A stretch of 64,000 bases of DNA from Polyangiaceae bacterium (GTDB taxonomy: Bacteria > Myxococcota_A > Polyangia > Polyangiales > Polyangiaceae). The DNA lies in NCBI GenBank assembly GCA_022842465.1, contig JALHPN010000007.1, positions 26,285 to 90,284 on the forward strand. The letters are read 5' to 3'. Below are positions 1-64,000 of the stretch, one piece after another; the first letter of the stretch is position 1; the number at the start of each line of letters is the position of its first letter. The notes under the pieces were generated by a model, which was not told the DNA's origin, searched no databases, and saw only the letters and a program-made list of their open reading frames with translations. A program made the translations under genes and the position numbers.

Positions 1-219
1 GCCCGGCAGGGTCCGAGGCACGTCGTAGGTGACCCGCGCTCCGTGAACCATCGGCGAGAAGGGTAGCATCCGACGAAGCCACGAGCACGACGTGGGCCAT
101 CAGCTCGCCCGTGGAGATTCGAGGACTTTCCGGGTGAGGACGCCGGCCTCGCTCGATTCCGCCTGGCCTGGGCCAAAGCGCCGGGTGGAGGAACGCCACG
201 CGCGCGGAGGTCGTCGAAG

Positions 220-831
220 CTATCTCCGCATCTCCTTCTCGGCACGTGTCAGTGACGAGAGGAACGCCGACCGGGCGAAGATCCGCTCCGCATATGCCAG
301 GACTGGCGCTCTCGTAGAGAGATCGATGCGGTAGTGGTCGAGGCGCCAGAGGAGCGGGGCGATCGCGAGGTCGAGCATGGATAGCTCGTCGCCGAGGACG
401 AACGTGTTCCTCGAGAAGACAGCGCCGAGCGTCGTCAGGCCCTCACGGATCTGCGATCGAGCCGTCTCGCGCGCCTCCGCAGAGGACGTCGCGTCCGACC
501 TCCCCTCGAGCACGCGAACACCCCCGAACAGCTCCCGCTCGAACCCGAAGAGGAAGTGCCGCGCTCTGGCGCGCGCCGCCGGGTCTTCCGGCATCAGCTT
601 CGGAGGCGGGCAGCGCTCGTCGAGGTACTCCATGATGATGTGCGACTCGGAGAGGACGAGGTCATCGTCGATGAGAACGGGCACCTCGTTCAAAGGGTTC
701 AAGAGCCCGAGGTCCTCGGGCGGCTCACGCAGATCGACGTCGTGAAGCTCGAATTCGAGCCCCTTCTCGCTGAGCATGAAGCGGCACCGATGTGACCAGG
801 GGCAGGTCGACGCGGAGTAGAGCTGGATCAT
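220..831 (-). CDS. Glutathione S-transferase family protein (SspA-like)
   Basis: N-terminal thioredoxin-fold signature MIQLYSASTCPWSHRCRFMLSEKGLEFELHDVDL, ...NEVPVLIDDDLVLSESHIIMEYLDE, typical of GST/SspA proteins. Confidence 0.85.
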   Translation of the reverse strand: MIQLYSASTCPWSHRCRFMLSEKGLEFELHDVDLREPPEDLGLLNPLNEVPVLIDDDLVLSESHIIMEYLDERCPPPKLMPEDPAARARARHFLFGFERELFGGVRVLEGRSDATSSAEARETARSQIREGLTTLGAVFSRNTFVLGDELSMLDLAIAPLLWRLDHYRIDLSTRAPVLAYAERIFARSAFLSSLTRAEKEMRR

Positions 832-882
832 CTCGCAGGCCGTTCAGAGTTCGTAGCATCGGAGAGGCTAGGGCGCGTGGTC

Positions 883-2001
883 TCATGGACGCGGGAGGGC
901 GGCGCTCTCGAAGGACCAGCCGCGCGGGTTCTCTTCGAACCAGAAGGCGCGGCCCGGCGAGGCGCGCACGCTCGACACGGTGCGACCGCGGACGTCGGCG
1001 AGCTTCACTGGCGCGCCGCCCGCAAGGGGGAACGCGTAGATCGCGTGAGCGCCCTCGAACGACGCGCACACGCGGACGAGGAACGCGGGCGTCGTGGCCG
1101 TGCCCTCGTGGAGCTCACGACCGTCCGAGCCTTCGTCGCAGCGCGCGAGGCTCGCGTCGTCCATGGCGTCGAGGATCGCGTCGACCCGCGTGACCTCGCG
1201 CGTCGTTGGATCGATCCGCCAGGCGCGGCTCGGCCCGAGCGCGAGGATCGCGCCGCCCGAAGCGGCGAGGGAGCGGACGTCGTCACGGAGCTCGACGGTG
1301 CTCGTCTGCTTAGTGGTCGGATCGTACACGGAGACCACGTTCGGCCGTGAGACGAGCCGGAACCAGAGCCGCCCCGAGGCGAGCACGAGATCGTGCGGTG
1401 AGCCCGAGCTGCTCGCGACCCGCTCGACCGACGGCTCCTCGCCGGACGGCGCGAGGACGCGGACGAGCGCGTCGCTCCCGACCACGTAGACCTCGCGCTC
1501 CGACACGACGAGCGCCCGGCCACGCACCGGCAGGGTGAGCACCTTCTCGGCGCCGGCCGACGCGGCGTTCGACGTCGCGCGCACGCGCCAGAGCTCGGAC
1601 GTGGCGCCTTCGGGCTCCTCCTGCGTGAAGTAGAGCGCGCCGTCGACCACCTGGAGCGAGCCCTGGTCCACGCCGCGACGCTCGACGACGAGGCGCGGCG
1701 GCGCGGACGCGGGCGCGACGTAGATGCCCGGGGTCCGTGACGGGAAGCCGCTCGCGTCGTCCGGCGATCGGACGAACGCGGTCTCGCCCCACACGGCGTA
1801 GAGGCGCCGGTGCGGCTCGAACGCGTGGTACGGGATCTCCGGGAAGTCGGAGACGAGCGCGCCGTCGCCGGTGCCGGGCGCGTCGTCGTCCGAGGCCGAC
1901 GCCGCGCTGCACCCGCCCGCGATCATCGCCACGACGAGGAGCGCGAGACAGGGCGACGCGGAGGATCGTGAGGCGAGCATGTGCGTGGCGTGGCGGAGCA
2001 C
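883..2001 (-). CDS. Putative lipoprotein, beta-propeller-like repeats, unknown function
   Basis: Signal peptide with lipobox-like LVVAMIAGGC; repeated VVDGALYFTQ / LVLASGRLWFRL type blades. Confidence 0.65.
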   Translation of the reverse strand: MLRHATHMLASRSSASPCLALLVVAMIAGGCSAASASDDDAPGTGDGALVSDFPEIPYHAFEPHRRLYAVWGETAFVRSPDDASGFPSRTPGIYVAPASAPPRLVVERRGVDQGSLQVVDGALYFTQEEPEGATSELWRVRATSNAASAGAEKVLTLPVRGRALVVSEREVYVVGSDALVRVLAPSGEEPSVERVASSSGSPHDLVLASGRLWFRLVSRPNVVSVYDPTTKQTSTVELRDDVRSLAASGGAILALGPSRAWRIDPTTREVTRVDAILDAMDDASLARCDEGSDGRELHEGTATTPAFLVRVCASFEGAHAIYAFPLAGGAPVKLADVRGRTVSSVRASPGRAFWFEENPRGWSFESAALPRP

Positions 2002-2143
2002 GCGGCGTGCCCGACGGGATCGGCGGCGTTCCGCACGGTTGCGGAGTCCGCGCGCCGCCGACGGGCGAGGGCTGGGGGACGACCCGTCCTGGTCACGACG
2101 GCACCACGAAGAAGAGATCGCCGCGCCGAGTCTCCGACCTCGC

Positions 2144-2890
2144 TCAGTTCAGCTGGTAGCGGTCGTGGAACATCGTCGGGTGATTCGAGGCGTCGCCGTC
2201 GAACTCCATCTTCACGTAGATGTCCTTCTTGGTCGTCAGCGTGATCACGACGGGGCTGCCCGTACGCGCCACGAGGTCGCGACGCACGCCGTCGACGCTG
2301 ACGCGAATCGGCTTGGCGATCGCCTCGTGGTCCGACTGGCGCCGCAAGTAGATCGAAACCGTGCCGAACTTCGGGCCGCCGTGAGCGTCGAGCGCTCCGT
2401 AGTGGTAGGTCGCGTCGAACTCGGTGTTGGCCTTCGCGATCTGGCACGGGGCGTCGTCGCTCGCGGCCCCGTTCTCGTCGTCACCGGCATACGCGGCCGT
2501 GAGCGTGTACTCTGCCTGCGCGTACTCCGGGAACTTCCACGACAGCGTCGCCTTGCCTTGCGCGTTGGTCGTCCCGTTGCCGATCGCGAGGACAGGCGCG
2601 CCGTCCTTCGAGAGCTTGAAGCTCACGGGTTTGCCCGCGAGCCCCTGGTCGCTGCTACCGAGGGTGAGCGTCGCCTCGAGGACCCGCGTCTCGCCCACGG
2701 TCGCGAGGACGTTCTTCGTCGTCATCTTCACGAAGCGCCGCGTCTTCGGCGCTTCGACCTTCTGGATGGGGATCGGCTTCCGGGGTACGGGCTGCGCCCC
2801 ACCCGACACGGCGGGAGCGGCCTGGCTCGCGATCGGCGCGAAGGAGAAGGCCGCGGTCAGCGTGGCCAGACAGACGAGACGCTTGATCAT
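2144..2890 (-). CDS. Secreted protein with Ig-like/bacterial repeat domain
   Basis: Start at internal Met (MIKRLVCLATLTAAFSFAPIASQAAP signal peptide) inside the longer ORF; LGSSDQGLAGKPVSFKLSKDGAPV...GTTNAQGKATLSW is typical of Big/Ig-like domains. Confidence 0.7.
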   Translation of the reverse strand: MIKRLVCLATLTAAFSFAPIASQAAPAVSGGAQPVPRKPIPIQKVEAPKTRRFVKMTTKNVLATVGETRVLEATLTLGSSDQGLAGKPVSFKLSKDGAPVLAIGNGTTNAQGKATLSWKFPEYAQAEYTLTAAYAGDDENGAASDDAPCQIAKANTEFDATYHYGALDAHGGPKFGTVSIYLRRQSDHEAIAKPIRVSVDGVRRDLVARTGSPVVITLTTKKDIYVKMEFDGDASNHPTMFHDRYQLN

Positions 2891-2949
2891 GGAACCTGTA
2901 CGTGGTGGCGGAGGAGGACGTCGCGTCGAGCCGCGACGAAGAGCGCGAG

Positions 2950-3652
2950 CTACGGCAGCGGGGCGCCGAGCTGGGGGCTGTTCCGGAGGTAGTCGAGGAG
3001 CATCCGCCCCTCGGGCGTGAAGCGCCAGCTCGGGTTGCCGCGCGGCATGATCCCTTGCGAGACCTTCGCCAGCATGATCGCCCGCCGCGCCTTCACCTTC
3101 GCAGCCGTGTCGAAGAGGCCCGTGTGGCACCGACCGCAGGCGCTCGCGAGGATCGGCTTCACCTTCGCGAACGTGGGAACGGGGCCCGCGTCCGGGGAGC
3201 GACCGGTGTCGATCGGCGTCGTCGACGTGCACGCGAGCGGGACGTCGACAGCGCCTGGTCCGCGACGAAGCACGGCGGCGTAGCCGCTTCCGGTGGTCGT
3301 GCGCTCGACGTCGATCACGTAGCGGCCCGGATGCACCGACTGCGGGCGCTCGAGGCACGTGAAGGCGCGCGTGCCCGCATCGCTCGGACCGGGAGGGTCC
3401 TCGCAGTCGAACGCCGTGACGTCGGCCCACTCGAGCAGCGTGCCGGCGAGCCCCCCACCCGCGTCCGTCTTCTCGGTCTTGAAGAAGAGGGCAGGACCAC
3501 GGCACTCGAGGACCGCCGCGGTGAGGTCGTCCTCGAGGGTCGCGCCCTCGACGCCGACGCCGTCCTCGCCCGGGTCGCTGCCCGTGCAGGCGGCGAGCGC
3601 GGCGGCCCCCAGGAGCAGGGCCGAGCCGAGGAGGGCGGGGAGCGCGCGCATC
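2950..3652 (-). CDS. Putative lipoprotein with c-type haem-binding motif (CGRCH)
   Basis: Signal/lipobox MRALPALLGSALLLGAAALAACTG; single CxxCH (ILASACGRCHTGLFD) near the C-terminus. Start chosen at internal Met of ORF 2950..3687. Confidence 0.65.
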
Positions 3653-3662
3653 GGGAGCGGGT

Positions 3663-3884
3663 ATGACACATACCCACACGGGCGCAAGTCGGGAGATCCA
3701 GGCGGCGTTGGACGTCGCCGTGCAGTTGCTCGTCGCCGTGCGCGAGGCAGGCATTCGCGACGCCAAGCTGCGGGACGAGAGCTTGCGGGCGGCCAAGTCC
3801 GTCTGCTGCAACGTCGCCGAGGGCGCGGGCCGCGTCTCCGAGGCCGACAAGGCGCGGGCCTTCACCATCGCGCGGGCCGAGGCC
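3663..3884 (+). pseudogene. Truncated four-helix-bundle protein (S23 / 23S rRNA intervening-sequence protein family-like)
   Basis: LRDESLRAAKSVCCNVAEGAGRVSEADKARAFTIARAEA matches the family core pattern (RAA.SV..NIAEGAGR.S..D..RF..IArGea.E); recognisable similarity stops at about codon 74 and the frame then reads low-complexity sequence. Confidence 0.55.
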
Positions 3885-3947
3885 CCCCAGGCGTTCGCGG
3901 GTTCGGGGCTTGGGCTCGGGTTCGGGAGCGGCGGCCACAGCGGCGAA

Positions 3948-4190
3948 GGCCCGGAGGCTCTCTCTCCAAGCGAAAAGGGCGCGAGCGGAGCGTGGATGCT
4001 CGGAAAGACCTGGCGAGGGGCTGACCTACTCGGGGGCCCCAAACCGCGTCCCCCGGTGGGAACGCCTCGACAGGTCCCTGGCACGCCCTCCCGGCCGCTC
4101 GAAATGGTTTGGGGGGGAGGCCCCGCCGAAACGACCCCCGCGATCGGCAAGACCGCGCCCCCATCGCGCAGGAGAGAGAGCCTCCGGGCC
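3948..4190. repeat. Nested inverted-repeat element (perfect 20-bp outer arms, inner 9-bp arms)
   Basis: ggcccggaggctctctctcc (3948-3967) is the exact reverse complement of ggagagagagcctccgggcc (4171-4190); ccccaaacc (4037-4045) pairs with ggtttgggg (4106-4114). Confidence 0.75.
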
Positions 4191-4207
4191 GCAGCCGCCC
4201 CCCGTGC

Positions 4208-6913
4208 TCACCGCCCGTCCGTCTCCTCGAGCTGCGCCAGCGCCACCGCCAGCGCATCCTTCGCACGCTCCAGCGAGCCCTTGTCGCCCTCGATCTTCGT
4301 GAGCGCCTTGTCGAGCCGGCTCGTCTGCGTGACGAGGTGCGTCCGCGTCTCGTCGAGCGCCGCCTTCGTCGCCGCGAGGTCCGCCTCGAGGACGACGCTC
4401 CGGTCCCGCGTCGCCGCGAGCTCCTTCTCGTTCCGGTTCTTCTGCTCGATCAGGCTCGCGAGATGCGACTCGAGCTCGACGACCTTCGCGTCGCGCTCGG
4501 CGAGCGCCGCGCGCGTCGTCGCGAGATCTTCCTCGAGCGCCGCGAGCCGAGCGCTCGCCGCGGCGGCCGAAGCGGACGTCGTGCTCTCGAGGTGCGCGTA
4601 GCGCGCGTCCGCTTCCTGCTTCGTCCGTGCGAGCTCGGTCTCGGCGTCGGACTTCGTGCGCGCGAGCTCCTCGCTCGCGGCCTGCTTCGTGGCGGCGAGC
4701 TCCGCGGCCGCCGCGTCGCGGACGCTCGCGAGCTCGGAGGCCGCCTGCGCCTCGAGCGCCGCGATCTTCGCGTCGCGATCCGACTGCATCGCGGCGAGGC
4801 GCTGATCGCGATCGGCCTCCGCCGCCGACACGCGCGCGTCGCGATCGGCCTCGGCCGCCGACACGCGCGCGTCGCGGTCGGCCTCGGCTGCGGCGACCTT
4901 GGCGTCACGATCGGCCTCGAGCTCGGCGCGAAGGGTGGCGAGCGCTTCTTCCTGACGCGCGGCGGCGGCGGCGAGCTCGTCTTCGCGCCGCTTCTCGGCC
5001 TCGGCGAGCTTCGCCTGGTGATCGGCGCGGGTGCGTCCGAGCTCGTCCTGGTGGGCGCGGTGGAGGGAGGCGAGCTTGCCGTCGCTCTCGGCCTTCAGCT
5101 CCGCCTCGCGAGAGCGGACGGCCTGCGCGCGGGCCTCGTCGGCGGCCACGGCTGCCTCCTCGAGGGCGCGCGCCTTGTCGGCAGCCGCCGCCTCGAGCTC
5201 GCTGATGCGGCGGGCCTCGGCGGCCGAGAGCTCGTTCGCGCGGCGCGACTCGAGCTCGGCGACCTCGCTCGAGCGGCGCGCTTCCGCCGCCTCCGCCTCG
5301 CCGGCGCGGCGCTGCTCGAGCGCGCCGAGCTGGGTCGTCCGCAGGTCTTCGGCCTCGGCGAGCTCGCGACTGAGGCGCGCCTCGACGGCCTCGACCTCGC
5401 TCGCGCGGCGCGCTTCGGCCGCCTCGAGCTCGCTCGTACGGCGCGCTTCGGCCGCCTCGAGCTCGCTCGCGCGGCGCGCTTCGGCCTCGGCGAGGGCGCT
5501 CGCGTGGGCGGCGCGCTCGGTCTCGAAGGCCTGCGCGTGCTCGTCGCGGAGGGCGGCCATCTCGCCGTCCTTCCGCGCGAGCTCGGAGGCCTGGCGCTCC
5601 TTCGCCTCCGCGAGCTCCTTCGTGCGTGCGTCGGCCTCCTGCTGCGCGCGCTCGGCGCGGCGCTTGAAGTCGTCGCCGGCCTTCTTGGCCTGCTCCTTGT
5701 CGGCCTGGAGCGAGTCGAGGCGCTCGCGCTGCTCGGCGAGGGCGCGCTCGTGCTCGAGGACCTTGTCGTCGAGCTCGGACTTCTGACGCTCGAGCGCGAG
5801 GGAGCGGTCCCTCACCTCGACGATCTCCTTGTCCTTCTTCGAGAAACCTTCCTTGAGGGAGAGGATCTCCTTGTCCTTCTTGTTGAGCGCCTCGCGGAGA
5901 TCGAGGAACTCGCGGCTCGACACCCCACCGGGCTTCGCGGCCGGGGCGGCCGCCGCGCGCGCGCGGAGCTCTTCGACCTCCTGCCGGAGGCGCTCGAGCT
6001 CGTCGTTCGTGTCGTCGTTCGGACCGGTCTGCGCGGCCTGCGCGGCGGCGTTCTCCGCCTCCTCCGCGCGCCGCCTCGCCTGCGCGACGTCGCCCTCGGC
6101 GCGTTCGATCGCACCCTCGGCGTGCGCGAGCGCCTCTTCGAGCTCGCGGACGCGGGCGCGGGCGCTCTCGGCTTCGCGCTCGAGCGCCTCGGTGCGGGCG
6201 CTGTCGACGAGCGACATCGGCATCGCCGACGCCGGGTCGAGCCCGGCGAGCATGGCCTGCCCGGTCGGACCCGAGCTCGAGCGCGACGGGCGCTCGCTCC
6301 GCCTCGGCGGCGGCTCGCTCTGGAGCGCGGCGGAGAGGGCCGCCTCGATCGACTGGTGCCCGTTGCCGTTCGCGTGCTCGAGCATGCTCTCGCCGGCGGG
6401 GGGCGGCCGCGACGCCATCTCCTCGATGACGATCTCGTCCTCGTCCCTGCTCGGCTGGACGGCCTGCGTCGCGGCAAGGTCTCCCTGGTGGACCTCGGTG
6501 ACCATCCCGGGCCCGTCGTCGATCGACGCCGCGTCGCCGCCGAGCGCGACGAACGGGGTGATGCGCGCGAGGAGGTCGCCGAACGCGATCGGCTTGTGGA
6601 CGTAGTCCTCGGCGCGGGTGCGGAGCTTCCGGTGCTGCTCGAAGGTCTCGTCGCTCGACTCGCTCGACATGATGACGAGCGGCACGTCCTTCAGCGCGGG
6701 ATCCTTCTTCAGCTTGTTGCAGACCGAGAAGCCGTTCATGCGCGGCAGCTCGATCGACAGCAGGATCAGCTCCGGCGGGTCCGCCGACGCTTGCTGGAGG
6801 CCGGCGTTGCCGTCGTCGACGACCGTGACGATGCAACCGAGCTTCTGCAGCTCGCGGTTGAGCTCGCCCGCGAACGCGGCGTCGCTCTCGAACACGAGAA
6901 CCTTCTGCCCCAT
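4208..6913 (-). CDS. FrzS-like protein: atypical receiver domain plus long coiled coil
   Basis: N-term MGQKVLVFESDAAFAGELNRELQKLGCIVTVVDDGN...LILLSIELPRMNGFSVCNKLKKDPALKDVPLVIMSSE..FEQHRKLRTRAEDYVHKP resembles M. xanthus FrzS; the rest is Ala/Glu/Arg-rich coiled coil. Start placed at MGQKV rather than the ORF start 7018. Confidence 0.75.
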   Translation of the reverse strand: MGQKVLVFESDAAFAGELNRELQKLGCIVTVVDDGNAGLQQASADPPELILLSIELPRMNGFSVCNKLKKDPALKDVPLVIMSSESSDETFEQHRKLRTRAEDYVHKPIAFGDLLARITPFVALGGDAASIDDGPGMVTEVHQGDLAATQAVQPSRDEDEIVIEEMASRPPPAGESMLEHANGNGHQSIEAALSAALQSEPPPRRSERPSRSSSGPTGQAMLAGLDPASAMPMSLVDSARTEALEREAESARARVRELEEALAHAEGAIERAEGDVAQARRRAEEAENAAAQAAQTGPNDDTNDELERLRQEVEELRARAAAAPAAKPGGVSSREFLDLREALNKKDKEILSLKEGFSKKDKEIVEVRDRSLALERQKSELDDKVLEHERALAEQRERLDSLQADKEQAKKAGDDFKRRAERAQQEADARTKELAEAKERQASELARKDGEMAALRDEHAQAFETERAAHASALAEAEARRASELEAAEARRTSELEAAEARRASEVEAVEARLSRELAEAEDLRTTQLGALEQRRAGEAEAAEARRSSEVAELESRRANELSAAEARRISELEAAAADKARALEEAAVAADEARAQAVRSREAELKAESDGKLASLHRAHQDELGRTRADHQAKLAEAEKRREDELAAAAARQEEALATLRAELEADRDAKVAAAEADRDARVSAAEADRDARVSAAEADRDQRLAAMQSDRDAKIAALEAQAASELASVRDAAAAELAATKQAASEELARTKSDAETELARTKQEADARYAHLESTTSASAAAASARLAALEEDLATTRAALAERDAKVVELESHLASLIEQKNRNEKELAATRDRSVVLEADLAATKAALDETRTHLVTQTSRLDKALTKIEGDKGSLERAKDALAVALAQLEETDGR
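4836..4901 (-). repeat. 33-bp tandem repeat, 2 units (11-aa coiled-coil repeat AEADRDARVSA)
   Basis: gcgtcgcgatcggcctcggccgccgacacgcgc followed by a diverged copy. Confidence 0.6.
5388..5486 (-). repeat. 33-bp tandem repeat, 3 units (11-aa repeat AEARRASELEA)
   Basis: Three near-identical copies of gcctcgagctcgctcgcgcggcgcgcttcggcc. Confidence 0.75.
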
Positions 6914-6953
6914 CGGGGAGGAGAATAGGTGGCCCCTCCTCCCGTGGGAACAG

Positions 6954-7640
6954 TTACCGCGTGTTCCGCGCGCGTTTCTCGTCGTGGCCGCTCGTTCCCG
7001 TCCGACGGTCCAGCTCACGCAGGACGTCGGCGAACGGGACGGCGCGGGAGCGGAGCGCCACCATCAGGTGGAAGAGCACGTCCGCGGCCTCGTTCGCGAC
7101 GCGGACTTCGTCCTCGCTCGCGATCGCGCGCGCAAGCTCGTCGGCTTCCTCGCGGAGCTTCGCGCCGATCTTCTCGGGCCCGCCGTCGTAGAGGCTCTTC
7201 GCGTAGCTCTTCTCGCCCGTCGCGGCCTTTCGCGCTTCGAGCACGGTCTCGAGCCGCGCGAGGAGCGTCGGGGCGGGCACCTCGTGGCTCACGGTCGTGA
7301 GCGCGCCGCCCTCGCCGCGGGCGAGCGTGCGGAAGAAACAGGTCGGTGCGCCAGTGTGACACGTCGGCCCGTTCGGGACGACGAGGTAGACGAGCGAGTC
7401 CTCGTCGCAGTCGACGAGCACCGATCGCACGTCGAGGACGTTGCCGCTCGTCTCGCCCTTCGTCCAGAGCGCGCCACGCGAGCGGCTGAAGAAGGTCGCG
7501 CGACCGGTCTCCATCGTCATCGCGACCGCTTCGGCAGTGGCGAAGGCGACCATGCGCACCTCACCGGTGAGCGCGTCCTGGGCGACGACGGGCAAGAGGC
7601 CACGCTCGTCGTAGCGCGCTTCGAAGGGAGTGGTGCTCAC
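6954..7640 (-). CDS. hisIE: Bifunctional phosphoribosyl-AMP cyclohydrolase / phosphoribosyl-ATP pyrophosphatase
   Basis: HisI motifs SRGALWTKGETSGN, DCDEDSLVYLV, GPTCHTGAPTCFF, followed by HisE-like SYAKSLYDGGPEKIGAKLREEADELARA. Confidence 0.9.
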   Translation of the reverse strand: MSTTPFEARYDERGLLPVVAQDALTGEVRMVAFATAEAVAMTMETGRATFFSRSRGALWTKGETSGNVLDVRSVLVDCDEDSLVYLVVPNGPTCHTGAPTCFFRTLARGEGGALTTVSHEVPAPTLLARLETVLEARKAATGEKSYAKSLYDGGPEKIGAKLREEADELARAIASEDEVRVANEAADVLFHLMVALRSRAVPFADVLRELDRRTGTSGHDEKRARNTR

Positions 7641-7644
7641 GGCG

Positions 7645-8628
7645 ATGTGCTACTCGAACGGGTCCGAGGACACCATCCCGATGATCCGCGCCGAGCTCGA
7701 GTTTGCGACGCCGAGGAAGCTGCCGAAGGCGAGCAGCGTGAAGGGTCGCGTCGTCGTGCTCGACGTGGCGTTCGCCTCGGAGGCGAGCGGGGGCGGCTTC
7801 GAGAAGATCACGAAGCCCTTCCTCGACGGTCTCGGCTCACGGCTCGCCGCGTGGGTCGATCACCATGATCACGCGCTCCACGCCGCCTACGCGTCCGATC
7901 CGCGCTTCGTGCTCGCGACGAAGGCTCAGCACGGCGCGTGCCCCGAGATGATCACGCCCGAGATCGTGGCGCGCACCGGGAAGATCGACACCATCGTCTG
8001 CCACACCGACTTCGACGGTCTGTGCAGCGCGGCGAAGTGGATGCGCGAAGGGGTCGAGCCGTACCCCGGCGCCGACGACGACGCGCGCGCGATCGACACG
8101 CGGATGGGGACGCCGAGCGCGACGGCCCGCCGCTTCGACCGGGCCATCCGCGCCCGGCCGCGCGACATCGGGCTCCTCGGCGTCGTCGTGCGACACCTCG
8201 CCTCTGGCCTCGCCGACGAGTCGCTGTGGCGACCGATCCTCGAAGCAGGCGCCGAGCTCGAGGCCGTCGAGAAGACGACGACGGAGCTCGCCCGCGACTA
8301 CCGGCGCATCCCGATCGGCAGGCCGACCCTGCCGACGTGCACGTCGGTCGCCTTCCTCGACGTGACCCGCAAGCACCCGCCGCAGGGGCGCACACGGTAC
8401 GACAAGACGATGCTCCTCCTGCTCGGGCAGGAGCGCGCGTCGATCGCCGTGCTCCTCGACGGCGAGACCCTGACGTTCGCCGCGCCGTTCGACAGCGGCA
8501 TCAACTTCCTGTCCTTGCTCGGACTTTCCGGGGGGATGCCCACCCTCGTCTCCGTGTCCGCGGAGCACCTCGAGGACGTCCTGACGAAGCTCGGTATGCC
8601 CCACGGCGACGTCTCGACGCTGCGGTGA
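7645..8628 (+). CDS. DHH-type phosphoesterase-like protein with apparently permuted motif order
   Basis: VVVLDVAF (motif II-like), AAWVDHHDH (DHH, motif III) and then IVCHTDFDGLCSAAKWM (motif I-like HxDxDG). Confidence 0.65.
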   Translation: MCYSNGSEDTIPMIRAELEFATPRKLPKASSVKGRVVVLDVAFASEASGGGFEKITKPFLDGLGSRLAAWVDHHDHALHAAYASDPRFVLATKAQHGACPEMITPEIVARTGKIDTIVCHTDFDGLCSAAKWMREGVEPYPGADDDARAIDTRMGTPSATARRFDRAIRARPRDIGLLGVVVRHLASGLADESLWRPILEAGAELEAVEKTTTELARDYRRIPIGRPTLPTCTSVAFLDVTRKHPPQGRTRYDKTMLLLLGQERASIAVLLDGETLTFAAPFDSGINFLSLLGLSGGMPTLVSVSAEHLEDVLTKLGMPHGDVSTLR

Positions 8629-9000
8629 CCACCCCCATCTGCGCGGTTGGGGCTCACCCCTGCGGGTAGGAGGCTTCAGGCAAGAGTGTGACATGGCGGT
8701 TTCTCCATGGAAACCGGTTGCTTCAAGGGTGCAATCAGCGTTGACCCCCCCTGCGGCCTCATGCTAGCTGCCTTCCAACGTTGCAATCCGGACGCGGCGG
8801 CGCGTTGCAGGGTCGCAAGGTAGGGGTCAGGGGCGGGGGCCGTGACGGCACCCATGCCCCCTTCGAAGAGGTGGGTGACTTCGATGGTTGCACGAGCGTG
8901 GGCTACGAGCCGGGTCCAGGACACGAAGACGTGGGAGCGAGCGTCGCAGCTCGGCCGTGGGACGCTGACGCAGAGTCACACCCACCGCGGCGTCGAGGAG

Positions 9001-9891
9001 ATGTTCGTGCAGAACGACGCCGTGTCGCTCTGCCTCCTCCTCAATCGCCGCGCGAAGACGATGCGGGTCATCGACTTTCGCGCCGGGCCGAGCCACGCGA
9101 AGCGCGCGTTCGTCCTGAAGCTCGCGAAGCGCGAGGGGATCGAGAAGGTCTACACGCTCGTCGAGCGTGACGAGGTCTCGACGTGGTCGAAGCTGGGCTT
9201 CGCGCGCGAGGCGAACATCCCTGGCTTCTACAAGCGGAGCGACGCCTTCATCCTCGGCTGCTCGGCGAACGCGCAGCACGAGAGCGAGGTGCGCATCGCG
9301 CTCTCCTCCCCCGCGGCGGACGACGAGGACGACGTCGCGACCGACGAGCACTCGGCCGCGTACGATCTCGCAGAGAAGACGCTCGCGACCGCGAAGAAGC
9401 ACAACAAGGAGCTCCTCGACCGGGCCCTCCCCCCGGCGAAGCTCGTCGCGGTGAAGGAGTCGGACATCAAGAAGGCGCTCGAGAAGGCGCTCAAGACCGG
9501 GCGCGCGCTGACGGCGTTCGAGCCGTTCGGCCGGGACGTCGAGCGGCGCTTCTTCCAGATCACGGCGCGCGGCGGCTTCGAGCTCGTCGCGTCGCTCGAG
9601 GCGCAGTCGTGCTTCGGCAACGCGTTCCTCGAGCTGCTCACGGCGCCGAAGACCGAGGCCGAGCGCCTCGCGACGGTGTCGGCGCTCCGGACGATCTGCG
9701 ACAAGCTCCTCGCCGAGGGCGTCGTCAGCTGCTTCGCGCTCGCGCCGAGCGACGACGTCGCCCTCGCGACGGCCTTCGTACACAACGGCTTCCGCCGGAC
9801 GGGCCTCCTCCAGGATCACCTCGCGGTCGGGCGCGAGCGGAAGGACGCGATCGTCTGGTCGCGGAAGCTCGCGAACCCGGCCGCGGACTAG
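9001..9891 (+). CDS. GNAT-like acetyltransferase, probably two tandem GNAT-type halves
   Basis: Start at MFVQNDAV preferred over ORF start 8842. RAFVLKLAKREGIEKVYTLVERDEVSTWSKLGFAREANIPGFYKRSDAFIL; second half ATVSALRTICDKLLAEGVVSCFALAPSDDVALATAFVHNGFRRTGLLQDHLAVGRERKDAIVWSRKL. Confidence 0.6.
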   Translation: MFVQNDAVSLCLLLNRRAKTMRVIDFRAGPSHAKRAFVLKLAKREGIEKVYTLVERDEVSTWSKLGFAREANIPGFYKRSDAFILGCSANAQHESEVRIALSSPAADDEDDVATDEHSAAYDLAEKTLATAKKHNKELLDRALPPAKLVAVKESDIKKALEKALKTGRALTAFEPFGRDVERRFFQITARGGFELVASLEAQSCFGNAFLELLTAPKTEAERLATVSALRTICDKLLAEGVVSCFALAPSDDVALATAFVHNGFRRTGLLQDHLAVGRERKDAIVWSRKLANPAAD

Positions 9892-9911
9892 CTTCAGCGC
9901 GGAGAGGATGA

Positions 9912-10496
9912 ATGAGCGAGGACTTCGTGATCTGGGGCGCCAGCACGGTCGCCGACGCGGCCATCGTGCGCGACCTCGAGGGTTTCGACGACGAGTTCGG
10001 CCTGACGATCGGCAAGCCTCTGCTGAAGGGATTTCCGACCGATGTCGAGTTCCACATGGACCCGGACTTCCCGAAAGACCGCGTGCTTGCCGACAACGTC
10101 GAGAACGAGAACATGGTCGTGCTCGTCTCCGAGGCTGCCCACCGCTTCCTCCTCGCGCAGCAGCTCTCGCAGGTGGAGTACCTGCCGGTGACCATCGTCG
10201 ACCAGGAGGGCCGACCGGCCAGTACCGGTCACGTCATCGTCAACCCCGTCGACCCCGTGGACGCCATCGACATGGCTCGATCGGAGCTCGAGATGAGCGA
10301 GATCAGCGAAGGCTACATCGACACGATGGACAAGCTCGTCCTGGCCCCGGAGCGCATCCCCGCCGACCGGCACCTCTTCAGGCTCGAGGGCTTTCGCAGG
10401 GTGGTGGTGGTGCGCCGCAGCCTGGCGCAGGCCATCGACCTGCAGGGCTTCACGGGCTTCGGCTGGATCGAGATCGACGACTACCCCGACAACTGA
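9912..10496 (+). CDS. Imm11/DUF1629-like immunity-type protein
   Basis: FPTDVEFHMDPDFPKDRVLADNVENENMVVLVSEAAHRFLLAQQLSQVEYLPVTIVDQEGR and ADRHLFRLEGFRRVVVVRRSLAQAI resemble the DUF1629 pattern. Confidence 0.55.
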   Translation: MSEDFVIWGASTVADAAIVRDLEGFDDEFGLTIGKPLLKGFPTDVEFHMDPDFPKDRVLADNVENENMVVLVSEAAHRFLLAQQLSQVEYLPVTIVDQEGRPASTGHVIVNPVDPVDAIDMARSELEMSEISEGYIDTMDKLVLAPERIPADRHLFRLEGFRRVVVVRRSLAQAIDLQGFTGFGWIEIDDYPDN

Positions 10497-10783
10497 ACGA
10501 CGGTTCGGCTGATTGCCAAACCCGTCACGGGGGCGAGAGGGCTTGCAGTAGATTCGCGGGCGACGCGACCGCGAACACGTCGGGCGGCGCGCGCACGGGC
10601 GGTCGCGCAGCCGCGCGAGGATGTCGGAAGCGAAGGTCTCCGAACGCCACCTCGCGACGGGATCATTCGCGAGCTCGCCCTCGTGCGTCGAGCGGTCCGC
10701 GCTGCGCTGACCGCGTCAGCGGAGCCCAGGTTGGCGAAGGGCCCCGCCTGGTGGATCCTGGGTCGCTCACGACCGGCACCGGC

Positions 10784-10814
10784 AACGTGGGGGTAGGTGC
10801 GAGAAACCCACGTT
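10784..10814. other. Perfect 8-bp stem-loop upstream of ORF 10882
   Basis: aacgtggg - ggtaggtgcgagaaa - cccacgtt. Confidence 0.4.
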
Positions 10815-10881
10815 CGATCCGGCACTTGCCGTCGTAGAGAGGTTCAAGTGAACAACGACGGCGGACGCGCGCCTCGGCAGG

Positions 10882-11640
10882 TTGTTTGCGTCTCAGCCGA
10901 TCGTGGCGGCTCCGAAATCCACGCTCGCCGAACCCTCGAGCGACGCCGACCGTCTCACGATGGTCGACGACGACGCGGACGACACCGAGGCGGACATCAC
11001 GCTCGTCGGGGATCCGTGGACGCGAAGCGGCGAGCACCCCATCGCGCAGGCGGCGCGCGGGGCTGGAAAGAAGAAGAGTGACATCCGCGAGCTCCTCGCG
11101 CGTCGGACGTCGTCCGGCGTCGTGTCGGTCGCGAGCGTGCAGCGCGGAGCGGAGGTCCCGAGGCCGACGCCGTCCGCCGCGCCGCGGCCGCGGCGCGCGG
11201 ACTCCGCGCGCGTGAGCGAGACCTCGGCGATGTCGCCGAGCGTGAGAGGGGAGGAGCACGTGAGCTCGCCGGAGCCGCCGCCCCCGCCTCCTGTGCGTGC
11301 CGTCGCGCCGCTGCGCCCGGTCATCCCCGCACCGCCCGTCCCGATCGTGGCCCCGGTCGCCGTCGCCGTCGCGGAGCCCGTCGCCGACGCCTGCGCGCCT
11401 CCGTTGCGCCCGACGGAGGAGGCGTTCGACGTCGCCTACGAGGACGAGCTCCGGAGGATGTCGGGCGGCTCGCTCGCCAGCGTCACGCGCCTCGTCGTGA
11501 CCGCGCTCCTCTTCACCGTGCTGGTCGCGGTCGGGCTCGCGCGGCTGCCGCTCCGGGCCGTCGCGCTCGTCGCGCGCGCGCTCGCGGCGCACTGGACGCG
11601 CGCGGCCGCGATCGTCTCGGAGCGCGCGCGCTCACGGTGA
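10882..11640 (+). CDS. Hypothetical protein: acidic/proline-rich N-terminus with C-terminal TM segment
   Basis: C-terminal LTRLVVTALLFTVLVAVGLARLPLRAVALVARALAAHW; ORF start would be TTG and the true start is uncertain. Confidence 0.5.
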   Translation: MFASQPIVAAPKSTLAEPSSDADRLTMVDDDADDTEADITLVGDPWTRSGEHPIAQAARGAGKKKSDIRELLARRTSSGVVSVASVQRGAEVPRPTPSAAPRPRRADSARVSETSAMSPSVRGEEHVSSPEPPPPPPVRAVAPLRPVIPAPPVPIVAPVAVAVAEPVADACAPPLRPTEEAFDVAYEDELRRMSGGSLASVTRLVVTALLFTVLVAVGLARLPLRAVALVARALAAHWTRAAAIVSERARSR

Positions 11641-12285
11641 GAGGCGCTCGATCGTCCACGTGTCGCTCGCCGGGGCGGCGCGCCGGTAGACGATCCGATC
11701 GTGGAGGCGGCTCGGCCTCCCCTGCCAGAGCTCGACGCGGTCGGGGACGAGCCCGTACCCGCCCCAGTTCGGGGGGCACGGCACCCCGTCGTCCTCCCCG
11801 AACCGCGCGCGCACCTCGGCGAGCTCGGCTTCCAGGGCGGCGCGGCCCGCGATGACCGAGCTCTGCCGCGACGCCCAGGCGCCGAGCTGGCTCTCGCGCG
11901 GGCGCGTCCGGAAGTAGGCCTCGCTGTCGGCGCGGGAGATCCTCGCGACCCTGCCCGTCACCCGGAGCTGCCGCTCGAGCAGGACCCAGAAGAAGGTGGC
12001 CGACGCGACCGGGTTCTCCTCGAGATCCCGCCCCTTGTCGCTGTCGTAGTTCGTGAAGAAGACGAGCCCGCGCGCGTCGTGGGCCCGGACGAGGACGACC
12101 CGCGCCGACGGCGCTCCGCTCGCCGAGACGGTAGCCAGCATCATCGCGTTCGGCTCCGGGTGCCCCGCGGCGACGGCCTCCCCGAGCCAGCGGTCGATCT
12201 GCTTGTCGGGAGAGGGATCCACGTCGCGCTCGTCGAGGCCGGCGCGGGCGTAGTCGGTGCGGAGTCGGCTCAGGTCTACGGCCAT
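11632..12285 (-). CDS. pdxH: Pyridoxine/pyridoxamine 5'-phosphate oxidase
   Basis: MAVDLSRLRTDYARAGLDERDVDPSPDKQIDRWL...EPNAMMLATVS..GAPSARVVLVRAHDARGLVFFTNYDSDKGRDLEENP...CPPNWGGYGLVPDRVELWQGRPSRLHDR. Start at internal Met of the 1464-aa read-through ORF. Confidence 0.95.
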   Translation of the reverse strand: MAVDLSRLRTDYARAGLDERDVDPSPDKQIDRWLGEAVAAGHPEPNAMMLATVSASGAPSARVVLVRAHDARGLVFFTNYDSDKGRDLEENPVASATFFWVLLERQLRVTGRVARISRADSEAYFRTRPRESQLGAWASRQSSVIAGRAALEAELAEVRARFGEDDGVPCPPNWGGYGLVPDRVELWQGRPSRLHDRIVYRRAAPASDTWTIERLSP

Positions 12286-12366
12286 CGATCCGCTTCCTAG
12301 CGCCCGTTCCGTCACGCGACCAGCTCTGTTACGTTCCCGCCGAGAGTCGTTCGCGGGGAGAGCACC

Positions 12367-14397
12367 ATGGCTGACATGTCCGGCGTCGAGGTCACGGTCG
12401 ATGCTCCTCCTCGCGTGAACGGAGAGGCGCCCTCGCCGCTCGTCGCGAAGATGGCTCGACTCGCCGAGCTCCTCGCGGGCGACACGCGCGTCGCGCAGGC
12501 GGCCGACGTCGTCACGCGACCGCACCCGCTCCTCGTCGCCGTGCTCCGCGAGGGCGCGGTCGTCGTCGCCGCGCCCGCCGAGGTGTGGGATCGCGGGCGC
12601 GAGCTCCTGAAGCCGTACGCGTCGCGCTTCGCGGAGGGCTCCGCGATGCTCGTCCTCATCGGCTACCCCGAGAGCGTCGACCTCGCCCAGGCGATGAACC
12701 GCGGGCTCGCGAGCATCGTCACGGCGACGCCCTCGGCCGACGAGCTCTTCCTCGCCGGCACGCGCGCCTTCGAGCTCATCGAGGCCAAGTCGCGCGCGGA
12801 GATGCGCCAGAAGTCCCTCACGCGGTACCGCTACGAGCTCGGCGAGCTCGTCAACATCGCGCGGGCGATGACCACGGAGCGGGACGTGAACAAGCTCCTC
12901 GGGGTCATCCTCGAGAAGAGCCGCTTCGTCACCGGCGCGGACGCGGGCAGCATCTACGTCGTCGAGGAGGAGGCGAGCGCCGCAGACTCCGGCGCGGGCC
13001 CCGAGAGTCGCGTTCGCGGGCCCATGCTTCGCTTCAAGCTCTCGCAGAACGAGTCGGTCCACTACGACTCGCGCGAGTTCACGATGCCGATCTCGAACCG
13101 CTCGATCGCGGGCGGAGCCGTCGTCGCGAAGAAGCCGATCAACATCGAGGACGCGTACGACATCCCGGCGGGGGCACCCTACGGCTTCGATCGCCGCTTC
13201 GACGAGAAGATCGGCTACCGCACCAAGTCGATGCTCACCGTGCCGCTCATCTCGCAGCGGGACGAGGTGATCGGGGTCATCCAGCTCATCAACAAGAAGA
13301 AGGACCCCGAGAAGAAGCTCTTCACGAAGGAGGACGTGGAGGAGCAAGTCATCCCCTTCGACCAACGGAGCGAGGAGCTCCTCGGCATGGTCGCCGCGCA
13401 GGCAGGCGCGAGCCTCGAGAACGCGCTCCTCTACGAGGAGATCCGGAAGCTCTTCGACGGGTTCGTCCGCGCGAGCGTGGAGGCGATCGAGTCGCGGGAT
13501 CCCACGACGAGCGGTCACTCGCGCCGCGTCGCGGACCTCACCGTGTCGCTCGCGAAGGTCGTCGACGCCCACGCCCAGGGGCCCTACCGCGACGCGCACT
13601 TCACGCGCGAGGACCTCCGCGAGCTCGAGTACGCGAGCCTCCTCCACGACTTCGGCAAGATCGGCGTGCGCGAGAAGGTCCTCGTCAAGGCGAAGAAGCT
13701 CTACGAGGACAAGCTCACGCAGATCCGCGCGCGCTTCGACTTCGTGTCGCGCTCGCTCGAGGCCGACGTGCTCCGCCGGAAGCTCGTCGCGATCGAGCGC
13801 GGCGCGCCGAAGGCCGACCTCGACGCGCTCGACCGCGAGCTCGCCGCGCGGCGCGCGGAGCTCGACGAGGCGTGGGCGATCATCGAGCACGCGAACGAGC
13901 CCACCGTCCTCGCGGCCGGCGACTTCGCGAAGATCGAGCAGCTCGCGAAGGAGACGTACTTCGACCTCCGCGGCGACATGCGCTTTCTCCTCGAGGAGGA
14001 CGAAGCAGTCGCCCTCAGCGTCAAGCGCGGATCCCTCACGGCGAAGGAGTACGACGAGATCACGAGCCACGTCGTGCACACCTTCAAGTTCCTCTCCCAG
14101 ATCCCGTGGGGGAAGCAGTTCCGGCGCGTGCCCCAGATCGCGGGTGCCCACCACGAGCGCCTGAACGGCACGGGCTACCCGAACCGCCTGCGCGCGGAGG
14201 AGATCCCCGTCCAGTCGAAGATGATGAGCATCTCGGACATCTTCGATGCGCTCACCGCGAGCGACCGCCCCTACAAGAAGGCGGTGCCCGTCGAGCGCGC
14301 CGTGGACATCCTCGAGTACGGCGTGAAGGACCAGCACCTCGATCCGGAGCTCGTTCGGATCTTCCGCGAGGCGCGCGTCTGGGATCGCATCCCCTGA
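12367..14397 (+). CDS. GAF domain + HD-GYP domain protein (putative cyclic-di-GMP phosphodiesterase)
   Basis: GAF region IGYRTKSMLTVPLISQRDEVIGVIQLINKKKD; HD region SGHSRRVADLTVSLAK..LEYASLLHDFGKIGVREKVL; GYP region GAHHERLNGTGYPNRLRAEEIPVQSKMMSISDIFDALTASDRPYKKA. Confidence 0.9.
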   Translation: MADMSGVEVTVDAPPRVNGEAPSPLVAKMARLAELLAGDTRVAQAADVVTRPHPLLVAVLREGAVVVAAPAEVWDRGRELLKPYASRFAEGSAMLVLIGYPESVDLAQAMNRGLASIVTATPSADELFLAGTRAFELIEAKSRAEMRQKSLTRYRYELGELVNIARAMTTERDVNKLLGVILEKSRFVTGADAGSIYVVEEEASAADSGAGPESRVRGPMLRFKLSQNESVHYDSREFTMPISNRSIAGGAVVAKKPINIEDAYDIPAGAPYGFDRRFDEKIGYRTKSMLTVPLISQRDEVIGVIQLINKKKDPEKKLFTKEDVEEQVIPFDQRSEELLGMVAAQAGASLENALLYEEIRKLFDGFVRASVEAIESRDPTTSGHSRRVADLTVSLAKVVDAHAQGPYRDAHFTREDLRELEYASLLHDFGKIGVREKVLVKAKKLYEDKLTQIRARFDFVSRSLEADVLRRKLVAIERGAPKADLDALDRELAARRAELDEAWAIIEHANEPTVLAAGDFAKIEQLAKETYFDLRGDMRFLLEEDEAVALSVKRGSLTAKEYDEITSHVVHTFKFLSQIPWGKQFRRVPQIAGAHHERLNGTGYPNRLRAEEIPVQSKMMSISDIFDALTASDRPYKKAVPVERAVDILEYGVKDQHLDPELVRIFREARVWDRIP

Positions 14398-14451
14398 CGC
14401 ACGGCCTCGTTCTGGGCCACGCTCGGCGTCTCGTGGCATGATGCGCCCCGC

Positions 14452-15942
14452 ATGGGCGAGACGACGACGACGGGCATCCGCGTCGCGGCGATCGTGGCGG
14501 TCCTCGCCTCGTCGCTGACGACCTCCGCGGCGCACGCGCAGACCGCCGCGCCGAAGCCGGCGCCTCCGGCGACGGACGCCGCGTCGACGCAGCCCGAGCC
14601 GCCGCCCTGGAACCCGGCGGTCGAGGCCGATCCGCCGCTCCTCCCTGCGCCCGCGGGGCTCGGGCCGCTCTCGACCTCGGGCAGCGACGTGCGCGACGAC
14701 GGCGCGCGCGCCTCCGTGGATCCAGCGAAGGAGCGCGCGCTCGAGGCGCGTGTCGCGGCGCTCGAGGCGAAGCTCGCCCAGAAGAAGCGCGTCCCCGACA
14801 CGAGCCCGTGGGGGCTGTGGCGCCATCTGAAGATCGGCGGCTTCGTCCAGCCGCAGCTGCTCGTCCAGAGCGTGAACGCCGCGGCGTCGCCGAACCAGAT
14901 CGGAGGGTCGCTCCCGCCGGGCATCTCGGCGAACGACGTCATCGCGCAGGCCGACGGCACGACGACGAACGGCACCTTCTTCCGCCTCCGCCGCACGCGG
15001 CTCCGGACGACGTACGAGACGGACGCGATGCGCTTCTACGTGCAGATCGAGGCCCTCCCGATGACGGGAGAGGCGCCGCAGCCGTCCACGATCGTCCGCA
15101 ACGCGGAGGCGACGGGCAAGATCCACTGGACCGACGACGCGCTCACGGAGGTCACCGCCGGGCTCTTCATGGTGCCCTTCCGGTACGAGCTCACCGAGAC
15201 GTCGAACGTGCGACCCTTCGTCGAGCGCACCGCGTTCGCGCAGAACGCCTTCCCGCTCGAGCGGGACCTCGGCGTCCACGTGAAGACGACCGCGCTCGGG
15301 CAGAGGCTCACCGTCGACCTCGCGCTGGTCAACGGGCAGCGGCTCGGCGAGGGAAAGTTCGTCGTCCTCCCCGATCTGAACCCGAGCAAGGACTTCGTCG
15401 GGTGGGCGTCCTACGCGATCGGCCCCGTGCTCCTCGGCTTCAACGGCTACATCGGGCGCGGGCAAGCGATCGACGGGGCGAACTTGCGCTTCAAGCAGTT
15501 CGATCGGTGGGCGCTGAACGTGTTCGCGCAGGCGAAGGGGACGCTCGTGCCCGTCCTCGGCGAGACGCGCGTGATCTCGGAGCTCACGTTCGGGACGAAC
15601 ATGGACACCGGCGTCCGCTACGCGACCGGCCTCCCCGCGATCCCGACGACGTTCACCGCGAACGTCACGAGCACGCGGCAGCGGGCGTTCTACGCGCGTC
15701 TCGAGCAGGAGCTCGGGGACGTGGCGCTCGTGGGGTACCGCTACGACGTCTACGTGCCCGACTACGAGCTGAAGGAGAACGGCCGCGACACGCACACGTT
15801 CCTCGCGGGCGCGCGCTTCTCGCAGAACCTCCGCTGGACGAACGAGCTCTCGCTGGTGACCGACGAGGTCCACGCGCCCGGGACGCTGCCTCCCGGACGG
15901 CGCCTGCTCGCGCTCTCGAGCGTGCTCCAGGCGCAGTTCTAG
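14452..15942 (+). CDS. Outer-membrane porin, phosphate-selective porin O/P-like
   Basis: Signal peptide, GGFVQPQLLVQ, FFRLRRTRLRTTYETDAMRFYVQIEALP, AGLFMVPFRYELTETS..., C-terminal aromatic residue (QAQF). Confidence 0.7.
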   Translation: MGETTTTGIRVAAIVAVLASSLTTSAAHAQTAAPKPAPPATDAASTQPEPPPWNPAVEADPPLLPAPAGLGPLSTSGSDVRDDGARASVDPAKERALEARVAALEAKLAQKKRVPDTSPWGLWRHLKIGGFVQPQLLVQSVNAAASPNQIGGSLPPGISANDVIAQADGTTTNGTFFRLRRTRLRTTYETDAMRFYVQIEALPMTGEAPQPSTIVRNAEATGKIHWTDDALTEVTAGLFMVPFRYELTETSNVRPFVERTAFAQNAFPLERDLGVHVKTTALGQRLTVDLALVNGQRLGEGKFVVLPDLNPSKDFVGWASYAIGPVLLGFNGYIGRGQAIDGANLRFKQFDRWALNVFAQAKGTLVPVLGETRVISELTFGTNMDTGVRYATGLPAIPTTFTANVTSTRQRAFYARLEQELGDVALVGYRYDVYVPDYELKENGRDTHTFLAGARFSQNLRWTNELSLVTDEVHAPGTLPPGRRLLALSSVLQAQF

Positions 15943-16868
15943 GCGGCGGCCGCCTCGAGGATCACGCGCCGTAGCGAGTCGAGCGATCGCACGCCGAAGA
16001 CGACGACGCCGGGGTCGCCGAGGCATTCGTCGATCGCGCGCCCGACGACCTCGGGATCGGTCGCGCGGCCTTCGCCGTCGATCCTGGCGAGGACCCCTTC
16101 GAGGCGCCTCATCGCGTCGCGTGACGCCATCAGCTCGCCGCCCACCACGAGGCGACCGCGCGCGTCACGCCCCGCGCCGACGAGGCCGATCGCTTCGTCG
16201 ATCGTGGCGCTCCAGGGAGTGCCGGCCACGACGCCCCCGACGGCGTCGAGGGCGAGGGAGCGCTCGCGAGGCGTGTAGCCGTAGGCCTTGGCGTAGGACA
16301 GGACGATGGCCTCCGTCACCTGCGCGACCCCGGCGCGCGGCGCGACGTCGGCGACGGTGACGGGCTCGACGTCGCGAAAGGACGACCACCGCGCGTCGGC
16401 GAAGGGCGTCGAGACCGCGACCACGGCCTCGACGAGGCAGCGGCCCGTCGTCGCGTCGTGCGCGAAGCCGACGAAGGCGACGGGACGCTTCGTCGCGCTC
16501 ACCCAGTCGCGCCCGAAGTAGTGCGCGGTCGCGCCGATCTTCGTGAGGGCCTGGAGGAGGGGGCGGACGTAGCGATTCACGAGGCGCGGCGCGTCGGCAG
16601 CGACGAGTGCGTCGGCGCGCGCGAGCGCGACCTGGAGCCAGACGCTCCCCGGGCCGATCCGTACCGGAGCGCCGCCCGATCCACGCCGGACCCCCGATCG
16701 CGCGTGATCGAACGCCCCGACGACGACCCCCTCGTCGGAGGCGGAGCCCACGAAGACCTCCGCGACGCCGACGAGCGGGCGGTCGAGCGCGGCGGCCGAG
16801 CGCGCCGCGAGCGCGGCCACGGGCGCGGGCTCCCCGCGGAGGACGTCGATCTCGAGCGGAGCGACCAC
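15939..16868 (-). CDS. Lipoate-protein ligase A-like (BPL/LPL fold) protein
   Basis: GPGSVWLQVALARADALVAADAPRLVNRYVRPLLQALTKIGATAHYFGRDWVSATKRPVAFVGFAHDATTGRCLVEAVVAVS resembles the LplA-like catalytic region. Confidence 0.45.
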   Translation of the reverse strand: MVAPLEIDVLRGEPAPVAALAARSAAALDRPLVGVAEVFVGSASDEGVVVGAFDHARSGVRRGSGGAPVRIGPGSVWLQVALARADALVAADAPRLVNRYVRPLLQALTKIGATAHYFGRDWVSATKRPVAFVGFAHDATTGRCLVEAVVAVSTPFADARWSSFRDVEPVTVADVAPRAGVAQVTEAIVLSYAKAYGYTPRERSLALDAVGGVVAGTPWSATIDEAIGLVGAGRDARGRLVVGGELMASRDAMRRLEGVLARIDGEGRATDPEVVGRAIDECLGDPGVVVFGVRSLDSLRRVILEAAAA

Positions 16869-16940
16869 GAAGAGACATCATGGCATCAAAAGCTCGCTTG
16901 CACTCTGGGAGGCTTCGGACGAAAAACGTAGGCGCCCGCG

Positions 16941-17882
16941 ATGAAGCCCGCTGCCACGCACGCGTTCGCGTTCGCCGCGCTGGCCGCAGCTCTCGCCGTC
17001 TCGCCTCGCGCGTCGGCGCAGCACTCGAGCGGGACGGGGGCCGTCGTGGTGAGCCCGGCCGACTCCGCGCCGCCGGCGCGCGACACGCCGGCGCCGCTCG
17101 CGTGGCGCTGGAAGACGTTCGACATGGTCGACTACGGCATCACGGGCGCGGCGATGGCCGTCGCGCTCGGGACCGCGATTGCGCCCGTCCCCAGCTGGCG
17201 CTGGGCGGGCTCCCTCGGGATCGAGGACGGCGCCCGCACGCTCCTCAGGGTCGACAGCTTCGACGGCCGACGGACGGCCGGCGACGTCAGCGACGTCCTG
17301 CTCGCCACGACGATCACGGCGCCCATCCTCTTCGACGCGCTCGTCACGTCGTGGGGACGTCGCGGGAGCGGCGAGGTCGCGAAGCAGCTCACGCTGATCG
17401 ACATCCAGACGTACGCGATCGTGGGCGCGGTGACGTCCATCTCATCCTCCGTCTCGGCCCGGGAGCGACCGTACGGCGCGAACGGAGACTGCGGATCGGT
17501 CCTCGATCCGAAGCACATCGACTGCCAGCTCGAGCAACGGACCCGCTACCGGAGCTTCTTCAGCGGCCACACGTCCCTCGCGTTCGCAGGCGCGTCGCTC
17601 GTCTGTACGCACCACGCGCGGCTCGGGCTCTACGGCGGCTCCGGCGACGTCGCCGCGTGCGTCGCGGCGATGACGGCCGCAGGCGCCACGGGCGCGCTCC
17701 GCATCGCCGCCGACCGTCACTACCTCGGCGACGTGTTCTTGGGGGCCGTGACGGGCACGGCGCTCGGCTTCGCGATGCCATGGCTCCTCCACTACCGCCT
17801 TCCCACCCAGGTGAAGCTCGGCGGCGCGTCGATGCTCGTCGTCCCGAGCACGAACGGCGCCGCGCTGACGGGGTCGTTCTGA
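16941..17882 (+). CDS. PAP2 superfamily phosphatase, membrane protein
   Basis: ARERPYG, RYRSFFSGHTSLAFAGAS, RIAADRHYLGDVFLGAVTG (KxxxxxxRP-like / SGH / RxxxxxH motifs). Confidence 0.85.
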   Translation: MKPAATHAFAFAALAAALAVSPRASAQHSSGTGAVVVSPADSAPPARDTPAPLAWRWKTFDMVDYGITGAAMAVALGTAIAPVPSWRWAGSLGIEDGARTLLRVDSFDGRRTAGDVSDVLLATTITAPILFDALVTSWGRRGSGEVAKQLTLIDIQTYAIVGAVTSISSSVSARERPYGANGDCGSVLDPKHIDCQLEQRTRYRSFFSGHTSLAFAGASLVCTHHARLGLYGGSGDVAACVAAMTAAGATGALRIAADRHYLGDVFLGAVTGTALGFAMPWLLHYRLPTQVKLGGASMLVVPSTNGAALTGSF

Positions 17883-18811
17883 TGTCGCGCGGCCTGCCGA
17901 CCTGCCTCCTCGCGACGCTCCTCCTCCTCGTCGCGTCGCCGCCCGCCTTCGCGCAGGCGACCCCCGCATCCGCACCCGAGAACGGCGACGTCGACGACGT
18001 CGACGTCCACGGCCGCGCCCGCGTCGGCCCGCTCGATCCGACGCCGATGGATCGCGATCCGATGGCCTACTGGCGGCGGAACAAGCGGCAGTTCTTCGTG
18101 GGCGCGAACGTCGACGTCGGCTTCGCCTACGCGCGCCCGACGCTGCAGGTCGGGTGGGGCCGCCCCCACTACATGTGGACGGGCGCGGAGGGGATGGCGC
18201 AGGTGAACCAGAATTTCGGGGGAGTGTACCTCGGCTGGCGCGCCGCGCTCCCGGAGCTCGAGGTCCGCGCCGGCGCGCGCTTCGTGCGGCCGTTCTTCCA
18301 TCCCGTCCAGGACGCGAAGGACTCGTACGACATCCGCGATCTCCAGACCGAGCGGGGCAACCCGTCGTCCTATTCCCTCTACGAGATCGAGGCGCTCCCG
18401 GAGCTCCGCGCCGGGCCCGGCTTCGTCGTCGGCGCGTTCACCGCCGTCGCGATCAGCGGGGTCGACCGGGGCAAGGAGGTCTTCGAGGAGACCTTCCGCG
18501 TGATGGCCGCGCCGCCCGTGATCCTCCGCGCGCGCCTCGGGTACATGTTCGACGCGAAGCCGCTCGGTCGCTCGCGCATCGGCGTCGCGGCCGAGGTCAT
18601 CGACGTCCCCGGACGCGTTGGCGACAGCGCGATCGTGCGTGCCGGCGTCCTCATGATGTGGCGGCTCCACGAGCAGGTCGACGTGCTCGTCCAGCTCCTC
18701 CCCGTCGTCCATTCGCCGGACACGCTCGGCCTCACCGCCGCCGACTTCAACCAGCTCGGCGTCCGCTACCGCTGGGCGACGCCGGACGTCCCGGGCCCGC
18801 GCGAGCGCTAG
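17882..18811 (+). CDS. Outer-membrane beta-barrel-like secreted protein
   Basis: Signal peptide MSRGLPTCLLATLLLLVASPPAFAQ; alternating beta-strand pattern; translationally coupled to the PAP2 gene (TGATG overlap). Confidence 0.6.
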   Translation: MSRGLPTCLLATLLLLVASPPAFAQATPASAPENGDVDDVDVHGRARVGPLDPTPMDRDPMAYWRRNKRQFFVGANVDVGFAYARPTLQVGWGRPHYMWTGAEGMAQVNQNFGGVYLGWRAALPELEVRAGARFVRPFFHPVQDAKDSYDIRDLQTERGNPSSYSLYEIEALPELRAGPGFVVGAFTAVAISGVDRGKEVFEETFRVMAAPPVILRARLGYMFDAKPLGRSRIGVAAEVIDVPGRVGDSAIVRAGVLMMWRLHEQVDVLVQLLPVVHSPDTLGLTAADFNQLGVRYRWATPDVPGPRER

Positions 18812-18820
18812 GATGGGCAC

Positions 18821-20179
18821 GTGACGGACGCGACCTGCCTCTCGCTCCTCCAGGAGCTCGTGCGCATCCCAACCGTCAATCGTGGGACGCGCGACGAGGG
18901 GGACGGCAACGAGCGGCCCGCCGCGGAGCTCCTCGCCGATTTCCTCCGGGACGCGGGCCTCGAGCCGAAGCTCCTCGAGAAGGAGCGGGACCGGACGAAC
19001 CTCGTCGTGCGCCTGAAGGGCACGGGGAAGAAGCCGCCGCTCCTCCTCAACGCGCACCTCGACGTCGTCGAGGCGGACGAGACGAAGTGGACCCATCCGC
19101 CGTTCGGCGGCGAGATCCATGACGGGTACCTCTGGGGACGCGGCGCGATCGACATGAAGCACATGGCAGCGATGAGCGCGTGCGTGATGGCGCGCCTCGC
19201 CGCCGCGGCGAAGGACGGCGACGTGCTGGAGCGCGACGTCATCTTCGCCGCGGTCGCCGACGAGGAGGCCGGCTGCGAGCTCGGGAGCATCTGGCTCGCC
19301 GAGGACCACCCCGACGAGGTCCGTGCCGAGTACATGCTCGGCGAGATCGGCGGGTTCTCCCTGAGCCTCTTCGGGCGGACGTTCTACCCGATCCAGGTCG
19401 CCGAGAAGGGCGTCTGCTGGGTGCGCGCGACCTACGAGGGCGCACCGGGTCACGGCTCGATGCCGGATCCCGACAGCGCGGTCGTGCAGCTCGCGCGCGC
19501 GATCGAGCGCCTCGGCTCGCGGCGCCTTCCCATGCATCCCACGGCCGCGGTCGAGCGCTTCCTCGCCGGGCTCGCCCGCGAGCTACCGCGGCCGCAGCGC
19601 TCCGTGCTCGGACGCCTCTCCACGCCTGCGGTCGCCGGGCTCATCCTCGATCATCTCGTCCGCGACCCCTCCCAGCGGCGCTCCTTCGGCGCGATGCTGT
19701 CGAACACGGCCACCCCGACGGTGCTGCGCGCGGGCGGCAAGGTGAACGTCATCCCCGGCCGCGCTCACGTCGACCTCGACGGCCGAACGCTCCCCGGGCA
19801 GACGGAGCCTGGCTTCCTCGCCGAGCTGCGGGCGGCGCTGGGCGGCGAGCCCCGACTGGAGGTCCTCCGGAGCCTGCCGCCGGTCGAGGCCTCCCCCGAC
19901 ACGCCCCTCTTCGCGCACCTCGCGGCCGCGCTCCGGAGACACGATCCGACCGGGCATCCCCTGCCATGGCTCATCCCTGGATTCACCGACGCCAAGGGCT
20001 ACGCGCGCCTCGGCACCACCTGCTACGGCTTCGCGCCGGTCCGCTTCGACCCGACGGGCTCCCCGAGCTTCGCGGCGATGTATCATGGGCACGACGAGCG
20101 GGTCCCGGTGGACGGGGTCGCGTGGGGCCTCACGCTCCTCCACGAGGTGGTCGCGCGGTTCTGCGGGTCGCGAGCGTGA
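18821..20179 (+). CDS. M20 family metallopeptidase (ArgE/DapE/ACY1-like)
   Basis: LLLNAHLDVVEADETKWTHPPFGGEIHDGYLWGRGAIDMKHMAAM; AVADEEAGCELGS; GAPGHGSMPD. GTG start. Confidence 0.9.
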   Translation: MTDATCLSLLQELVRIPTVNRGTRDEGDGNERPAAELLADFLRDAGLEPKLLEKERDRTNLVVRLKGTGKKPPLLLNAHLDVVEADETKWTHPPFGGEIHDGYLWGRGAIDMKHMAAMSACVMARLAAAAKDGDVLERDVIFAAVADEEAGCELGSIWLAEDHPDEVRAEYMLGEIGGFSLSLFGRTFYPIQVAEKGVCWVRATYEGAPGHGSMPDPDSAVVQLARAIERLGSRRLPMHPTAAVERFLAGLARELPRPQRSVLGRLSTPAVAGLILDHLVRDPSQRRSFGAMLSNTATPTVLRAGGKVNVIPGRAHVDLDGRTLPGQTEPGFLAELRAALGGEPRLEVLRSLPPVEASPDTPLFAHLAAALRRHDPTGHPLPWLIPGFTDAKGYARLGTTCYGFAPVRFDPTGSPSFAAMYHGHDERVPVDGVAWGLTLLHEVVARFCGSRA

Positions 20180-20286
20180 ACGAAAAGACCCACCAACTCT
20201 TGCAGACGCAGGCGGAACTCCGATAGAACCGTGTTCTGCCTCTTCTCGATGTGAAGCTCGCCGAAGGAAGCCCGGCGCCCTCGCGA

Positions 20287-20307
20287 CGCGGTCGTTTCGC
20301 GACCGCG
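20287..20307. other. Perfect 8-bp hairpin in the mglBA upstream region
   Basis: cgcggtcg-tttcg-cgaccgcg; no T-tract follows immediately. Confidence 0.45.
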
Positions 20308-20344
20308 GCCAACGCGAGCGGGGCGTGAGTCGGGTTCTTTCTCG

Positions 20345-20372
20345 TTGGCTCGTTGGTATCGCTGTCTAGTCT
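20345..20372 (+). promoter_or_regulatory. Candidate sigma-70-type promoter for mglBA
   Basis: TTGGCT - 16 nt - TAGTCT, about 50 nt upstream of the mglB start. Confidence 0.3.
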
Positions 20373-20420
20373 CTGTATCGCAGCTCGGTAGCTCGCAGCT
20401 CAGGTCTGCGGAGGGTTCGG

Positions 20421-20903
20421 ATGGTCAATCCCCAGATGGTGATGTACGAGGAGGAGTTCAGTCAGATCCAGACGGTCGTAGACCGCCTGGTTCGTGACGC
20501 GAACGCGAAGGTCGTCTTCATCGTCGACAAGAACGGGCAGCTCATCGCGGCCGCCGGCGACATCGACAACGTCGACACGACCAGCCTCGCGTCCCTCACC
20601 GCCGGCAACATCGCCGCGACGGGCGGCATGGCGAAGCTCCTCAAGGAGAACGAGTTCGCGACTCAGTTCCACGAGGGCGAGAAGGCGAACATCCATATCC
20701 AGCTCGTCGGCAACCGCGTCATCCTCGTCGTCATCTTCGACTCGAGGTCGAGCCTCGGACTCGTCCGGCTGCGCGTGAAGAAGGCCAGCGAAGAGCTCAA
20801 CCACATCTTCGAGGCGCTCCTCAAGAAGGTCGCCGAGCCCGGCGCCGACTCGCCGTTCGCCGAGATCACGGACGAGGACATCGACAACCTCTTCAACGAC
20901 TGA
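20421..20903 (+). CDS. mglB: MglB, Roadblock/LC7 family GTPase-activating protein
   Basis: MVMYEEEFSQIQTVVDRLVRDANAKVVFIVDKNGQLIAAAGDIDNVDTTSLASLTAGNIAATGGMAKLLKENEF, immediately upstream of mglA. Confidence 0.95.
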   Translation: MVNPQMVMYEEEFSQIQTVVDRLVRDANAKVVFIVDKNGQLIAAAGDIDNVDTTSLASLTAGNIAATGGMAKLLKENEFATQFHEGEKANIHIQLVGNRVILVVIFDSRSSLGLVRLRVKKASEELNHIFEALLKKVAEPGADSPFAEITDEDIDNLFND

Positions 20904-20934
20904 TGTGCGCGCGCTGTAGAGCGAGGACCAGCCG

Positions 20935-21531
<597 letters not shown>

Positions 21532-21538
21532 TCCGGCC

Positions 21539-21552
21539 GTGACGGCCGTCAC
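21539..21552. promoter_or_regulatory. 14-bp perfect palindrome gtgacggccgtcac with adjacent partial direct repeats
   Basis: GTGA-N6-TCAC half-site arrangement, then a repeated ggccgtcac motif, just 3' of mglA. Confidence 0.3.
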
Positions 21553-21652
21553 GGCCGTCACGACCGGCGTCACAAAACGGGAAACGCCACGACGGGACGC
21601 CGAGCGCCCCGAACGTGACGTCATCCCCGCGCACGCGCCGAGGCGCGGGCGA

Positions 21653-21781
21653 TCAGGTCGCGCGGTGCGCCTGGTACACGCGCGAACGACGACCGCGGTC
21701 CTTCGCCTTGAGCTTCGCGCGGAAGCGGTTGGTCTTGGTGCGGTTGGTCTTGCGCGGCTTCTTGGAAAGGACGAGGTACAT
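21653..21781 (-). CDS. Small, highly basic 42-aa protein (unannotated, below track cutoff)
   Basis: ATG with GGGAG SD 7-8 nt upstream; translation MYLVLSKKPRKTNRTKTNRFRAKLKAKDRGRRSRVYQAHRAT, TGA stop; followed by a GC hairpin (cccgcgc/gcgcggg at 21627-21650). Confidence 0.65.
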   Translation of the reverse strand: MYLVLSKKPRKTNRTKTNRFRAKLKAKDRGRRSRVYQAHRAT

Positions 21782-21849
21782 GGCGTTGCTCCCGGAGGGC
21801 GGCGGACCCTAGCCGAGTCGCGGCGGTAGCACAACTCCGGACCGGGTGT

Positions 21850-22803
21850 TCAGTGGCCCCGGACGAGCCGCGCGTGCCCGCGGAGGCGCCCGTCGTCGAA
21901 GGTCACGAGCACCTCGCCACGCGGCGTCCATGACACGGCAGCGACCGCGGCACGGCCGTCCGCGGCGCGCGCGACGAGCGAGGCCTCTCCGTCCGCGACG
22001 CGGGACACCGACAGCCCGCGGAGCGCCGCGCGCCCACCCGGGAGGAAGCGGAGGCCGGCGCCGTCGACGACGACCTCGAACGCCTCGGGGCGCGCCATGA
22101 AGGCGCGCTCCGAGGACTGGAGCCTCGCCTCGGAGGCAGGGTCGAGCACGAGCTCCTCGACGCGCCACGTGCCCTGGAGGACGGCGAGGACGCGCTGGCC
22201 GTCGGTGGTCGCGTCGGCGACGATCGCGGGGGTGTGCCGCGCGCCGCTGCGCCAGGCCGCGAGCCCGGCGCCGGACGCGAGCACGACCGCGAGGAGGGCC
22301 GCGTAGCGGGCGCGGAGCGCGCGACGCAGGCGCGAGACGCGCTGGCGGACGACGGGGGCGGGGAGCCCTTCGTCCTCGGCGATGTCACAGAGGCGGTCCC
22401 CCTCGTGCTCGCGGACGAGCCAGCCGAGGGTCCGACCGTCCTTCGTCTCGCGCTCGGCCGCGCGGAGGACGTCCTCCAGGAGCTCGCGCGCCTCGACGGT
22501 GCCGGACGTCGTCGGGGCTGGGTCGATCGGGTCGAGCGCGCCGTCCTCCGTCGGCACGAGGCGCCGCGCGCGGCGGTGCCAGTCGGCGACCTTGTGCCGG
22601 GCGATCGCCGCGACCCAGCGCCGGAGCTCGCCGGGGTCGGTCGGGAGCCGGGGTGACGCGAGGGCATCGCAGAGGACGGTCTGGGCGAGATCTTCGGCCT
22701 CGGGCGCAGGCACTCGCCGCCGGAGCGCCGCCGTGAGGGAGCGCCGGAGGCCCACGTCCGCGAGCAGGGCTCGTCCTCCGTCCCCTCCGGCGAGCATCGT
22801 CAT
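21850..22803 (-). CDS. ECF-type RNA polymerase sigma factor fused to a TM segment and C-terminal domain
   Basis: Sigma2-like APEAEDLAQTVLCDALASPRLPTDPGELRRWVAAIARHKVADWHRRARR; sigma4-like LCDIAEDEGLPAPVVRQRVSRLRRALRARY; then hydrophobic AALLAVVLASGAGLAAW and a ~120-aa C-terminal region. Confidence 0.7.
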   Translation of the reverse strand: MTMLAGGDGGRALLADVGLRRSLTAALRRRVPAPEAEDLAQTVLCDALASPRLPTDPGELRRWVAAIARHKVADWHRRARRLVPTEDGALDPIDPAPTTSGTVEARELLEDVLRAAERETKDGRTLGWLVREHEGDRLCDIAEDEGLPAPVVRQRVSRLRRALRARYAALLAVVLASGAGLAAWRSGARHTPAIVADATTDGQRVLAVLQGTWRVEELVLDPASEARLQSSERAFMARPEAFEVVVDGAGLRFLPGGRAALRGLSVSRVADGEASLVARAADGRAAVAAVSWTPRGEVLVTFDDGRLRGHARLVRGH

Positions 22804-22865
22804 GTCCTCTCCATCGCGCGAGGCGCCTCCGTGTGACGCCGGTTCGGAGTAAGCTATTCCCCACC

Positions 22866-23228
22866 GTGAACGTCCGCCTGGTCCAAGATTTCCGCTTCGA
22901 GGCCGCTCACCTCCTCCCGAAGGTGCCTGCCGGGCACAAGTGCGCGCGGCTCCACGGACATTCGTTCCGCATCGGCGTCGCGATCGCGGGACCGGTGAAC
23001 CCGGAGACCGGCTGGCTCCGCGACTTCGGGGACGTCGAGACGCTGTGGGCTCCCCTGCACGACGCGCTCGACCACCGGTACCTGAACGACGTGCCCGGGC
23101 TCGAGAACCCGACGAGCGAGATCCTCGCGAAGTGGATCTGGGATCGACTGAAGCCGACGCTGCCCGAGCTCGCGCAGATCACCGTGTTCGAGACGTGCGA
23201 CTCGCGTTGCGAGTACGAGGGCCACTGA
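22866..23228 (+). CDS. queD: 6-carboxy-5,6,7,8-tetrahydropterin synthase
   Basis: VQDFRFEAAHLLP.....CARLHGHSFRIGVAIAG, WLRDFGDVE, LDHRYLND, NPTSEILAKWIW. GTG start. Confidence 0.9.
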   Translation: MNVRLVQDFRFEAAHLLPKVPAGHKCARLHGHSFRIGVAIAGPVNPETGWLRDFGDVETLWAPLHDALDHRYLNDVPGLENPTSEILAKWIWDRLKPTLPELAQITVFETCDSRCEYEGH

Positions 23229-23229
23229 C

Positions 23230-23526
23230 GTGGCCAAGGTGCTCGTCTGCCGGTGCGAGGACGTGACCATCCACGAGCTCGAGGACGCGATCGCGCGCGG
23301 GCACGACGACATCGAGTCGCTCAAGCGCTACACCGGCTTCGGCACGGGGTGGTGCCAGGGGAAGGGCTGCGTCGCGCTGTGCGCGCGACTCCTCGTCGAG
23401 CGCAGCGGCGACGCGAAGCTGCCCATCACGCCGCGCCCGCCCTTCCACCCGCTGCGACTCGCCGACCTCGCGGGGCTCGCGGAGGTGACGGAGGCCGACG
23501 AGGCCGACGGGCGGCCGCCGCACTAG
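23230..23526 (+). CDS. Stand-alone BFD-like [2Fe-2S]-binding protein
   Basis: VCRCEDVTIHELEDAIARGHDDIESLKRYTGFGTGWCQGKGC: CxC...CxxxxC pattern of BFD-like domains. Confidence 0.8.
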   Translation: MAKVLVCRCEDVTIHELEDAIARGHDDIESLKRYTGFGTGWCQGKGCVALCARLLVERSGDAKLPITPRPPFHPLRLADLAGLAEVTEADEADGRPPH

Positions 23527-23556
23527 CGCGAGCCCGGCTGCGCTACGGTGGGCCCC

Positions 23557-24381
23557 ATGACGGCCACGACCTCCGCGCTCGACGTCTTCGCTCCGAACCT
23601 CCTCGCCGGCCGCGCCGCGCTCGTGACCGGCGGAGGCAGCGGCATCGGCGCCGGCATCGCGCGCACCTTCGCGCGTCACGGCGCGAAGGTGGCCCTCGTC
23701 GGGCGAACCGCGGAGAAGCTCGAGAAGGTCGCCGGCGAGATCCGCGAGGCGGGCGGCGAAGCGAGCGTGCACGCGTGCGACGTGCGCGAGTACGCGTCGC
23801 TCGAGGCGGCCGTGAACGCGGCGGCGACGGCGTTCGGCCGGCTCGATCTCCTCGTGAACAGCGCCGCGGGGAACTTCCTGGCGCCGGCCGCCATGCTGAG
23901 CGCGAACGGGTTTCGCTCCGTGGTCGACATCGATCTCTGCGGCACCTTCAACGCCTGCCGCGCGGCGTACGCGCACCTCGCGAAGCAGGGCGGCACCGTC
24001 CTCAGCATCACCGCGACGCAGGCGACGATCCCGACGCCGCTCCAGGTCCACGCCGGCGCGGCGAAGGCGGGGATCGAGAAGCTGACGCGCGACCTCGCGC
24101 TCGAGTGGGGACGCGCAGGCATCCGCGTCGTCGCCGTCGCCCCTGGTCCCGTCGAGGGCACGGAGGGGATGAGCCGCCTCGCGCCGGGGACGACCGGTGA
24201 CAAGCTGAAGCACCGCGTCCCGGCCGGTCGCTACGCGTCGATCGACGAGATCGCCGCCGCATGCCTCTTCCTCGCCTCCCCCGCCGGCGCCTACGTGACG
24301 GGCACGACCCTCCTCGTCGACGGCGGGACCTCCCTCATCGGCGCGGGCCCCTTCCTGGACTTGATGTACGGCGACGCCTGA
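23557..24381 (+). CDS. SDR family oxidoreductase (2,4-dienoyl-CoA reductase-like)
   Basis: ALVTGGGSGIGAGIARTFARHGAKVALVGR, LVNSAAGNFLAPAAMLSANGF, VAPGPVEGTEGMSRLAP. Confidence 0.85.
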   Translation: MTATTSALDVFAPNLLAGRAALVTGGGSGIGAGIARTFARHGAKVALVGRTAEKLEKVAGEIREAGGEASVHACDVREYASLEAAVNAAATAFGRLDLLVNSAAGNFLAPAAMLSANGFRSVVDIDLCGTFNACRAAYAHLAKQGGTVLSITATQATIPTPLQVHAGAAKAGIEKLTRDLALEWGRAGIRVVAVAPGPVEGTEGMSRLAPGTTGDKLKHRVPAGRYASIDEIAAACLFLASPAGAYVTGTTLLVDGGTSLIGAGPFLDLMYGDA

Positions 24382-25380
24382 TCAGGCCGCAGCGGCTTCG
24401 GAGACCGGAGCCGCGCCGCGGGCGTGGGTGCGCCCCTCGCCCCAGATCGTCTCCCAGACGAGGAGGACGAGCGCGAGCCAGAGCACGTCCGCGAAGACGA
24501 GGTGGACGAGCTGCATCCACACGGGCGCGAGGAGCACGACGTTCAGCAGGCCGAGGAGGAGCTGACCGAGGAAGGCGACCGTGACCGCCCGCGAGAGGAG
24601 GCGAACGCGCGGCGCTGGACGGAGCACGCGGAAGAGCGCCACCGACGCGAGCATCGTCGCCGCCGTCCCGAGCGCGAGGAACGGGTGGATCGCACGGAGA
24701 CGCAGGAAGACGTGCGCCGTCGGCGAGACGTCCTCTGCGAGCCCCTCGCGGAGCGACGCCGCAGGGAAGAGCGTGTCTCCGAGCGCCGCGATCGCGCCGG
24801 TCGCGCCGATCGCGAGGAGCGACACGAGCGCCAGCACGGCGACGCCCCGCACGAGGACGTGGCCCTCGGGCTTCGTGGCCGGCGCCGGCGCCTCCTTCCG
24901 AGGCACCGTCATCGCCCACGCCGCGAGGACGAGCGCGGCGAGGAGGAAGAAGGTGTTGCCGAGGTGGAGGATCGACGAGAAGGCGCGCTTGACCGACTTC
25001 TCGTGCGCCACGAGCTCGAGCAGGACGAGGACGCCGCCGATGAGCGCCTCGCCGAAGCTGAAGAGCATCGCGAGGAGCGACGCGCGGCGCCCGACGTGCC
25101 CGCGGGGCAGCGAGCGACGCGCGAGCACGTAGAGGAGGACGACGAGGAGGACCGAGATGCCGCTCGTCACCCGGTGCGAGAGCTCGATGACCGTCTCGAT
25201 GCTCTTCGGCCTCGGCACGACGTCGCCGTTGCAGAGCGGCCAGTGGCGGCCGCACCCCGCGCCGGAGCCCGTCGCCCGCACGAACGCACCCCACGCGACT
25301 ACGAGCACGTTGTAGGCGAGCACGCCCCACGCGAACTTCGCGACGCGACGCGACGGGGACGGGGAGGTGGACGTCGTCAC
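24382..25380 (-). CDS. ctaA: Haem A synthase, COX15/CtaA family
   Basis: WGAFVRATGSGAGCGRHWPLCNGDVVP, IELSHRVTSG, ILHLGNTFFLLA; multiple TM helices. Confidence 0.9.
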   Translation of the reverse strand: MTTSTSPSPSRRVAKFAWGVLAYNVLVVAWGAFVRATGSGAGCGRHWPLCNGDVVPRPKSIETVIELSHRVTSGISVLLVVLLYVLARRSLPRGHVGRRASLLAMLFSFGEALIGGVLVLLELVAHEKSVKRAFSSILHLGNTFFLLAALVLAAWAMTVPRKEAPAPATKPEGHVLVRGVAVLALVSLLAIGATGAIAALGDTLFPAASLREGLAEDVSPTAHVFLRLRAIHPFLALGTAATMLASVALFRVLRPAPRVRLLSRAVTVAFLGQLLLGLLNVVLLAPVWMQLVHLVFADVLWLALVLLVWETIWGEGRTHARGAAPVSEAAAA

Positions 25381-25402
25381 AGCGGCGATGACGTAGACCC
25401 GG

Positions 25403-27103
25403 GTGCGGCCTCCGGCAAGCGGCTTCGAACGCCGAGCGCGGGTGGGGCGAGGCTACCGAGCCTCACGTGCATCTGGTAGCTTCTTCGACCAGGTGGCGGA
25501 GCACTCGATCGCCGATCGCCGAGGAAACCTGGGGCGCTACGCGCTGCACGGCGAGATCGCCGCGGGCGGCATGGCGACGGTGCACCTTGCGCGGCTGCTC
25601 GGCCCCGTCGGCTTCGCACGCACCGTCGCGGTGAAGCGGCTTCATCCGCACCTCGCGCGCGATCCAGATTTCGTCGCGATGTTCCTCGAGGAGGCGCGCC
25701 TCGCCGCGCGCGTACGGCACCCGAACGTCGTCTCGACGCTCGACGTCGTGTCGGACGACGGCGAGCTCTTCCTCGTCATGGAGTACGTCGCCGGCGAGTC
25801 GCTGTCGCGCCTCGTCCGCAAGACGCGCGAGGCGGGCAGGCGCGTCCCCATCCGGCACGTGATCGGGATCATGGCGGCGACGCTCGAAGGTCTCCACGCC
25901 GCGCACGAGGCGAAGAGCGAGCGGGGCGTCCCGCTCGGGATCGTCCATCGCGACGTCTCCCCGCAGAACATCCATGTCGGCACCGACGGGGTCACGCGCG
26001 TGCTCGACTTCGGCATCGCGAAGGCGACGAACAGGGTGCAAGATACACGCACCGATCAGATCAAGGGGAAGATCGCGTACATGTCCCCGGAGCAGCTCGC
26101 GAAGGCGCCCATCGACCGCCGCGCCGACGTCTACTCCGCCTCCGTCGTCCTCTGGGAGGCCGTCACGGGTCACCGGCTCTTCACCGCCGACGACGTCCCC
26201 GCTCTCGTCTACGCCATCGTCAACGAGGACGTCCTCCCCCCGAGCTCGCTCGTTCCCGACGTGCCGAAGGGGCTCGACGAGCTCATCCTCCGCGGCCTCG
26301 ACCGCGAGCCGTCGCGGCGATGGTCGAGCGCCCGAGAGATGGCCGAGGCGCTCGAGAGGATCCTCCCCCCCTCGCCCGCGCGCGAGATCGGCGAGTGGGT
26401 GGAGCAGGCAGCCGGTGAAGCGCTCGCCGCGCGGCAGGAGCTCGTCCAGTACATCGAGAGCACGAGCGCCCACACACCGCCTCCGGGGGGCGCCGGCCTC
26501 CGACTCGACTCGCCGTCGCGGCCGATCGAGGTGGCGAGCGGCGTCGTCAAGAGCGAGAGCGTGCCCGACGCGGTCCTGCGCGAGGCCGAGCGCGCCACGC
26601 TCCTCGAGGGCGCCGTCGCTCGCGCGCGCGAGGACATCGACGAGGACGACGACGAGGACGAGAGGGAGACGCTCGTGGCGTCGATGCACCCGAGCTTGCA
26701 GGGTCCCGTGCTCGTGTCGGTCGCGCAGCAGAACGCCGAGGGCCGCGCCGCGGCGACCGCGGAGCCCCCGGCGGTATCGCGCTCCTCCCACGCGAGGCCT
26801 CTCCTCTTCGGCGCCGCCGCGACCACGCTCTTCCTCGTGATCGCCATGGTCGTCCTCGCCATCGTCCGCTCTCCCGATCGCGAGGCCGCCCATCCGCCCG
26901 CGACGGCGCCCGCCGCGGTCGTCGTCGCCACGCCGACGGCGACGACGCACGAGCCCGAGTCCGCCGTGGTCCTCGGGGGGCAACGGGGGACGGCCCCCTC
27001 GGCGAGCGCGTCCAGCGTGTCGAGCGCGCCTCCGCCGCCCGCACCGCGCGCGACGAGCATGCTCGCTCCGGTGACGAAGCCTCGCCCGACGCCGAAGCGC
27101 TGA
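25403..27103 (+). CDS. Serine/threonine protein kinase with C-terminal TM
   Basis: GEIAAGGMATVHLARLLGPVGFARTVAVKRL, IVHRDVSPQNIHVGTDGVTRVLDFGIAKA, KIAYMSPEQL; TM PLLFGAAATTLFLVIAMVVLAIV. GTG at 25493 is a likely start. Confidence 0.9.
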   Translation: MRPPASGFERRARVGRGYRASRASGSFFDQVAEHSIADRRGNLGRYALHGEIAAGGMATVHLARLLGPVGFARTVAVKRLHPHLARDPDFVAMFLEEARLAARVRHPNVVSTLDVVSDDGELFLVMEYVAGESLSRLVRKTREAGRRVPIRHVIGIMAATLEGLHAAHEAKSERGVPLGIVHRDVSPQNIHVGTDGVTRVLDFGIAKATNRVQDTRTDQIKGKIAYMSPEQLAKAPIDRRADVYSASVVLWEAVTGHRLFTADDVPALVYAIVNEDVLPPSSLVPDVPKGLDELILRGLDREPSRRWSSAREMAEALERILPPSPAREIGEWVEQAAGEALAARQELVQYIESTSAHTPPPGGAGLRLDSPSRPIEVASGVVKSESVPDAVLREAERATLLEGAVARAREDIDEDDDEDERETLVASMHPSLQGPVLVSVAQQNAEGRAAATAEPPAVSRSSHARPLLFGAAATTLFLVIAMVVLAIVRSPDREAAHPPATAPAAVVVATPTATTHEPESAVVLGGQRGTAPSASASSVSSAPPPPAPRATSMLAPVTKPRPTPKR

Positions 27104-27125
27104 CGACGCAGAGGCGGCGTGCGCC

Positions 27126-28427
27126 TCAGAGGAGCTTGCGCGGCGGGAGGATGACGTTCGCGACGAGGACGCCGATGACCAGCGCGGCGCCGACGAGCGT
27201 CATCGTGAAGGCCTTCTCCGCGCCCGCGAGGGCCTCCTTGCGGAGGAAGGCGCCGAGGCTCGTGAAGCCGAAGCTCCCCGGGACGAGGAGCATCATGCCC
27301 GGAAGCTGGAAGAGCTGCGCCGGGCGGTTCGTCACCCGCGCGAGGCCGTTCGCGAGGACGCACACGGAGAGCGCCGCGCAGAACGCCGCGACGTGGTCGG
27401 GCAGGTGCCGGAGCGCGAGCGCCGTCACGAGATAGCCCGTCGACCCCGTGAGGAGCGCGGCCCACAAGAAGCGGCGCGGCACTTGGAAGAGCACGGCGAA
27501 CGAGATCGCCGACGTCGCGAGCGCGCCCGCCTGCCAGGCGACGCCGAGCGGCGGCCCCGCGATCGGAGGCACGACGGGGCCGCCTCCCATCCGATCGAAG
27601 GCGGCGACGAGCGCGAAGCCGAACAAGATGAGCAGGAGCGTGACGAGCGACTCGACGAGGCGCGCGGTGCCCGCGACGAGGTTCTTCTCGGCGACCTCGG
27701 CGAGGCCCGTCGTGAACGTCATCCCGGGGAAGAGCGCGATGGGACCGGCGAGGACGATCACCTCCGGCCGCACCTCGGGCCACGTCCGCGTCGCGAGCCA
27801 CGCGCACACCGCCGCGAGGAGGCCGCCGAGGAAGTCGTGGAGGAGCTTCTTCTTCCGATCGCGATCGACGAGGACCCGCACGCCCGCGATCGCGGCCCCG
27901 ACCACCGCGCTCACGGCGATGTCGACGACCCCACCGCCGAAGAACACCGCCGCCGCCGCGGAGGCCCCCGTCGACGCGGCCCAGACGAGGCCCGGCGACC
28001 AATAAGGAGGACGCGAAGTGACGGCGCGGATGCGGAGCCGCGCTTGCTCGATCGTGGCGCGACGCGCGACGACGTCGTTGAAGATCTCGTCGACGAGCGT
28101 GAGGCGCTCGAGATCCGTGCCCCACTCCGAGAGCCGCGTCATCCGATGGACCTCGGGCACGGTCTCGGGGAGCGCGCCCGTGCTGGAGCCCGGGTCTCGC
28201 TTCGGGACGACGCGGAGGAAGAGGCCGGTCGGCAGCGCGAACGGCTCGGCGTGGTAGCCCTCCGCCTCGGCGACCGCCCGGATCACGTCCTCGAGGCGAT
28301 AGCTCGGACAGCCGTACGAGGCGAGCGTCGCACCGATGTCGAGGAGGTAGTCGGCGAGCTGCTCGCGCGAGCGCGTTCGCACCGAGCGGACCGGCGGGAC
28401 ACTCTCGTCGTCGTCGTCCGCCGCCAC
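27126..28427 (-). CDS. Threonine/serine exporter family protein (ThrE/DUF1212)
   Basis: LADYLLDIGATLASYGCPSYRLEDVIRAVAEAEG, then ~10 TM helices. Confidence 0.85.
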   Translation of the reverse strand: MAADDDDESVPPVRSVRTRSREQLADYLLDIGATLASYGCPSYRLEDVIRAVAEAEGYHAEPFALPTGLFLRVVPKRDPGSSTGALPETVPEVHRMTRLSEWGTDLERLTLVDEIFNDVVARRATIEQARLRIRAVTSRPPYWSPGLVWAASTGASAAAAVFFGGGVVDIAVSAVVGAAIAGVRVLVDRDRKKKLLHDFLGGLLAAVCAWLATRTWPEVRPEVIVLAGPIALFPGMTFTTGLAEVAEKNLVAGTARLVESLVTLLLILFGFALVAAFDRMGGGPVVPPIAGPPLGVAWQAGALATSAISFAVLFQVPRRFLWAALLTGSTGYLVTALALRHLPDHVAAFCAALSVCVLANGLARVTNRPAQLFQLPGMMLLVPGSFGFTSLGAFLRKEALAGAEKAFTMTLVGAALVIGVLVANVILPPRKLL

Positions 28428-28428
28428 G

Positions 28429-28842
28429 TCACGCCGCGCGGACGGCGCGCAGAGGCTCGGGCATCACGAGCATCCGCGGCGGACGGAGGGGCTCCGGCGC
28501 CGTCAGACCGCGAAGAGACGTGAAGAGGACGCCCTCGTCCTCGGCCGAGAGGCGGTCGAACTCCAGCCCGAGGCAGACCCCGAGGTCGCCCGGGCGGCGG
28601 CCATGGAGCACACGCGCGACCGTGGCCGTCGCATCGATCCACACGTTGGTCCGCGGCGGCTTGAACGTGACGATGACCTCCTCGCCGGTCAGGACGCGGG
28701 TGCGGGCGCGCACCATCATGCCCTTCGTCGAGAGATCGAGGGCAAGATCCGCGACGAGACGGAAGTCGTGCTCCCGGACCACCTGGCAGTCGAGGCGGAC
28801 GAAACGACGGAACGAGTGACGCACCGACTCACGGAACGACAT
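28429..28842 (-). CDS. PilZ domain protein
   Basis: RRFVRLDCQVVREHDFRLVADLALDLSTKGMMVRA...PGDLGVCLGLEFDRLSAEDE. Confidence 0.75.
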   Translation of the reverse strand: MSFRESVRHSFRRFVRLDCQVVREHDFRLVADLALDLSTKGMMVRARTRVLTGEEVIVTFKPPRTNVWIDATATVARVLHGRRPGDLGVCLGLEFDRLSAEDEGVLFTSLRGLTAPEPLRPPRMLVMPEPLRAVRAA

Positions 28843-28970
28843 GAGGGCCTCCACGAACGACGATCGTAAGGGGAGCGCACACCTCGGGGCCAAGAACCCG
28901 GGTGCCCTCCTGCGGAAGCGAACCGCATCGCCCCGTCCTCCGCGGGCCACTACCGTGTGCCTCGGGGATC

Positions 28971-30854
28971 ATGGGACGACGCTCTCTATGGCTGCGCTAC
29001 GGCTTCGCGCTCGCCGCGACGATCGCGGCCTGGGCGGCGCGCCATGCCTTCGATCCCGTCTGGGGCCACTCGCTGCCGTACCTGCTCTTCTTCCCCGCGG
29101 TGATGTTCGCCGCGTGGTACGGCGGCTTCGGGCCGGGCATCCTGGCGACGGTCGTCTCCGTCGGCGCCGCGTGGGTGTTCTGGGTCGCGCCCGAGCTCGA
29201 CACGACGGGACTGGCGAGCGCGGGACTCGGCGTGGCGGTCTTCGGCGGGAGCGGCGTGGCGGTCAGCCTCGTCTGCGAGGCCCTGCTCACGGCGCGGGCG
29301 CGGGCGGAGGCCGAGGCCGACGCCGCGCACCGCTCGAACGAGCGCCTCCGCGTCGCGCAGGCGTTCGCCGAGGCGGGGCTCTGGGACTGGGACCTCGCGA
29401 GCGGGCAGATGTACACCTCGCCCGAGCTGGATGCGCTCCTCGGCGCGCGCGCCGGCACGTCGTCGTCGCGCGAGGCGTTCCTCGAGCGTGTCGCCGAAGA
29501 AGACCGCGAGCTCCTCGGCCGCGAGCTCGACGCGCTCACGGCCGGCGAGCACGAGCGCATCGACGTCCTCTTCCGCGTGCGGAGCGGCAAGCGCGTGCGC
29601 TGGCTCCGGTCCGTCGGGCGCGGGGAGCGCGACGCGAGCGGCGCGGTCGTCCGCCTGGCCGGCATCTCGATCGACGTCACGGAGAACGTGCTGGCGCGCG
29701 AGCGGCTCGCCGAGAAGGAGAAGCTCCTCCGCGAGTCGGGCGAGGCGAAGGACCGCCTCATCGCGATGCTGAGCCACGAGCTGCGGAACCCCGTGCACGC
29801 CATCGCGAGCGCGGTCGGGCTCCAGGAGCATGCAAGCGGCCGCGACGTGGAAGCCGCCGCCCGCGCGCGCGACGTCATCGCGCGCCAGGTGCGCCACCTC
29901 GAGCGGATCCTCGCGGACATGCTCGACGTGACGCGCGCCGTGAGCGGGAAGATCGAGCTCCGTCCCGAGCCCGTCGACCTCGCGACGCTCACGCGCAAGT
30001 GCCTCGAGACCCTGCACACGTCGGGCCGCACGGTGATGCACGAGATCCGCGCGTCCCTCGCCGAGGTGTGGGTCGATGGAGACCCGACCCGGCTCGATCA
30101 GGTCGTCACGAACCTCGTGACGAACGCGGTCAAGTACACGCCGGAGGGCCGCGAGATCAGCGTCGAGGTGAATGAAGAGGCCGGGAGCGCCGTCCTTCGG
30201 GTGCGCGACGAAGGCGCGGGGATGAGCGCGGATCTGTGCAAGCACGTCTTCGAACCGTTCGTACAAGGAGAGCAGACGCTGGACCGCTCGCAGGGCGGCC
30301 TCGGCGTCGGGCTCGCGCTCGTGCACCGGATCGTGGAAATGCATCGCGGCAGCGTCTCGGCGGAGAGCGCCGGCGCCGGCCGGGGGAGCACCTTCGAGGT
30401 GCGCATCCCTTCCCGACGGGCGGTGAAGCATCCCTCGAGCGCGTCCCACCGCGCGAAGCGAACGCCTCGCCGCGTGCTCGTCGTGGAGGACCACGAGGAC
30501 TCCCGCGAGATGCTGAAGACGCTGCTCGAGGCCGAAGGGCACGAGGTCCGCGAGGCGTCGGACGGGCGGATGGCCGTCGAGCAAGCGCTCTCCTTCCAGC
30601 CCGACGTGGTGCTGCTCGACGTCGGCCTTCCGGTCTTCGACGGCTTCGAGGCGGCGCGCCGTATCCGCGCCGCCGGCGGGACGATGCGACTCGTGGCGCT
30701 CACCGGGTACGGGCAGGCGGAGGACATCGCCCGCTCGCGCGCGGCGGGCTTCGACGAGCACCTCGTCAAGCCGATCGATTCGCGCCGTGTCTCCGAGGCG
30801 GTCCACGCCACCTCCGTCCACGACGCCACGCCGGAGGCGGCGGGGACGCGCTAG
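28971..30854 (+). CDS. Hybrid sensor histidine kinase (DUF4118-like TM region, PAS, HisKA, HATPase_c, REC)
   Basis: [63 protein letters not shown]....[18 protein letters not shown]. Confidence 0.93.
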
Positions 30855-30917
30855 GCTCGGACTCCGCAGAGGTGACGCGCGCCTCGGTCGTAGAGTAGCG
30901 TGGTGCGGAGATCACGA

Positions 30918-31457
30918 ATGGAAGCGATGCTCAGCGGACGACGCAGGTTCGGCACGACGCTCCTCGCGGCGGCCCTGGTCTGCGCGGGGGGAGTTGGGGC
31001 GAGCGGCTGCGCGAGCAAGCCGACGATGCGTCTGAACCACGCCGAGGTGAGCGGCATGACGCTCGGCTTCCCGCCGAGCCTCTCGGTCGTGATGACGGTG
31101 TTCGTCGACGTCTACAACCCGAACTCGTACGACGTCGCGATCCGCGCCGTGCGAGGGACCGTCGTCCTCGCGAATCGGTACACGTTGCCGATGGACTGGC
31201 GGGTGCCCGGCGAGGGCGTCTGGCTCACCGCCGATGCGACGACGTCCGTGCGGGTGCCGGTGCAGATCCCCGTCGATCTCGCGATGGCGATCCTGCGCGA
31301 GGCCTACCAGGCGCCGAGCGTCTCCTATCGCTTCATGGGGCGCGCCGACGTCACGGCGACCCGCACCTTCAAGGTGGAGAAGGACGACTACGCCGTCGAC
31401 GAGAGCGGGTGGATCCCCCGCCAGCAGATCGAGAACGCCCTCCGGATGGGGTTCTAG
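30918..31457 (+). CDS. LEA type-2/water-stress-like domain lipoprotein
   Basis: Lipobox GASGCASKP; FVDVYNPNSYDVAIRAVRGTVVLANRYTLPMD. Confidence 0.65.
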   Translation: MEAMLSGRRRFGTTLLAAALVCAGGVGASGCASKPTMRLNHAEVSGMTLGFPPSLSVVMTVFVDVYNPNSYDVAIRAVRGTVVLANRYTLPMDWRVPGEGVWLTADATTSVRVPVQIPVDLAMAILREAYQAPSVSYRFMGRADVTATRTFKVEKDDYAVDESGWIPRQQIENALRMGF

Positions 31458-32642
31458 TCAGACGAGGCGCTCGGTCGTGCGCGCGACCGTCGCGAAGGTG
31501 GCGAGGAAGAGGGCCGTGACGACGGCGAGCCCGAGCTCTCGTGCCTGCGCGAGGTCGGTGCGGAGCGCGAGGGCGACGACGAGCCCTCCTGCGAAGAGGC
31601 CGGCGGCCATCGAGGCGTAGAGCGAGAGATCGGGCGCTCGGTCGCGACGTGCGTGGACCACGAACCCGAGCACGGCAGAGCCGACGACGACGGCGACGCC
31701 GCAGATCTGCGCCGTCTCGTGCATCGCCCGGTAACGGATCGCGAGCGACGGCACCGCGAAGACGACCGTGAAGTTGGCGAGCATCGTGCGGAGGAGGACG
31801 CCCGACGGAGCCGCTCCCTCACGGCGTCGCGCGAGGAGGAGCGAGGCGACGACCGCGGTGGGCCACGTGACGGCCAGGAGCGGGGCGTAGCGCGCGAGAT
31901 GACCGAGGTTGTAGAGGAGGAGCGCGTCGTACGCCGCGAGGAGCGCGAGCGCGATGGAGCCGGCCCCCAAGAGGAAGATCAGGATGCCGATCACCGACGT
32001 GGGGCGCCCCTCGGTCGTGCGCGTCGCCGCGGCGTACGCGTCGTCGCGCCGCGACGTGAAGCGGACCCAGAGCGGGACGGTGACGGCGGCGAGCGCGCGG
32101 AGCACGAGGTCGTCGTGCGTGTACGGGTTCGGGAGCATGGTCTCCACGATCGAGAACGTCACGCTGAACGAGAGCGACGTCGCGAGGAGCACCGGCCACG
32201 TCGTGAGCGCGCGAACGACGTCTCGACCGAGGAGACGCGCGACCGCCAGATACGCGTAGATCGTGAAGGGGAGCTCGAGGAACGCCTGGACACGGAGCAC
32301 GGACGGCGAGAGCCAGCTCGCGTCCTCTCCTGCGTGCGTCGCGAGCCAGCGGACTGCCGGCGCGTCGAGGGCAAGCGCGAACCAGCCCGTCTCTGCGATG
32401 TACGACCCGATGAACCGCGGGCTCCCGTGGTGGACGCGGAGCACGTACGCGTCGAACGCGATCTGGTTCGAGACGAGGAGGATCCACACGAGCGCCCACT
32501 GCGCGAGCGGATGCACGAGCGCGCGCGAGGCGAGCGAGCCCTGGCGCGCCACCAGCGGCGCGGGCGGAGACGCCGCCGTCCAGACTCCGAGGGCAGAGCC
32601 GACGACGGTGGAGCACACGACGACGAGATCGAAGAAGCGCAC
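31458..32642 (-). CDS. Polytopic membrane protein, unknown function
   Basis: About 10 hydrophobic segments. Confidence 0.6.
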   Translation of the reverse strand: MRFFDLVVVCSTVVGSALGVWTAASPPAPLVARQGSLASRALVHPLAQWALVWILLVSNQIAFDAYVLRVHHGSPRFIGSYIAETGWFALALDAPAVRWLATHAGEDASWLSPSVLRVQAFLELPFTIYAYLAVARLLGRDVVRALTTWPVLLATSLSFSVTFSIVETMLPNPYTHDDLVLRALAAVTVPLWVRFTSRRDDAYAAATRTTEGRPTSVIGILIFLLGAGSIALALLAAYDALLLYNLGHLARYAPLLAVTWPTAVVASLLLARRREGAAPSGVLLRTMLANFTVVFAVPSLAIRYRAMHETAQICGVAVVVGSAVLGFVVHARRDRAPDLSLYASMAAGLFAGGLVVALALRTDLAQARELGLAVVTALFLATFATVARTTERLV

Positions 32643-32734
32643 GTCCAGATCCTACGGTCCGGCTCGCGGAGAGGCTCGTCCGCGGCGCGCGCCGGGCGAC
32701 CGCTCACCGGCGGATCGCGACCGCTCGTGGTATC

Positions 32735-33160
32735 GTGGACTTCCTCGTGGCGTCCTTGACCGGCTGGCTCGCAGCGATCGCGATCATCGTCGCAGGCATC
32801 GTCCCGCTGACCGTGCGCGTCCGTCAGGGCGGGAGGCGCGGCGCCCCGAGCTCGCCTCCGATCCGCCTCCACGTGGTCCTCGGCCTCTCGACGTCGGCCC
32901 TCGCGTTCGCCCACACCGTCACGATCATCCCCGCCCTCGGGTCACCCGCGGCGACGGCGGGCGGTATGCTCGCGCTCGTCCCCGGCGCGCTCGGCTTCCT
33001 CGTCCTCGTCGCGCACACGGGCATCGGGCTCCAGCTCAAAGACGAGAAGCTCCGCGCTCGCACGTCGAAGCGCCGGACGCATCTCGCGACGGCGCTGACG
33101 ATCATCGTGCTCGTCGCCCTCCACGCCGGCGTGCTCGTATGGGCAGGCCGGCGCGGATAG
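32735..33160 (+). CDS. Small membrane protein, unknown function
   Basis: Four hydrophobic segments. Confidence 0.6.
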   Translation: MDFLVASLTGWLAAIAIIVAGIVPLTVRVRQGGRRGAPSSPPIRLHVVLGLSTSALAFAHTVTIIPALGSPAATAGGMLALVPGALGFLVLVAHTGIGLQLKDEKLRARTSKRRTHLATALTIIVLVALHAGVLVWAGRRG

Positions 33161-33169
33161 GCGCCCTCG

Positions 33170-33580
33170 TCACCGACGCGACGCGCGGACCGCGAGCACG
33201 AGCCCCGTGAGGGCCACGGCCGCGCCGCCGAGCACCGTCGCGAGCGGGAGGATGTTGTGCTCGAGGACGTCGATCCGATCGGCCATCATGAGGATCATCC
33301 AGCGCCGCGCCTGATGGGGCGGCATCTTGTACGCTGCCGTGCGGATCAGGCCCGAGAGGCCGCGCTTCGGGGCGGTCGTCCCGTAGACCGGCGTGACGGG
33401 CCGCAGCGCGTCGATCGCCGAAGGCCGACCGTTGTGCTGCTGCTCGGGCGCCGTGTACGGCGGCGTCCCGATGGGATGCGGTGTCCGCTCCTGCGGGACG
33501 CCGGGGCGGTCCTCCCGCCGGAGATCCACCCCCCACCCCGGGATCGTGCTTCCGAGTGTCATCGACATGTTCTTCTCCAT
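33170..33580 (-). CDS. Hypothetical protein with C-terminal TM segment
   Basis: Start MEKNMSMTLGS; C-term VLEHNILPLATVLGGAAVALTGLVLAVRASRR. Confidence 0.55.
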   Translation of the reverse strand: MEKNMSMTLGSTIPGWGVDLRREDRPGVPQERTPHPIGTPPYTAPEQQHNGRPSAIDALRPVTPVYGTTAPKRGLSGLIRTAAYKMPPHQARRWMILMMADRIDVLEHNILPLATVLGGAAVALTGLVLAVRASRR

Positions 33581-33584
33581 GGGG

Positions 33585-34739
33585 TCAGGCAGCCTGCGGG
33601 ATGAGGACGCACTTGGTGCAGTTGTCACGCTTCGACGCGAAGATCCGGTACGCCTCGGGCGCGTCCTCGAGCGCGAAGCGGTGCGAGATGATCCCCTTGG
33701 GGTCGACGCGGCCCGCGCGGATGTGCTCGAGGAGGTGGGGCAGGTAGCGCTTCACGTTGCACTGCGCGGCACGGATGGTGAGGCCCTTGTTCATCGCCTC
33801 GCCGATCGGCACGAGGTTCCAGGGCGGACCGTAGACGCCGATCGCGACGACGTTGCCGCCGCGACGCACGGACTGGATGGCCCACATGAGGGCCGTCGCG
33901 GCCCCTGCCTGCAGCATCGACATGCCGAGCGCGCGCTGGAGGAACGACCCCGACGCCTCGCAGCCGACGGCGTCGATCGCGACGTCGGGCCCCCGACGGC
34001 CCTCGGTGATGTCCTTCAGGTACTGCACCACGCCGGCCTTGCCGTGCTCGGTGAAGTTGATCGTCTCGACCTTCGCCCACGTGCGCGCGAGCTCGAGGCG
34101 GTACTCGAGCTCGTCGACGACGATGACGCGGCCGGCGCCCTGGAGCCACGCCGACTTGGCCGCCATGAGGCCGACGGGACCGGCGCCGAACACGACCACG
34201 GTCTCCCCCTCCGCGATGTCGCCCATCTCGGCGGCCTGATAGCCCGTCGGGAGGATGTCCGTGAGGAAGAGGACGTCCTCCTCGTGCATGTCGGCGGGGA
34301 TCTTCATCGGGCCGACGTCGGCGTAAGGCACGCGCACGAGCTCCGCCTGGCCGCCGTCGTAGCCGCCCGTCGTGTGCGAGTACCCGAAGGCGCCGCCGAC
34401 GAGGTCGTTCGACGGGTTCGAGTTGTCACAGCAGCTCGTGAGGCCGCGCGCGCAGAAGAAGCACGTGCCGCACGAGATGTTGAACGGGACGATGATGCGG
34501 TCGCCCTTCGCGAGCGACTGGACGCCCGGTCCGACCTCTTCCACGACCCCCGCGAACTCGTGGCCGAACGTCGCGCCCACGCGCGTGTCGGGCACGAGGC
34601 CATGGTAGAGGTGGAGATCGGAGCCGCAGATCGCCGTTCGCGTCACGCGAAGGACGACGTCGTTGGGGTGCTCGATCCGCGGATCGGGCTTCTCGGCCAC
34701 CTTCACGGTGGACGGTCCTCGATAGGTCAGCGCCTTCAT
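33585..34739 (-). CDS. Zinc-dependent alcohol/formaldehyde-type dehydrogenase
   Basis: MKALTYRGPSTVKVAEKPDP....AICGSDLHLYHG, GATFGHEFAGVVEEVGPGV, SCGTCFFCARGLTSCC, VVVFGAGPVGLMAAKSA. Confidence 0.93.
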   Translation of the reverse strand: MKALTYRGPSTVKVAEKPDPRIEHPNDVVLRVTRTAICGSDLHLYHGLVPDTRVGATFGHEFAGVVEEVGPGVQSLAKGDRIIVPFNISCGTCFFCARGLTSCCDNSNPSNDLVGGAFGYSHTTGGYDGGQAELVRVPYADVGPMKIPADMHEEDVLFLTDILPTGYQAAEMGDIAEGETVVVFGAGPVGLMAAKSAWLQGAGRVIVVDELEYRLELARTWAKVETINFTEHGKAGVVQYLKDITEGRRGPDVAIDAVGCEASGSFLQRALGMSMLQAGAATALMWAIQSVRRGGNVVAIGVYGPPWNLVPIGEAMNKGLTIRAAQCNVKRYLPHLLEHIRAGRVDPKGIISHRFALEDAPEAYRIFASKRDNCTKCVLIPQAA

Positions 34740-34828
34740 GAGTCCTACCGGGCTGCAAACGGCGCACCGACGACGTGGTCGCCGGCAAGTCGTCGTCCTC
34801 GGGCGCGAGGCTCGACCGCGGACGTGCC

Positions 34829-35629
34829 TCAGTGGTGCGTGCCGAGCGTGACGCTGCCGTCCTCGGCGACCTGCGGGCTCGACCGCGTCGACCAGCGTGG
34901 CCCGGCCGCGAGCGGATCGGCCCAGCTCGCTCCCGGCGGCCAGACGTCGGACGCCGACTCCGTCGTGCGGGCGAGGCGCCGCGACGGATCGCACACCACC
35001 CGAGCGCCTTCGCCACGGCAGACCTCGAGGCTCTCGACGTAGAGCAGCGTCTCGTCGCCCTCGTCGGTGTGGATCACGCGTCCGAGCCACGTCGTGTGCG
35101 CCGAGAGCCAGCGGACGAGCAGCCGCGACGGGGCCGGCGCGGGCGCGGAGGTGACCTCCTCGATGCGGTGGCCGCCGGCGTGGCCGCAGCCGGGGTCGTC
35201 GTGGAGGTGCGCGTCGAAGACGACGCCGACGTCGGACCAGCCGGCGCTCGTGCGGACGAGGAGGCCGTGGACGCTCTGGGTGACGTCGGCGGCGGCGTAC
35301 TCGGCGACCTCGAGGAACGGCGGGCGGAGATCGTGGACGGGCGGGCGCGCCCCGGCGATCGTGCAGGACGGCTCGACGCCGCCGGGGTAACCCGCGTCGT
35401 CCGGCCAGGCCTGCGCGAGCGCCGGCGCGACCGCCGCGCGCTGCGCCGTGCAGAAGTCCTCCGGCGTGGCGAAGACGCCGGCCGGCGCGGCCTCCGTCAC
35501 GGAGGGGCCCGGCTCGGGCACCGGGACGACGAACGCGAGCGGCGCGATCGGGATCGCCTGTCGTGGTGTCTCGGCGCGACGACAGCCCGCGAGAAAGAGC
35601 AGTCCCGCGACGACGAGAGGAACACGCAC
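34829..35629 (-). CDS. Putative lipoprotein, unknown function
   Basis: Lipobox MRVPLVVAGLLFLAGCRRAE. Confidence 0.6.
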   Translation of the reverse strand: MRVPLVVAGLLFLAGCRRAETPRQAIPIAPLAFVVPVPEPGPSVTEAAPAGVFATPEDFCTAQRAAVAPALAQAWPDDAGYPGGVEPSCTIAGARPPVHDLRPPFLEVAEYAAADVTQSVHGLLVRTSAGWSDVGVVFDAHLHDDPGCGHAGGHRIEEVTSAPAPAPSRLLVRWLSAHTTWLGRVIHTDEGDETLLYVESLEVCRGEGARVVCDPSRRLARTTESASDVWPPGASWADPLAAGPRWSTRSSPQVAEDGSVTLGTHH

Positions 35630-35675
35630 GACGGATCTACGCCCCGCCGCGGGGGACGATTCCGCCGACGCGGAG

Positions 35676-36044
35676 CTACGCGGCGGTCAGCTTGCGGGCC
35701 GCGGCGATGACGTGCTCCGGCTTGAAGGGCTTCATGATCCAGCCCCTCGCCCCTGCGGCCTTGGCCCGCTGGACGAGGCCGTTGTGGCCCTCGGTCGTGA
35801 GCATGACCACGGCGAGCCCCGCGCGCGCCGGCTCGAGGCGGAGGCGCTCCACGAGCTCTAGCCCCGTCATGTTCGGCATGTTGATGTCGCACACGACGAG
35901 CTTCACGTCGGGGTGCGCCTCGAGCGACGCGAGGGCCTCGACCCCGTCTGCCGCCTCGAGCACGGCGAAGCCGGCCCCTCCGAGCGCGCGGCTCACCTGC
36001 GAACGGATCGTCATCGAGTCGTCGACCACGAGAACCTTCGTCAT
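35676..36044 (-). CDS. CheY-like single-domain response regulator
   Basis: MTKVLVVDDSMTIRSQVSRALGGAGFAVLEAADGVEAL...LVVCDINMPNMTGLELVERLR...MLTTEG....AGARGWIMKPFKPE. Confidence 0.92.
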   Translation of the reverse strand: MTKVLVVDDSMTIRSQVSRALGGAGFAVLEAADGVEALASLEAHPDVKLVVCDINMPNMTGLELVERLRLEPARAGLAVVMLTTEGHNGLVQRAKAAGARGWIMKPFKPEHVIAAARKLTAA

Positions 36045-36061
36045 CAGAGTCCTTCCGATCA

Positions 36062-36577
36062 TCAGAAGATGAGAAGCTCGCCCTCGACCACGGCCGCGTC
36101 CGTCAGGGGCGCCGTCATCTCGAGCGCGGGCGAGACCACCGCGTCGAAGCGGACGTGGACGACGCCCCCAGCGAGGTCGACCGCGAGGGACACCGAGGAG
36201 CTCGGCCCGAGATCGTGCGTCCGCAGGTCGATGCCGATCGCCGTGACCGGCGTCGCGACGACGACGAGCACGCCGCGAGCCGCGAGCTTGTTCTTGAAGC
36301 GGCCGAGGAGCTGGTTGGCGAGCTCCCCGAGGAGATCGCGGAGGAGCGCGTCCGACGGCGTCGACATGCCGACGTCGCTCGGCTGGAGACCGAGCGTGAC
36401 CCGCCGGCTCGCCTGGAGGAGGAGCGACCCCTTCAGCGTGTCGCCGGCGTAGCCGATCATCGCGACGACGCTCTCGCCCGCGATCGCGAGGCCGTCGCAT
36501 CGTCTGGGCTCGGCGCCGCCCCACATCTCACGCGCGGCGCCTGCGAGCGCATCGACGATGTCGTTCCACGGATCCAT
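36062..36577 (-). CDS. CheX-like chemotaxis phosphatase family protein
   Basis: CheC/CheX-like region: MIGYAGDTLKGSLLLQASRRVTLGL...DALLRDLLGELANQLLGRFKNKLAARGV. Confidence 0.7.
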   Translation of the reverse strand: MDPWNDIVDALAGAAREMWGGAEPRRCDGLAIAGESVVAMIGYAGDTLKGSLLLQASRRVTLGLQPSDVGMSTPSDALLRDLLGELANQLLGRFKNKLAARGVLVVVATPVTAIGIDLRTHDLGPSSSVSLAVDLAGGVVHVRFDAVVSPALEMTAPLTDAAVVEGELLIF

Positions 36578-36600
36578 CGTCGTCCTTCCTTCTTCCTCGG

Positions 36601-38523
36601 TCATGCGGCCTCGGGAAACACGAAGCGCAGCGTGGTCCCGAGCCCGTGCTCGCTCGCGACCGAGATCCGTCCGCCGAGAGCTCGAGTCGCCTCGAGCATC
36701 GCGCTCATCCCGACGCCGCGTCCCGAGAGCGGGGTGACGGTCCGGGCGGTGGAGATCCCGCCTTCGAAGAGCGCCGCGCGGAGGTCGGCCTCCGTCGCGG
36801 TCGGGAGCCCCTTCCGCGCCGCCTCGGTCGCGATGCGATCCCAGTCGATGCCGCGACCGTCATCGGAGATCTCGAGGACGAGCCCTCGCTCTTCGCGCTG
36901 CGCCCGGAGCTCGATGCGCCCGACGGCGGGCTTCGCCGCGGCGACCCGCTCCGCGGGGCTCTCGATGCCGTGATCCACCGTGTTGCGGATCGCGTGGACG
37001 AAGGTGGACAAGAAGGGGCCCCACGAGCGAGGGTCGAGCCGGAACGCGTCGCACACGACGTCGACGCGCACGCGCTTCTCGAGCCGCCGCGCGATGCTCG
37101 CCGCGTGCTCGGCGAAGGTCTCGAGGCGTCGCTCGAGAGGCTCGAGGCGGAGGTCGCGGACGCGCGCGCCGATCTCCTCGTGGGAGCGGCCGAGGCTCAC
37201 TGCGCGCTCGAGCGCATCGAGGGCCGGCCGGTCGACCTGGAAGGCGTCGCGCTGGGCGCCGACGAGCCTCTCGACGTCGGCCGTGAGCGCGGCCCAACGC
37301 CTGGCGAGCCCCTCGAGCTCCGCGCGCGGGATCGGGTCGCGCTCCTCGAGCGCATGGCAGAGCTCGGCGACGCGCGCGAGCCCGAAGACGCCCGCGTTGC
37401 CCTTGAGCGTGTGGAGCATGCGACGCTGGGCTGGCGCCTCCGAGACGATCCCGGAGACGAGCGCGCTCGCCTCCTCGAAGAAGTCGAGGAACGCGCGGCG
37501 ATCGGAGAGGACCTTCTCGACGAGCGACATCGTCTCGCGGCGCTCGGCGTCCGCCTTCTCGGCCGCGTGGGCGTCGGACACGTCGACGACGCACACGAGG
37601 AAGCCATGCGGGACCGGCACGTCCCCGATCGCGCGGTACGAGAGCGAGTACGTCCGTGCGCCGGACGTGAGCGTCGTCGGGACCTGGCCGAGCGCGACCT
37701 CGAGCGGGAGAAAGCCGTCGACGACCTGCTCCCAGGCCGCGCGTGCCGCCCCCGCGTAGGCCTCGTTCGTGCGACCGAGGACATCGAACAGGGTCTCGCC
37801 ATCGCGGGCCTCACGCCCGAAGCGAGCGTCGAACCACGCCGTTCGCTCCCCCGCCATCCGGCCCGTCTCGTCGATCATGACGAGGCCCTGCTCGACGTGG
37901 TCGAGCACGAGCCGCATGTCGGACTGACGGCGGCCGACCTCGGCGGTGCGGGCGACGACGATCGACTCGAGGCCGATGACGTTGTCGAAGAAGCTCCGGG
38001 CCATGTAGATCGCGCCGACGGACTCGAGCGCGACGAAGGCGGCGTGCACCGCGACGACCCACACCGGCGCGTCGTAGTTGAAGACGCTCCGCGGGAGGAC
38101 GAACCAGAGGAGCAGGTGGTGGGCGGCGACCGTCGCCGCCGCCGCGACGACCACCAGCGGATTGCCGAACACCGCGAGCATCGCGATGAGGGCGAAGAAG
38201 TAGAAGTGCATCTCGATCTGCGTCGGCCCCTGACCGAAGTGGACGAGGAGCGCGCCCATCGCCATCGCCGCCACCCCGTGGACCACGGAGATGGCGCGCG
38301 GATGGGCGACCGTCGCGGACGCGAGGACCGGCCCCGCGAGGACGAGGAGGCCGAGCGACAGCGCGAGGGCCGCCCCGGTGCCGTTGAGGAGGCCGAGGAG
38401 CCCGAGGGCGGGGACGTGCAAGGCGAAGAACGCGAGCGCGACGCGGTTCGTCTTCGCGAGGTACGCGCGCTCGAACGGCGTCACCTCGCGCGGGAGCACG
38501 AGGAAGCGGAGGAGCGACGTCAC
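36601..38523 (-). CDS. Membrane-bound CheA-like kinase (N-terminal TM region, PAS, Hpt, CheA-type HATPase)
   Basis: Hpt RMLHTLKGNAGVFGLARVAELCHALEE; HATPase VHAIRNTVDHGIESPAERVAAAKPAVGRIELRAQREERGLVLEISDDGRGID....GRGVGMSAMLEATRALGGRISVASEHGLGTTLRFVFP. GTG start overlapping the upstream stop. Confidence 0.88.
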   Translation of the reverse strand: MTSLLRFLVLPREVTPFERAYLAKTNRVALAFFALHVPALGLLGLLNGTGAALALSLGLLVLAGPVLASATVAHPRAISVVHGVAAMAMGALLVHFGQGPTQIEMHFYFFALIAMLAVFGNPLVVVAAAATVAAHHLLLWFVLPRSVFNYDAPVWVVAVHAAFVALESVGAIYMARSFFDNVIGLESIVVARTAEVGRRQSDMRLVLDHVEQGLVMIDETGRMAGERTAWFDARFGREARDGETLFDVLGRTNEAYAGAARAAWEQVVDGFLPLEVALGQVPTTLTSGARTYSLSYRAIGDVPVPHGFLVCVVDVSDAHAAEKADAERRETMSLVEKVLSDRRAFLDFFEEASALVSGIVSEAPAQRRMLHTLKGNAGVFGLARVAELCHALEERDPIPRAELEGLARRWAALTADVERLVGAQRDAFQVDRPALDALERAVSLGRSHEEIGARVRDLRLEPLERRLETFAEHAASIARRLEKRVRVDVVCDAFRLDPRSWGPFLSTFVHAIRNTVDHGIESPAERVAAAKPAVGRIELRAQREERGLVLEISDDGRGIDWDRIATEAARKGLPTATEADLRAALFEGGISTARTVTPLSGRGVGMSAMLEATRALGGRISVASEHGLGTTLRFVFPEAA

Positions 38524-39104
38524 GGCAACCCCAGCGGATTGCGCTCGGCGCGGAGCTCCTCGGCGACGGCGCAGCCGTAGATCGGGAGCGGGACCGGCTC
38601 GGCCCCGGTCGTGGCGGCGGCGAGGATCTCGCGGTCCCTGAGGACGAGCCCCTGCTTCCTGTCCGTGTAGCCGCCGAAGTAGAGCGTGCGATCGGACGGG
38701 GACGCGACGAAGAAGACCGGTGCGCTCGCGACACCGTAGCGGGACGACAGGTCCTCGCGCGTCGTCGACGTGACCGCGATACCCCGCTCGGCGAAGCGGC
38801 GCTCGAGGACGGCATCGCGGCCGACGAGGAGGACGTGCTCGGCCACGTCGCGCGTCCGTCGGGAGAGGATCGCCTCCGCGACGCGCTGCGAGCAGCGGCA
38901 CTCGGTGAAGAGGACGTGCACGGCGAGCGCCTTCCCCGCGTCCGCAGGGCGGCGCAGCGCCGCGAGCGCCACACCCGCGCTCGACCCGGAGCTGCCGGGC
39001 AGCGGCAGGAGGTGCTGCGCGAGGAAGGTCGAGCCGACGGCCGCCGTGGACGCGAACCACAGCCCGAGCGCAACATTCCGGATCCCCGTCGAAACCTTCC
39101 GCAT
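38520..39104 (-). CDS. Membrane-anchored thioredoxin-fold-like protein with CxC motif
   Basis: N-terminal TM; VHVLFTECRCSQRVAEAIL; SRYGVASAPVFFVASPSDRTLYFGGYT. Confidence 0.55.
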   Translation of the reverse strand: MRKVSTGIRNVALGLWFASTAAVGSTFLAQHLLPLPGSSGSSAGVALAALRRPADAGKALAVHVLFTECRCSQRVAEAILSRRTRDVAEHVLLVGRDAVLERRFAERGIAVTSTTREDLSSRYGVASAPVFFVASPSDRTLYFGGYTDRKQGLVLRDREILAAATTGAEPVPLPIYGCAVAEELRAERNPLGLP

Positions 39105-39188
39105 CCGAGAGGCAGAACGGTCGGAGCCGGTCGTTCTGCAGGTCGGCCTTTACGACCTGGCGTCGGTGGAGTACCACTCAGGCCGTTC

Positions 39189-39265
39189 GCGCCCGTAGCT
39201 CAGCTGGATAGAGTGGCGGTTTCCGAAGCCGTAGGTCGCAAGTTCGAATCTTGCCGGGCGCGCCA
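39189..39265 (+). tRNA. tRNA-Arg (anticodon CCG), CCA encoded
   Basis: gcgcccg-ta-gctcagctggatagagt-g-gcggtttccgaagccgt-aggtc-gcaagttcgaatcttgc-cgggcgc-g-cca; full cloverleaf, loop UUCCGAA. Confidence 0.97.
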
Positions 39266-39362
39266 GTTCGATACTCAGGCCCTGCGCCGAGGTGCGGGGC
39301 AGCGGCCCGTTCGACGATGACCGCGGCACCGGCGAGCAACAGACGGAGCGTCCGTCCCGGAG

Positions 39363-39743
39363 TCACCGCTTCTGGCAGGTGCCGACGGAGTCTGGACAGC
39401 GGTAGGTCGCGAAGCACGTGAGCCCCGGGCCGCACGCCACGTGCGTGACCCCTCCGCAGGCTTCGCCCTCTCCCGGGAGCCGCGCAGCGGAGAGTGATCG
39501 GGCGCAGCCCGCCGAACCGTCGCCGAGAGGGGGCGCCGGCGACGTCGGGACGTCGGGCCTCGGCGGCGACGTCGGCAAAGGTGGCGGCGGCGACGTCGGC
39601 AAAGGTGGCGACGGCGAAGTCGGCATCGGTGGCGGCGGCGAAGTCGGCAAAGGTGGCGGCGGCGACGCGGGCACGGCGGAGGCTCCGCAGCCGATGCCGA
39701 GACATGCGCCTGCGAGGACCGTCGCGAGCGGGTACCTAGTCAT
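39363..39743 (-). CDS. Proline-rich lipoprotein with PPPPLPTS octapeptide repeats and Cys-rich C-terminus
   Basis: Signal/lipobox VLAGACLGIGCGAS; (PPPPLPTS)n; CGGVTHVACGPGLTCFATYRCPDSVGTC. Confidence 0.65.
   Translation of the reverse strand: MTRYPLATVLAGACLGIGCGASAVPASPPPPLPTSPPPPMPTSPSPPLPTSPPPPLPTSPPRPDVPTSPAPPLGDGSAGCARSLSAARLPGEGEACGGVTHVACGPGLTCFATYRCPDSVGTCQKR
39568..39663 (-). repeat. 24-bp tandem repeat, 4 units
   Basis: gacgtcggcaaaggtggcggcggc x4 with small substitutions. Confidence 0.8.
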
Positions 39744-39865
39744 CGGCGAGCACCTTACTCGAAGCTGCGTGGCCCCGCGGGGCTCAACGCTTGCGGCTCA
39801 GCCGCAGCCGTCGAACCGCGAGCGCGTCGCGCACGTGACACGCGGGCACGGGCTAGACTCGGCGC

Positions 39866-40471
39866 GTGGGGCTCTCGGTCTACCCTCGCGTCGACGCCTA
39901 CCTCCGGAGCCTCCCGGATGGCATCGACTCGCACCCGACGTGCGGCGAGAAGGCGTCGATCGTACACACGTGGATCGCAGCTTCGCCCCCGCTTCGCCAC
40001 GCGGAGCTCCTGCCCCCGGCCGCACGACGGCTGCTCGAGGTCCCGCCGGCCGAGTTCGTCTGGGTGCCCGTCGTGCACGCGAACGCGCTCTACCTCGCCA
40101 TCGCGGACGAGCACTTCCCGGACGACGACGCGTATGTCGCGTTTTGCCGGGACAACAACGCGACGCTCCTGAGGTCGTCCCGCTACCGGACGATCGTCAA
40201 CGTCGCCACGCCGCGCGCGTTCCTCCTCGCGGCGAAGATCGGATTTCAGCGCCTCCACCGCGGGACGACGATGGCGATCTCGCAGAGCAGCCCGTCCTCG
40301 ATCGCCATCCGCGTGTCGTGGCCGGCATCGGCGTGGCCGCGGCTGCTCGCCGCCGCGCTGGGCACGGCGTGGGAGGTCGGCGTCGAGGAGACGCGCCTCG
40401 TCCGCAGTGCGCGCACGAAGCTCGAGAGCTTTTCGGAGGTCGGCGCCGCGTACGACGTCTCCTGGACGTGA
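39866..40471 (+). CDS. Hypothetical ~200-aa protein (possibly DUF2378/TIGR02265-like myxobacterial family)
   Basis: Full-length ORF with normal codon usage; family assignment is a weak impression only. Confidence 0.5.
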   Translation: MGLSVYPRVDAYLRSLPDGIDSHPTCGEKASIVHTWIAASPPLRHAELLPPAARRLLEVPPAEFVWVPVVHANALYLAIADEHFPDDDAYVAFCRDNNATLLRSSRYRTIVNVATPRAFLLAAKIGFQRLHRGTTMAISQSSPSSIAIRVSWPASAWPRLLAAALGTAWEVGVEETRLVRSARTKLESFSEVGAAYDVSWT

Positions 40472-40477
40472 CACGCT

Positions 40478-43192
40478 TCAGCGTGCCGACGCCCGCGCCG
40501 CGACCCGGCGTCGGAGGGCCTTCTCGACACCGACAACGAGGAAGGCGATCGCGCCTACGCCGAGCACGCGCAGCCAGGCCGCGACACCGATGGGCGCGCT
40601 GCCGAAGACGTCGTTCATCGGCGGCGCGTACGTGAACGCGAGCTGGAGCACCGCCATCGCGCCGATGCCCGCCCATACCCAGGGGTTCGAGCGAAGTCCG
40701 ATCGCGGACAGCGGCGCGAGGAGGGAGCGGCAGTTCAAGAGATAGAACGCCTCGACGGCGATGAAGACGTTCGTCGCCACCGTGCGCGCCTGGGCGAGCG
40801 TCGCGCCCGTCGCGAGCTCGTACTCGTAGAGACCGAAGGCGCCAGCGAGGAGCATGAGAGAGACGAGCCCCGTCCGCTTGAGGAGCTCCGGAGTGAGCAG
40901 GGGGCGGGTCGGTGCGCGCGGGGGACGCTGCATGACGTCCGCTTCACGCGGCTCGAACGCAAGCGTCATCCCGAGCAGCACGGCCGTCGTCATGTTGATC
41001 CAGAGAATCTGGAGCGGGAGGATGGGCAGCTCCGCGCCCAGCGCGATCGCAGCCGCGATGACGAGACCCTCGCCGATGTTCGTCGGGATCGTCCAGAGGA
41101 TGAACTTGCGCAGGTTGTCGAAGACCCCACGCCCCTGCTCCACCGCCGCCGCGATCGACGCGAAATTGTCGTCGGTGAGCACCATGTCCGCGGCCTCCTT
41201 GGCGACGTCCGTCCCGGCGAGGCCCATCGCGACGCCGATGTCGGCTTGCTTGAGGGCCGGCGCGTCGTTGACACCGTCGCCCGTCATGGCGACGACGTGG
41301 CCCGCCGCCTGGAGCGCGCGGACGATGCGCAGCTTGTGCTCCGGCGCCACGCGCGCGAAGACGTCGACCTTCGGGAGCCGCGAGGCGAGGTCGTCGTCCG
41401 CCATGCCCGCGAGCTCCTTGCCCGTCACCACCTGGACGCGTCCATCTCCGAGGCCGATCTGCTCCGCGATCGCCGCCGCTGTCTTCGCATGGTCCCCGGT
41501 GATCATCTTCACGGCGATCCCCGCACGCCGGCAGGCGGCGACGGCCTGCACGGCGTCGGGCCGCGGCGGATCGATCATTCCTTCGAGGCCGAGGAAGGTG
41601 AGGCCCGACTCGACGTGTCCGCGTTCGAGGGTGGTCGTGCCGTCGGGGACGGTGACGCGGGCCATCGCGATCACGCGCAGCGCGGACGCCGCCATCCGAT
41701 CCGCAGACTCTTCGATGCGCTGCCGGTCGAGCGGGACGACCGCGCCGTGCTCGTCGAGCGCGTCGAGGCTCGCGTCGAGGATCCTCTCGAGCGACCCCTT
41801 CACGTACGCGATCGGCGCGCCGTCCTCGCTGCGTCGGTGCAGGGTCGCCATGTACTGGTGCTCGGACTCGAACGGGACCGTGTCGAGCCGACGCCAGGCG
41901 CAGGTCTCTCGCTCTCCCATGCCGACCTTGGCTGCGGCCACCACGAGCGCGCCCTCCGTCGGATCGCCTGCGATCGAGTGGCTGTCCGCTGCAGGGTCGC
42001 GCTTCAGCTGGGCATCGTTGCACAGGAGGCCGGCGAGCATGCACTCGCGGACGGCGACGGACGCCTCGGCGTCCGGAGAGCCGGGCACGGCGACGATGCT
42101 TCCTTCCGGCGCGTACCCGGCGCCGGAGACCTCGTACGCACCGTCGGACGTCGCGACGGCCTGAACGGTCATCTGGTTGCGCGTCAGGGTTCCCGTCTTG
42201 TCGGAGCAGATGACGGTCGTGCTGCCGAGCGTCTCGACGGCGGGGAGCTTCCGGATGAGCGCGTTCTGACGCGCCATGCGCGCGACGCCGATGGCGAGGA
42301 TGATCGTGACGGCCGCCGGCAGCCCCTCCGGGATCGCCCCGACCGCCAGGGCGACGGCGGCCATGAACATGTCGTTCGCGCTCTCTCCGCGCGCGACGCC
42401 GGCCGCGAAGCCCACGGCCGCGACGACGAGGATGGCCACGAGCAGGATGCGGCTGAAGTGCGCGATCTTGCGCGTCAACGGCGTCGCGAGCGGCTCGACG
42501 CCGGACAGCATGCGCGAGATGCGCCCGAGCTCCGTACGATTGCCGGTGGCGACGACGATGGCCCGCGCACGCCCGTACGTCACGAAGGTGGAGGCGTAGG
42601 CGAGGTTCGTGCGGTCCGCGAGCGTCGCGTCGACCTCGACGCGAGCAAGGCTCTTCTCGACCGGGACCGACTCGCCGGTGAGGGCGGACTCGTCGACGCG
42701 CAGATCGCGGGCCTCGAGCAAGCGGACGTCCGCCGGAACGCGATCGCCGGACTGCAGGAGGACGACGTCACCGGGGACGAGCGACGCGGACGGGACCCGG
42801 ACGATCTCGCCGTCGCGCACCACACACGCTTCGCTCGCCATGCGCCGTGACAAGGACTCGATCGCCTGGAGCGCCTTGTTCTCCTGGACGAAGCCGAGGA
42901 CGGCATTGACGAGCACGACACCGAAGATGACCCCGCTGTCGACCCACTCGCCCAGGAGTGCGGTCGCTACCGTCGCCCCGAGGAGGACGTAGACGAGGGG
43001 AGCGTGGAACTGGAGAGCGAACCTGAACAGCGGCCCGGGACCGCGCTTGCCCGTGAGCACGTTCGGCCCGAAGCGGCCCTGACGCGCGTCGACCTCGACC
43101 GGACGAAGGCCACGCGTCGCGTCCGAGTCGAGGATCTCGAGCACGGCCTCGCGATCGAGGTGGTGCCACGTGCGTTCGAGGAGCGTGTCCAT
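40478..43192 (-). CDS. Cation-transporting P-type ATPase (PIIA, Ca2+-ATPase-like)
   Basis: [70 protein letters not shown]. Start at [12 protein letters not shown]. Confidence 0.93.
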
Positions 43193-43402
43193 CGCGCACG
43201 AGCGACCGCAAGGGTCGTGCCTCGGCCGGCAGAGGCGACGGACCTCGTACGACTGGCACGTCCCATGCGACCGCGCCGACGTGCGTCGCGCGTTCTTCAT
43301 CCTCCTTGTCACCGCCGGCTGCGCGCGGTGCCCGCGCGACGCAGGGATTGCGCCCCGCGCTGCAGGGCGTGCAGCCCTCGCTCGCGTCGGAAGGAAGACC
43401 TC

Positions 43403-46400
43403 GTGACCCCCCAGGCCCGCTACCGAACGCTCGACGCCAACGAGGCCGTGGCCGAGGTGGCCTACCGGCTGAGCGAGGTGATCGCCATCTATCCGATCAC
43501 GCCTGCGTCGGCGATGGGCGAGCACGCCGACGCCTGGTCCGCGGACGGGCGCGTGAACCTGTGGGGCACCGTCCCCGCGGTCGTCGAGATGCAGTCGGAG
43601 GGGGGCGCGGCCGGCGCCGTCCACGGCGCGCTGCAGGCCGGCGCCCTCGCGACCACGTTCACCGCGTCGCAGGGGCTCCTGCTGATGCTCCCGGACCTCT
43701 TCAAGATCGCCGGGGAGCTCACGTCCTTCTGCATGCATGTCGCGGCGCGCACGGTGGCCACGCACGCGCTCTCGATCTTCGGCGATCACTCCGACGTCAT
43801 GGCGGCGCGGAGCACCGGCATGGCGCTGCTCGCCTCCGGGTCGGCGCAGGAGGCGCAGGATCTCGCGGCGATCGGACACGCGGCGACCCTCCTCGCCCGG
43901 GTGCCCGTCCTGCACTTCTTCGATGGGTTCCGGACCTCGCACGAGATCACCAAGGTCACGCCGCTCGACGACGAGACGCTCCGCGCGCTCCTCGACGTCG
44001 AGGCGCTCCGCGCGCATCGGGCGCGCGCGCTCGACCCCGACCGACCGGTGGTGCGCGGCACGTCGCAGAACCCCGACGTCTACTTCCAGTCACGCGAGGC
44101 CGTCGAGCCCTTCTACGCACGGCTACCCGCGGTCATGGACGAGACGATGGCGCGCTTCGCCGCGCTCACCGGCCGGCGCTACAGGCTCTTCGACTACGCG
44201 GGCCCCCCGGACGCGGAGCGGATCGTCGTGCTCATGGGCTCGGGCGCGGGGTGCGCGCGCGAGACGGTCGACCATCTCGCAGGGCGAGGCGAGCGCGTCG
44301 GCGTCCTCGAGGTCCGGCTCTTCCGCCCCTTCTCGGTCGAGCACCTCCTCGCCGCGCTGCCGAAGACGACGCGCGCGATCACCGTGCTCGATCGCACGAA
44401 GGAGCCCGGCTCGAGCGGGGAGCCGCTCCTCCAAGAGCTCACCGCGGCGCTCGTCTCCGCCGTCCAGCGTGGAGACCTCCCCGCGCTGCCGCGCCTCGCG
44501 GGCGGTCGCTACGGGCTCGCGTCGAAGGAGCTCACGCCCGCCATGGTGAAGGCGGTCCTCGACGAGATGCGCGGTGCGTCTCCGAGACAGCGCTTCACGG
44601 TCGGGATCCGCGACGACGTCTCGGCTTCCTCGCTCGCGTACGATCCGACGTTCGACGTCGAGCCCGACGACGTGACGCGCGCGCTCTTCTTCGGGCTCGG
44701 CTCCGACGGCACCGTGTCTGCGAACAAGGCGTCGATCAAGATCATCGGCGAAGAGACCCCGCTCTTCGCCCAGGGACACTTCGACATCGACTCGCGGAAG
44801 GCCGGAGCCACCACGGTCTCGCACCTGCGCTTCGGCCCGCGACCCATCCGCTCGACCTACCGGATCCGTCGGGCGCACTTCATCGGCGTCCACGATCCCG
44901 AGGCGCTCGAGCGCCGCGACGTGCTCTCCGCGGCGATGCCGGGGACCACCGTGCTGCTCAACACCGCGATCGCGCCCGATCGCCTCTGGAGCTCGCTGCC
45001 CCGCGAGGTCCAGGAGGCCCTGGTCGCGAAGCGCTGCCGCTTGTTCGTCATCGACGGCTACGCGGTCGCGGAGGGCGCAGGGCTCGGTCGGCGCATCAAC
45101 ATCGTGATGCAGGCGTGCTTCTTCGCGCTCTCGGCGGTGCTGCCTCGGGCCGAGGCGATGACTCGGATCCGCGAGTCCGTCGAGCGCACGTGGGGCAAGC
45201 GCGGCCCCGAGGTCGTCCGCCGCAACGTCGCCGCGCTGGAGTCCTCGCTGGCGGCGCTCCACGAGGTGGAGGTCCCCGACGCCGTCACGACCGAGCGACG
45301 TCGTCCGCCGCCCGTCGCGAAGGACGCGCCGGCGTTCGTGCAGCGCGTGACGCGCCTCTTGCTCGAGGGGCGCGGCGACGAGCTGCCGGTGAGCGCGTTC
45401 CCGCCGGACGGCACGTGGCCGAGCGGGACGAGCCGGTTCGAGAAGCGCGCCATCGCGCTCGAGATCCCCATCTGGCAGCCCGACCTGTGCGTGCAGTGCA
45501 ACTTCTGCTCGATGATCTGCCCCCACGCCGCGATCCAGACCAAGGTCTTCGATCCGGCGGCGCTCGGAGCGGCTCCGGCGAGCTTCCGGTCGATGCGAGA
45601 GGCCTTCGAGCCTGCGCTCGACGGCATGCAGTACGCCGTGCAGGTCGCGCCGGAAGACTGCACCGGCTGCGGCCTCTGCATCGAGGTCTGTCCGGCGAAG
45701 GACAAGCACGACCCGCGACGGAAGGCGCTCATGGCGGAGCCGCTCGCGGCGCATCGCGAGGCCGAACGGGAGGCGTTCGCGTTCTTCGAGACGATCGCGT
45801 CCGCAGACCTCGCGTCGCTCCCCATCGACAAGCGCACGGCTCCCTTCCGCTTGCCGCTCTTCGAGTTCTCCGGAGCATGCGCCGGATGCGGCGAGACACC
45901 GTACCTGCGCCTCCTGACGCAGCTCTTCGGCGATCACCTCCTCCTCGCCAACGCGACGGGCTGCTCGTCGATCTACGGCGGCAACCTCCCGACGACTCCG
46001 TACACGACGAACCGCGACGGCCGAGGCCCCGCGTGGTCGAACTCCCTCTTCGAGGACAACGCGGAGTTCGGCTTCGGCATGCGCCTCGCCGTCGACGTCG
46101 AAGCCGCGAGGGCGAAGTCGCTCCTCCGCGCGCTTTCGGGCCGTCTCCCGCCCGCGCTCGTCGACGGGCTCCTGTCGAGCGGCTCCGACGAGGCCTGGTA
46201 CGCGGCGCAGCGGGATCGCGTCGCGGCGCTCCGCGCGGCGCTCGAGGCCGACGCATCCGCCGAGGCACGCGCGCTCCTCGAGGTCGCTCGCGGGCTCGTC
46301 CCGCGCAGCGTGTGGATCGTCGGAGGCGACGGGTGGGCGTACGACATCGGCTACGGCGGCCTCGATCACGTGCTCGCGTCGCACGCGAAGGTCAACGTCC

Positions 46401-46972
46401 TCGTGCTCGACACGGAGGTCTACTCGAACACCGGCGGCCAGCAGTCGAAGGCGACGCCGCTCGGCGCCGCCGCCAAGTTCGCCACGGCGGGCAAGGCGAC
46501 GCGGAAGAAGGATCTCGGCCTGCTCGCGATGAGCTACGGCCACGTCTACGTCGCCCAGATAGCCATGGAGGCGCGCAGCGCGCAGACCGTGCAGGCGTTC
46601 CTCGAGGCCGAGCGACATCCGGGTCCGTCGCTCCTCATCGCGCACAGCCCCTGCATCGCGCACGGGTACGACCTCGTCCACTCGCCTGCGCAGCAGAAGC
46701 GCACGATCGCGAGCGGGATGTGGCCGCTCTATCGGTTCGATCCGAGCCGCGTCGCGCAAGGCGAGAGCCCGCTCGTGCTCGACTCGGGGAAGCCCACCGT
46801 CGACGTCGCCGTCGCGATGGGGAACGAAGCGCGGTTCCGCATGGTGGAGTTGCGCGACGCCGAGCGGTACGCGCGTCTCGTCACGGCGGCGCGCGAGGCG
46901 GTCCGACAGCGCTACGCCCTCTACGAGCAGCTCGCCCGCATCCACCTCCCCTCGGAGAAGCGCGATGGTTGA
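43403..46972 (+). CDS. nifJ: Pyruvate:ferredoxin (flavodoxin) oxidoreductase
   Basis: EVIAIYPITPASAMGEHADAW, two 4Fe-4S motifs (CVQCNFCSMICPHAAI; CTGCGLCIEVCPAKD), TPP-binding GDGWAYDIGYGGLDHVLAS...NTGGQQSKATPLGAAAKFA. About 1190 codons. Confidence 0.97.
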   Translation: MTPQARYRTLDANEAVAEVAYRLSEVIAIYPITPASAMGEHADAWSADGRVNLWGTVPAVVEMQSEGGAAGAVHGALQAGALATTFTASQGLLLMLPDLFKIAGELTSFCMHVAARTVATHALSIFGDHSDVMAARSTGMALLASGSAQEAQDLAAIGHAATLLARVPVLHFFDGFRTSHEITKVTPLDDETLRALLDVEALRAHRARALDPDRPVVRGTSQNPDVYFQSREAVEPFYARLPAVMDETMARFAALTGRRYRLFDYAGPPDAERIVVLMGSGAGCARETVDHLAGRGERVGVLEVRLFRPFSVEHLLAALPKTTRAITVLDRTKEPGSSGEPLLQELTAALVSAVQRGDLPALPRLAGGRYGLASKELTPAMVKAVLDEMRGASPRQRFTVGIRDDVSASSLAYDPTFDVEPDDVTRALFFGLGSDGTVSANKASIKIIGEETPLFAQGHFDIDSRKAGATTVSHLRFGPRPIRSTYRIRRAHFIGVHDPEALERRDVLSAAMPGTTVLLNTAIAPDRLWSSLPREVQEALVAKRCRLFVIDGYAVAEGAGLGRRINIVMQACFFALSAVLPRAEAMTRIRESVERTWGKRGPEVVRRNVAALESSLAALHEVEVPDAVTTERRRPPPVAKDAPAFVQRVTRLLLEGRGDELPVSAFPPDGTWPSGTSRFEKRAIALEIPIWQPDLCVQCNFCSMICPHAAIQTKVFDPAALGAAPASFRSMREAFEPALDGMQYAVQVAPEDCTGCGLCIEVCPAKDKHDPRRKALMAEPLAAHREAEREAFAFFETIASADLASLPIDKRTAPFRLPLFEFSGACAGCGETPYLRLLTQLFGDHLLLANATGCSSIYGGNLPTTPYTTNRDGRGPAWSNSLFEDNAEFGFGMRLAVDVEAARAKSLLRALSGRLPPALVDGLLSSGSDEAWYAAQRDRVAALRAALEADASAEARALLEVARGLVPRSVWIVGGDGWAYDIGYGGLDHVLASHAKVNVLVLDTEVYSNTGGQQSKATPLGAAAKFATAGKATRKKDLGLLAMSYGHVYVAQIAMEARSAQTVQAFLEAERHPGPSLLIAHSPCIAHGYDLVHSPAQQKRTIASGMWPLYRFDPSRVAQGESPLVLDSGKPTVDVAVAMGNEARFRMVELRDAERYARLVTAAREAVRQRYALYEQLARIHLPSEKRDG

Positions 46973-47984
46973 TCTCACCACGTCCTGGCTCGGTCTCTCC
47001 CTGCGGAGCCCGCTCGTCGTGGCGGCGAGCCCGCTCTCGAAGGACGCCTCGGCGATCGCGGAGGCGGTCGCGGGCGGCGCCGGCGCCGTCGTCATGCGCT
47101 CGCTCTTCGAGGAGCAGCTCGTCCATGAGCAGATGGGCCTCCATCGGTTCCTCGACGCGCGCGCGGACATGGACGCGGAGGCGCGGAGCTACGCGCCCGG
47201 TCCGCACGCGTTCTCGGCCGACGCCGAGCCGTACCTCGCCGAGCTCGCGCGGCTGAAGAAGCGCGTCGACGTGCCCGTCCTCGCGTCCCTCAACGGCACG
47301 ACCCCCGGCGGGTGGACCTCGTACGCGAAGCGGCTCGAGGATGCCGGGGCGGACGCGCTCGAGCTGAACCTCTACGAGGTCGGCAGCGCCCCGGACGAGA
47401 CCGGCGCCGAGGTCGAGGAGCGGCAGCTCACGGTCGTTCGCGGCGTGGTCGCGGCGGTGGCGATCCCCGTGAGCGTCAAGATCACGCCGTTCTACGCGTC
47501 CGTCACCGCTTTCGTGCGAGCCCTCGAGCGCGCGGGCGCGCGCGGCGTCGTCGTGTTCAACCGCTTCTACCAGCCGGACATCGCGCTCGACACGCTCGAC
47601 GTGGACCGCCACCTCGTCCTCTCGACCTCGGCCGAGCTCCCCCTTCGGCTCCACGCGCTCGCGCGGCTCTCGCCGGTGACGGGCCTCTCGCTCGCGTGCA
47701 CCGGCGGCGTCCACTCGGGGCTCGACGCGGCCAAGGCCATCCTCAGCGGCGCGCACGCCGTCGAGCTCGCCTCGGTGCTGCTCGAGCGCGGGCCGGGGCA
47801 CTGCGCGGTGCTCCGCGACGAGCTCGCAGGGTGGCTCCGCGAGAAGGGCTACGCGTCGAGCGCCGAGGCGCGCGGCGTGCTCGATCTCCGCTCCGCGCCC
47901 GATCCCCGCGCGTGGGAGCGGCTCGACTACGCGCAGATGCTCGACGGATGGCGCCCGTCGCGATCCGGGAAGAGACGACCATGA
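46965..47984 (+). CDS. Dihydroorotate dehydrogenase-like protein (PFOR-associated type)
   Basis: LTTSWLGLSLRSPLVVAASPLSKDASAIAEAVAGGAGAVVMRSLFEEQ...ALELNLYEV; overlaps the nifJ 3' end. Confidence 0.85.
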   Translation: MVDLTTSWLGLSLRSPLVVAASPLSKDASAIAEAVAGGAGAVVMRSLFEEQLVHEQMGLHRFLDARADMDAEARSYAPGPHAFSADAEPYLAELARLKKRVDVPVLASLNGTTPGGWTSYAKRLEDAGADALELNLYEVGSAPDETGAEVEERQLTVVRGVVAAVAIPVSVKITPFYASVTAFVRALERAGARGVVVFNRFYQPDIALDTLDVDRHLVLSTSAELPLRLHALARLSPVTGLSLACTGGVHSGLDAAKAILSGAHAVELASVLLERGPGHCAVLRDELAGWLREKGYASSAEARGVLDLRSAPDPRAWERLDYAQMLDGWRPSRSGKRRP

Positions 47985-49318
47985 GCTCCTCGAGGAGCTC
48001 CGGAGGCTCGTGCACGATACCTGCGAGGTTGCGCGTGCGGTCGCGAGGTCTCCCATGGCGGTGCGTTCGCTTCGCCCTCTCGATCGTCCTCGCGCTGGCG
48101 CTCGTTCTGGCGCTCGGCCCGACGGCCCGCGCGTACGAGGCAGGGGCCCCGGCCGACACGGCGTGCGATGCCGCGACCGCGGCGTGCGCGCTCGAGGCGA
48201 CCGGCCGTCCCGCGACGACGCCCGCCCGGTCGGCCGATCCCGCGGCGTCGTCTCCCACGGTCCTCACGTTCTTCTGGGGTGTCGGCTGCCCGCACTGCGA
48301 GGAGGCCAAGCCGTTCGTCGATGCGCTGGAGAAGGACGAGCGCCGGATCCGCGTCGAGCGCGTCGAGGTTCGGCGCGACGCCCAGGGCAGGACCCGCTTC
48401 GTCGAGCAGATGACCCGCCTCGGGGCGGCCGGCGCGGGTGTTCCGACCTTCGTGATCGGCGACGGATACGTCGTCGGCTACGCGAGGGGCGAGACGGACG
48501 GGGAGGTGCGTGAGCTGGTTTTACGCTCGCTCGATCGCGAGGGCCCGACGGCCGGCACGTCGGCGAGGTCGCGCGTGGTGCAGGTGCCTCTCCTCGGCCC
48601 TGTCGACCCTGCGTCGGTGTCGCTCCCCGGGCTCACCGTGGCCATGGGGCTCGTCGACGGCGTGAACCCGTGCGCGATGTGGGTGCTCATCGTGCTGATG
48701 GGGTTTCTCCTCCACGTGAAGCAGAAGCGCCGCATGGTCCTCTACGCGTGCACCTTCATCTTCATGTCCGGCGTCGTCTACTTCGCGTTCATGACCGCGT
48801 GGGCGGCTCTGTTCCAGCTGATCGGCTTCTCGCGCATCGCCACGGTGGTCCTCGGCGGCGCGCTCCTCGTGATGGGGCTCGTCAACCTGAAGGAGCTCGT
48901 CTGGTTCAAGAAGGGCTTCTCGCTGATGGTCCCGGACAAGGCCAAGCCGGGCCTCTTCCGGCGCATGCGCGCGATCACCGGCGCTGCGAGCCTGCCGGCG
49001 GCGCTCGCGGGCGTCGTGGCGCTCGCCTTCGTCGTGAACCTGATCGAGCTCGGGTGCACCATCGGGCTCCCGGCGGTCTACACGCGCATCCTCTCGATGC
49101 GCGAGCTGTCCGCGGGCGCGCGCTACGCGTACCTCGCGCTCTACAACGTCGCCTACGTCGTTCCGCTCCTCGCCATCGCGCTCGCGTTCATCGCCCTCCG
49201 CCGGCGCTTCACGATGACCGAAGGCGCAGCGAAGGTCCTGAAGGCGATCAGCGGCGCGCTGCTCACCCTCTTCGGGCTGCTCTTCCTCCTCGCGCCAGAG
49301 CTGCTACTCGGGTCATGA
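47981..49318 (+). CDS. Thioredoxin-like (CPHC) domain fused to CcdA/DsbD-like membrane domain
   Basis: [24 protein letters not shown]; membrane part [20 protein letters not shown]....[21 protein letters not shown]. Confidence 0.85.
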
Positions 49319-50184
49319 TGCCGACGTTGAACACCGACAAGACCATCCTCTTCCTCTGCGTCGCGAACTCCGCGCGGAGCCAGATGGCCGAAGGGCTCGC
49401 CCGCAAGCTCTTCGGCTCCCGCTTCACCGTGGCGAGCGCCGGGAGCGAGCCGTCGCACGTCAACCCGTACGCGATCGAGGTGATGCGCGAGGTCGGCGTG
49501 GACCTCACGACGCATCGCTCGAAATCCGTGCAGACGATCGACCCGAGCACGGTCGGCACGGTCATCACGCTCTGCGCGGAGGAGGTCTGTCCCGTCTTCC
49601 TCGGCCAGGCGCGCAGGCGCCACTGGCCGATCCCCGATCCCGCGAGCAAGGACGCGAGCATCCCGCGCGAGGAGATGCTCACCCGCTTCCGCGCCGCACG
49701 GGATCAGATCCAGGGACGGCTGGACGTGCTCGCCGCGCTGCTCGACGTCCCCGAAGGTCCACGACCCGACGAGCTCCACGCGAGCGTCCGCGTGAGAGAC
49801 CTCGCGAAGAGCGCGCGCTTCTACGCGTGGCTGCTCGGGTCGGAGCCGAAGGAGTGGACCCACCGCTACGCCACGTTCGTGCTGCCCGATCTCCGCACGA
49901 ACTTCGTCGTCGTCGTCGCCGACGGCAAGGAGCTCCACCACGACACGCTCTACCACCTCGGCATCGGCGTCGCGGACAAGCGCGCCGTCGTCCGCGCGTA
50001 CGAGCTCGCGCGGGCGGCGAGCGTGACGGTGACGAAGCCGCCGCGGACGACGTGGCGGGGCACGCCGCTCCACGAGCTCTGGCTCGAGGATCCCGACGGA
50101 AACCTGGTCGAGATCTACGCCCGCCTCACGGACGCCGAGCTCGCGGAGAAGCCCCTGGACCTCGAGCCCGTCGCGCTCGCGTAG
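49315..50184 (+). CDS. ArsC-type (LMW-PTP-like) arsenate reductase fused to VOC/ArsI-CadI-like domain
   Basis: [24 protein letters not shown] (CX5R), [25 protein letters not shown]; then [60 protein letters not shown]. Confidence 0.88.
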
Positions 50185-50346
50185 CCGCGGGCGATCGATG
50201 ACACGAGGGGCGCGTGAGCTCCTCATGGATCGCGGGTCCGCGGCTCGGCCCGATCCGCTCGGGGCGAGGGCAGCCGGGAGGAGCACGCATCCTCCCGGCG
50301 AAACGCGAGGAGAACGAAGGAACGATTGTTGCTCGAGGCGCCTGGG

Positions 50347-51432
50347 ATGACACTCTCCCACGTTCGCCGACCGTGGCTCCTCGCTCTTCCCGCGTGCGCC
50401 GCCGGGCTCGTGCTCGGCCTCGGCGCATGCAGCGCCGCGCCCGACGGCGAGCCGGGTGGCGGGGCGAGCGCCTCGAGCACGACCCGCGGGAGCTCGTTCG
50501 CCGAGATCGAGCGCAAGGTGTACGCGTCGCCTCGCCTGGACCTCCCGGAGCGCGGCAAGCTCGGCGTGTGGGACGTCGTCCGGAACGTCTTCGGCTCCGA
50601 GGAGCGCCCGAGCCACCCGCTCGGCGTTCGGAGCCGACGCACCCTCGTCGACGTCGCGGACGAGCGCCCGCCGGAGGACCGCGCCGACGACAAATGGCTC
50701 CACCCTCGCGGCGCGTGCGCGGCCGGCCGCTGGCGGATCACGACCGCGAGCGGGGCCACGGGGCTCTTCGACCAGGGCGTCGACGTCGACGCGATCGTGA
50801 GGGTGTCGTCAGGGACCCGCGACTCGGTGAGCGGCACCGACCGGATCCTCGGGATGGCGATCAAGCTCTTTCCCGCGGCGAGCCCCGACCAGAAGACGCG
50901 CACCCGCAACCTCGTCATGCTCGACGCGTACGGGTTCGAAGCGTCGAAGCGATGGCGCACGTTCCACGAGGACGACGGCGCGCCCGTCCACTTCACGAAC
51001 GTCGCGCCGGCGACCAGCGCCCTCGGCAGGTTCCTGAGCTCCTTCTTCGATCGGTTCGACAACCCGAACTGGGCCCGACCGCTCTACGGCGTGGCGAACG
51101 CGAGCCCGGGTGGCGGGGTGCTCCTGTCCTCACGCGCACCCTACGAGATTCGGGTTCGTCCGGCGGTCGTGGCGGAGCGAGCTCCCGCGGACGCGCCGCC
51201 GACGGACTTCCGCGCCGAGCTCCTCGCTCGCACCGAGACGCGCCTGGAGATCGTCCTCCAGAGCTTCGACGGGCGGGCGCAGGCGGGGACGGTCATCGGA
51301 GCCCTGGAGCTCGGTCGCTTCGTGGTCTCGGACTACTGCGACCTCGTCCTGCACTTCCACCACGATCCGATCCAGGACCAGGGGACCAAGTACGACCACT
51401 ACGAAGTCGTCGAGGGCTACGAGGACCGCTAG
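50347..51432 (+). CDS. Catalase-fold-like lipoprotein
   Basis: Lipobox LGACSA; GRWRITTASGATGLFDQGVDVDAIVRVSSGTRDSVSGTDRILGMAIKLFP resembles the catalase/SrpA core region. Confidence 0.45.
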   Translation: MTLSHVRRPWLLALPACAAGLVLGLGACSAAPDGEPGGGASASSTTRGSSFAEIERKVYASPRLDLPERGKLGVWDVVRNVFGSEERPSHPLGVRSRRTLVDVADERPPEDRADDKWLHPRGACAAGRWRITTASGATGLFDQGVDVDAIVRVSSGTRDSVSGTDRILGMAIKLFPAASPDQKTRTRNLVMLDAYGFEASKRWRTFHEDDGAPVHFTNVAPATSALGRFLSSFFDRFDNPNWARPLYGVANASPGGGVLLSSRAPYEIRVRPAVVAERAPADAPPTDFRAELLARTETRLEIVLQSFDGRAQAGTVIGALELGRFVVSDYCDLVLHFHHDPIQDQGTKYDHYEVVEGYEDR

Positions 51433-51476
51433 CCCCGGAGCGTGTCTCGCACCGCCGCGGCCGGTCCTTCGCTATC

Positions 51477-52784
51477 GTGCGGCTCGTGGAGAGCACCGCC
51501 CCGGGAGGAACCTTCGAAGACCTCGGCCTCTCGCCGGAGGTCGTCCGCGGCGCGACCGAGCAAGGCCTGACGACGCCCACGGCCGTCCAGCGCGCCGTCA
51601 TCCCGCACGCCCTCCAGGGCGTCGACGTCTGGGCCTCGGCGCGCACGGGCTCGGGGAAGACCGCCGCGTTCGTGCTCCCGATCCTGGAGCGCCTCGGACG
51701 GAGACCGCGCGCGCCGACGTCGAGCGTGCGCGCGCTCGTCCTCGTCCCGACACGCGAGCTCGCCGAGCAGATCGGCGACGTGACGACGCTCCTCGCCCGC
51801 CAAGTTCGGGGGAGGATCCGCGCCGTGGTCCTCGTCGGCGGCGTGTCGAAGAACCCGCAGCGGATGGCGCTCCGCGGAGGGGCGGACGTCGTCGTCGCCA
51901 CCCCAGGTCGCCTCCTCGACCTCGCGAACGACGGGGCGCTGCGGCTCGGGGACGCCGAGATCGTCGTCCTCGACGAGGCCGATCGTTTGCTCTCGCTCGG
52001 CTTCGCGGACGAGCTCGCGCAGATCACCGAGCGCATCGCGATCGCACCGGGACGCGGACGTCGGGCGCAGCGGCTCCTCTTCTCCGCCACCTTCCCGCCC
52101 GCCGTTCGCGGCCTCGCGAGCGCGCTCCTCGTCTCGCCGGTGCGCGTCGAGGTCGACCAAGGCACGCCGCTCGCGGACATCGTGCGCGAGCAGCGCGCGA
52201 TCGAGGTGGACGCCCGTAGGCGATCGGCCCTGCTCGTCCACCTCCTCGCAGAGGACGCCGCGCCGTTCGCGCAGGCCCTCGTCTTCGTCGCGAGCGGGCG
52301 AGGCTGCGAGGATCTCGCGACATCCCTCGGACGCGCGACGATCGCCGCCGCGCCGCTCCACGGCGATCTCGCCCAGGCGACGCGCGCCCGGGCGCTCGAG
52401 GACTTCCGGGACGGCCGCCTCCGAGCGCTCGTCGCGACCGATCTCGCCGCGCGCGGCATCGACGTCCCCGCCCTCCCTCTCGTCGTGAACTACGATCTCC
52501 CGCGGTCACCGGCCGACTACCTCCATCGCATCGGACGCACGAGCCGCGCCGGCGAGGCAGGCGTCGCGATCAGCTTCGTCACCGCCGATGCGGCCGCCCA
52601 CTTTCGCCTCATCGAGAAGCGTCACGGGCTCGAGATCCCGCGCGAGCGCATCGTCGGCTTCGAGCCCACCGACGTCGCGTCGCCCGTGCGCGATCCCCAC
52701 GGCGGCGTGAAGGGGAAGCGGAAGAGCAAGAAGGACAAGCTCCGCGAGCAGGCGGCCGCGAGCGCCGGGAAAAAGCCCGCCTGA
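51477..52784 (+). CDS. DEAD-box RNA helicase (RhlE-like)
   Basis: Q-motif, ASARTGSGKTAAFVLPIL, VLVPTRELAEQ, IVVLDEADRLLSLGF, LLFSATFPPAV, ATDLAARGIDVPALPLVVNYDLPRSPADYLHRIGRTSRAG. Confidence 0.95.
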   Translation: MRLVESTAPGGTFEDLGLSPEVVRGATEQGLTTPTAVQRAVIPHALQGVDVWASARTGSGKTAAFVLPILERLGRRPRAPTSSVRALVLVPTRELAEQIGDVTTLLARQVRGRIRAVVLVGGVSKNPQRMALRGGADVVVATPGRLLDLANDGALRLGDAEIVVLDEADRLLSLGFADELAQITERIAIAPGRGRRAQRLLFSATFPPAVRGLASALLVSPVRVEVDQGTPLADIVREQRAIEVDARRRSALLVHLLAEDAAPFAQALVFVASGRGCEDLATSLGRATIAAAPLHGDLAQATRARALEDFRDGRLRALVATDLAARGIDVPALPLVVNYDLPRSPADYLHRIGRTSRAGEAGVAISFVTADAAAHFRLIEKRHGLEIPRERIVGFEPTDVASPVRDPHGGVKGKRKSKKDKLREQAAASAGKKPA

Positions 52785-52832
52785 GCTGGTCCGTCGTGCA
52801 TGCGCCGCGGCGTGTGCCATAACGAGGCCGCG

Positions 52833-53960
52833 ATGCGGCGTCCGTTCCTCCTGGTCGGAAGCGCCCTGGTGCTCGGCAGCTGCGCGCTCGCGCTCGCGTG
52901 CGGCTCGCTCGACATCGACGCGCTCGGCGCCGGCTACGCCGATGCGGGAGGCGACGGCGCGACGACGGGCGAGCCGCCCGGGGACGGCGCGCCCGGCCCG
53001 CCGAGGGACGCCGCGTCGACGGGTGACGCAGGCTGGCACGCTCCGCCGACGGAGGAGGACGCGACGTGGGTGCCTAGCGGCTGGAAGCCGCAGTCGTCCG
53101 GGACGACGAGCGACCTCGAGACCGTGTGGGGCGCCACCTCGAAGGCGGTGTGGGCAGGCGGCAGGAACGGCACGCTCCTCCGGTTCGACGGTACGGCGTG
53201 GGCTCCCGTCACGTCGAGCGTCGCGGCCGACGGCACCGTTCGCGCGATCGCCGGCACCGCGTCGGACGACGTGTACCTCCTCGAGCAGCGCGGTGCGCCC
53301 AACGGCACGATGGTCCTCCACCACTACGACGGGACGGGGTGGGCGGAGGTGTCGACGTTCGACGGCGTGAACGAGGTCGGCTGCCTCGACGCGCCAGCGC
53401 GGCGGGTCGCGTACGTCTACGGAGCGCCGAAGCGCGCGGCGGTCGCGAGCGCCGAGAACGCCCTCCGGCTCCATCGCGTCGACGGTCGGACCGCCGACGG
53501 CGTCCGGCTCGTCGGCACGACGTCCTACGTCGCGCCCGACCGGGGCGTGTGCGACGTGCACGCCTTCGCCCCGGACGATGTCTGGCTCAGCGGCAGCCCC
53601 GCCTCGCGCTTCGACGGCGCAGCCTTCGTTGCGCTGCCGGGCGGAGCGCCGGACACGGAGATGCTCTCGGTCGTGTCGCGAACGCTCGCGTTCACGAGCA
53701 CGCACGTCTGGAACGGAGCCACGTGGCAGAGCAAGTCGATCGGGATGCCGGGGTCGCTCGTCCGGGTGAGCGGACGCGCAGACGCGCTCGCGTTCGGCGC
53801 CGTCTCCTCCGTGCGCGGCATCGTCCTCCGCTGGGCGGGCGGCGCGTGGGTCGAGGAGCCGCTACCGGTGGATCTCGCCGCGACGCGCAGCGTGTTCATG
53901 GCGCCCGGTGGCCGCACCTTCGCCGTCGGCCGCGTCGGCCTCGTGTGGTCGGGGCCATGA
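52833..53960 (+). CDS. Putative lipoprotein, beta-propeller-like repeats
   Basis: LVLGSCALALACGS signal; ETVWGATSKAVWAGGRNGTLLRFDGTAWAPVTS type repeats. Confidence 0.65.
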   Translation: MRRPFLLVGSALVLGSCALALACGSLDIDALGAGYADAGGDGATTGEPPGDGAPGPPRDAASTGDAGWHAPPTEEDATWVPSGWKPQSSGTTSDLETVWGATSKAVWAGGRNGTLLRFDGTAWAPVTSSVAADGTVRAIAGTASDDVYLLEQRGAPNGTMVLHHYDGTGWAEVSTFDGVNEVGCLDAPARRVAYVYGAPKRAAVASAENALRLHRVDGRTADGVRLVGTTSYVAPDRGVCDVHAFAPDDVWLSGSPASRFDGAAFVALPGGAPDTEMLSVVSRTLAFTSTHVWNGATWQSKSIGMPGSLVRVSGRADALAFGAVSSVRGIVLRWAGGAWVEEPLPVDLAATRSVFMAPGGRTFAVGRVGLVWSGP

Positions 53961-54394
53961 CGACCGAGCCCATGCGGCCCGACGTCCGGGACGTCATGAC
54001 GCCGGACGTGTTCGTCATCCTGGCCGGCACGCTCGCCGCCACCGCTGCCGCGCTCCTCACCGAGCGGCGCGTGAGCGGTGCGCCCGTGGTGTCGCCGCGC
54101 GGCAAGCCGGTCGGGATCGTGTCACGCGCGGATCTGCTCGATCCACGCCACCACTTCGAGGGCGCCCGGGTCGAGGACGCGATGACGCGCGTGCTCTTCG
54201 CCGTCCGTCCGACCGACCCTCTCATCGCCGCCGTACACCTGATGGTGCGGGAGGGGATCCACCGCGTCGTCGTCGTCGACGACGGACGCCTCGCGGGCGT
54301 GGTGAGCCCCATGGATGTCCTCCGCGTGCTCGCGGCCTCGGATGCGGCATCGGAGTCGCCCTACGAGTACGTCGCGCTCGAGACCTCCGCCTGA
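53957..54394 (+). CDS. Two-CBS-domain protein
   Basis: VRDVMTPDVFVILAGTLAATAAALLTERRVSGAPVVSPRGKPVGIVSRADLL...GIHRVVVVDDGRLAGVVSPMDVLR. Confidence 0.9.
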   Translation: MTTEPMRPDVRDVMTPDVFVILAGTLAATAAALLTERRVSGAPVVSPRGKPVGIVSRADLLDPRHHFEGARVEDAMTRVLFAVRPTDPLIAAVHLMVREGIHRVVVVDDGRLAGVVSPMDVLRVLAASDAASESPYEYVALETSA

Positions 54395-54446
54395 CGCACG
54401 TCCTGCGCGCAGCGGCGCACGCCGTGCAGCGCGGGCGACGAGGCCC

Positions 54447-57437
54447 CTAGGACGACCGGAGCGTGGCGAGGTTCGTGACCGCCGCGGCGAGCGCCTGCGG
54501 ATCCACGGGCTTGCCCACATGGGTCGTGAAGCCCGACGCGAGCGCGCGCATGCGGTCCTCCTCGCGCACGAACGCGGTGAGCGCGAGGGCAGGCACGCGG
54601 CCCCCCGCGTCGCGCGGCAAGAGCCGGATCCGACGCACGAGCGACAGCCCGTCCTCGTCGGGCATCCCGATGTCGCTCACGAGGACGTCGGGACGGCGCC
54701 GCTGGAAGGCCTCGAAGGCCTGCGCCGCGGACGACGTCGTCTCCACCTCGGCGCCGGCATCCTCGAGGACCGACGCCACGAGCTCGCGCGTGTCCGGCTC
54801 GTCGTCGACCACGAGCACGCGGACACCGACGAGGCTGTGCTTCGGGGCGGGGGACGGCGTCGCACGGTCCGCCCTCGGCCTCTCCTCGGCGGGGGTCGCG
54901 ACGGCGCGGAGGGGAATGCTCACCGTGAAGACCGCCCCCTTCCCCGGTCCCTCACTGTGCGCCTCCGCGTGTCCTCCATGGAGCTCCGCGATGTGCCGGA
55001 CGAGCGAGAGGCCGAGTCCGAGACCCCCGACGCGTCGCGTGATCGACGAGTCCGCCTGCCGGAATCGGTCGAAGACGAAGGGGAGGAAGCCGGCTTCGAT
55101 CCCCCTGCCGTCGTCCTCGACACGGATGACGACGTCCGGCCCCACCTCGCGAACGACGACCTCGATCCGCCCTCCACCGTCGGTGAACTTCACCGCGTTC
55201 GAGAGGAGGTTCCAGACGACCTGCTGGAGGCGCTCTGCGTCGGCGACGAGCGGAATGCTCTCCGACGCGGGCGCGAAGACGACGTCGATCTTCTTCGCGA
55301 CGGCGGAGGCCCGGATGGACTCGAGCGCGTCGCGAGCGATCACGACGAGGTCGGTCGGCTTCGGATCCAGGCGAAACTTGCCGGTGATGACGCGGGAGAC
55401 GTCGAGGATGTCGTCGATGATCCGGACCTGCGCCTCGGCGTTTCGGTGGATCACCGTGAGGGGCTTCGCGACGGACGGCTCGGTCGACCTCTCCTTCAGG
55501 ATGGCGGACCAGCCGAGGATGGCGTTGAGCGGCGTCCGGAGCTCGTGTGAGACCGTGGCGAGGAACTCGTCCTTCGCGCGGCTCGCCTCCTCGGCCCTGC
55601 GCGCAGCGTCTTGCGCCGCTTCATAGAGGTGTGCGTTCTCGAGCGCGACGCCGGCCCGACGCCCGAGCTCCTCCACGAGGGTCACATCGTCGGCGTCGAA
55701 GCGGCGATCGGACTCCGCCGAGACGAGCGAGAGGACCCCCAACACCCGCGAGCGGAGGGAGATCGGCACGACGAGGACGGCCTTCATGCCGACGGAACGC
55801 AGGGTGGCGAGCTGCTCGGGATCCGTGACCGACGCCGCGAGGATCTCGTCCGTGAGGTCGCCCCAGAGCTCGCTCCTCCCCGTCCGGATGACGCTCCAGA
55901 TGCCGCGCGCGGCGGGATCCGGCGGAAACCTCGCGTGGTAGGCCTTCGCGATCTCCACCTTGCCCGGATCGACGTGGGCGACCGCCACGTTCCGGAGGAC
56001 CTCCCCCTCCCGCACGTGGATCGTGCACCAATCGCCGAGCCCCGGGACGAGGACCGCGGCGAGCGTCTCGAGCATCTCGCGCGTGTCGAGGGACGTCGCG
56101 AGCGCGGCGCTCGCGTCGGCGAGATACCTTGCCTGCCGCTCGTGACGCCGTTGATCGGTGACGTCGTGCCAGATGCTGATCGCAAGCTCGTGGGTCCCGT
56201 CGCGGGCGACCACGGCGCTCGCCTGGATCATCGTCCACCACTCGCGGCGTGTCGCGCGGTGACGCACCTGCACGAGGGCGGTCGCGAGCTTCTCTCCGGC
56301 GAGCACGCGGAACGCCGGGATCTGGTCGCGAGGGAAGGGCCGACCGTCTTCGTCGAGCACGTCGAAGCGCGCCGCGACCGCGCCCGGCGGCGCGCTCATG
56401 AGCTCCTCGCCCGTCTCGAAGCCGCAGATCTTCGCGGCGGCGCGGTTCGCGAACACGGTCGCCCCCGAGCGATCCTGCACCGTGATCCCGTTGGCCACGC
56501 CCTCGAGGACGATCTCGAGGCGCTGGCTCAGCGCCCGGTACCGCTCCTCGCTCTCGCGGAGACGCCGCTCTGCGCTCTCGGCCGCGTCGCGAGCGGCCTG
56601 CTCTCGGAGCAGCTTTCGCTGGTTCTCCTCCGCCTCGCGTCGAATGGTGAGGTCTCGGGTGATCTTCGCGTAGCCGAGGAGCTCGCCCGCGCCGTCGTGG
56701 ACCGCCGTGAGGATGGCGTTGGCCCAGAACCGCGTGCCGTCCTTGCGCACACGCCACCCTTCGTCCTCGTGGCGCCCGTGCTCGCGCGCCGAGGCGATCT
56801 CGCGGCCGGGCTTTCCGGCGTCGACGTCCTCGGGCGGGAAGAAGGCCTCGAAGCTCTTTCCGAGGATCTCCTCGGCCAGATACCCCTTCATGCGCTCGGC
56901 GCCGGAGTTCCACGTCGTCACGATGCCGTGGGGGTCGAGCATGGTGATCGCGTAGTCGCCGACGTTCTCGATGAGGAGCCGGAAGCGCTCCTCCGAGCGA
57001 CGGTGAGCCTCCTCCGCCCGGCGCCGATCCGTGAGATCACGCGTGACCTTGCCGAAGCCGCGGAGCCGTCCCGTCTCGTCGCGGAGAGCCGTGATCCCGA
57101 CGCTGGCCCAGAACCGCGACCCGTCCTTACGGATGCGCCAGCCTTCGTCCTCGACCCGGCCGACCTCGGTCGCGATCTCGAGCTCGCGTTCGGGCTTCTT
57201 CGCCTCGACGTCCTCCGGCGGGTAGAAGACCGAGAAGTGGCGGCCGAGGATCTCCTCGGCCTCGTATCCCTTGATTTGCCTCGCGCCGGGGTTCCAGGTG
57301 ACGACGTGGCCCGACGCATCGAGCATGAAGATCGCGTAGTCGACGACGCTCTCCACCAGGAGGCGGCAGTCGTCCCACGTGAGCGGAGCGACGGTCGAGA
57401 GATCGACGGCCTTCGAGGGGGTCGCCATGCGCGTCAC
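54447..57437 (-). CDS. Hybrid sensor histidine kinase (PAS x3, GAF, HisKA, HATPase_c, REC)
   Basis: Repeated IFMLDASGHVVTWNPGARQIKGYEAEEILGRHFSVFYPPEDV; ATVSHELRTPLNAILGWSA; VRVLVVDDEPDTRELV. Confidence 0.95.
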   Translation of the reverse strand: MTRMATPSKAVDLSTVAPLTWDDCRLLVESVVDYAIFMLDASGHVVTWNPGARQIKGYEAEEILGRHFSVFYPPEDVEAKKPERELEIATEVGRVEDEGWRIRKDGSRFWASVGITALRDETGRLRGFGKVTRDLTDRRRAEEAHRRSEERFRLLIENVGDYAITMLDPHGIVTTWNSGAERMKGYLAEEILGKSFEAFFPPEDVDAGKPGREIASAREHGRHEDEGWRVRKDGTRFWANAILTAVHDGAGELLGYAKITRDLTIRREAEENQRKLLREQAARDAAESAERRLRESEERYRALSQRLEIVLEGVANGITVQDRSGATVFANRAAAKICGFETGEELMSAPPGAVAARFDVLDEDGRPFPRDQIPAFRVLAGEKLATALVQVRHRATRREWWTMIQASAVVARDGTHELAISIWHDVTDQRRHERQARYLADASAALATSLDTREMLETLAAVLVPGLGDWCTIHVREGEVLRNVAVAHVDPGKVEIAKAYHARFPPDPAARGIWSVIRTGRSELWGDLTDEILAASVTDPEQLATLRSVGMKAVLVVPISLRSRVLGVLSLVSAESDRRFDADDVTLVEELGRRAGVALENAHLYEAAQDAARRAEEASRAKDEFLATVSHELRTPLNAILGWSAILKERSTEPSVAKPLTVIHRNAEAQVRIIDDILDVSRVITGKFRLDPKPTDLVVIARDALESIRASAVAKKIDVVFAPASESIPLVADAERLQQVVWNLLSNAVKFTDGGGRIEVVVREVGPDVVIRVEDDGRGIEAGFLPFVFDRFRQADSSITRRVGGLGLGLSLVRHIAELHGGHAEAHSEGPGKGAVFTVSIPLRAVATPAEERPRADRATPSPAPKHSLVGVRVLVVDDEPDTRELVASVLEDAGAEVETTSSAAQAFEAFQRRRPDVLVSDIGMPDEDGLSLVRRIRLLPRDAGGRVPALALTAFVREEDRMRALASGFTTHVGKPVDPQALAAAVTNLATLRSS

Positions 57438-57516
57438 GACGGAGCGTAGAACGATTCGACGACTTTGCCGCGTTTCCCGTCGGCGAGCGCGGGCGGTGCC
57501 GTGGTAGGAAGCGCGA

Positions 57517-57912
57517 ATGCTCGGCCTCTACCACGCGCACTCCGGGCTCCGGTTCCTCGTCCTCCTCCTCGGCCTCGCGAACCTCGTCGTCCTGGGGCTG
57601 GGGATCGCGCAGAAGCGGCCCTTCGGGAAGCTACACCGTGCCCTCGGGGCCGCGTTCGCGGGCTCGCTGCACCTGCAGGTCGTCATCGGCGTGGCGATGG
57701 TGGCTCTCGGTCGCTACTACCCGGCGCTGATCGGGCACATGGTGATGATGATCCTCGCGGCCGTGGTCGCGCAGGCGACGTCGTCGGTGAATCGACGGCG
57801 CGCGACGCCCGCCCTGACCCTCCCGCTCGTCGGCGTGGTGGTCGCGCTGCTCCTCATCACCGGCGGCGTCATGGCGATCGGTCGCGGCCTGTTCACGATC
57901 GCGGCGTTCTGA
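57517..57912 (+). CDS. Small four-TM membrane protein, unknown function
   Basis: MLGLYHAHSGLRFLVLLLGLANLVVLGLG... with conserved His residues in the helices. Confidence 0.65.
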   Translation: MLGLYHAHSGLRFLVLLLGLANLVVLGLGIAQKRPFGKLHRALGAAFAGSLHLQVVIGVAMVALGRYYPALIGHMVMMILAAVVAQATSSVNRRRATPALTLPLVGVVVALLLITGGVMAIGRGLFTIAAF

Positions 57913-57943
57913 CGCACGTACGGCCGCAGCTGCTCGTGTTCGG

Positions 57944-59113
57944 CTACTTGCGCAGCCGAACCACGCTTCCCCCGGCGTCGCCGCCCGCGCCCAGGTTCGT
58001 CCAGAACACCTGATCCCCGGAGGCGGAGATGTCGTGCGGATACGGCTGATCGCGCGCGAGCAGCACACCCGCGTCGCCGCAGCCGGCGCGAGGGCAGCGG
58101 AAGATGCGTCCGCTCTCGAGCGTGTCGGCGTAGTAGACGTCGGTTCCATCGAGCGCAAAATCGTCCGTCTGGGTCGATCCGCTCGTCACCTTGCGCCGCG
58201 AGCCGCCGTCCAAGGTCGCCACGAAGACGCCGCTGCCGCGAACGGCATGGAACACGTTCTCGCCTTCGACGCGGAGCTCGCGGACCGGGCTGTCGGTCAC
58301 GATCGACGCCACGCCACCGCCACGCGCGACGCGAATGTTGCCCTGCACCGGGATGAGCGTGTCCCAGAGGACCGCGTCTCCGCTCGCGGTCACGTACGTC
58401 GGGAAGCGCTCGTCGATGGAGACGCTCGCGAGCCCGCCGCCGCACGGGAGCGTGCAGCGACCGATCCTTCCCGAGAACACGTTCTCGCCGACCACGAGGT
58501 CGCCGCCGACGACGTCGAAGAAGGTGGGCTCGGCGAGGCCGTCGACGACGGTGACCGGTGAAGGCGCGCACCCCCCGCGCGGACAGCGGAACACGCCGCC
58601 GTCCGTCGCGTCCTGAACGCTGAAGAAGACGTCCTCGCCGTGCCGCACGAGGCGCTCCCCGAAGCGCGTGCCCGGCGGTCCGTCGAACACGATCTCGACG
58701 GGTCCGCCCGCGACGTTCGCACGCCGCACGTCCCCGAGCGCAGGGTTCGTCCAGTAGACGTGCTCGCCGTCGGAGGCGATCGCGGTCGGCCGGCCCTCTT
58801 CGTTCGACACGACGACGAGCTGGCACTGGCCGGAGACACACACGCCGCCGAGGCAGTCTCGGCCGCACGCCCCGCAGTGGCGCGGATTCGAGGCGACGTC
58901 CACGCACGGCCCAGGGTCGGCATCCGCGAGGACGGCGCCGTCCGGAGGGAGAGGCGCGCCGTCGGGAGCCACGGAGCCATCGACGGTGCTCGCGTCCTCC
59001 CCGGGCACGGCCGTCTCCGCGCCTTCGATCCCGAGGAGCGCGTTGCATCCGACGACGGCCACGCTGCCGAGCCAGCCGAACGCGGCGAGCGTCACGACGC
59101 GACGGCGGCGCAC
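57944..59113 (-). CDS. Putative lipoprotein with beta-propeller repeats
   Basis: CVDVASNPRHCGACGRDCLGGVCVSGQCQLVVVSNEEGRPTAIASDGEHVYWTNPALGDVRRANVAGG is a common myxobacterial secreted-protein layout. Confidence 0.75.
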   Translation of the reverse strand: MRRRRVVTLAAFGWLGSVAVVGCNALLGIEGAETAVPGEDASTVDGSVAPDGAPLPPDGAVLADADPGPCVDVASNPRHCGACGRDCLGGVCVSGQCQLVVVSNEEGRPTAIASDGEHVYWTNPALGDVRRANVAGGPVEIVFDGPPGTRFGERLVRHGEDVFFSVQDATDGGVFRCPRGGCAPSPVTVVDGLAEPTFFDVVGGDLVVGENVFSGRIGRCTLPCGGGLASVSIDERFPTYVTASGDAVLWDTLIPVQGNIRVARGGGVASIVTDSPVRELRVEGENVFHAVRGSGVFVATLDGGSRRKVTSGSTQTDDFALDGTDVYYADTLESGRIFRCPRAGCGDAGVLLARDQPYPHDISASGDQVFWTNLGAGGDAGGSVVRLRK

Positions 59114-59114
59114 G

Positions 59115-60044
59115 TCAGAACGTCCCTTCGAGGCGGAGCCCCGTCGCCGTCGCGCCGACGCGTGCGCGCGGCGACGGCGAGAGGACCCAGAGGACCGCTG
59201 CGCCCGCGAGCGCGACGCCCGCCGCGACGAAGCCGACCGTCGAGACGTTCCCCGCCGTCTGCGCGCCGTTCCACGCGTCGGTGCCGGCCTGGGTCGGACA
59301 GCGGAACTGGTAGACGTCCTTCGCGCAGTCGCGCTCGGCGTCCGAACGCTGCGAGAGAGCCATCGCGCCTGCGATGGAGCCGACCACGACGCCCGCGAGC
59401 CCGACACCGGCGAGTCCGACCGCCACCGTGCGACCGCTGCTGCTGCGAGGAGCCTCCATGGCGCGCGGTGGATTCGGATCGACGAGCTCGGGGATCGTCA
59501 CCTCGATCGTCTCGCCTGCGCGCGCGGTGACCGCCCGGGTGAAGGGCGTCCGTCCCGGCGCCGTCGCGACGACCGTGTGCGAGCCAGGATCGAGCGGGCG
59601 GGCGTCGTCGCTCGGCGGTACGAGCGCGCCGTCGACGCGGACCTCCTCGCCCGGCGCGGCCTTCGTCGTCGCGACGCGGAGCCTCGGGAGCACCGACTCG
59701 AGCGCGGCGGCGCGCTCGCGGGCGCTCCGTTCGCGATCGAACTTCCCCGCCGCGCGGGCGATGCGCGCGACGTCGCCGAAGAGCGCATGGGCGGTCGCGG
59801 TCCGGCCGATGTGCTCGTAGCAGTCGGCGAGGTTGAACTGCGTCCCGACCGCGGGGTCCAGCGTCTGGCTCTCGGCGAGCTTCGGACACGCCTCGACGTA
59901 GCGACCGGCCTCGACGAGGGCGCGCGCTTCCTGGAAGAGCGTCTCGGCTCGCTCGTGATCGTCGGCGCGCGCCGGCGCGCTCGCGAGGAGGAGCGCGACG
60001 GCGAGCGACGCAGGGAGAGCGCGCGGCATGACGGCGTCAATCAT
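59115..60044 (-). CDS. TPR + PEGA-like secreted protein
   Basis: Signal peptide; AETLFQEARALVEAGRYVEACPKLAESQTLDPAVGTQFNLADCYEHIGR; PEGA-like EVRVDGALVPPSDDARPLDPGSHTVVATAPG. Confidence 0.8.
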   Translation of the reverse strand: MIDAVMPRALPASLAVALLLASAPARADDHERAETLFQEARALVEAGRYVEACPKLAESQTLDPAVGTQFNLADCYEHIGRTATAHALFGDVARIARAAGKFDRERSARERAAALESVLPRLRVATTKAAPGEEVRVDGALVPPSDDARPLDPGSHTVVATAPGRTPFTRAVTARAGETIEVTIPELVDPNPPRAMEAPRSSSGRTVAVGLAGVGLAGVVVGSIAGAMALSQRSDAERDCAKDVYQFRCPTQAGTDAWNGAQTAGNVSTVGFVAAGVALAGAAVLWVLSPSPRARVGATATGLRLEGTF

Positions 60045-61503
60045 ACCGGGACGACGCGGTGGCGGCGGGATGGACGACGGGCGACGGCACGGCCGTCGAC
60101 GCCGGGGGCGCGGGCGCCGCCGGCGCCGGGCGCGAGGACGGCGTCGCCTCGGCGGGCTTCCGGGCCGTCCCCTGCACGACCACCCGCCCTGCGCCCGGCC
60201 TCGGGCCGCTCGCCGGGGCGCTCGGGATCGCGCTCAGGGGGACATCCGAGGGCGCGATGACGGGGGCGACCGTGGCCAGGGTCTTCACGGTCGCCACCGT
60301 GGGCGCGGTCGCGGTCCCGCTCGGCGTCCCGCCCGTGAGGTCGGCGTGCCCTGCGTTGCCGGTCTCCACGCGACGGCGCACGGAGAGGACCATCAGGACG
60401 ACGCCGACGACCGCGAGCGCCGCGAGCCCGACGAGCACGCCGATCCACCGCGGCGTGGGCAGGACGCGCCGCTCGGTGCTCTCCTCGAGGATCGTGGGCT
60501 CCGTGCGCGACGCCGCGACGGCAGGCGACGACGACGGCAGCGCGGAAGACGACGTCGACGGCACGATGAGCGACGGCCGCGAGGGCGCGGCGGGCAGGCG
60601 CGAGATGCTCTCCGCCTTCAGCGCCGCCGTCGCCGTGCCGAAGGGCGCCAGCGCGCGCGCGAGCTCGGCGATCGAGGCGGGCCTCATCTCCGGATCCTTC
60701 TCGAGGCACCGTGCGACGATCCGATCGAGCCCCGCCGGCACCTCCGGCCTCCGCGCCGCGAGCGGCGGCGCAGGGTCCTGGAGGATCATCGCGAAGAGCT
60801 CCGGCATCGTCCTCGCCTCGAACGGAGCGACGCCCGTGAGGAGCTCGTGGAGGAGCGTACCGATCGCCCAGATGTCCGTCCGCGCGTCCACCCGACGCGA
60901 GGAGCGCATCTGCTCGGGCGCCATGTACTGCGGCGAGCCCATCACCGTCTGCGTCTGCGTCATCCCGTAGTCGGGCCGCGACTCGTCGACCGCGCTCGTG
61001 AGCTTCGAGATCCCGAAGTCGAGGACCTTCACGATCCGTGAACCGTCGAGCCTCTCGGTCAGGAAGAGGTTCGACGGCTTGATGTCGCGGTGGATGATCC
61101 CCTGCGCGTGCGCCTCCGCGAGCGCCTCGCACGCCTGGAGCACGTAGTCGATCGCGACGGGCACCGGCAGCGGCCCGTCTCGCTCGACGAGCGTGCCGAG
61201 ATCGGCGCCGTCGAGGTGCTCCATCACCATGTAGGGCGTGCCGTCCTCGAGCGACCCGACGTCGAGCACGCGCGCCACGTGCTCGCCCTTGATCCGGACG
61301 GAGGCGCGGCCCTCGCGGAGGAAGCGGGCGACGGCCTCGCCGTCACGAGCCGCCTCCCGCTTCATGACCTTGACCGCGACGCGATCCTCGAGCGTCACGC
61401 GGCGCGCCGCGAGCACCGTGCCCATGCCGCCCTCGCCGAGCAGGCCCTCGACGCGGTACTTGCCCGCGAGGACGTCACCCGGAGCGTGGCCTCGCGTACC
61501 CAT
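60037..61503 (-). CDS. Serine/threonine protein kinase
   Basis: GKYRVEGLLGEGGMGTVLAARRVTLEDRVAVKVMKREA, GIIHRDIKPSNLFLTERLDGSRIVKVLDFGISKL, GSPQYMAPEQM; TM near WIGVLVGLAALAVVGVVLMVLSV. Confidence 0.95.
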   Translation of the reverse strand: MGTRGHAPGDVLAGKYRVEGLLGEGGMGTVLAARRVTLEDRVAVKVMKREAARDGEAVARFLREGRASVRIKGEHVARVLDVGSLEDGTPYMVMEHLDGADLGTLVERDGPLPVPVAIDYVLQACEALAEAHAQGIIHRDIKPSNLFLTERLDGSRIVKVLDFGISKLTSAVDESRPDYGMTQTQTVMGSPQYMAPEQMRSSRRVDARTDIWAIGTLLHELLTGVAPFEARTMPELFAMILQDPAPPLAARRPEVPAGLDRIVARCLEKDPEMRPASIAELARALAPFGTATAALKAESISRLPAAPSRPSLIVPSTSSSALPSSSPAVAASRTEPTILEESTERRVLPTPRWIGVLVGLAALAVVGVVLMVLSVRRRVETGNAGHADLTGGTPSGTATAPTVATVKTLATVAPVIAPSDVPLSAIPSAPASGPRPGAGRVVVQGTARKPAEATPSSRPAPAAPAPPASTAVPSPVVHPAATASSRYD

Positions 61504-61721
61504 CGAGCGAGGGAGACTACCACCAGGGCGGCCCACGGGGCGCCCCGCGGCGGCGGGCGCTGACGGAGACGATGGGATCGTCGCCGGTTTCGGAGGGGCG
61601 CGCGCGCGGAGGGGGGCACACCCGCGGCGAGGAACACGACCACCTGCCGACCGTACCTGCTCCAGCTCTCTGTCCGGGAATCCGTGGGACAGCCGCTTCG
61701 GTGCGGACCATCGCCTCGTCC

Positions 61722-62573
61722 TCAGGGCGCGCGCTTCGTGGGGAGGCGCCGCCGCTCCGTCGACGGGGGCTGCCCGAAGCGCTTCTGGAACGCCGCCGCG
61801 AACGAGGTCGGGTTGACGTAGCCCGCGCGGAGCGCGACCTCCGCGACGCTGGCGCCCCCGGAGCGCAGCATCACGCGCGCCTCGTCGAGCCGGCGCGTTC
61901 GCCAGTAGTCGCCGGGCGTGCACGCGAGCTCGTGGCGGAAGCTCCGTAGGAGCGTGCTCTCGCTCGCGCCGGCGCGACGCGCGAGCTCGCGCATGCCGCA
62001 CGGCTCGAAGAGGTGCGCTTCGATCCACGCGATCGCACGCTCGACGGGCGCGCTGTATTTCTGGCCCATGCTCGCGCGCTCGGCGCCCGCGTCACGATCG
62101 CGGAAGAGGAAGTAGACCTCCTTGACGATCTCCTCCTCGAGGAACCGGGTCGCGAGGTTGTCGTGCTCGCCGAGCGCCTCGCGCTCGAACGCGTAGCGAT
62201 GGACGATCTCGTGGACCCAGACCGTCCGCGGGAGGGTCTCGGGCCGCGCGAGCCAGCGATCGAGCCGCGCCCGCTCCACGCCGAGCCTCCCGTAGCGACG
62301 GACGACCTCGCCCAGCACCTCGTCGCCGAAGCCGAGGACGACGACCCGGTTCGCCGGCGTGCTCCCGGCGAGGGAGAGGACCGACCGCCGCGGCGCGACG
62401 AGACACGCCGTCCGATCGACCACCGCGCGGAGGCCTCCCGCCGTCGCTTCGACGGAGGCCGCCTCCAGGGTCACGACCAAGGCGGGCCGCTGCATGCGGA
62501 CGGAGGCGCTCTCTCCCGCGCCCACGCCGAGGACATCGAGGGTCACACGCTCGTCGCTCCTCGTGACCACCAA
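61722..62573 (-). CDS. AraC-family transcriptional regulator
   Basis: C-terminal tandem HTH: MRELARRAGASESTLLRSFRHELACTPGDYWRTRRLDEARVMLRSGGASVAEVALRAGYVNPTSFAAAFQKRFGQPPS. Confidence 0.9.
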   Translation of the reverse strand: MVVTRSDERVTLDVLGVGAGESASVRMQRPALVVTLEAASVEATAGGLRAVVDRTACLVAPRRSVLSLAGSTPANRVVVLGFGDEVLGEVVRRYGRLGVERARLDRWLARPETLPRTVWVHEIVHRYAFEREALGEHDNLATRFLEEEIVKEVYFLFRDRDAGAERASMGQKYSAPVERAIAWIEAHLFEPCGMRELARRAGASESTLLRSFRHELACTPGDYWRTRRLDEARVMLRSGGASVAEVALRAGYVNPTSFAAAFQKRFGQPPSTERRRLPTKRAP

Positions 62574-62577
62574 GGAG

Positions 62578-64000
62578 TCACTCTACCGGGCCGCGCACGT
62601 ACACGCGATAGGCCCAGGGACCGAGCGGCAAGCTCTGCCCGTCGTCGAGCCGCGTGGTCGCGCCGCTGAAGAGCTCGACCCAGTCGCCGGTGATCGACCC
62701 GGCGTTCGCCTGCGGGGTGAGGGTGAGGTCGGGAAGCGCGTCGGGCGAGAGGTTCAGGACGACGAGGACCGCGTCCGCTCCGCTGCGCCGCAGGAACGCG
62801 TACGCGCGCGCGTCGCGGTTCGTGTGCACCTTCCGGAAGTCGCCCATCCCAGGCTGGTGGAGCGACGGGTTCGCGCGGAAGAGGCGCAGGAGCTTCGTGT
62901 AGAAGGGGCGATACTGCTCGGGATCGGACCAGTCGATCTTCACGGCAGGATCGTGACCGAGGTTGATGCTCGACCTCACCCGCGTCCCGTCGAAGACGTT
63001 CATCCCTACCTCCTGCCCGTCGAAGACGAGGGGCTTGCCGGGCAGCGTGGAGGAGAGGACGGCGAAGGTCTTGATCCCGCCGCGATAGCGCTCGCCGAGG
63101 GTGAACTTCCCGTTGTCGTCGTGGTTGTACGTCATGCGCATCACGAGCGCGTTCGGCAGCGCTGCGTACGGGACGAGCTGGGTGTGGAGGAGCGCGTCGT
63201 CGATCGCGGTGGCCGGCTTCACGCCGTGCGCGACGTCGCCGAGGAGCGGGTAGACGTTCCAGTCGTAGGTCATGTCGAACGTCGGGTGGAAGCGGACGTC
63301 CCCGGCCTCGGCGAGGAGGAAGACCGGCTTCACCTGCTCGAGCGCGGCCCGGAGCTCCGCGAACCAGTCGAGGGGCATCGCGTGCGCGAAGTCGATGCGG
63401 AAACCGTCGACGTCGAAGTCGGCGACGAATCGACGCATCGTCTCGGTCATGTAGTCGCGGAGCGCGCGCTTCGACCAGTCGAGCTGCGCGATCCACGCGA
63501 ACTCCTGCGAGACGGGGCGGAGGGCTCCGTCGTCCCGCGCGTACCAGTCGGGGTGCTGGACGACGAGCTCGCTGTCGAAGGCGGTGTGGTTCGGGACCCA
63601 GTCGACGATGACGTGCATCCCGAGCTCGTGGGCGCGCGCGACGAGGCGCTTCAGATCCGCAGGAGAGCCGTACTCGGGGTTGAGCCGTTCGTAGCTACGC
63701 ACCGCGTACGGGTTGCCGTGCGGCGCGTCGATCGCCTGGCCGCCGTTGACGGCGATCGTGCCGCCGATCTCGTGGACAGGGAGGAGCCAGACGATGCCGA
63801 TCCCGAGCGCCAAGAGCTCGGGGAGCCGGCGCTCGACGGCGGCGAAGGTGCCTTCGGGGGAGAAATGGCGGACGTAGAGCTCGTAGACGGGCTCGCGACG
63901 GCGCCACACCTCGAACGGCTCACGGAGGGCGGCCGCCCCCGCGTCCGCGAGGGGCACCTGGGGGGCCGCGCAGGCCGCGTCCTCGGAGCCGCCTCCGGCG
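62578..64000 (-). CDS. Alpha-amylase family glycosyl hydrolase (GH13), 5' end beyond the window
   Basis: HVIVDWVPNHTAFDS, VDGFRIDFAHAMP, VFLLAEAGD, YNHDDNGKF. The frame continues upstream of the internal Met at 63957 (..GGGSEDAACAAPQVPLADAG), suggesting a lipoprotein N-terminus outside the window. Confidence 0.9.
   Translation of the reverse strand, partial: AGGGSEDAACAAPQVPLADAGAAALREPFEVWRRREPVYELYVRHFSPEGTFAAVERRLPELLALGIGIVWLLPVHEIGGTIAVNGGQAIDAPHGNPYAVRSYERLNPEYGSPADLKRLVARAHELGMHVIVDWVPNHTAFDSELVVQHPDWYARDDGALRPVSQEFAWIAQLDWSKRALRDYMTETMRRFVADFDVDGFRIDFAHAMPLDWFAELRAALEQVKPVFLLAEAGDVRFHPTFDMTYDWNVYPLLGDVAHGVKPATAIDDALLHTQLVPYAALPNALVMRMTYNHDDNGKFTLGERYRGGIKTFAVLSSTLPGKPLVFDGQEVGMNVFDGTRVRSSINLGHDPAVKIDWSDPEQYRPFYTKLLRLFRANPSLHQPGMGDFRKVHTNRDARAYAFLRRSGADAVLVVLNLSPDALPDLTLTPQANAGSITGDWVELFSGATTRLDDGQSLPLGPWAYRVYVRGPVE

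Follow-up and report, generated by a model that had tools for sequence, protein, structure and literature searches.

Enzymes of the DHH superfamily, among them RecJ, NrnA and NrnB, GdpP, PggH and NrN, set the levels of nanoRNAs and second messengers, and current DHH family definitions presume the motif order I-II-III-IV together with a GGGH motif. A plus-strand gene in the window (the whole 64,000-nucleotide stretch of Polyangiaceae DNA analysed here) carries the catalytic motifs in a different order, which raises the question of whether its product is a circularly permuted DHH phosphoesterase, an assembly of fused or duplicated halves, or an ordinary domain with a chance resemblance to motif I.

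Gene boundaries and motif order

The open reading frame spans positions 7630-8628 of the plus strand and reads, in sequence, VVVLDVAF, WVDHHDH and CHTDFDG; the first-pass annotation was thus right that a motif-II-like VVVLDVAF and the DHH triplet precede HxDxDG, and its three motifs are all present, although the positions it gave them are 1-6 bases off. It also began the gene at 7645. Because the homologues start at an equivalent point, translation probably begins instead at the ATG at 7681 (MIRAELEF..PRKLP), whose methionine is residue 1 in the numbering used here, and ends with the stop at 8628. The motif II aspartate, D28 (in VVVLDVAF), is encoded at 7762-7764; AAWVDHHDH lies at 7846-7872, with the motif III DHH (residues 60-62) at 7858-7866; and IVCHTDFDGLCSAAKWM occupies 7993-8043, the H108 codon being at 8002 and HxDxDG comprising residues 108-113. 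The gene and its parts are as follows.

7681..8628, plus strand: complete gene for the putatively permuted DHH-DHHA1-like protein, 315 aa plus stop, start set from homologue N-termini
7681..7974, plus strand: block b2-b3-b4-b5-aD, residues 1-98, with motifs II and III (model strands b2 5-10, b3 24-27, b4 55-60 and b5 76-78, helix aD 93-99)
7975..8061, plus strand: apparently transposed block b1-aA, residues 99-127, with motif I CHTDFDG at 7999-8019 (model strand b1 104-108, helix aA 111-121)
8071..8103, plus strand: motif-IV-like helix ADDDARAIDTR, residues 131-141 (D134, D139 and R141 invariant)
8302..8589, plus strand: C-terminal DHHA1-like domain, residues 208-303, delimited by conservation and by the unpermuted alignment, in which residue 304 faces canonical position 289

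An alignment of 61 homologues, 41-80% identical to the query, reveals that D28, D60-H61-H62, H108-x-D110-x-D112-G113, D134, D139 and R141 are invariant (61/61), and every member therefore carries the HxDxDG of motif I, the aspartate of motif II and the DHH of motif III that characterize the superfamily. The order is II-III-I-IV in all 61 proteins rather than the superfamily's I-II-III-IV, so that the II-III-I arrangement noticed in the query extends to its relatives, and none of them lacks one of the motifs, a loss that the first-pass annotation had named as counterevidence. D134 and D139 both sit on the helix where motif IV is expected and are candidates for its aspartate; judged by the order of elements relative to a canonical model, helix 131-141 appears to be the motif IV equivalent. 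Within the DHHA1-like domain, a conserved DKTxLLLxGQ (8401-8430) is followed by GGMPT (8530-8544), which stands where canonical proteins have GGGGH and is invariant in 61/61 homologues. The GGGH motif of the DHHA1 domain (PF02272) is absent, and the dual signature of NrnB (COG2404) is accordingly present in its DHH half and missing in its GGGH half.

Scanning the window's protein against Pfam, NCBIfam, PHROGs and PADLOC returned nothing useful, and no library model names the family. The Pfam scan gave the window's protein no match to PF01368, while five of the 61 members match it weakly (best E 0.013), short of the Pfam gathering cut-off for DHH; searches against PDB sequences, with the single protein and with a profile, yielded chance matches only.

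Topology of the Rossmann-like core

We compared the family by HHalign with canonical DHH sets from the same class, namely 34 sequences of the 'HGHCFDG' family and 14 PggH-like proteins, as well as with a merged profile. Against the PggH-like profile the score rises from 29 in native order to 49 when residues 100-124 are put first, and against the merged profile the same move raises it from 42.7 over 28 columns, where the motif-I block alone is covered, to 77.5 over 251 columns. Block-swap scans (a coarse one of 741 swaps and a fine one) peak at 85.8 with residues 103-128 put first (prob 97.4%, an end-to-end match over 251 columns to the merged profile, which includes PggH homologues), and all top swaps set the motif-I block ahead of motifs II and III; when the moved block has its columns shuffled 100 times, the score is 50.5 ± 2.1, with a maximum of 64.5. 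Full-length homology to PggH-like and related DHH proteins is found, but only once the profile is unpermuted. Aligned separately, the motif-I block maps to canonical positions 3-21 (prob 93%), the motif-III block to positions 57-69 (the DHH region) and the C-terminal part, weakly, to positions 145-289 (prob 1-26%), which gives a query order of III, I, C-terminal versus the canonical I, III, C-terminal. Comparison with RecJ and NrnA profiles stays at background even after unpermuting, so that the signal is carried by the PggH-like and HGHCFDG families only. A doubled query, which the first-pass annotation had recommended for exposing a permutation, proved less useful: with residues 1-205 entered twice, HHalign routed the alignment through the second copy's DHH at a score of 42, with no gain over the swap approach.

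The AlphaFold (AF2) model of the protein (pLDDT 95, pTM 0.92) predicts the elements b2, b3, a helix, b4, b5, aD, b1, aA and the motif IV helix (131-140), followed by linker helices and the DHHA1-like strands. The window's genome also encodes a canonical relative, whose model (pLDDT 94.6) runs b1, aA, b2, b3, b4, a helix, b5, aD, the motif IV helix and so on; relative to it, the order is rotated to b2-b3(II)-b4(III)-b5-aD / b1-aA(I) / IV helix-linker-DHHA1, with each canonical element occurring once. In a Foldseek search of the PDB, the kind of structural check that the first-pass annotation had called for, ranks 1-15 are all DHH enzymes (NrN, RecJ, RecJ-Cdc45, NrnA). The best E-value is 1.5e-3, with none below 1e-3, and sequential TMq is 0.26-0.44 when normalised by the protein's own length, whereas the canonical relative gives 67 matches below E 1e-3 and reaches PggH at E 1e-13 and TM 0.71, a contrast in superposition that is expected if the folds agree but the order differs. 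A viral fold library returned seven further matches to the permuted model below E 1e-3, down to 4.5e-6, whose informative names are 'Phosphohydrolase' and 'DHH family phosphohydrolase'. By these fold matches, the predicted structure belongs to the DHH superfamily.

Could the motif order nevertheless be accidental, with HxDxDG arising by chance behind an ordinary, non-permuted domain that holds a lone DHH? The weak native-order profile match (42.7, 28 columns) would fit such a protein, as would the failure of single-sequence searches to find a DHH family for the window's protein (P0001). Yet HxDxDG is invariant in 61/61 homologues and has the same strand-then-helix setting that canonical proteins give it, its block alone maps to canonical motif I at 93%, and the top PDB fold matches are exclusively DHH; the gain on unpermuting and the shuffled-block control contradict this explanation as well, and we regard it as highly improbable. 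The fusion or duplication of two half-domains, which would leave the halves alike and which the first-pass annotation had also entertained, is scarcely credible either. Circular permutations commonly arise through tandem duplication and subsequent trimming, which may be the history here too, but no trace of it is left: self-comparison and half-versus-half comparison reveal no internal repeat (prob below 1%), which argues against a duplicated half, and no canonical element is present twice.

Circular permutation, rather than coincidence or duplication, is therefore strongly supported on profile and model grounds, as block-swap HHalign, separate block placement, rotated model elements, and DHH-only fold matches with poor sequential superposition all bear out this half of the first-pass proposal. 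The data further support a permutation confined to the Rossmann core, with the cut between aA and b2 and the order II-III-I-IV preceding the DHHA1-like domain. Set against this are the weakness of the DHHA1-like part on its own (prob 1-26%) and the loss of the GGGH histidine. On balance, we consider it very likely that the protein is a DHH-superfamily metallo-phosphoesterase with a circularly permuted Rossmann-like core and a putative two-metal enzyme. We propose a model where the b1-aA unit bearing motif I HxDxDG has shifted from the N-terminus to behind aD, which leaves b2 as the protein's first element; the four motifs, now in the order II, III, I and IV, would come together along one parallel sheet, at its C-terminal edge, where they could hold two Mn2+ ions, and the C-terminal DHHA1-like domain would close over the substrate, whose phosphodiester bond would be hydrolysed. 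We found no earlier report of a permuted DHH core in a literature search whose coverage of subscription papers was thin, so that absence is no proof; to our knowledge, the arrangement is unreported.

Candidate activity and substrate

In DHH-DHHA1 enzymes, Asp and His residues of motifs I-IV coordinate a pair of metal ions, with Mn2+ the preferred one. In NrnA the ligands are D24, D26, D80, D156, H20, H103 and H104 (PMC9757072), and since their counterparts are present in the permuted sequence, an active two-metal phosphoesterase is likely. The DHHA1 GGGH is thought to lie adjacent to substrate-recognising residues (PMC9757072); its replacement by an invariant GGMPT suggests that substrate recognition differs from that of NrnA, NrnB and PggH, and the substrate itself may differ too. 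We infer that the protein most likely acts as a phosphodiesterase that depends on Mn2+ and cleaves short or linear dinucleotides, and our best single guess at the substrate, held at slightly less than even confidence, is a small linear nucleotide (pGpG, pApA or another short oligoribonucleotide).

A sizeable minority of our confidence goes to a permuted DHH fold that no longer performs dinucleotide chemistry and acts as a polyphosphate, phosphomonoester or pAp phosphatase or as a regulatory protein. The change of the GGGH substrate-recognition motif to invariant GGMPT is consistent with such a role, and retention of the gene in 58/58 genomes, whether or not Orn is present, suggests a function distinct from that of nanoRNases; however, the closest canonical profiles are those of the PggH family and its sister, the closest solved fold by E-value is the SAM-AMP phosphodiesterase NrN, and the Vibrio cholerae PggH is given as a pGpG-specific phosphodiesterase in work cited in PMC10600005. 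A narrower proposal, in which the protein takes the place of PggH in most Polyangia and hydrolyses pGpG as the final step of cyclic di-GMP breakdown, draws on the finding of PggH-like genes in 8/24 sampled class genomes without the permuted gene versus 7/72 of those that carry it (Fisher p 0.01; the test takes no account of shared ancestry within families). We consider it unlikely, as the two genes coexist in seven genomes, 16 genomes have neither, and Orn is present in 13/29 relatives.

Orn (NF003765) has no match above cut-off in 12/12 genomes of the window's genus (G000-G011), and we considered the permuted protein as its stand-in; the 13 of 29 sampled relatives that have Orn all keep the permuted gene, however, and this coexistence led us to reject an Orn substitute. 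The same 12 genomes also lack strong RecJ-type PF01368 matches, whereas Orn, a RecJ-type match or both occur in the majority of the other relatives sampled beyond this genus. In the window's genome, the sole above-cut-off PF01368 match is an NrnA-like protein of canonical motif order that bears HPDPDG and VDHHRA (L155:1360-2526; G000 C290).

Distribution, neighbours and relation to known DHH systems

The permuted gene occurs once per genome: at the level of the order, one of soil bacteria, 58/58 genomes have it, as do 72/96 in the sample of the class Polyangia and 40/189 in that of the phylum. A profile search of 379 phylum genomes placed members outside the class in three genomes of one myxobacterial family (f58) only, with the exception of a marginal partial match in a further genome (G182, E 3e-4), and weak matches in Polyangia families without the gene, considered as further permutants, turned out to be canonical PggH-like proteins. 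GTDB species genomes contain 279 matching stretches; the titles of the best 80 refer either to MAGs and isolates of Myxococcota or deltaproteobacteria, with Labilithrix, Polyangium and Sorangium among the names, or to unspecific proteobacterial MAGs, and the nearest named relatives put the window's genome close to Labilithrix. Plasmids, phages and viral contigs gave no match.

Neighbour conservation was counted by directed tblastn at 100 homologous loci, and the only frequently conserved neighbour, present at 44/100 loci and, at 42 of them, directly downstream on the same strand, is the gene listed next.

8842..9891, plus strand: downstream gene whose product matches an AblB-like GNAT acetyltransferase model (TIGR03827, 41 bits, short of the 205 cut-off)

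By eye, its product suggests a second GNAT-like half. The divergent hisIE gene reported in the first-pass annotation does start at 7640, but the pairing recurs in 16/100 homologous loci, which makes it a local arrangement, and we dropped it as functional context. On the minus strand, 4208-7018 encodes a receiver domain and, behind it, a coiled-coil-like region of great length, an architecture that by eye looks like that of FrzS-type proteins; at 23/100 loci a relative of this gene lies close to the DHH gene, on the strand opposite to it. None of the conserved neighbours at the 100 loci points to nucleotide turnover.

The near-universal Polyangia member of the superfamily implies that the predicted two-metal core tolerates a new topology, and permutation would explain why profile searches miss the family; we therefore regard it as a candidate conserved phosphoesterase and suggest rotated profiles for finding other permuted DHH enzymes. 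More tentatively, at somewhat below even confidence, a permuted DHH core fixed in single copy across a myxobacterial order and equipped with a new substrate pocket (GGMPT for GGGH) might act on a nucleotide or phosphoester handled by no known DHH enzyme.

Among known systems, the top PDB fold match is NrN (9lqb), a small stand-alone DHH enzyme and the SAM-AMP phosphodiesterase of CorA type III CRISPR systems, with a sequential TM of only 0.26-0.31; NrN genes adjoin CRISPR and corA genes (PMC10600005), and the conserved neighbours of the permuted gene show no such context. RecJ and NrnA are also among the fold matches and the metal-ligand set resembles that of NrnA (PMC9757072), but both, like GdpP, which is not among the model's top fold matches, follow the order I-II-III-IV. 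NrnB nanoRNases (COG2404), whose assignment rests on both DHH and GGGH signatures (PMC12709177), share the DHH core and the DHHA1-like end, whereas the permuted protein differs in motif order and in its absent GGGH. The canonical HGHCFDG family of Polyangia (P0002; own-genome copy L224:1486-2478; ~330 aa) has the same secondary-structure elements and DHHA1-like end, but an N-terminal motif I and an invariant GGGGH, and it superposes on PggH with TM 0.64-0.71, while the permuted protein reaches at most 0.44 (own-length normalised) among the DHH structures listed; the family is found in up to 66/96 Polyangia genomes, some of these being weak matches to PggH-like proteins, falls below the Pfam DHH cut-off and has no NCBIfam name. 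PggH (PDB 7d62) and its homologues in Polyangia (L234, L241) fall in the same length class as the permuted protein (~300 aa) but differ in their canonical order, a retained GGGGH and, in the homologues, a motif I that reads TRSDFDG; the permuted protein matches them partially in native order, but after unpermuting its match to the merged profile that contains these homologues runs end to end, from motif I to DHHA1.
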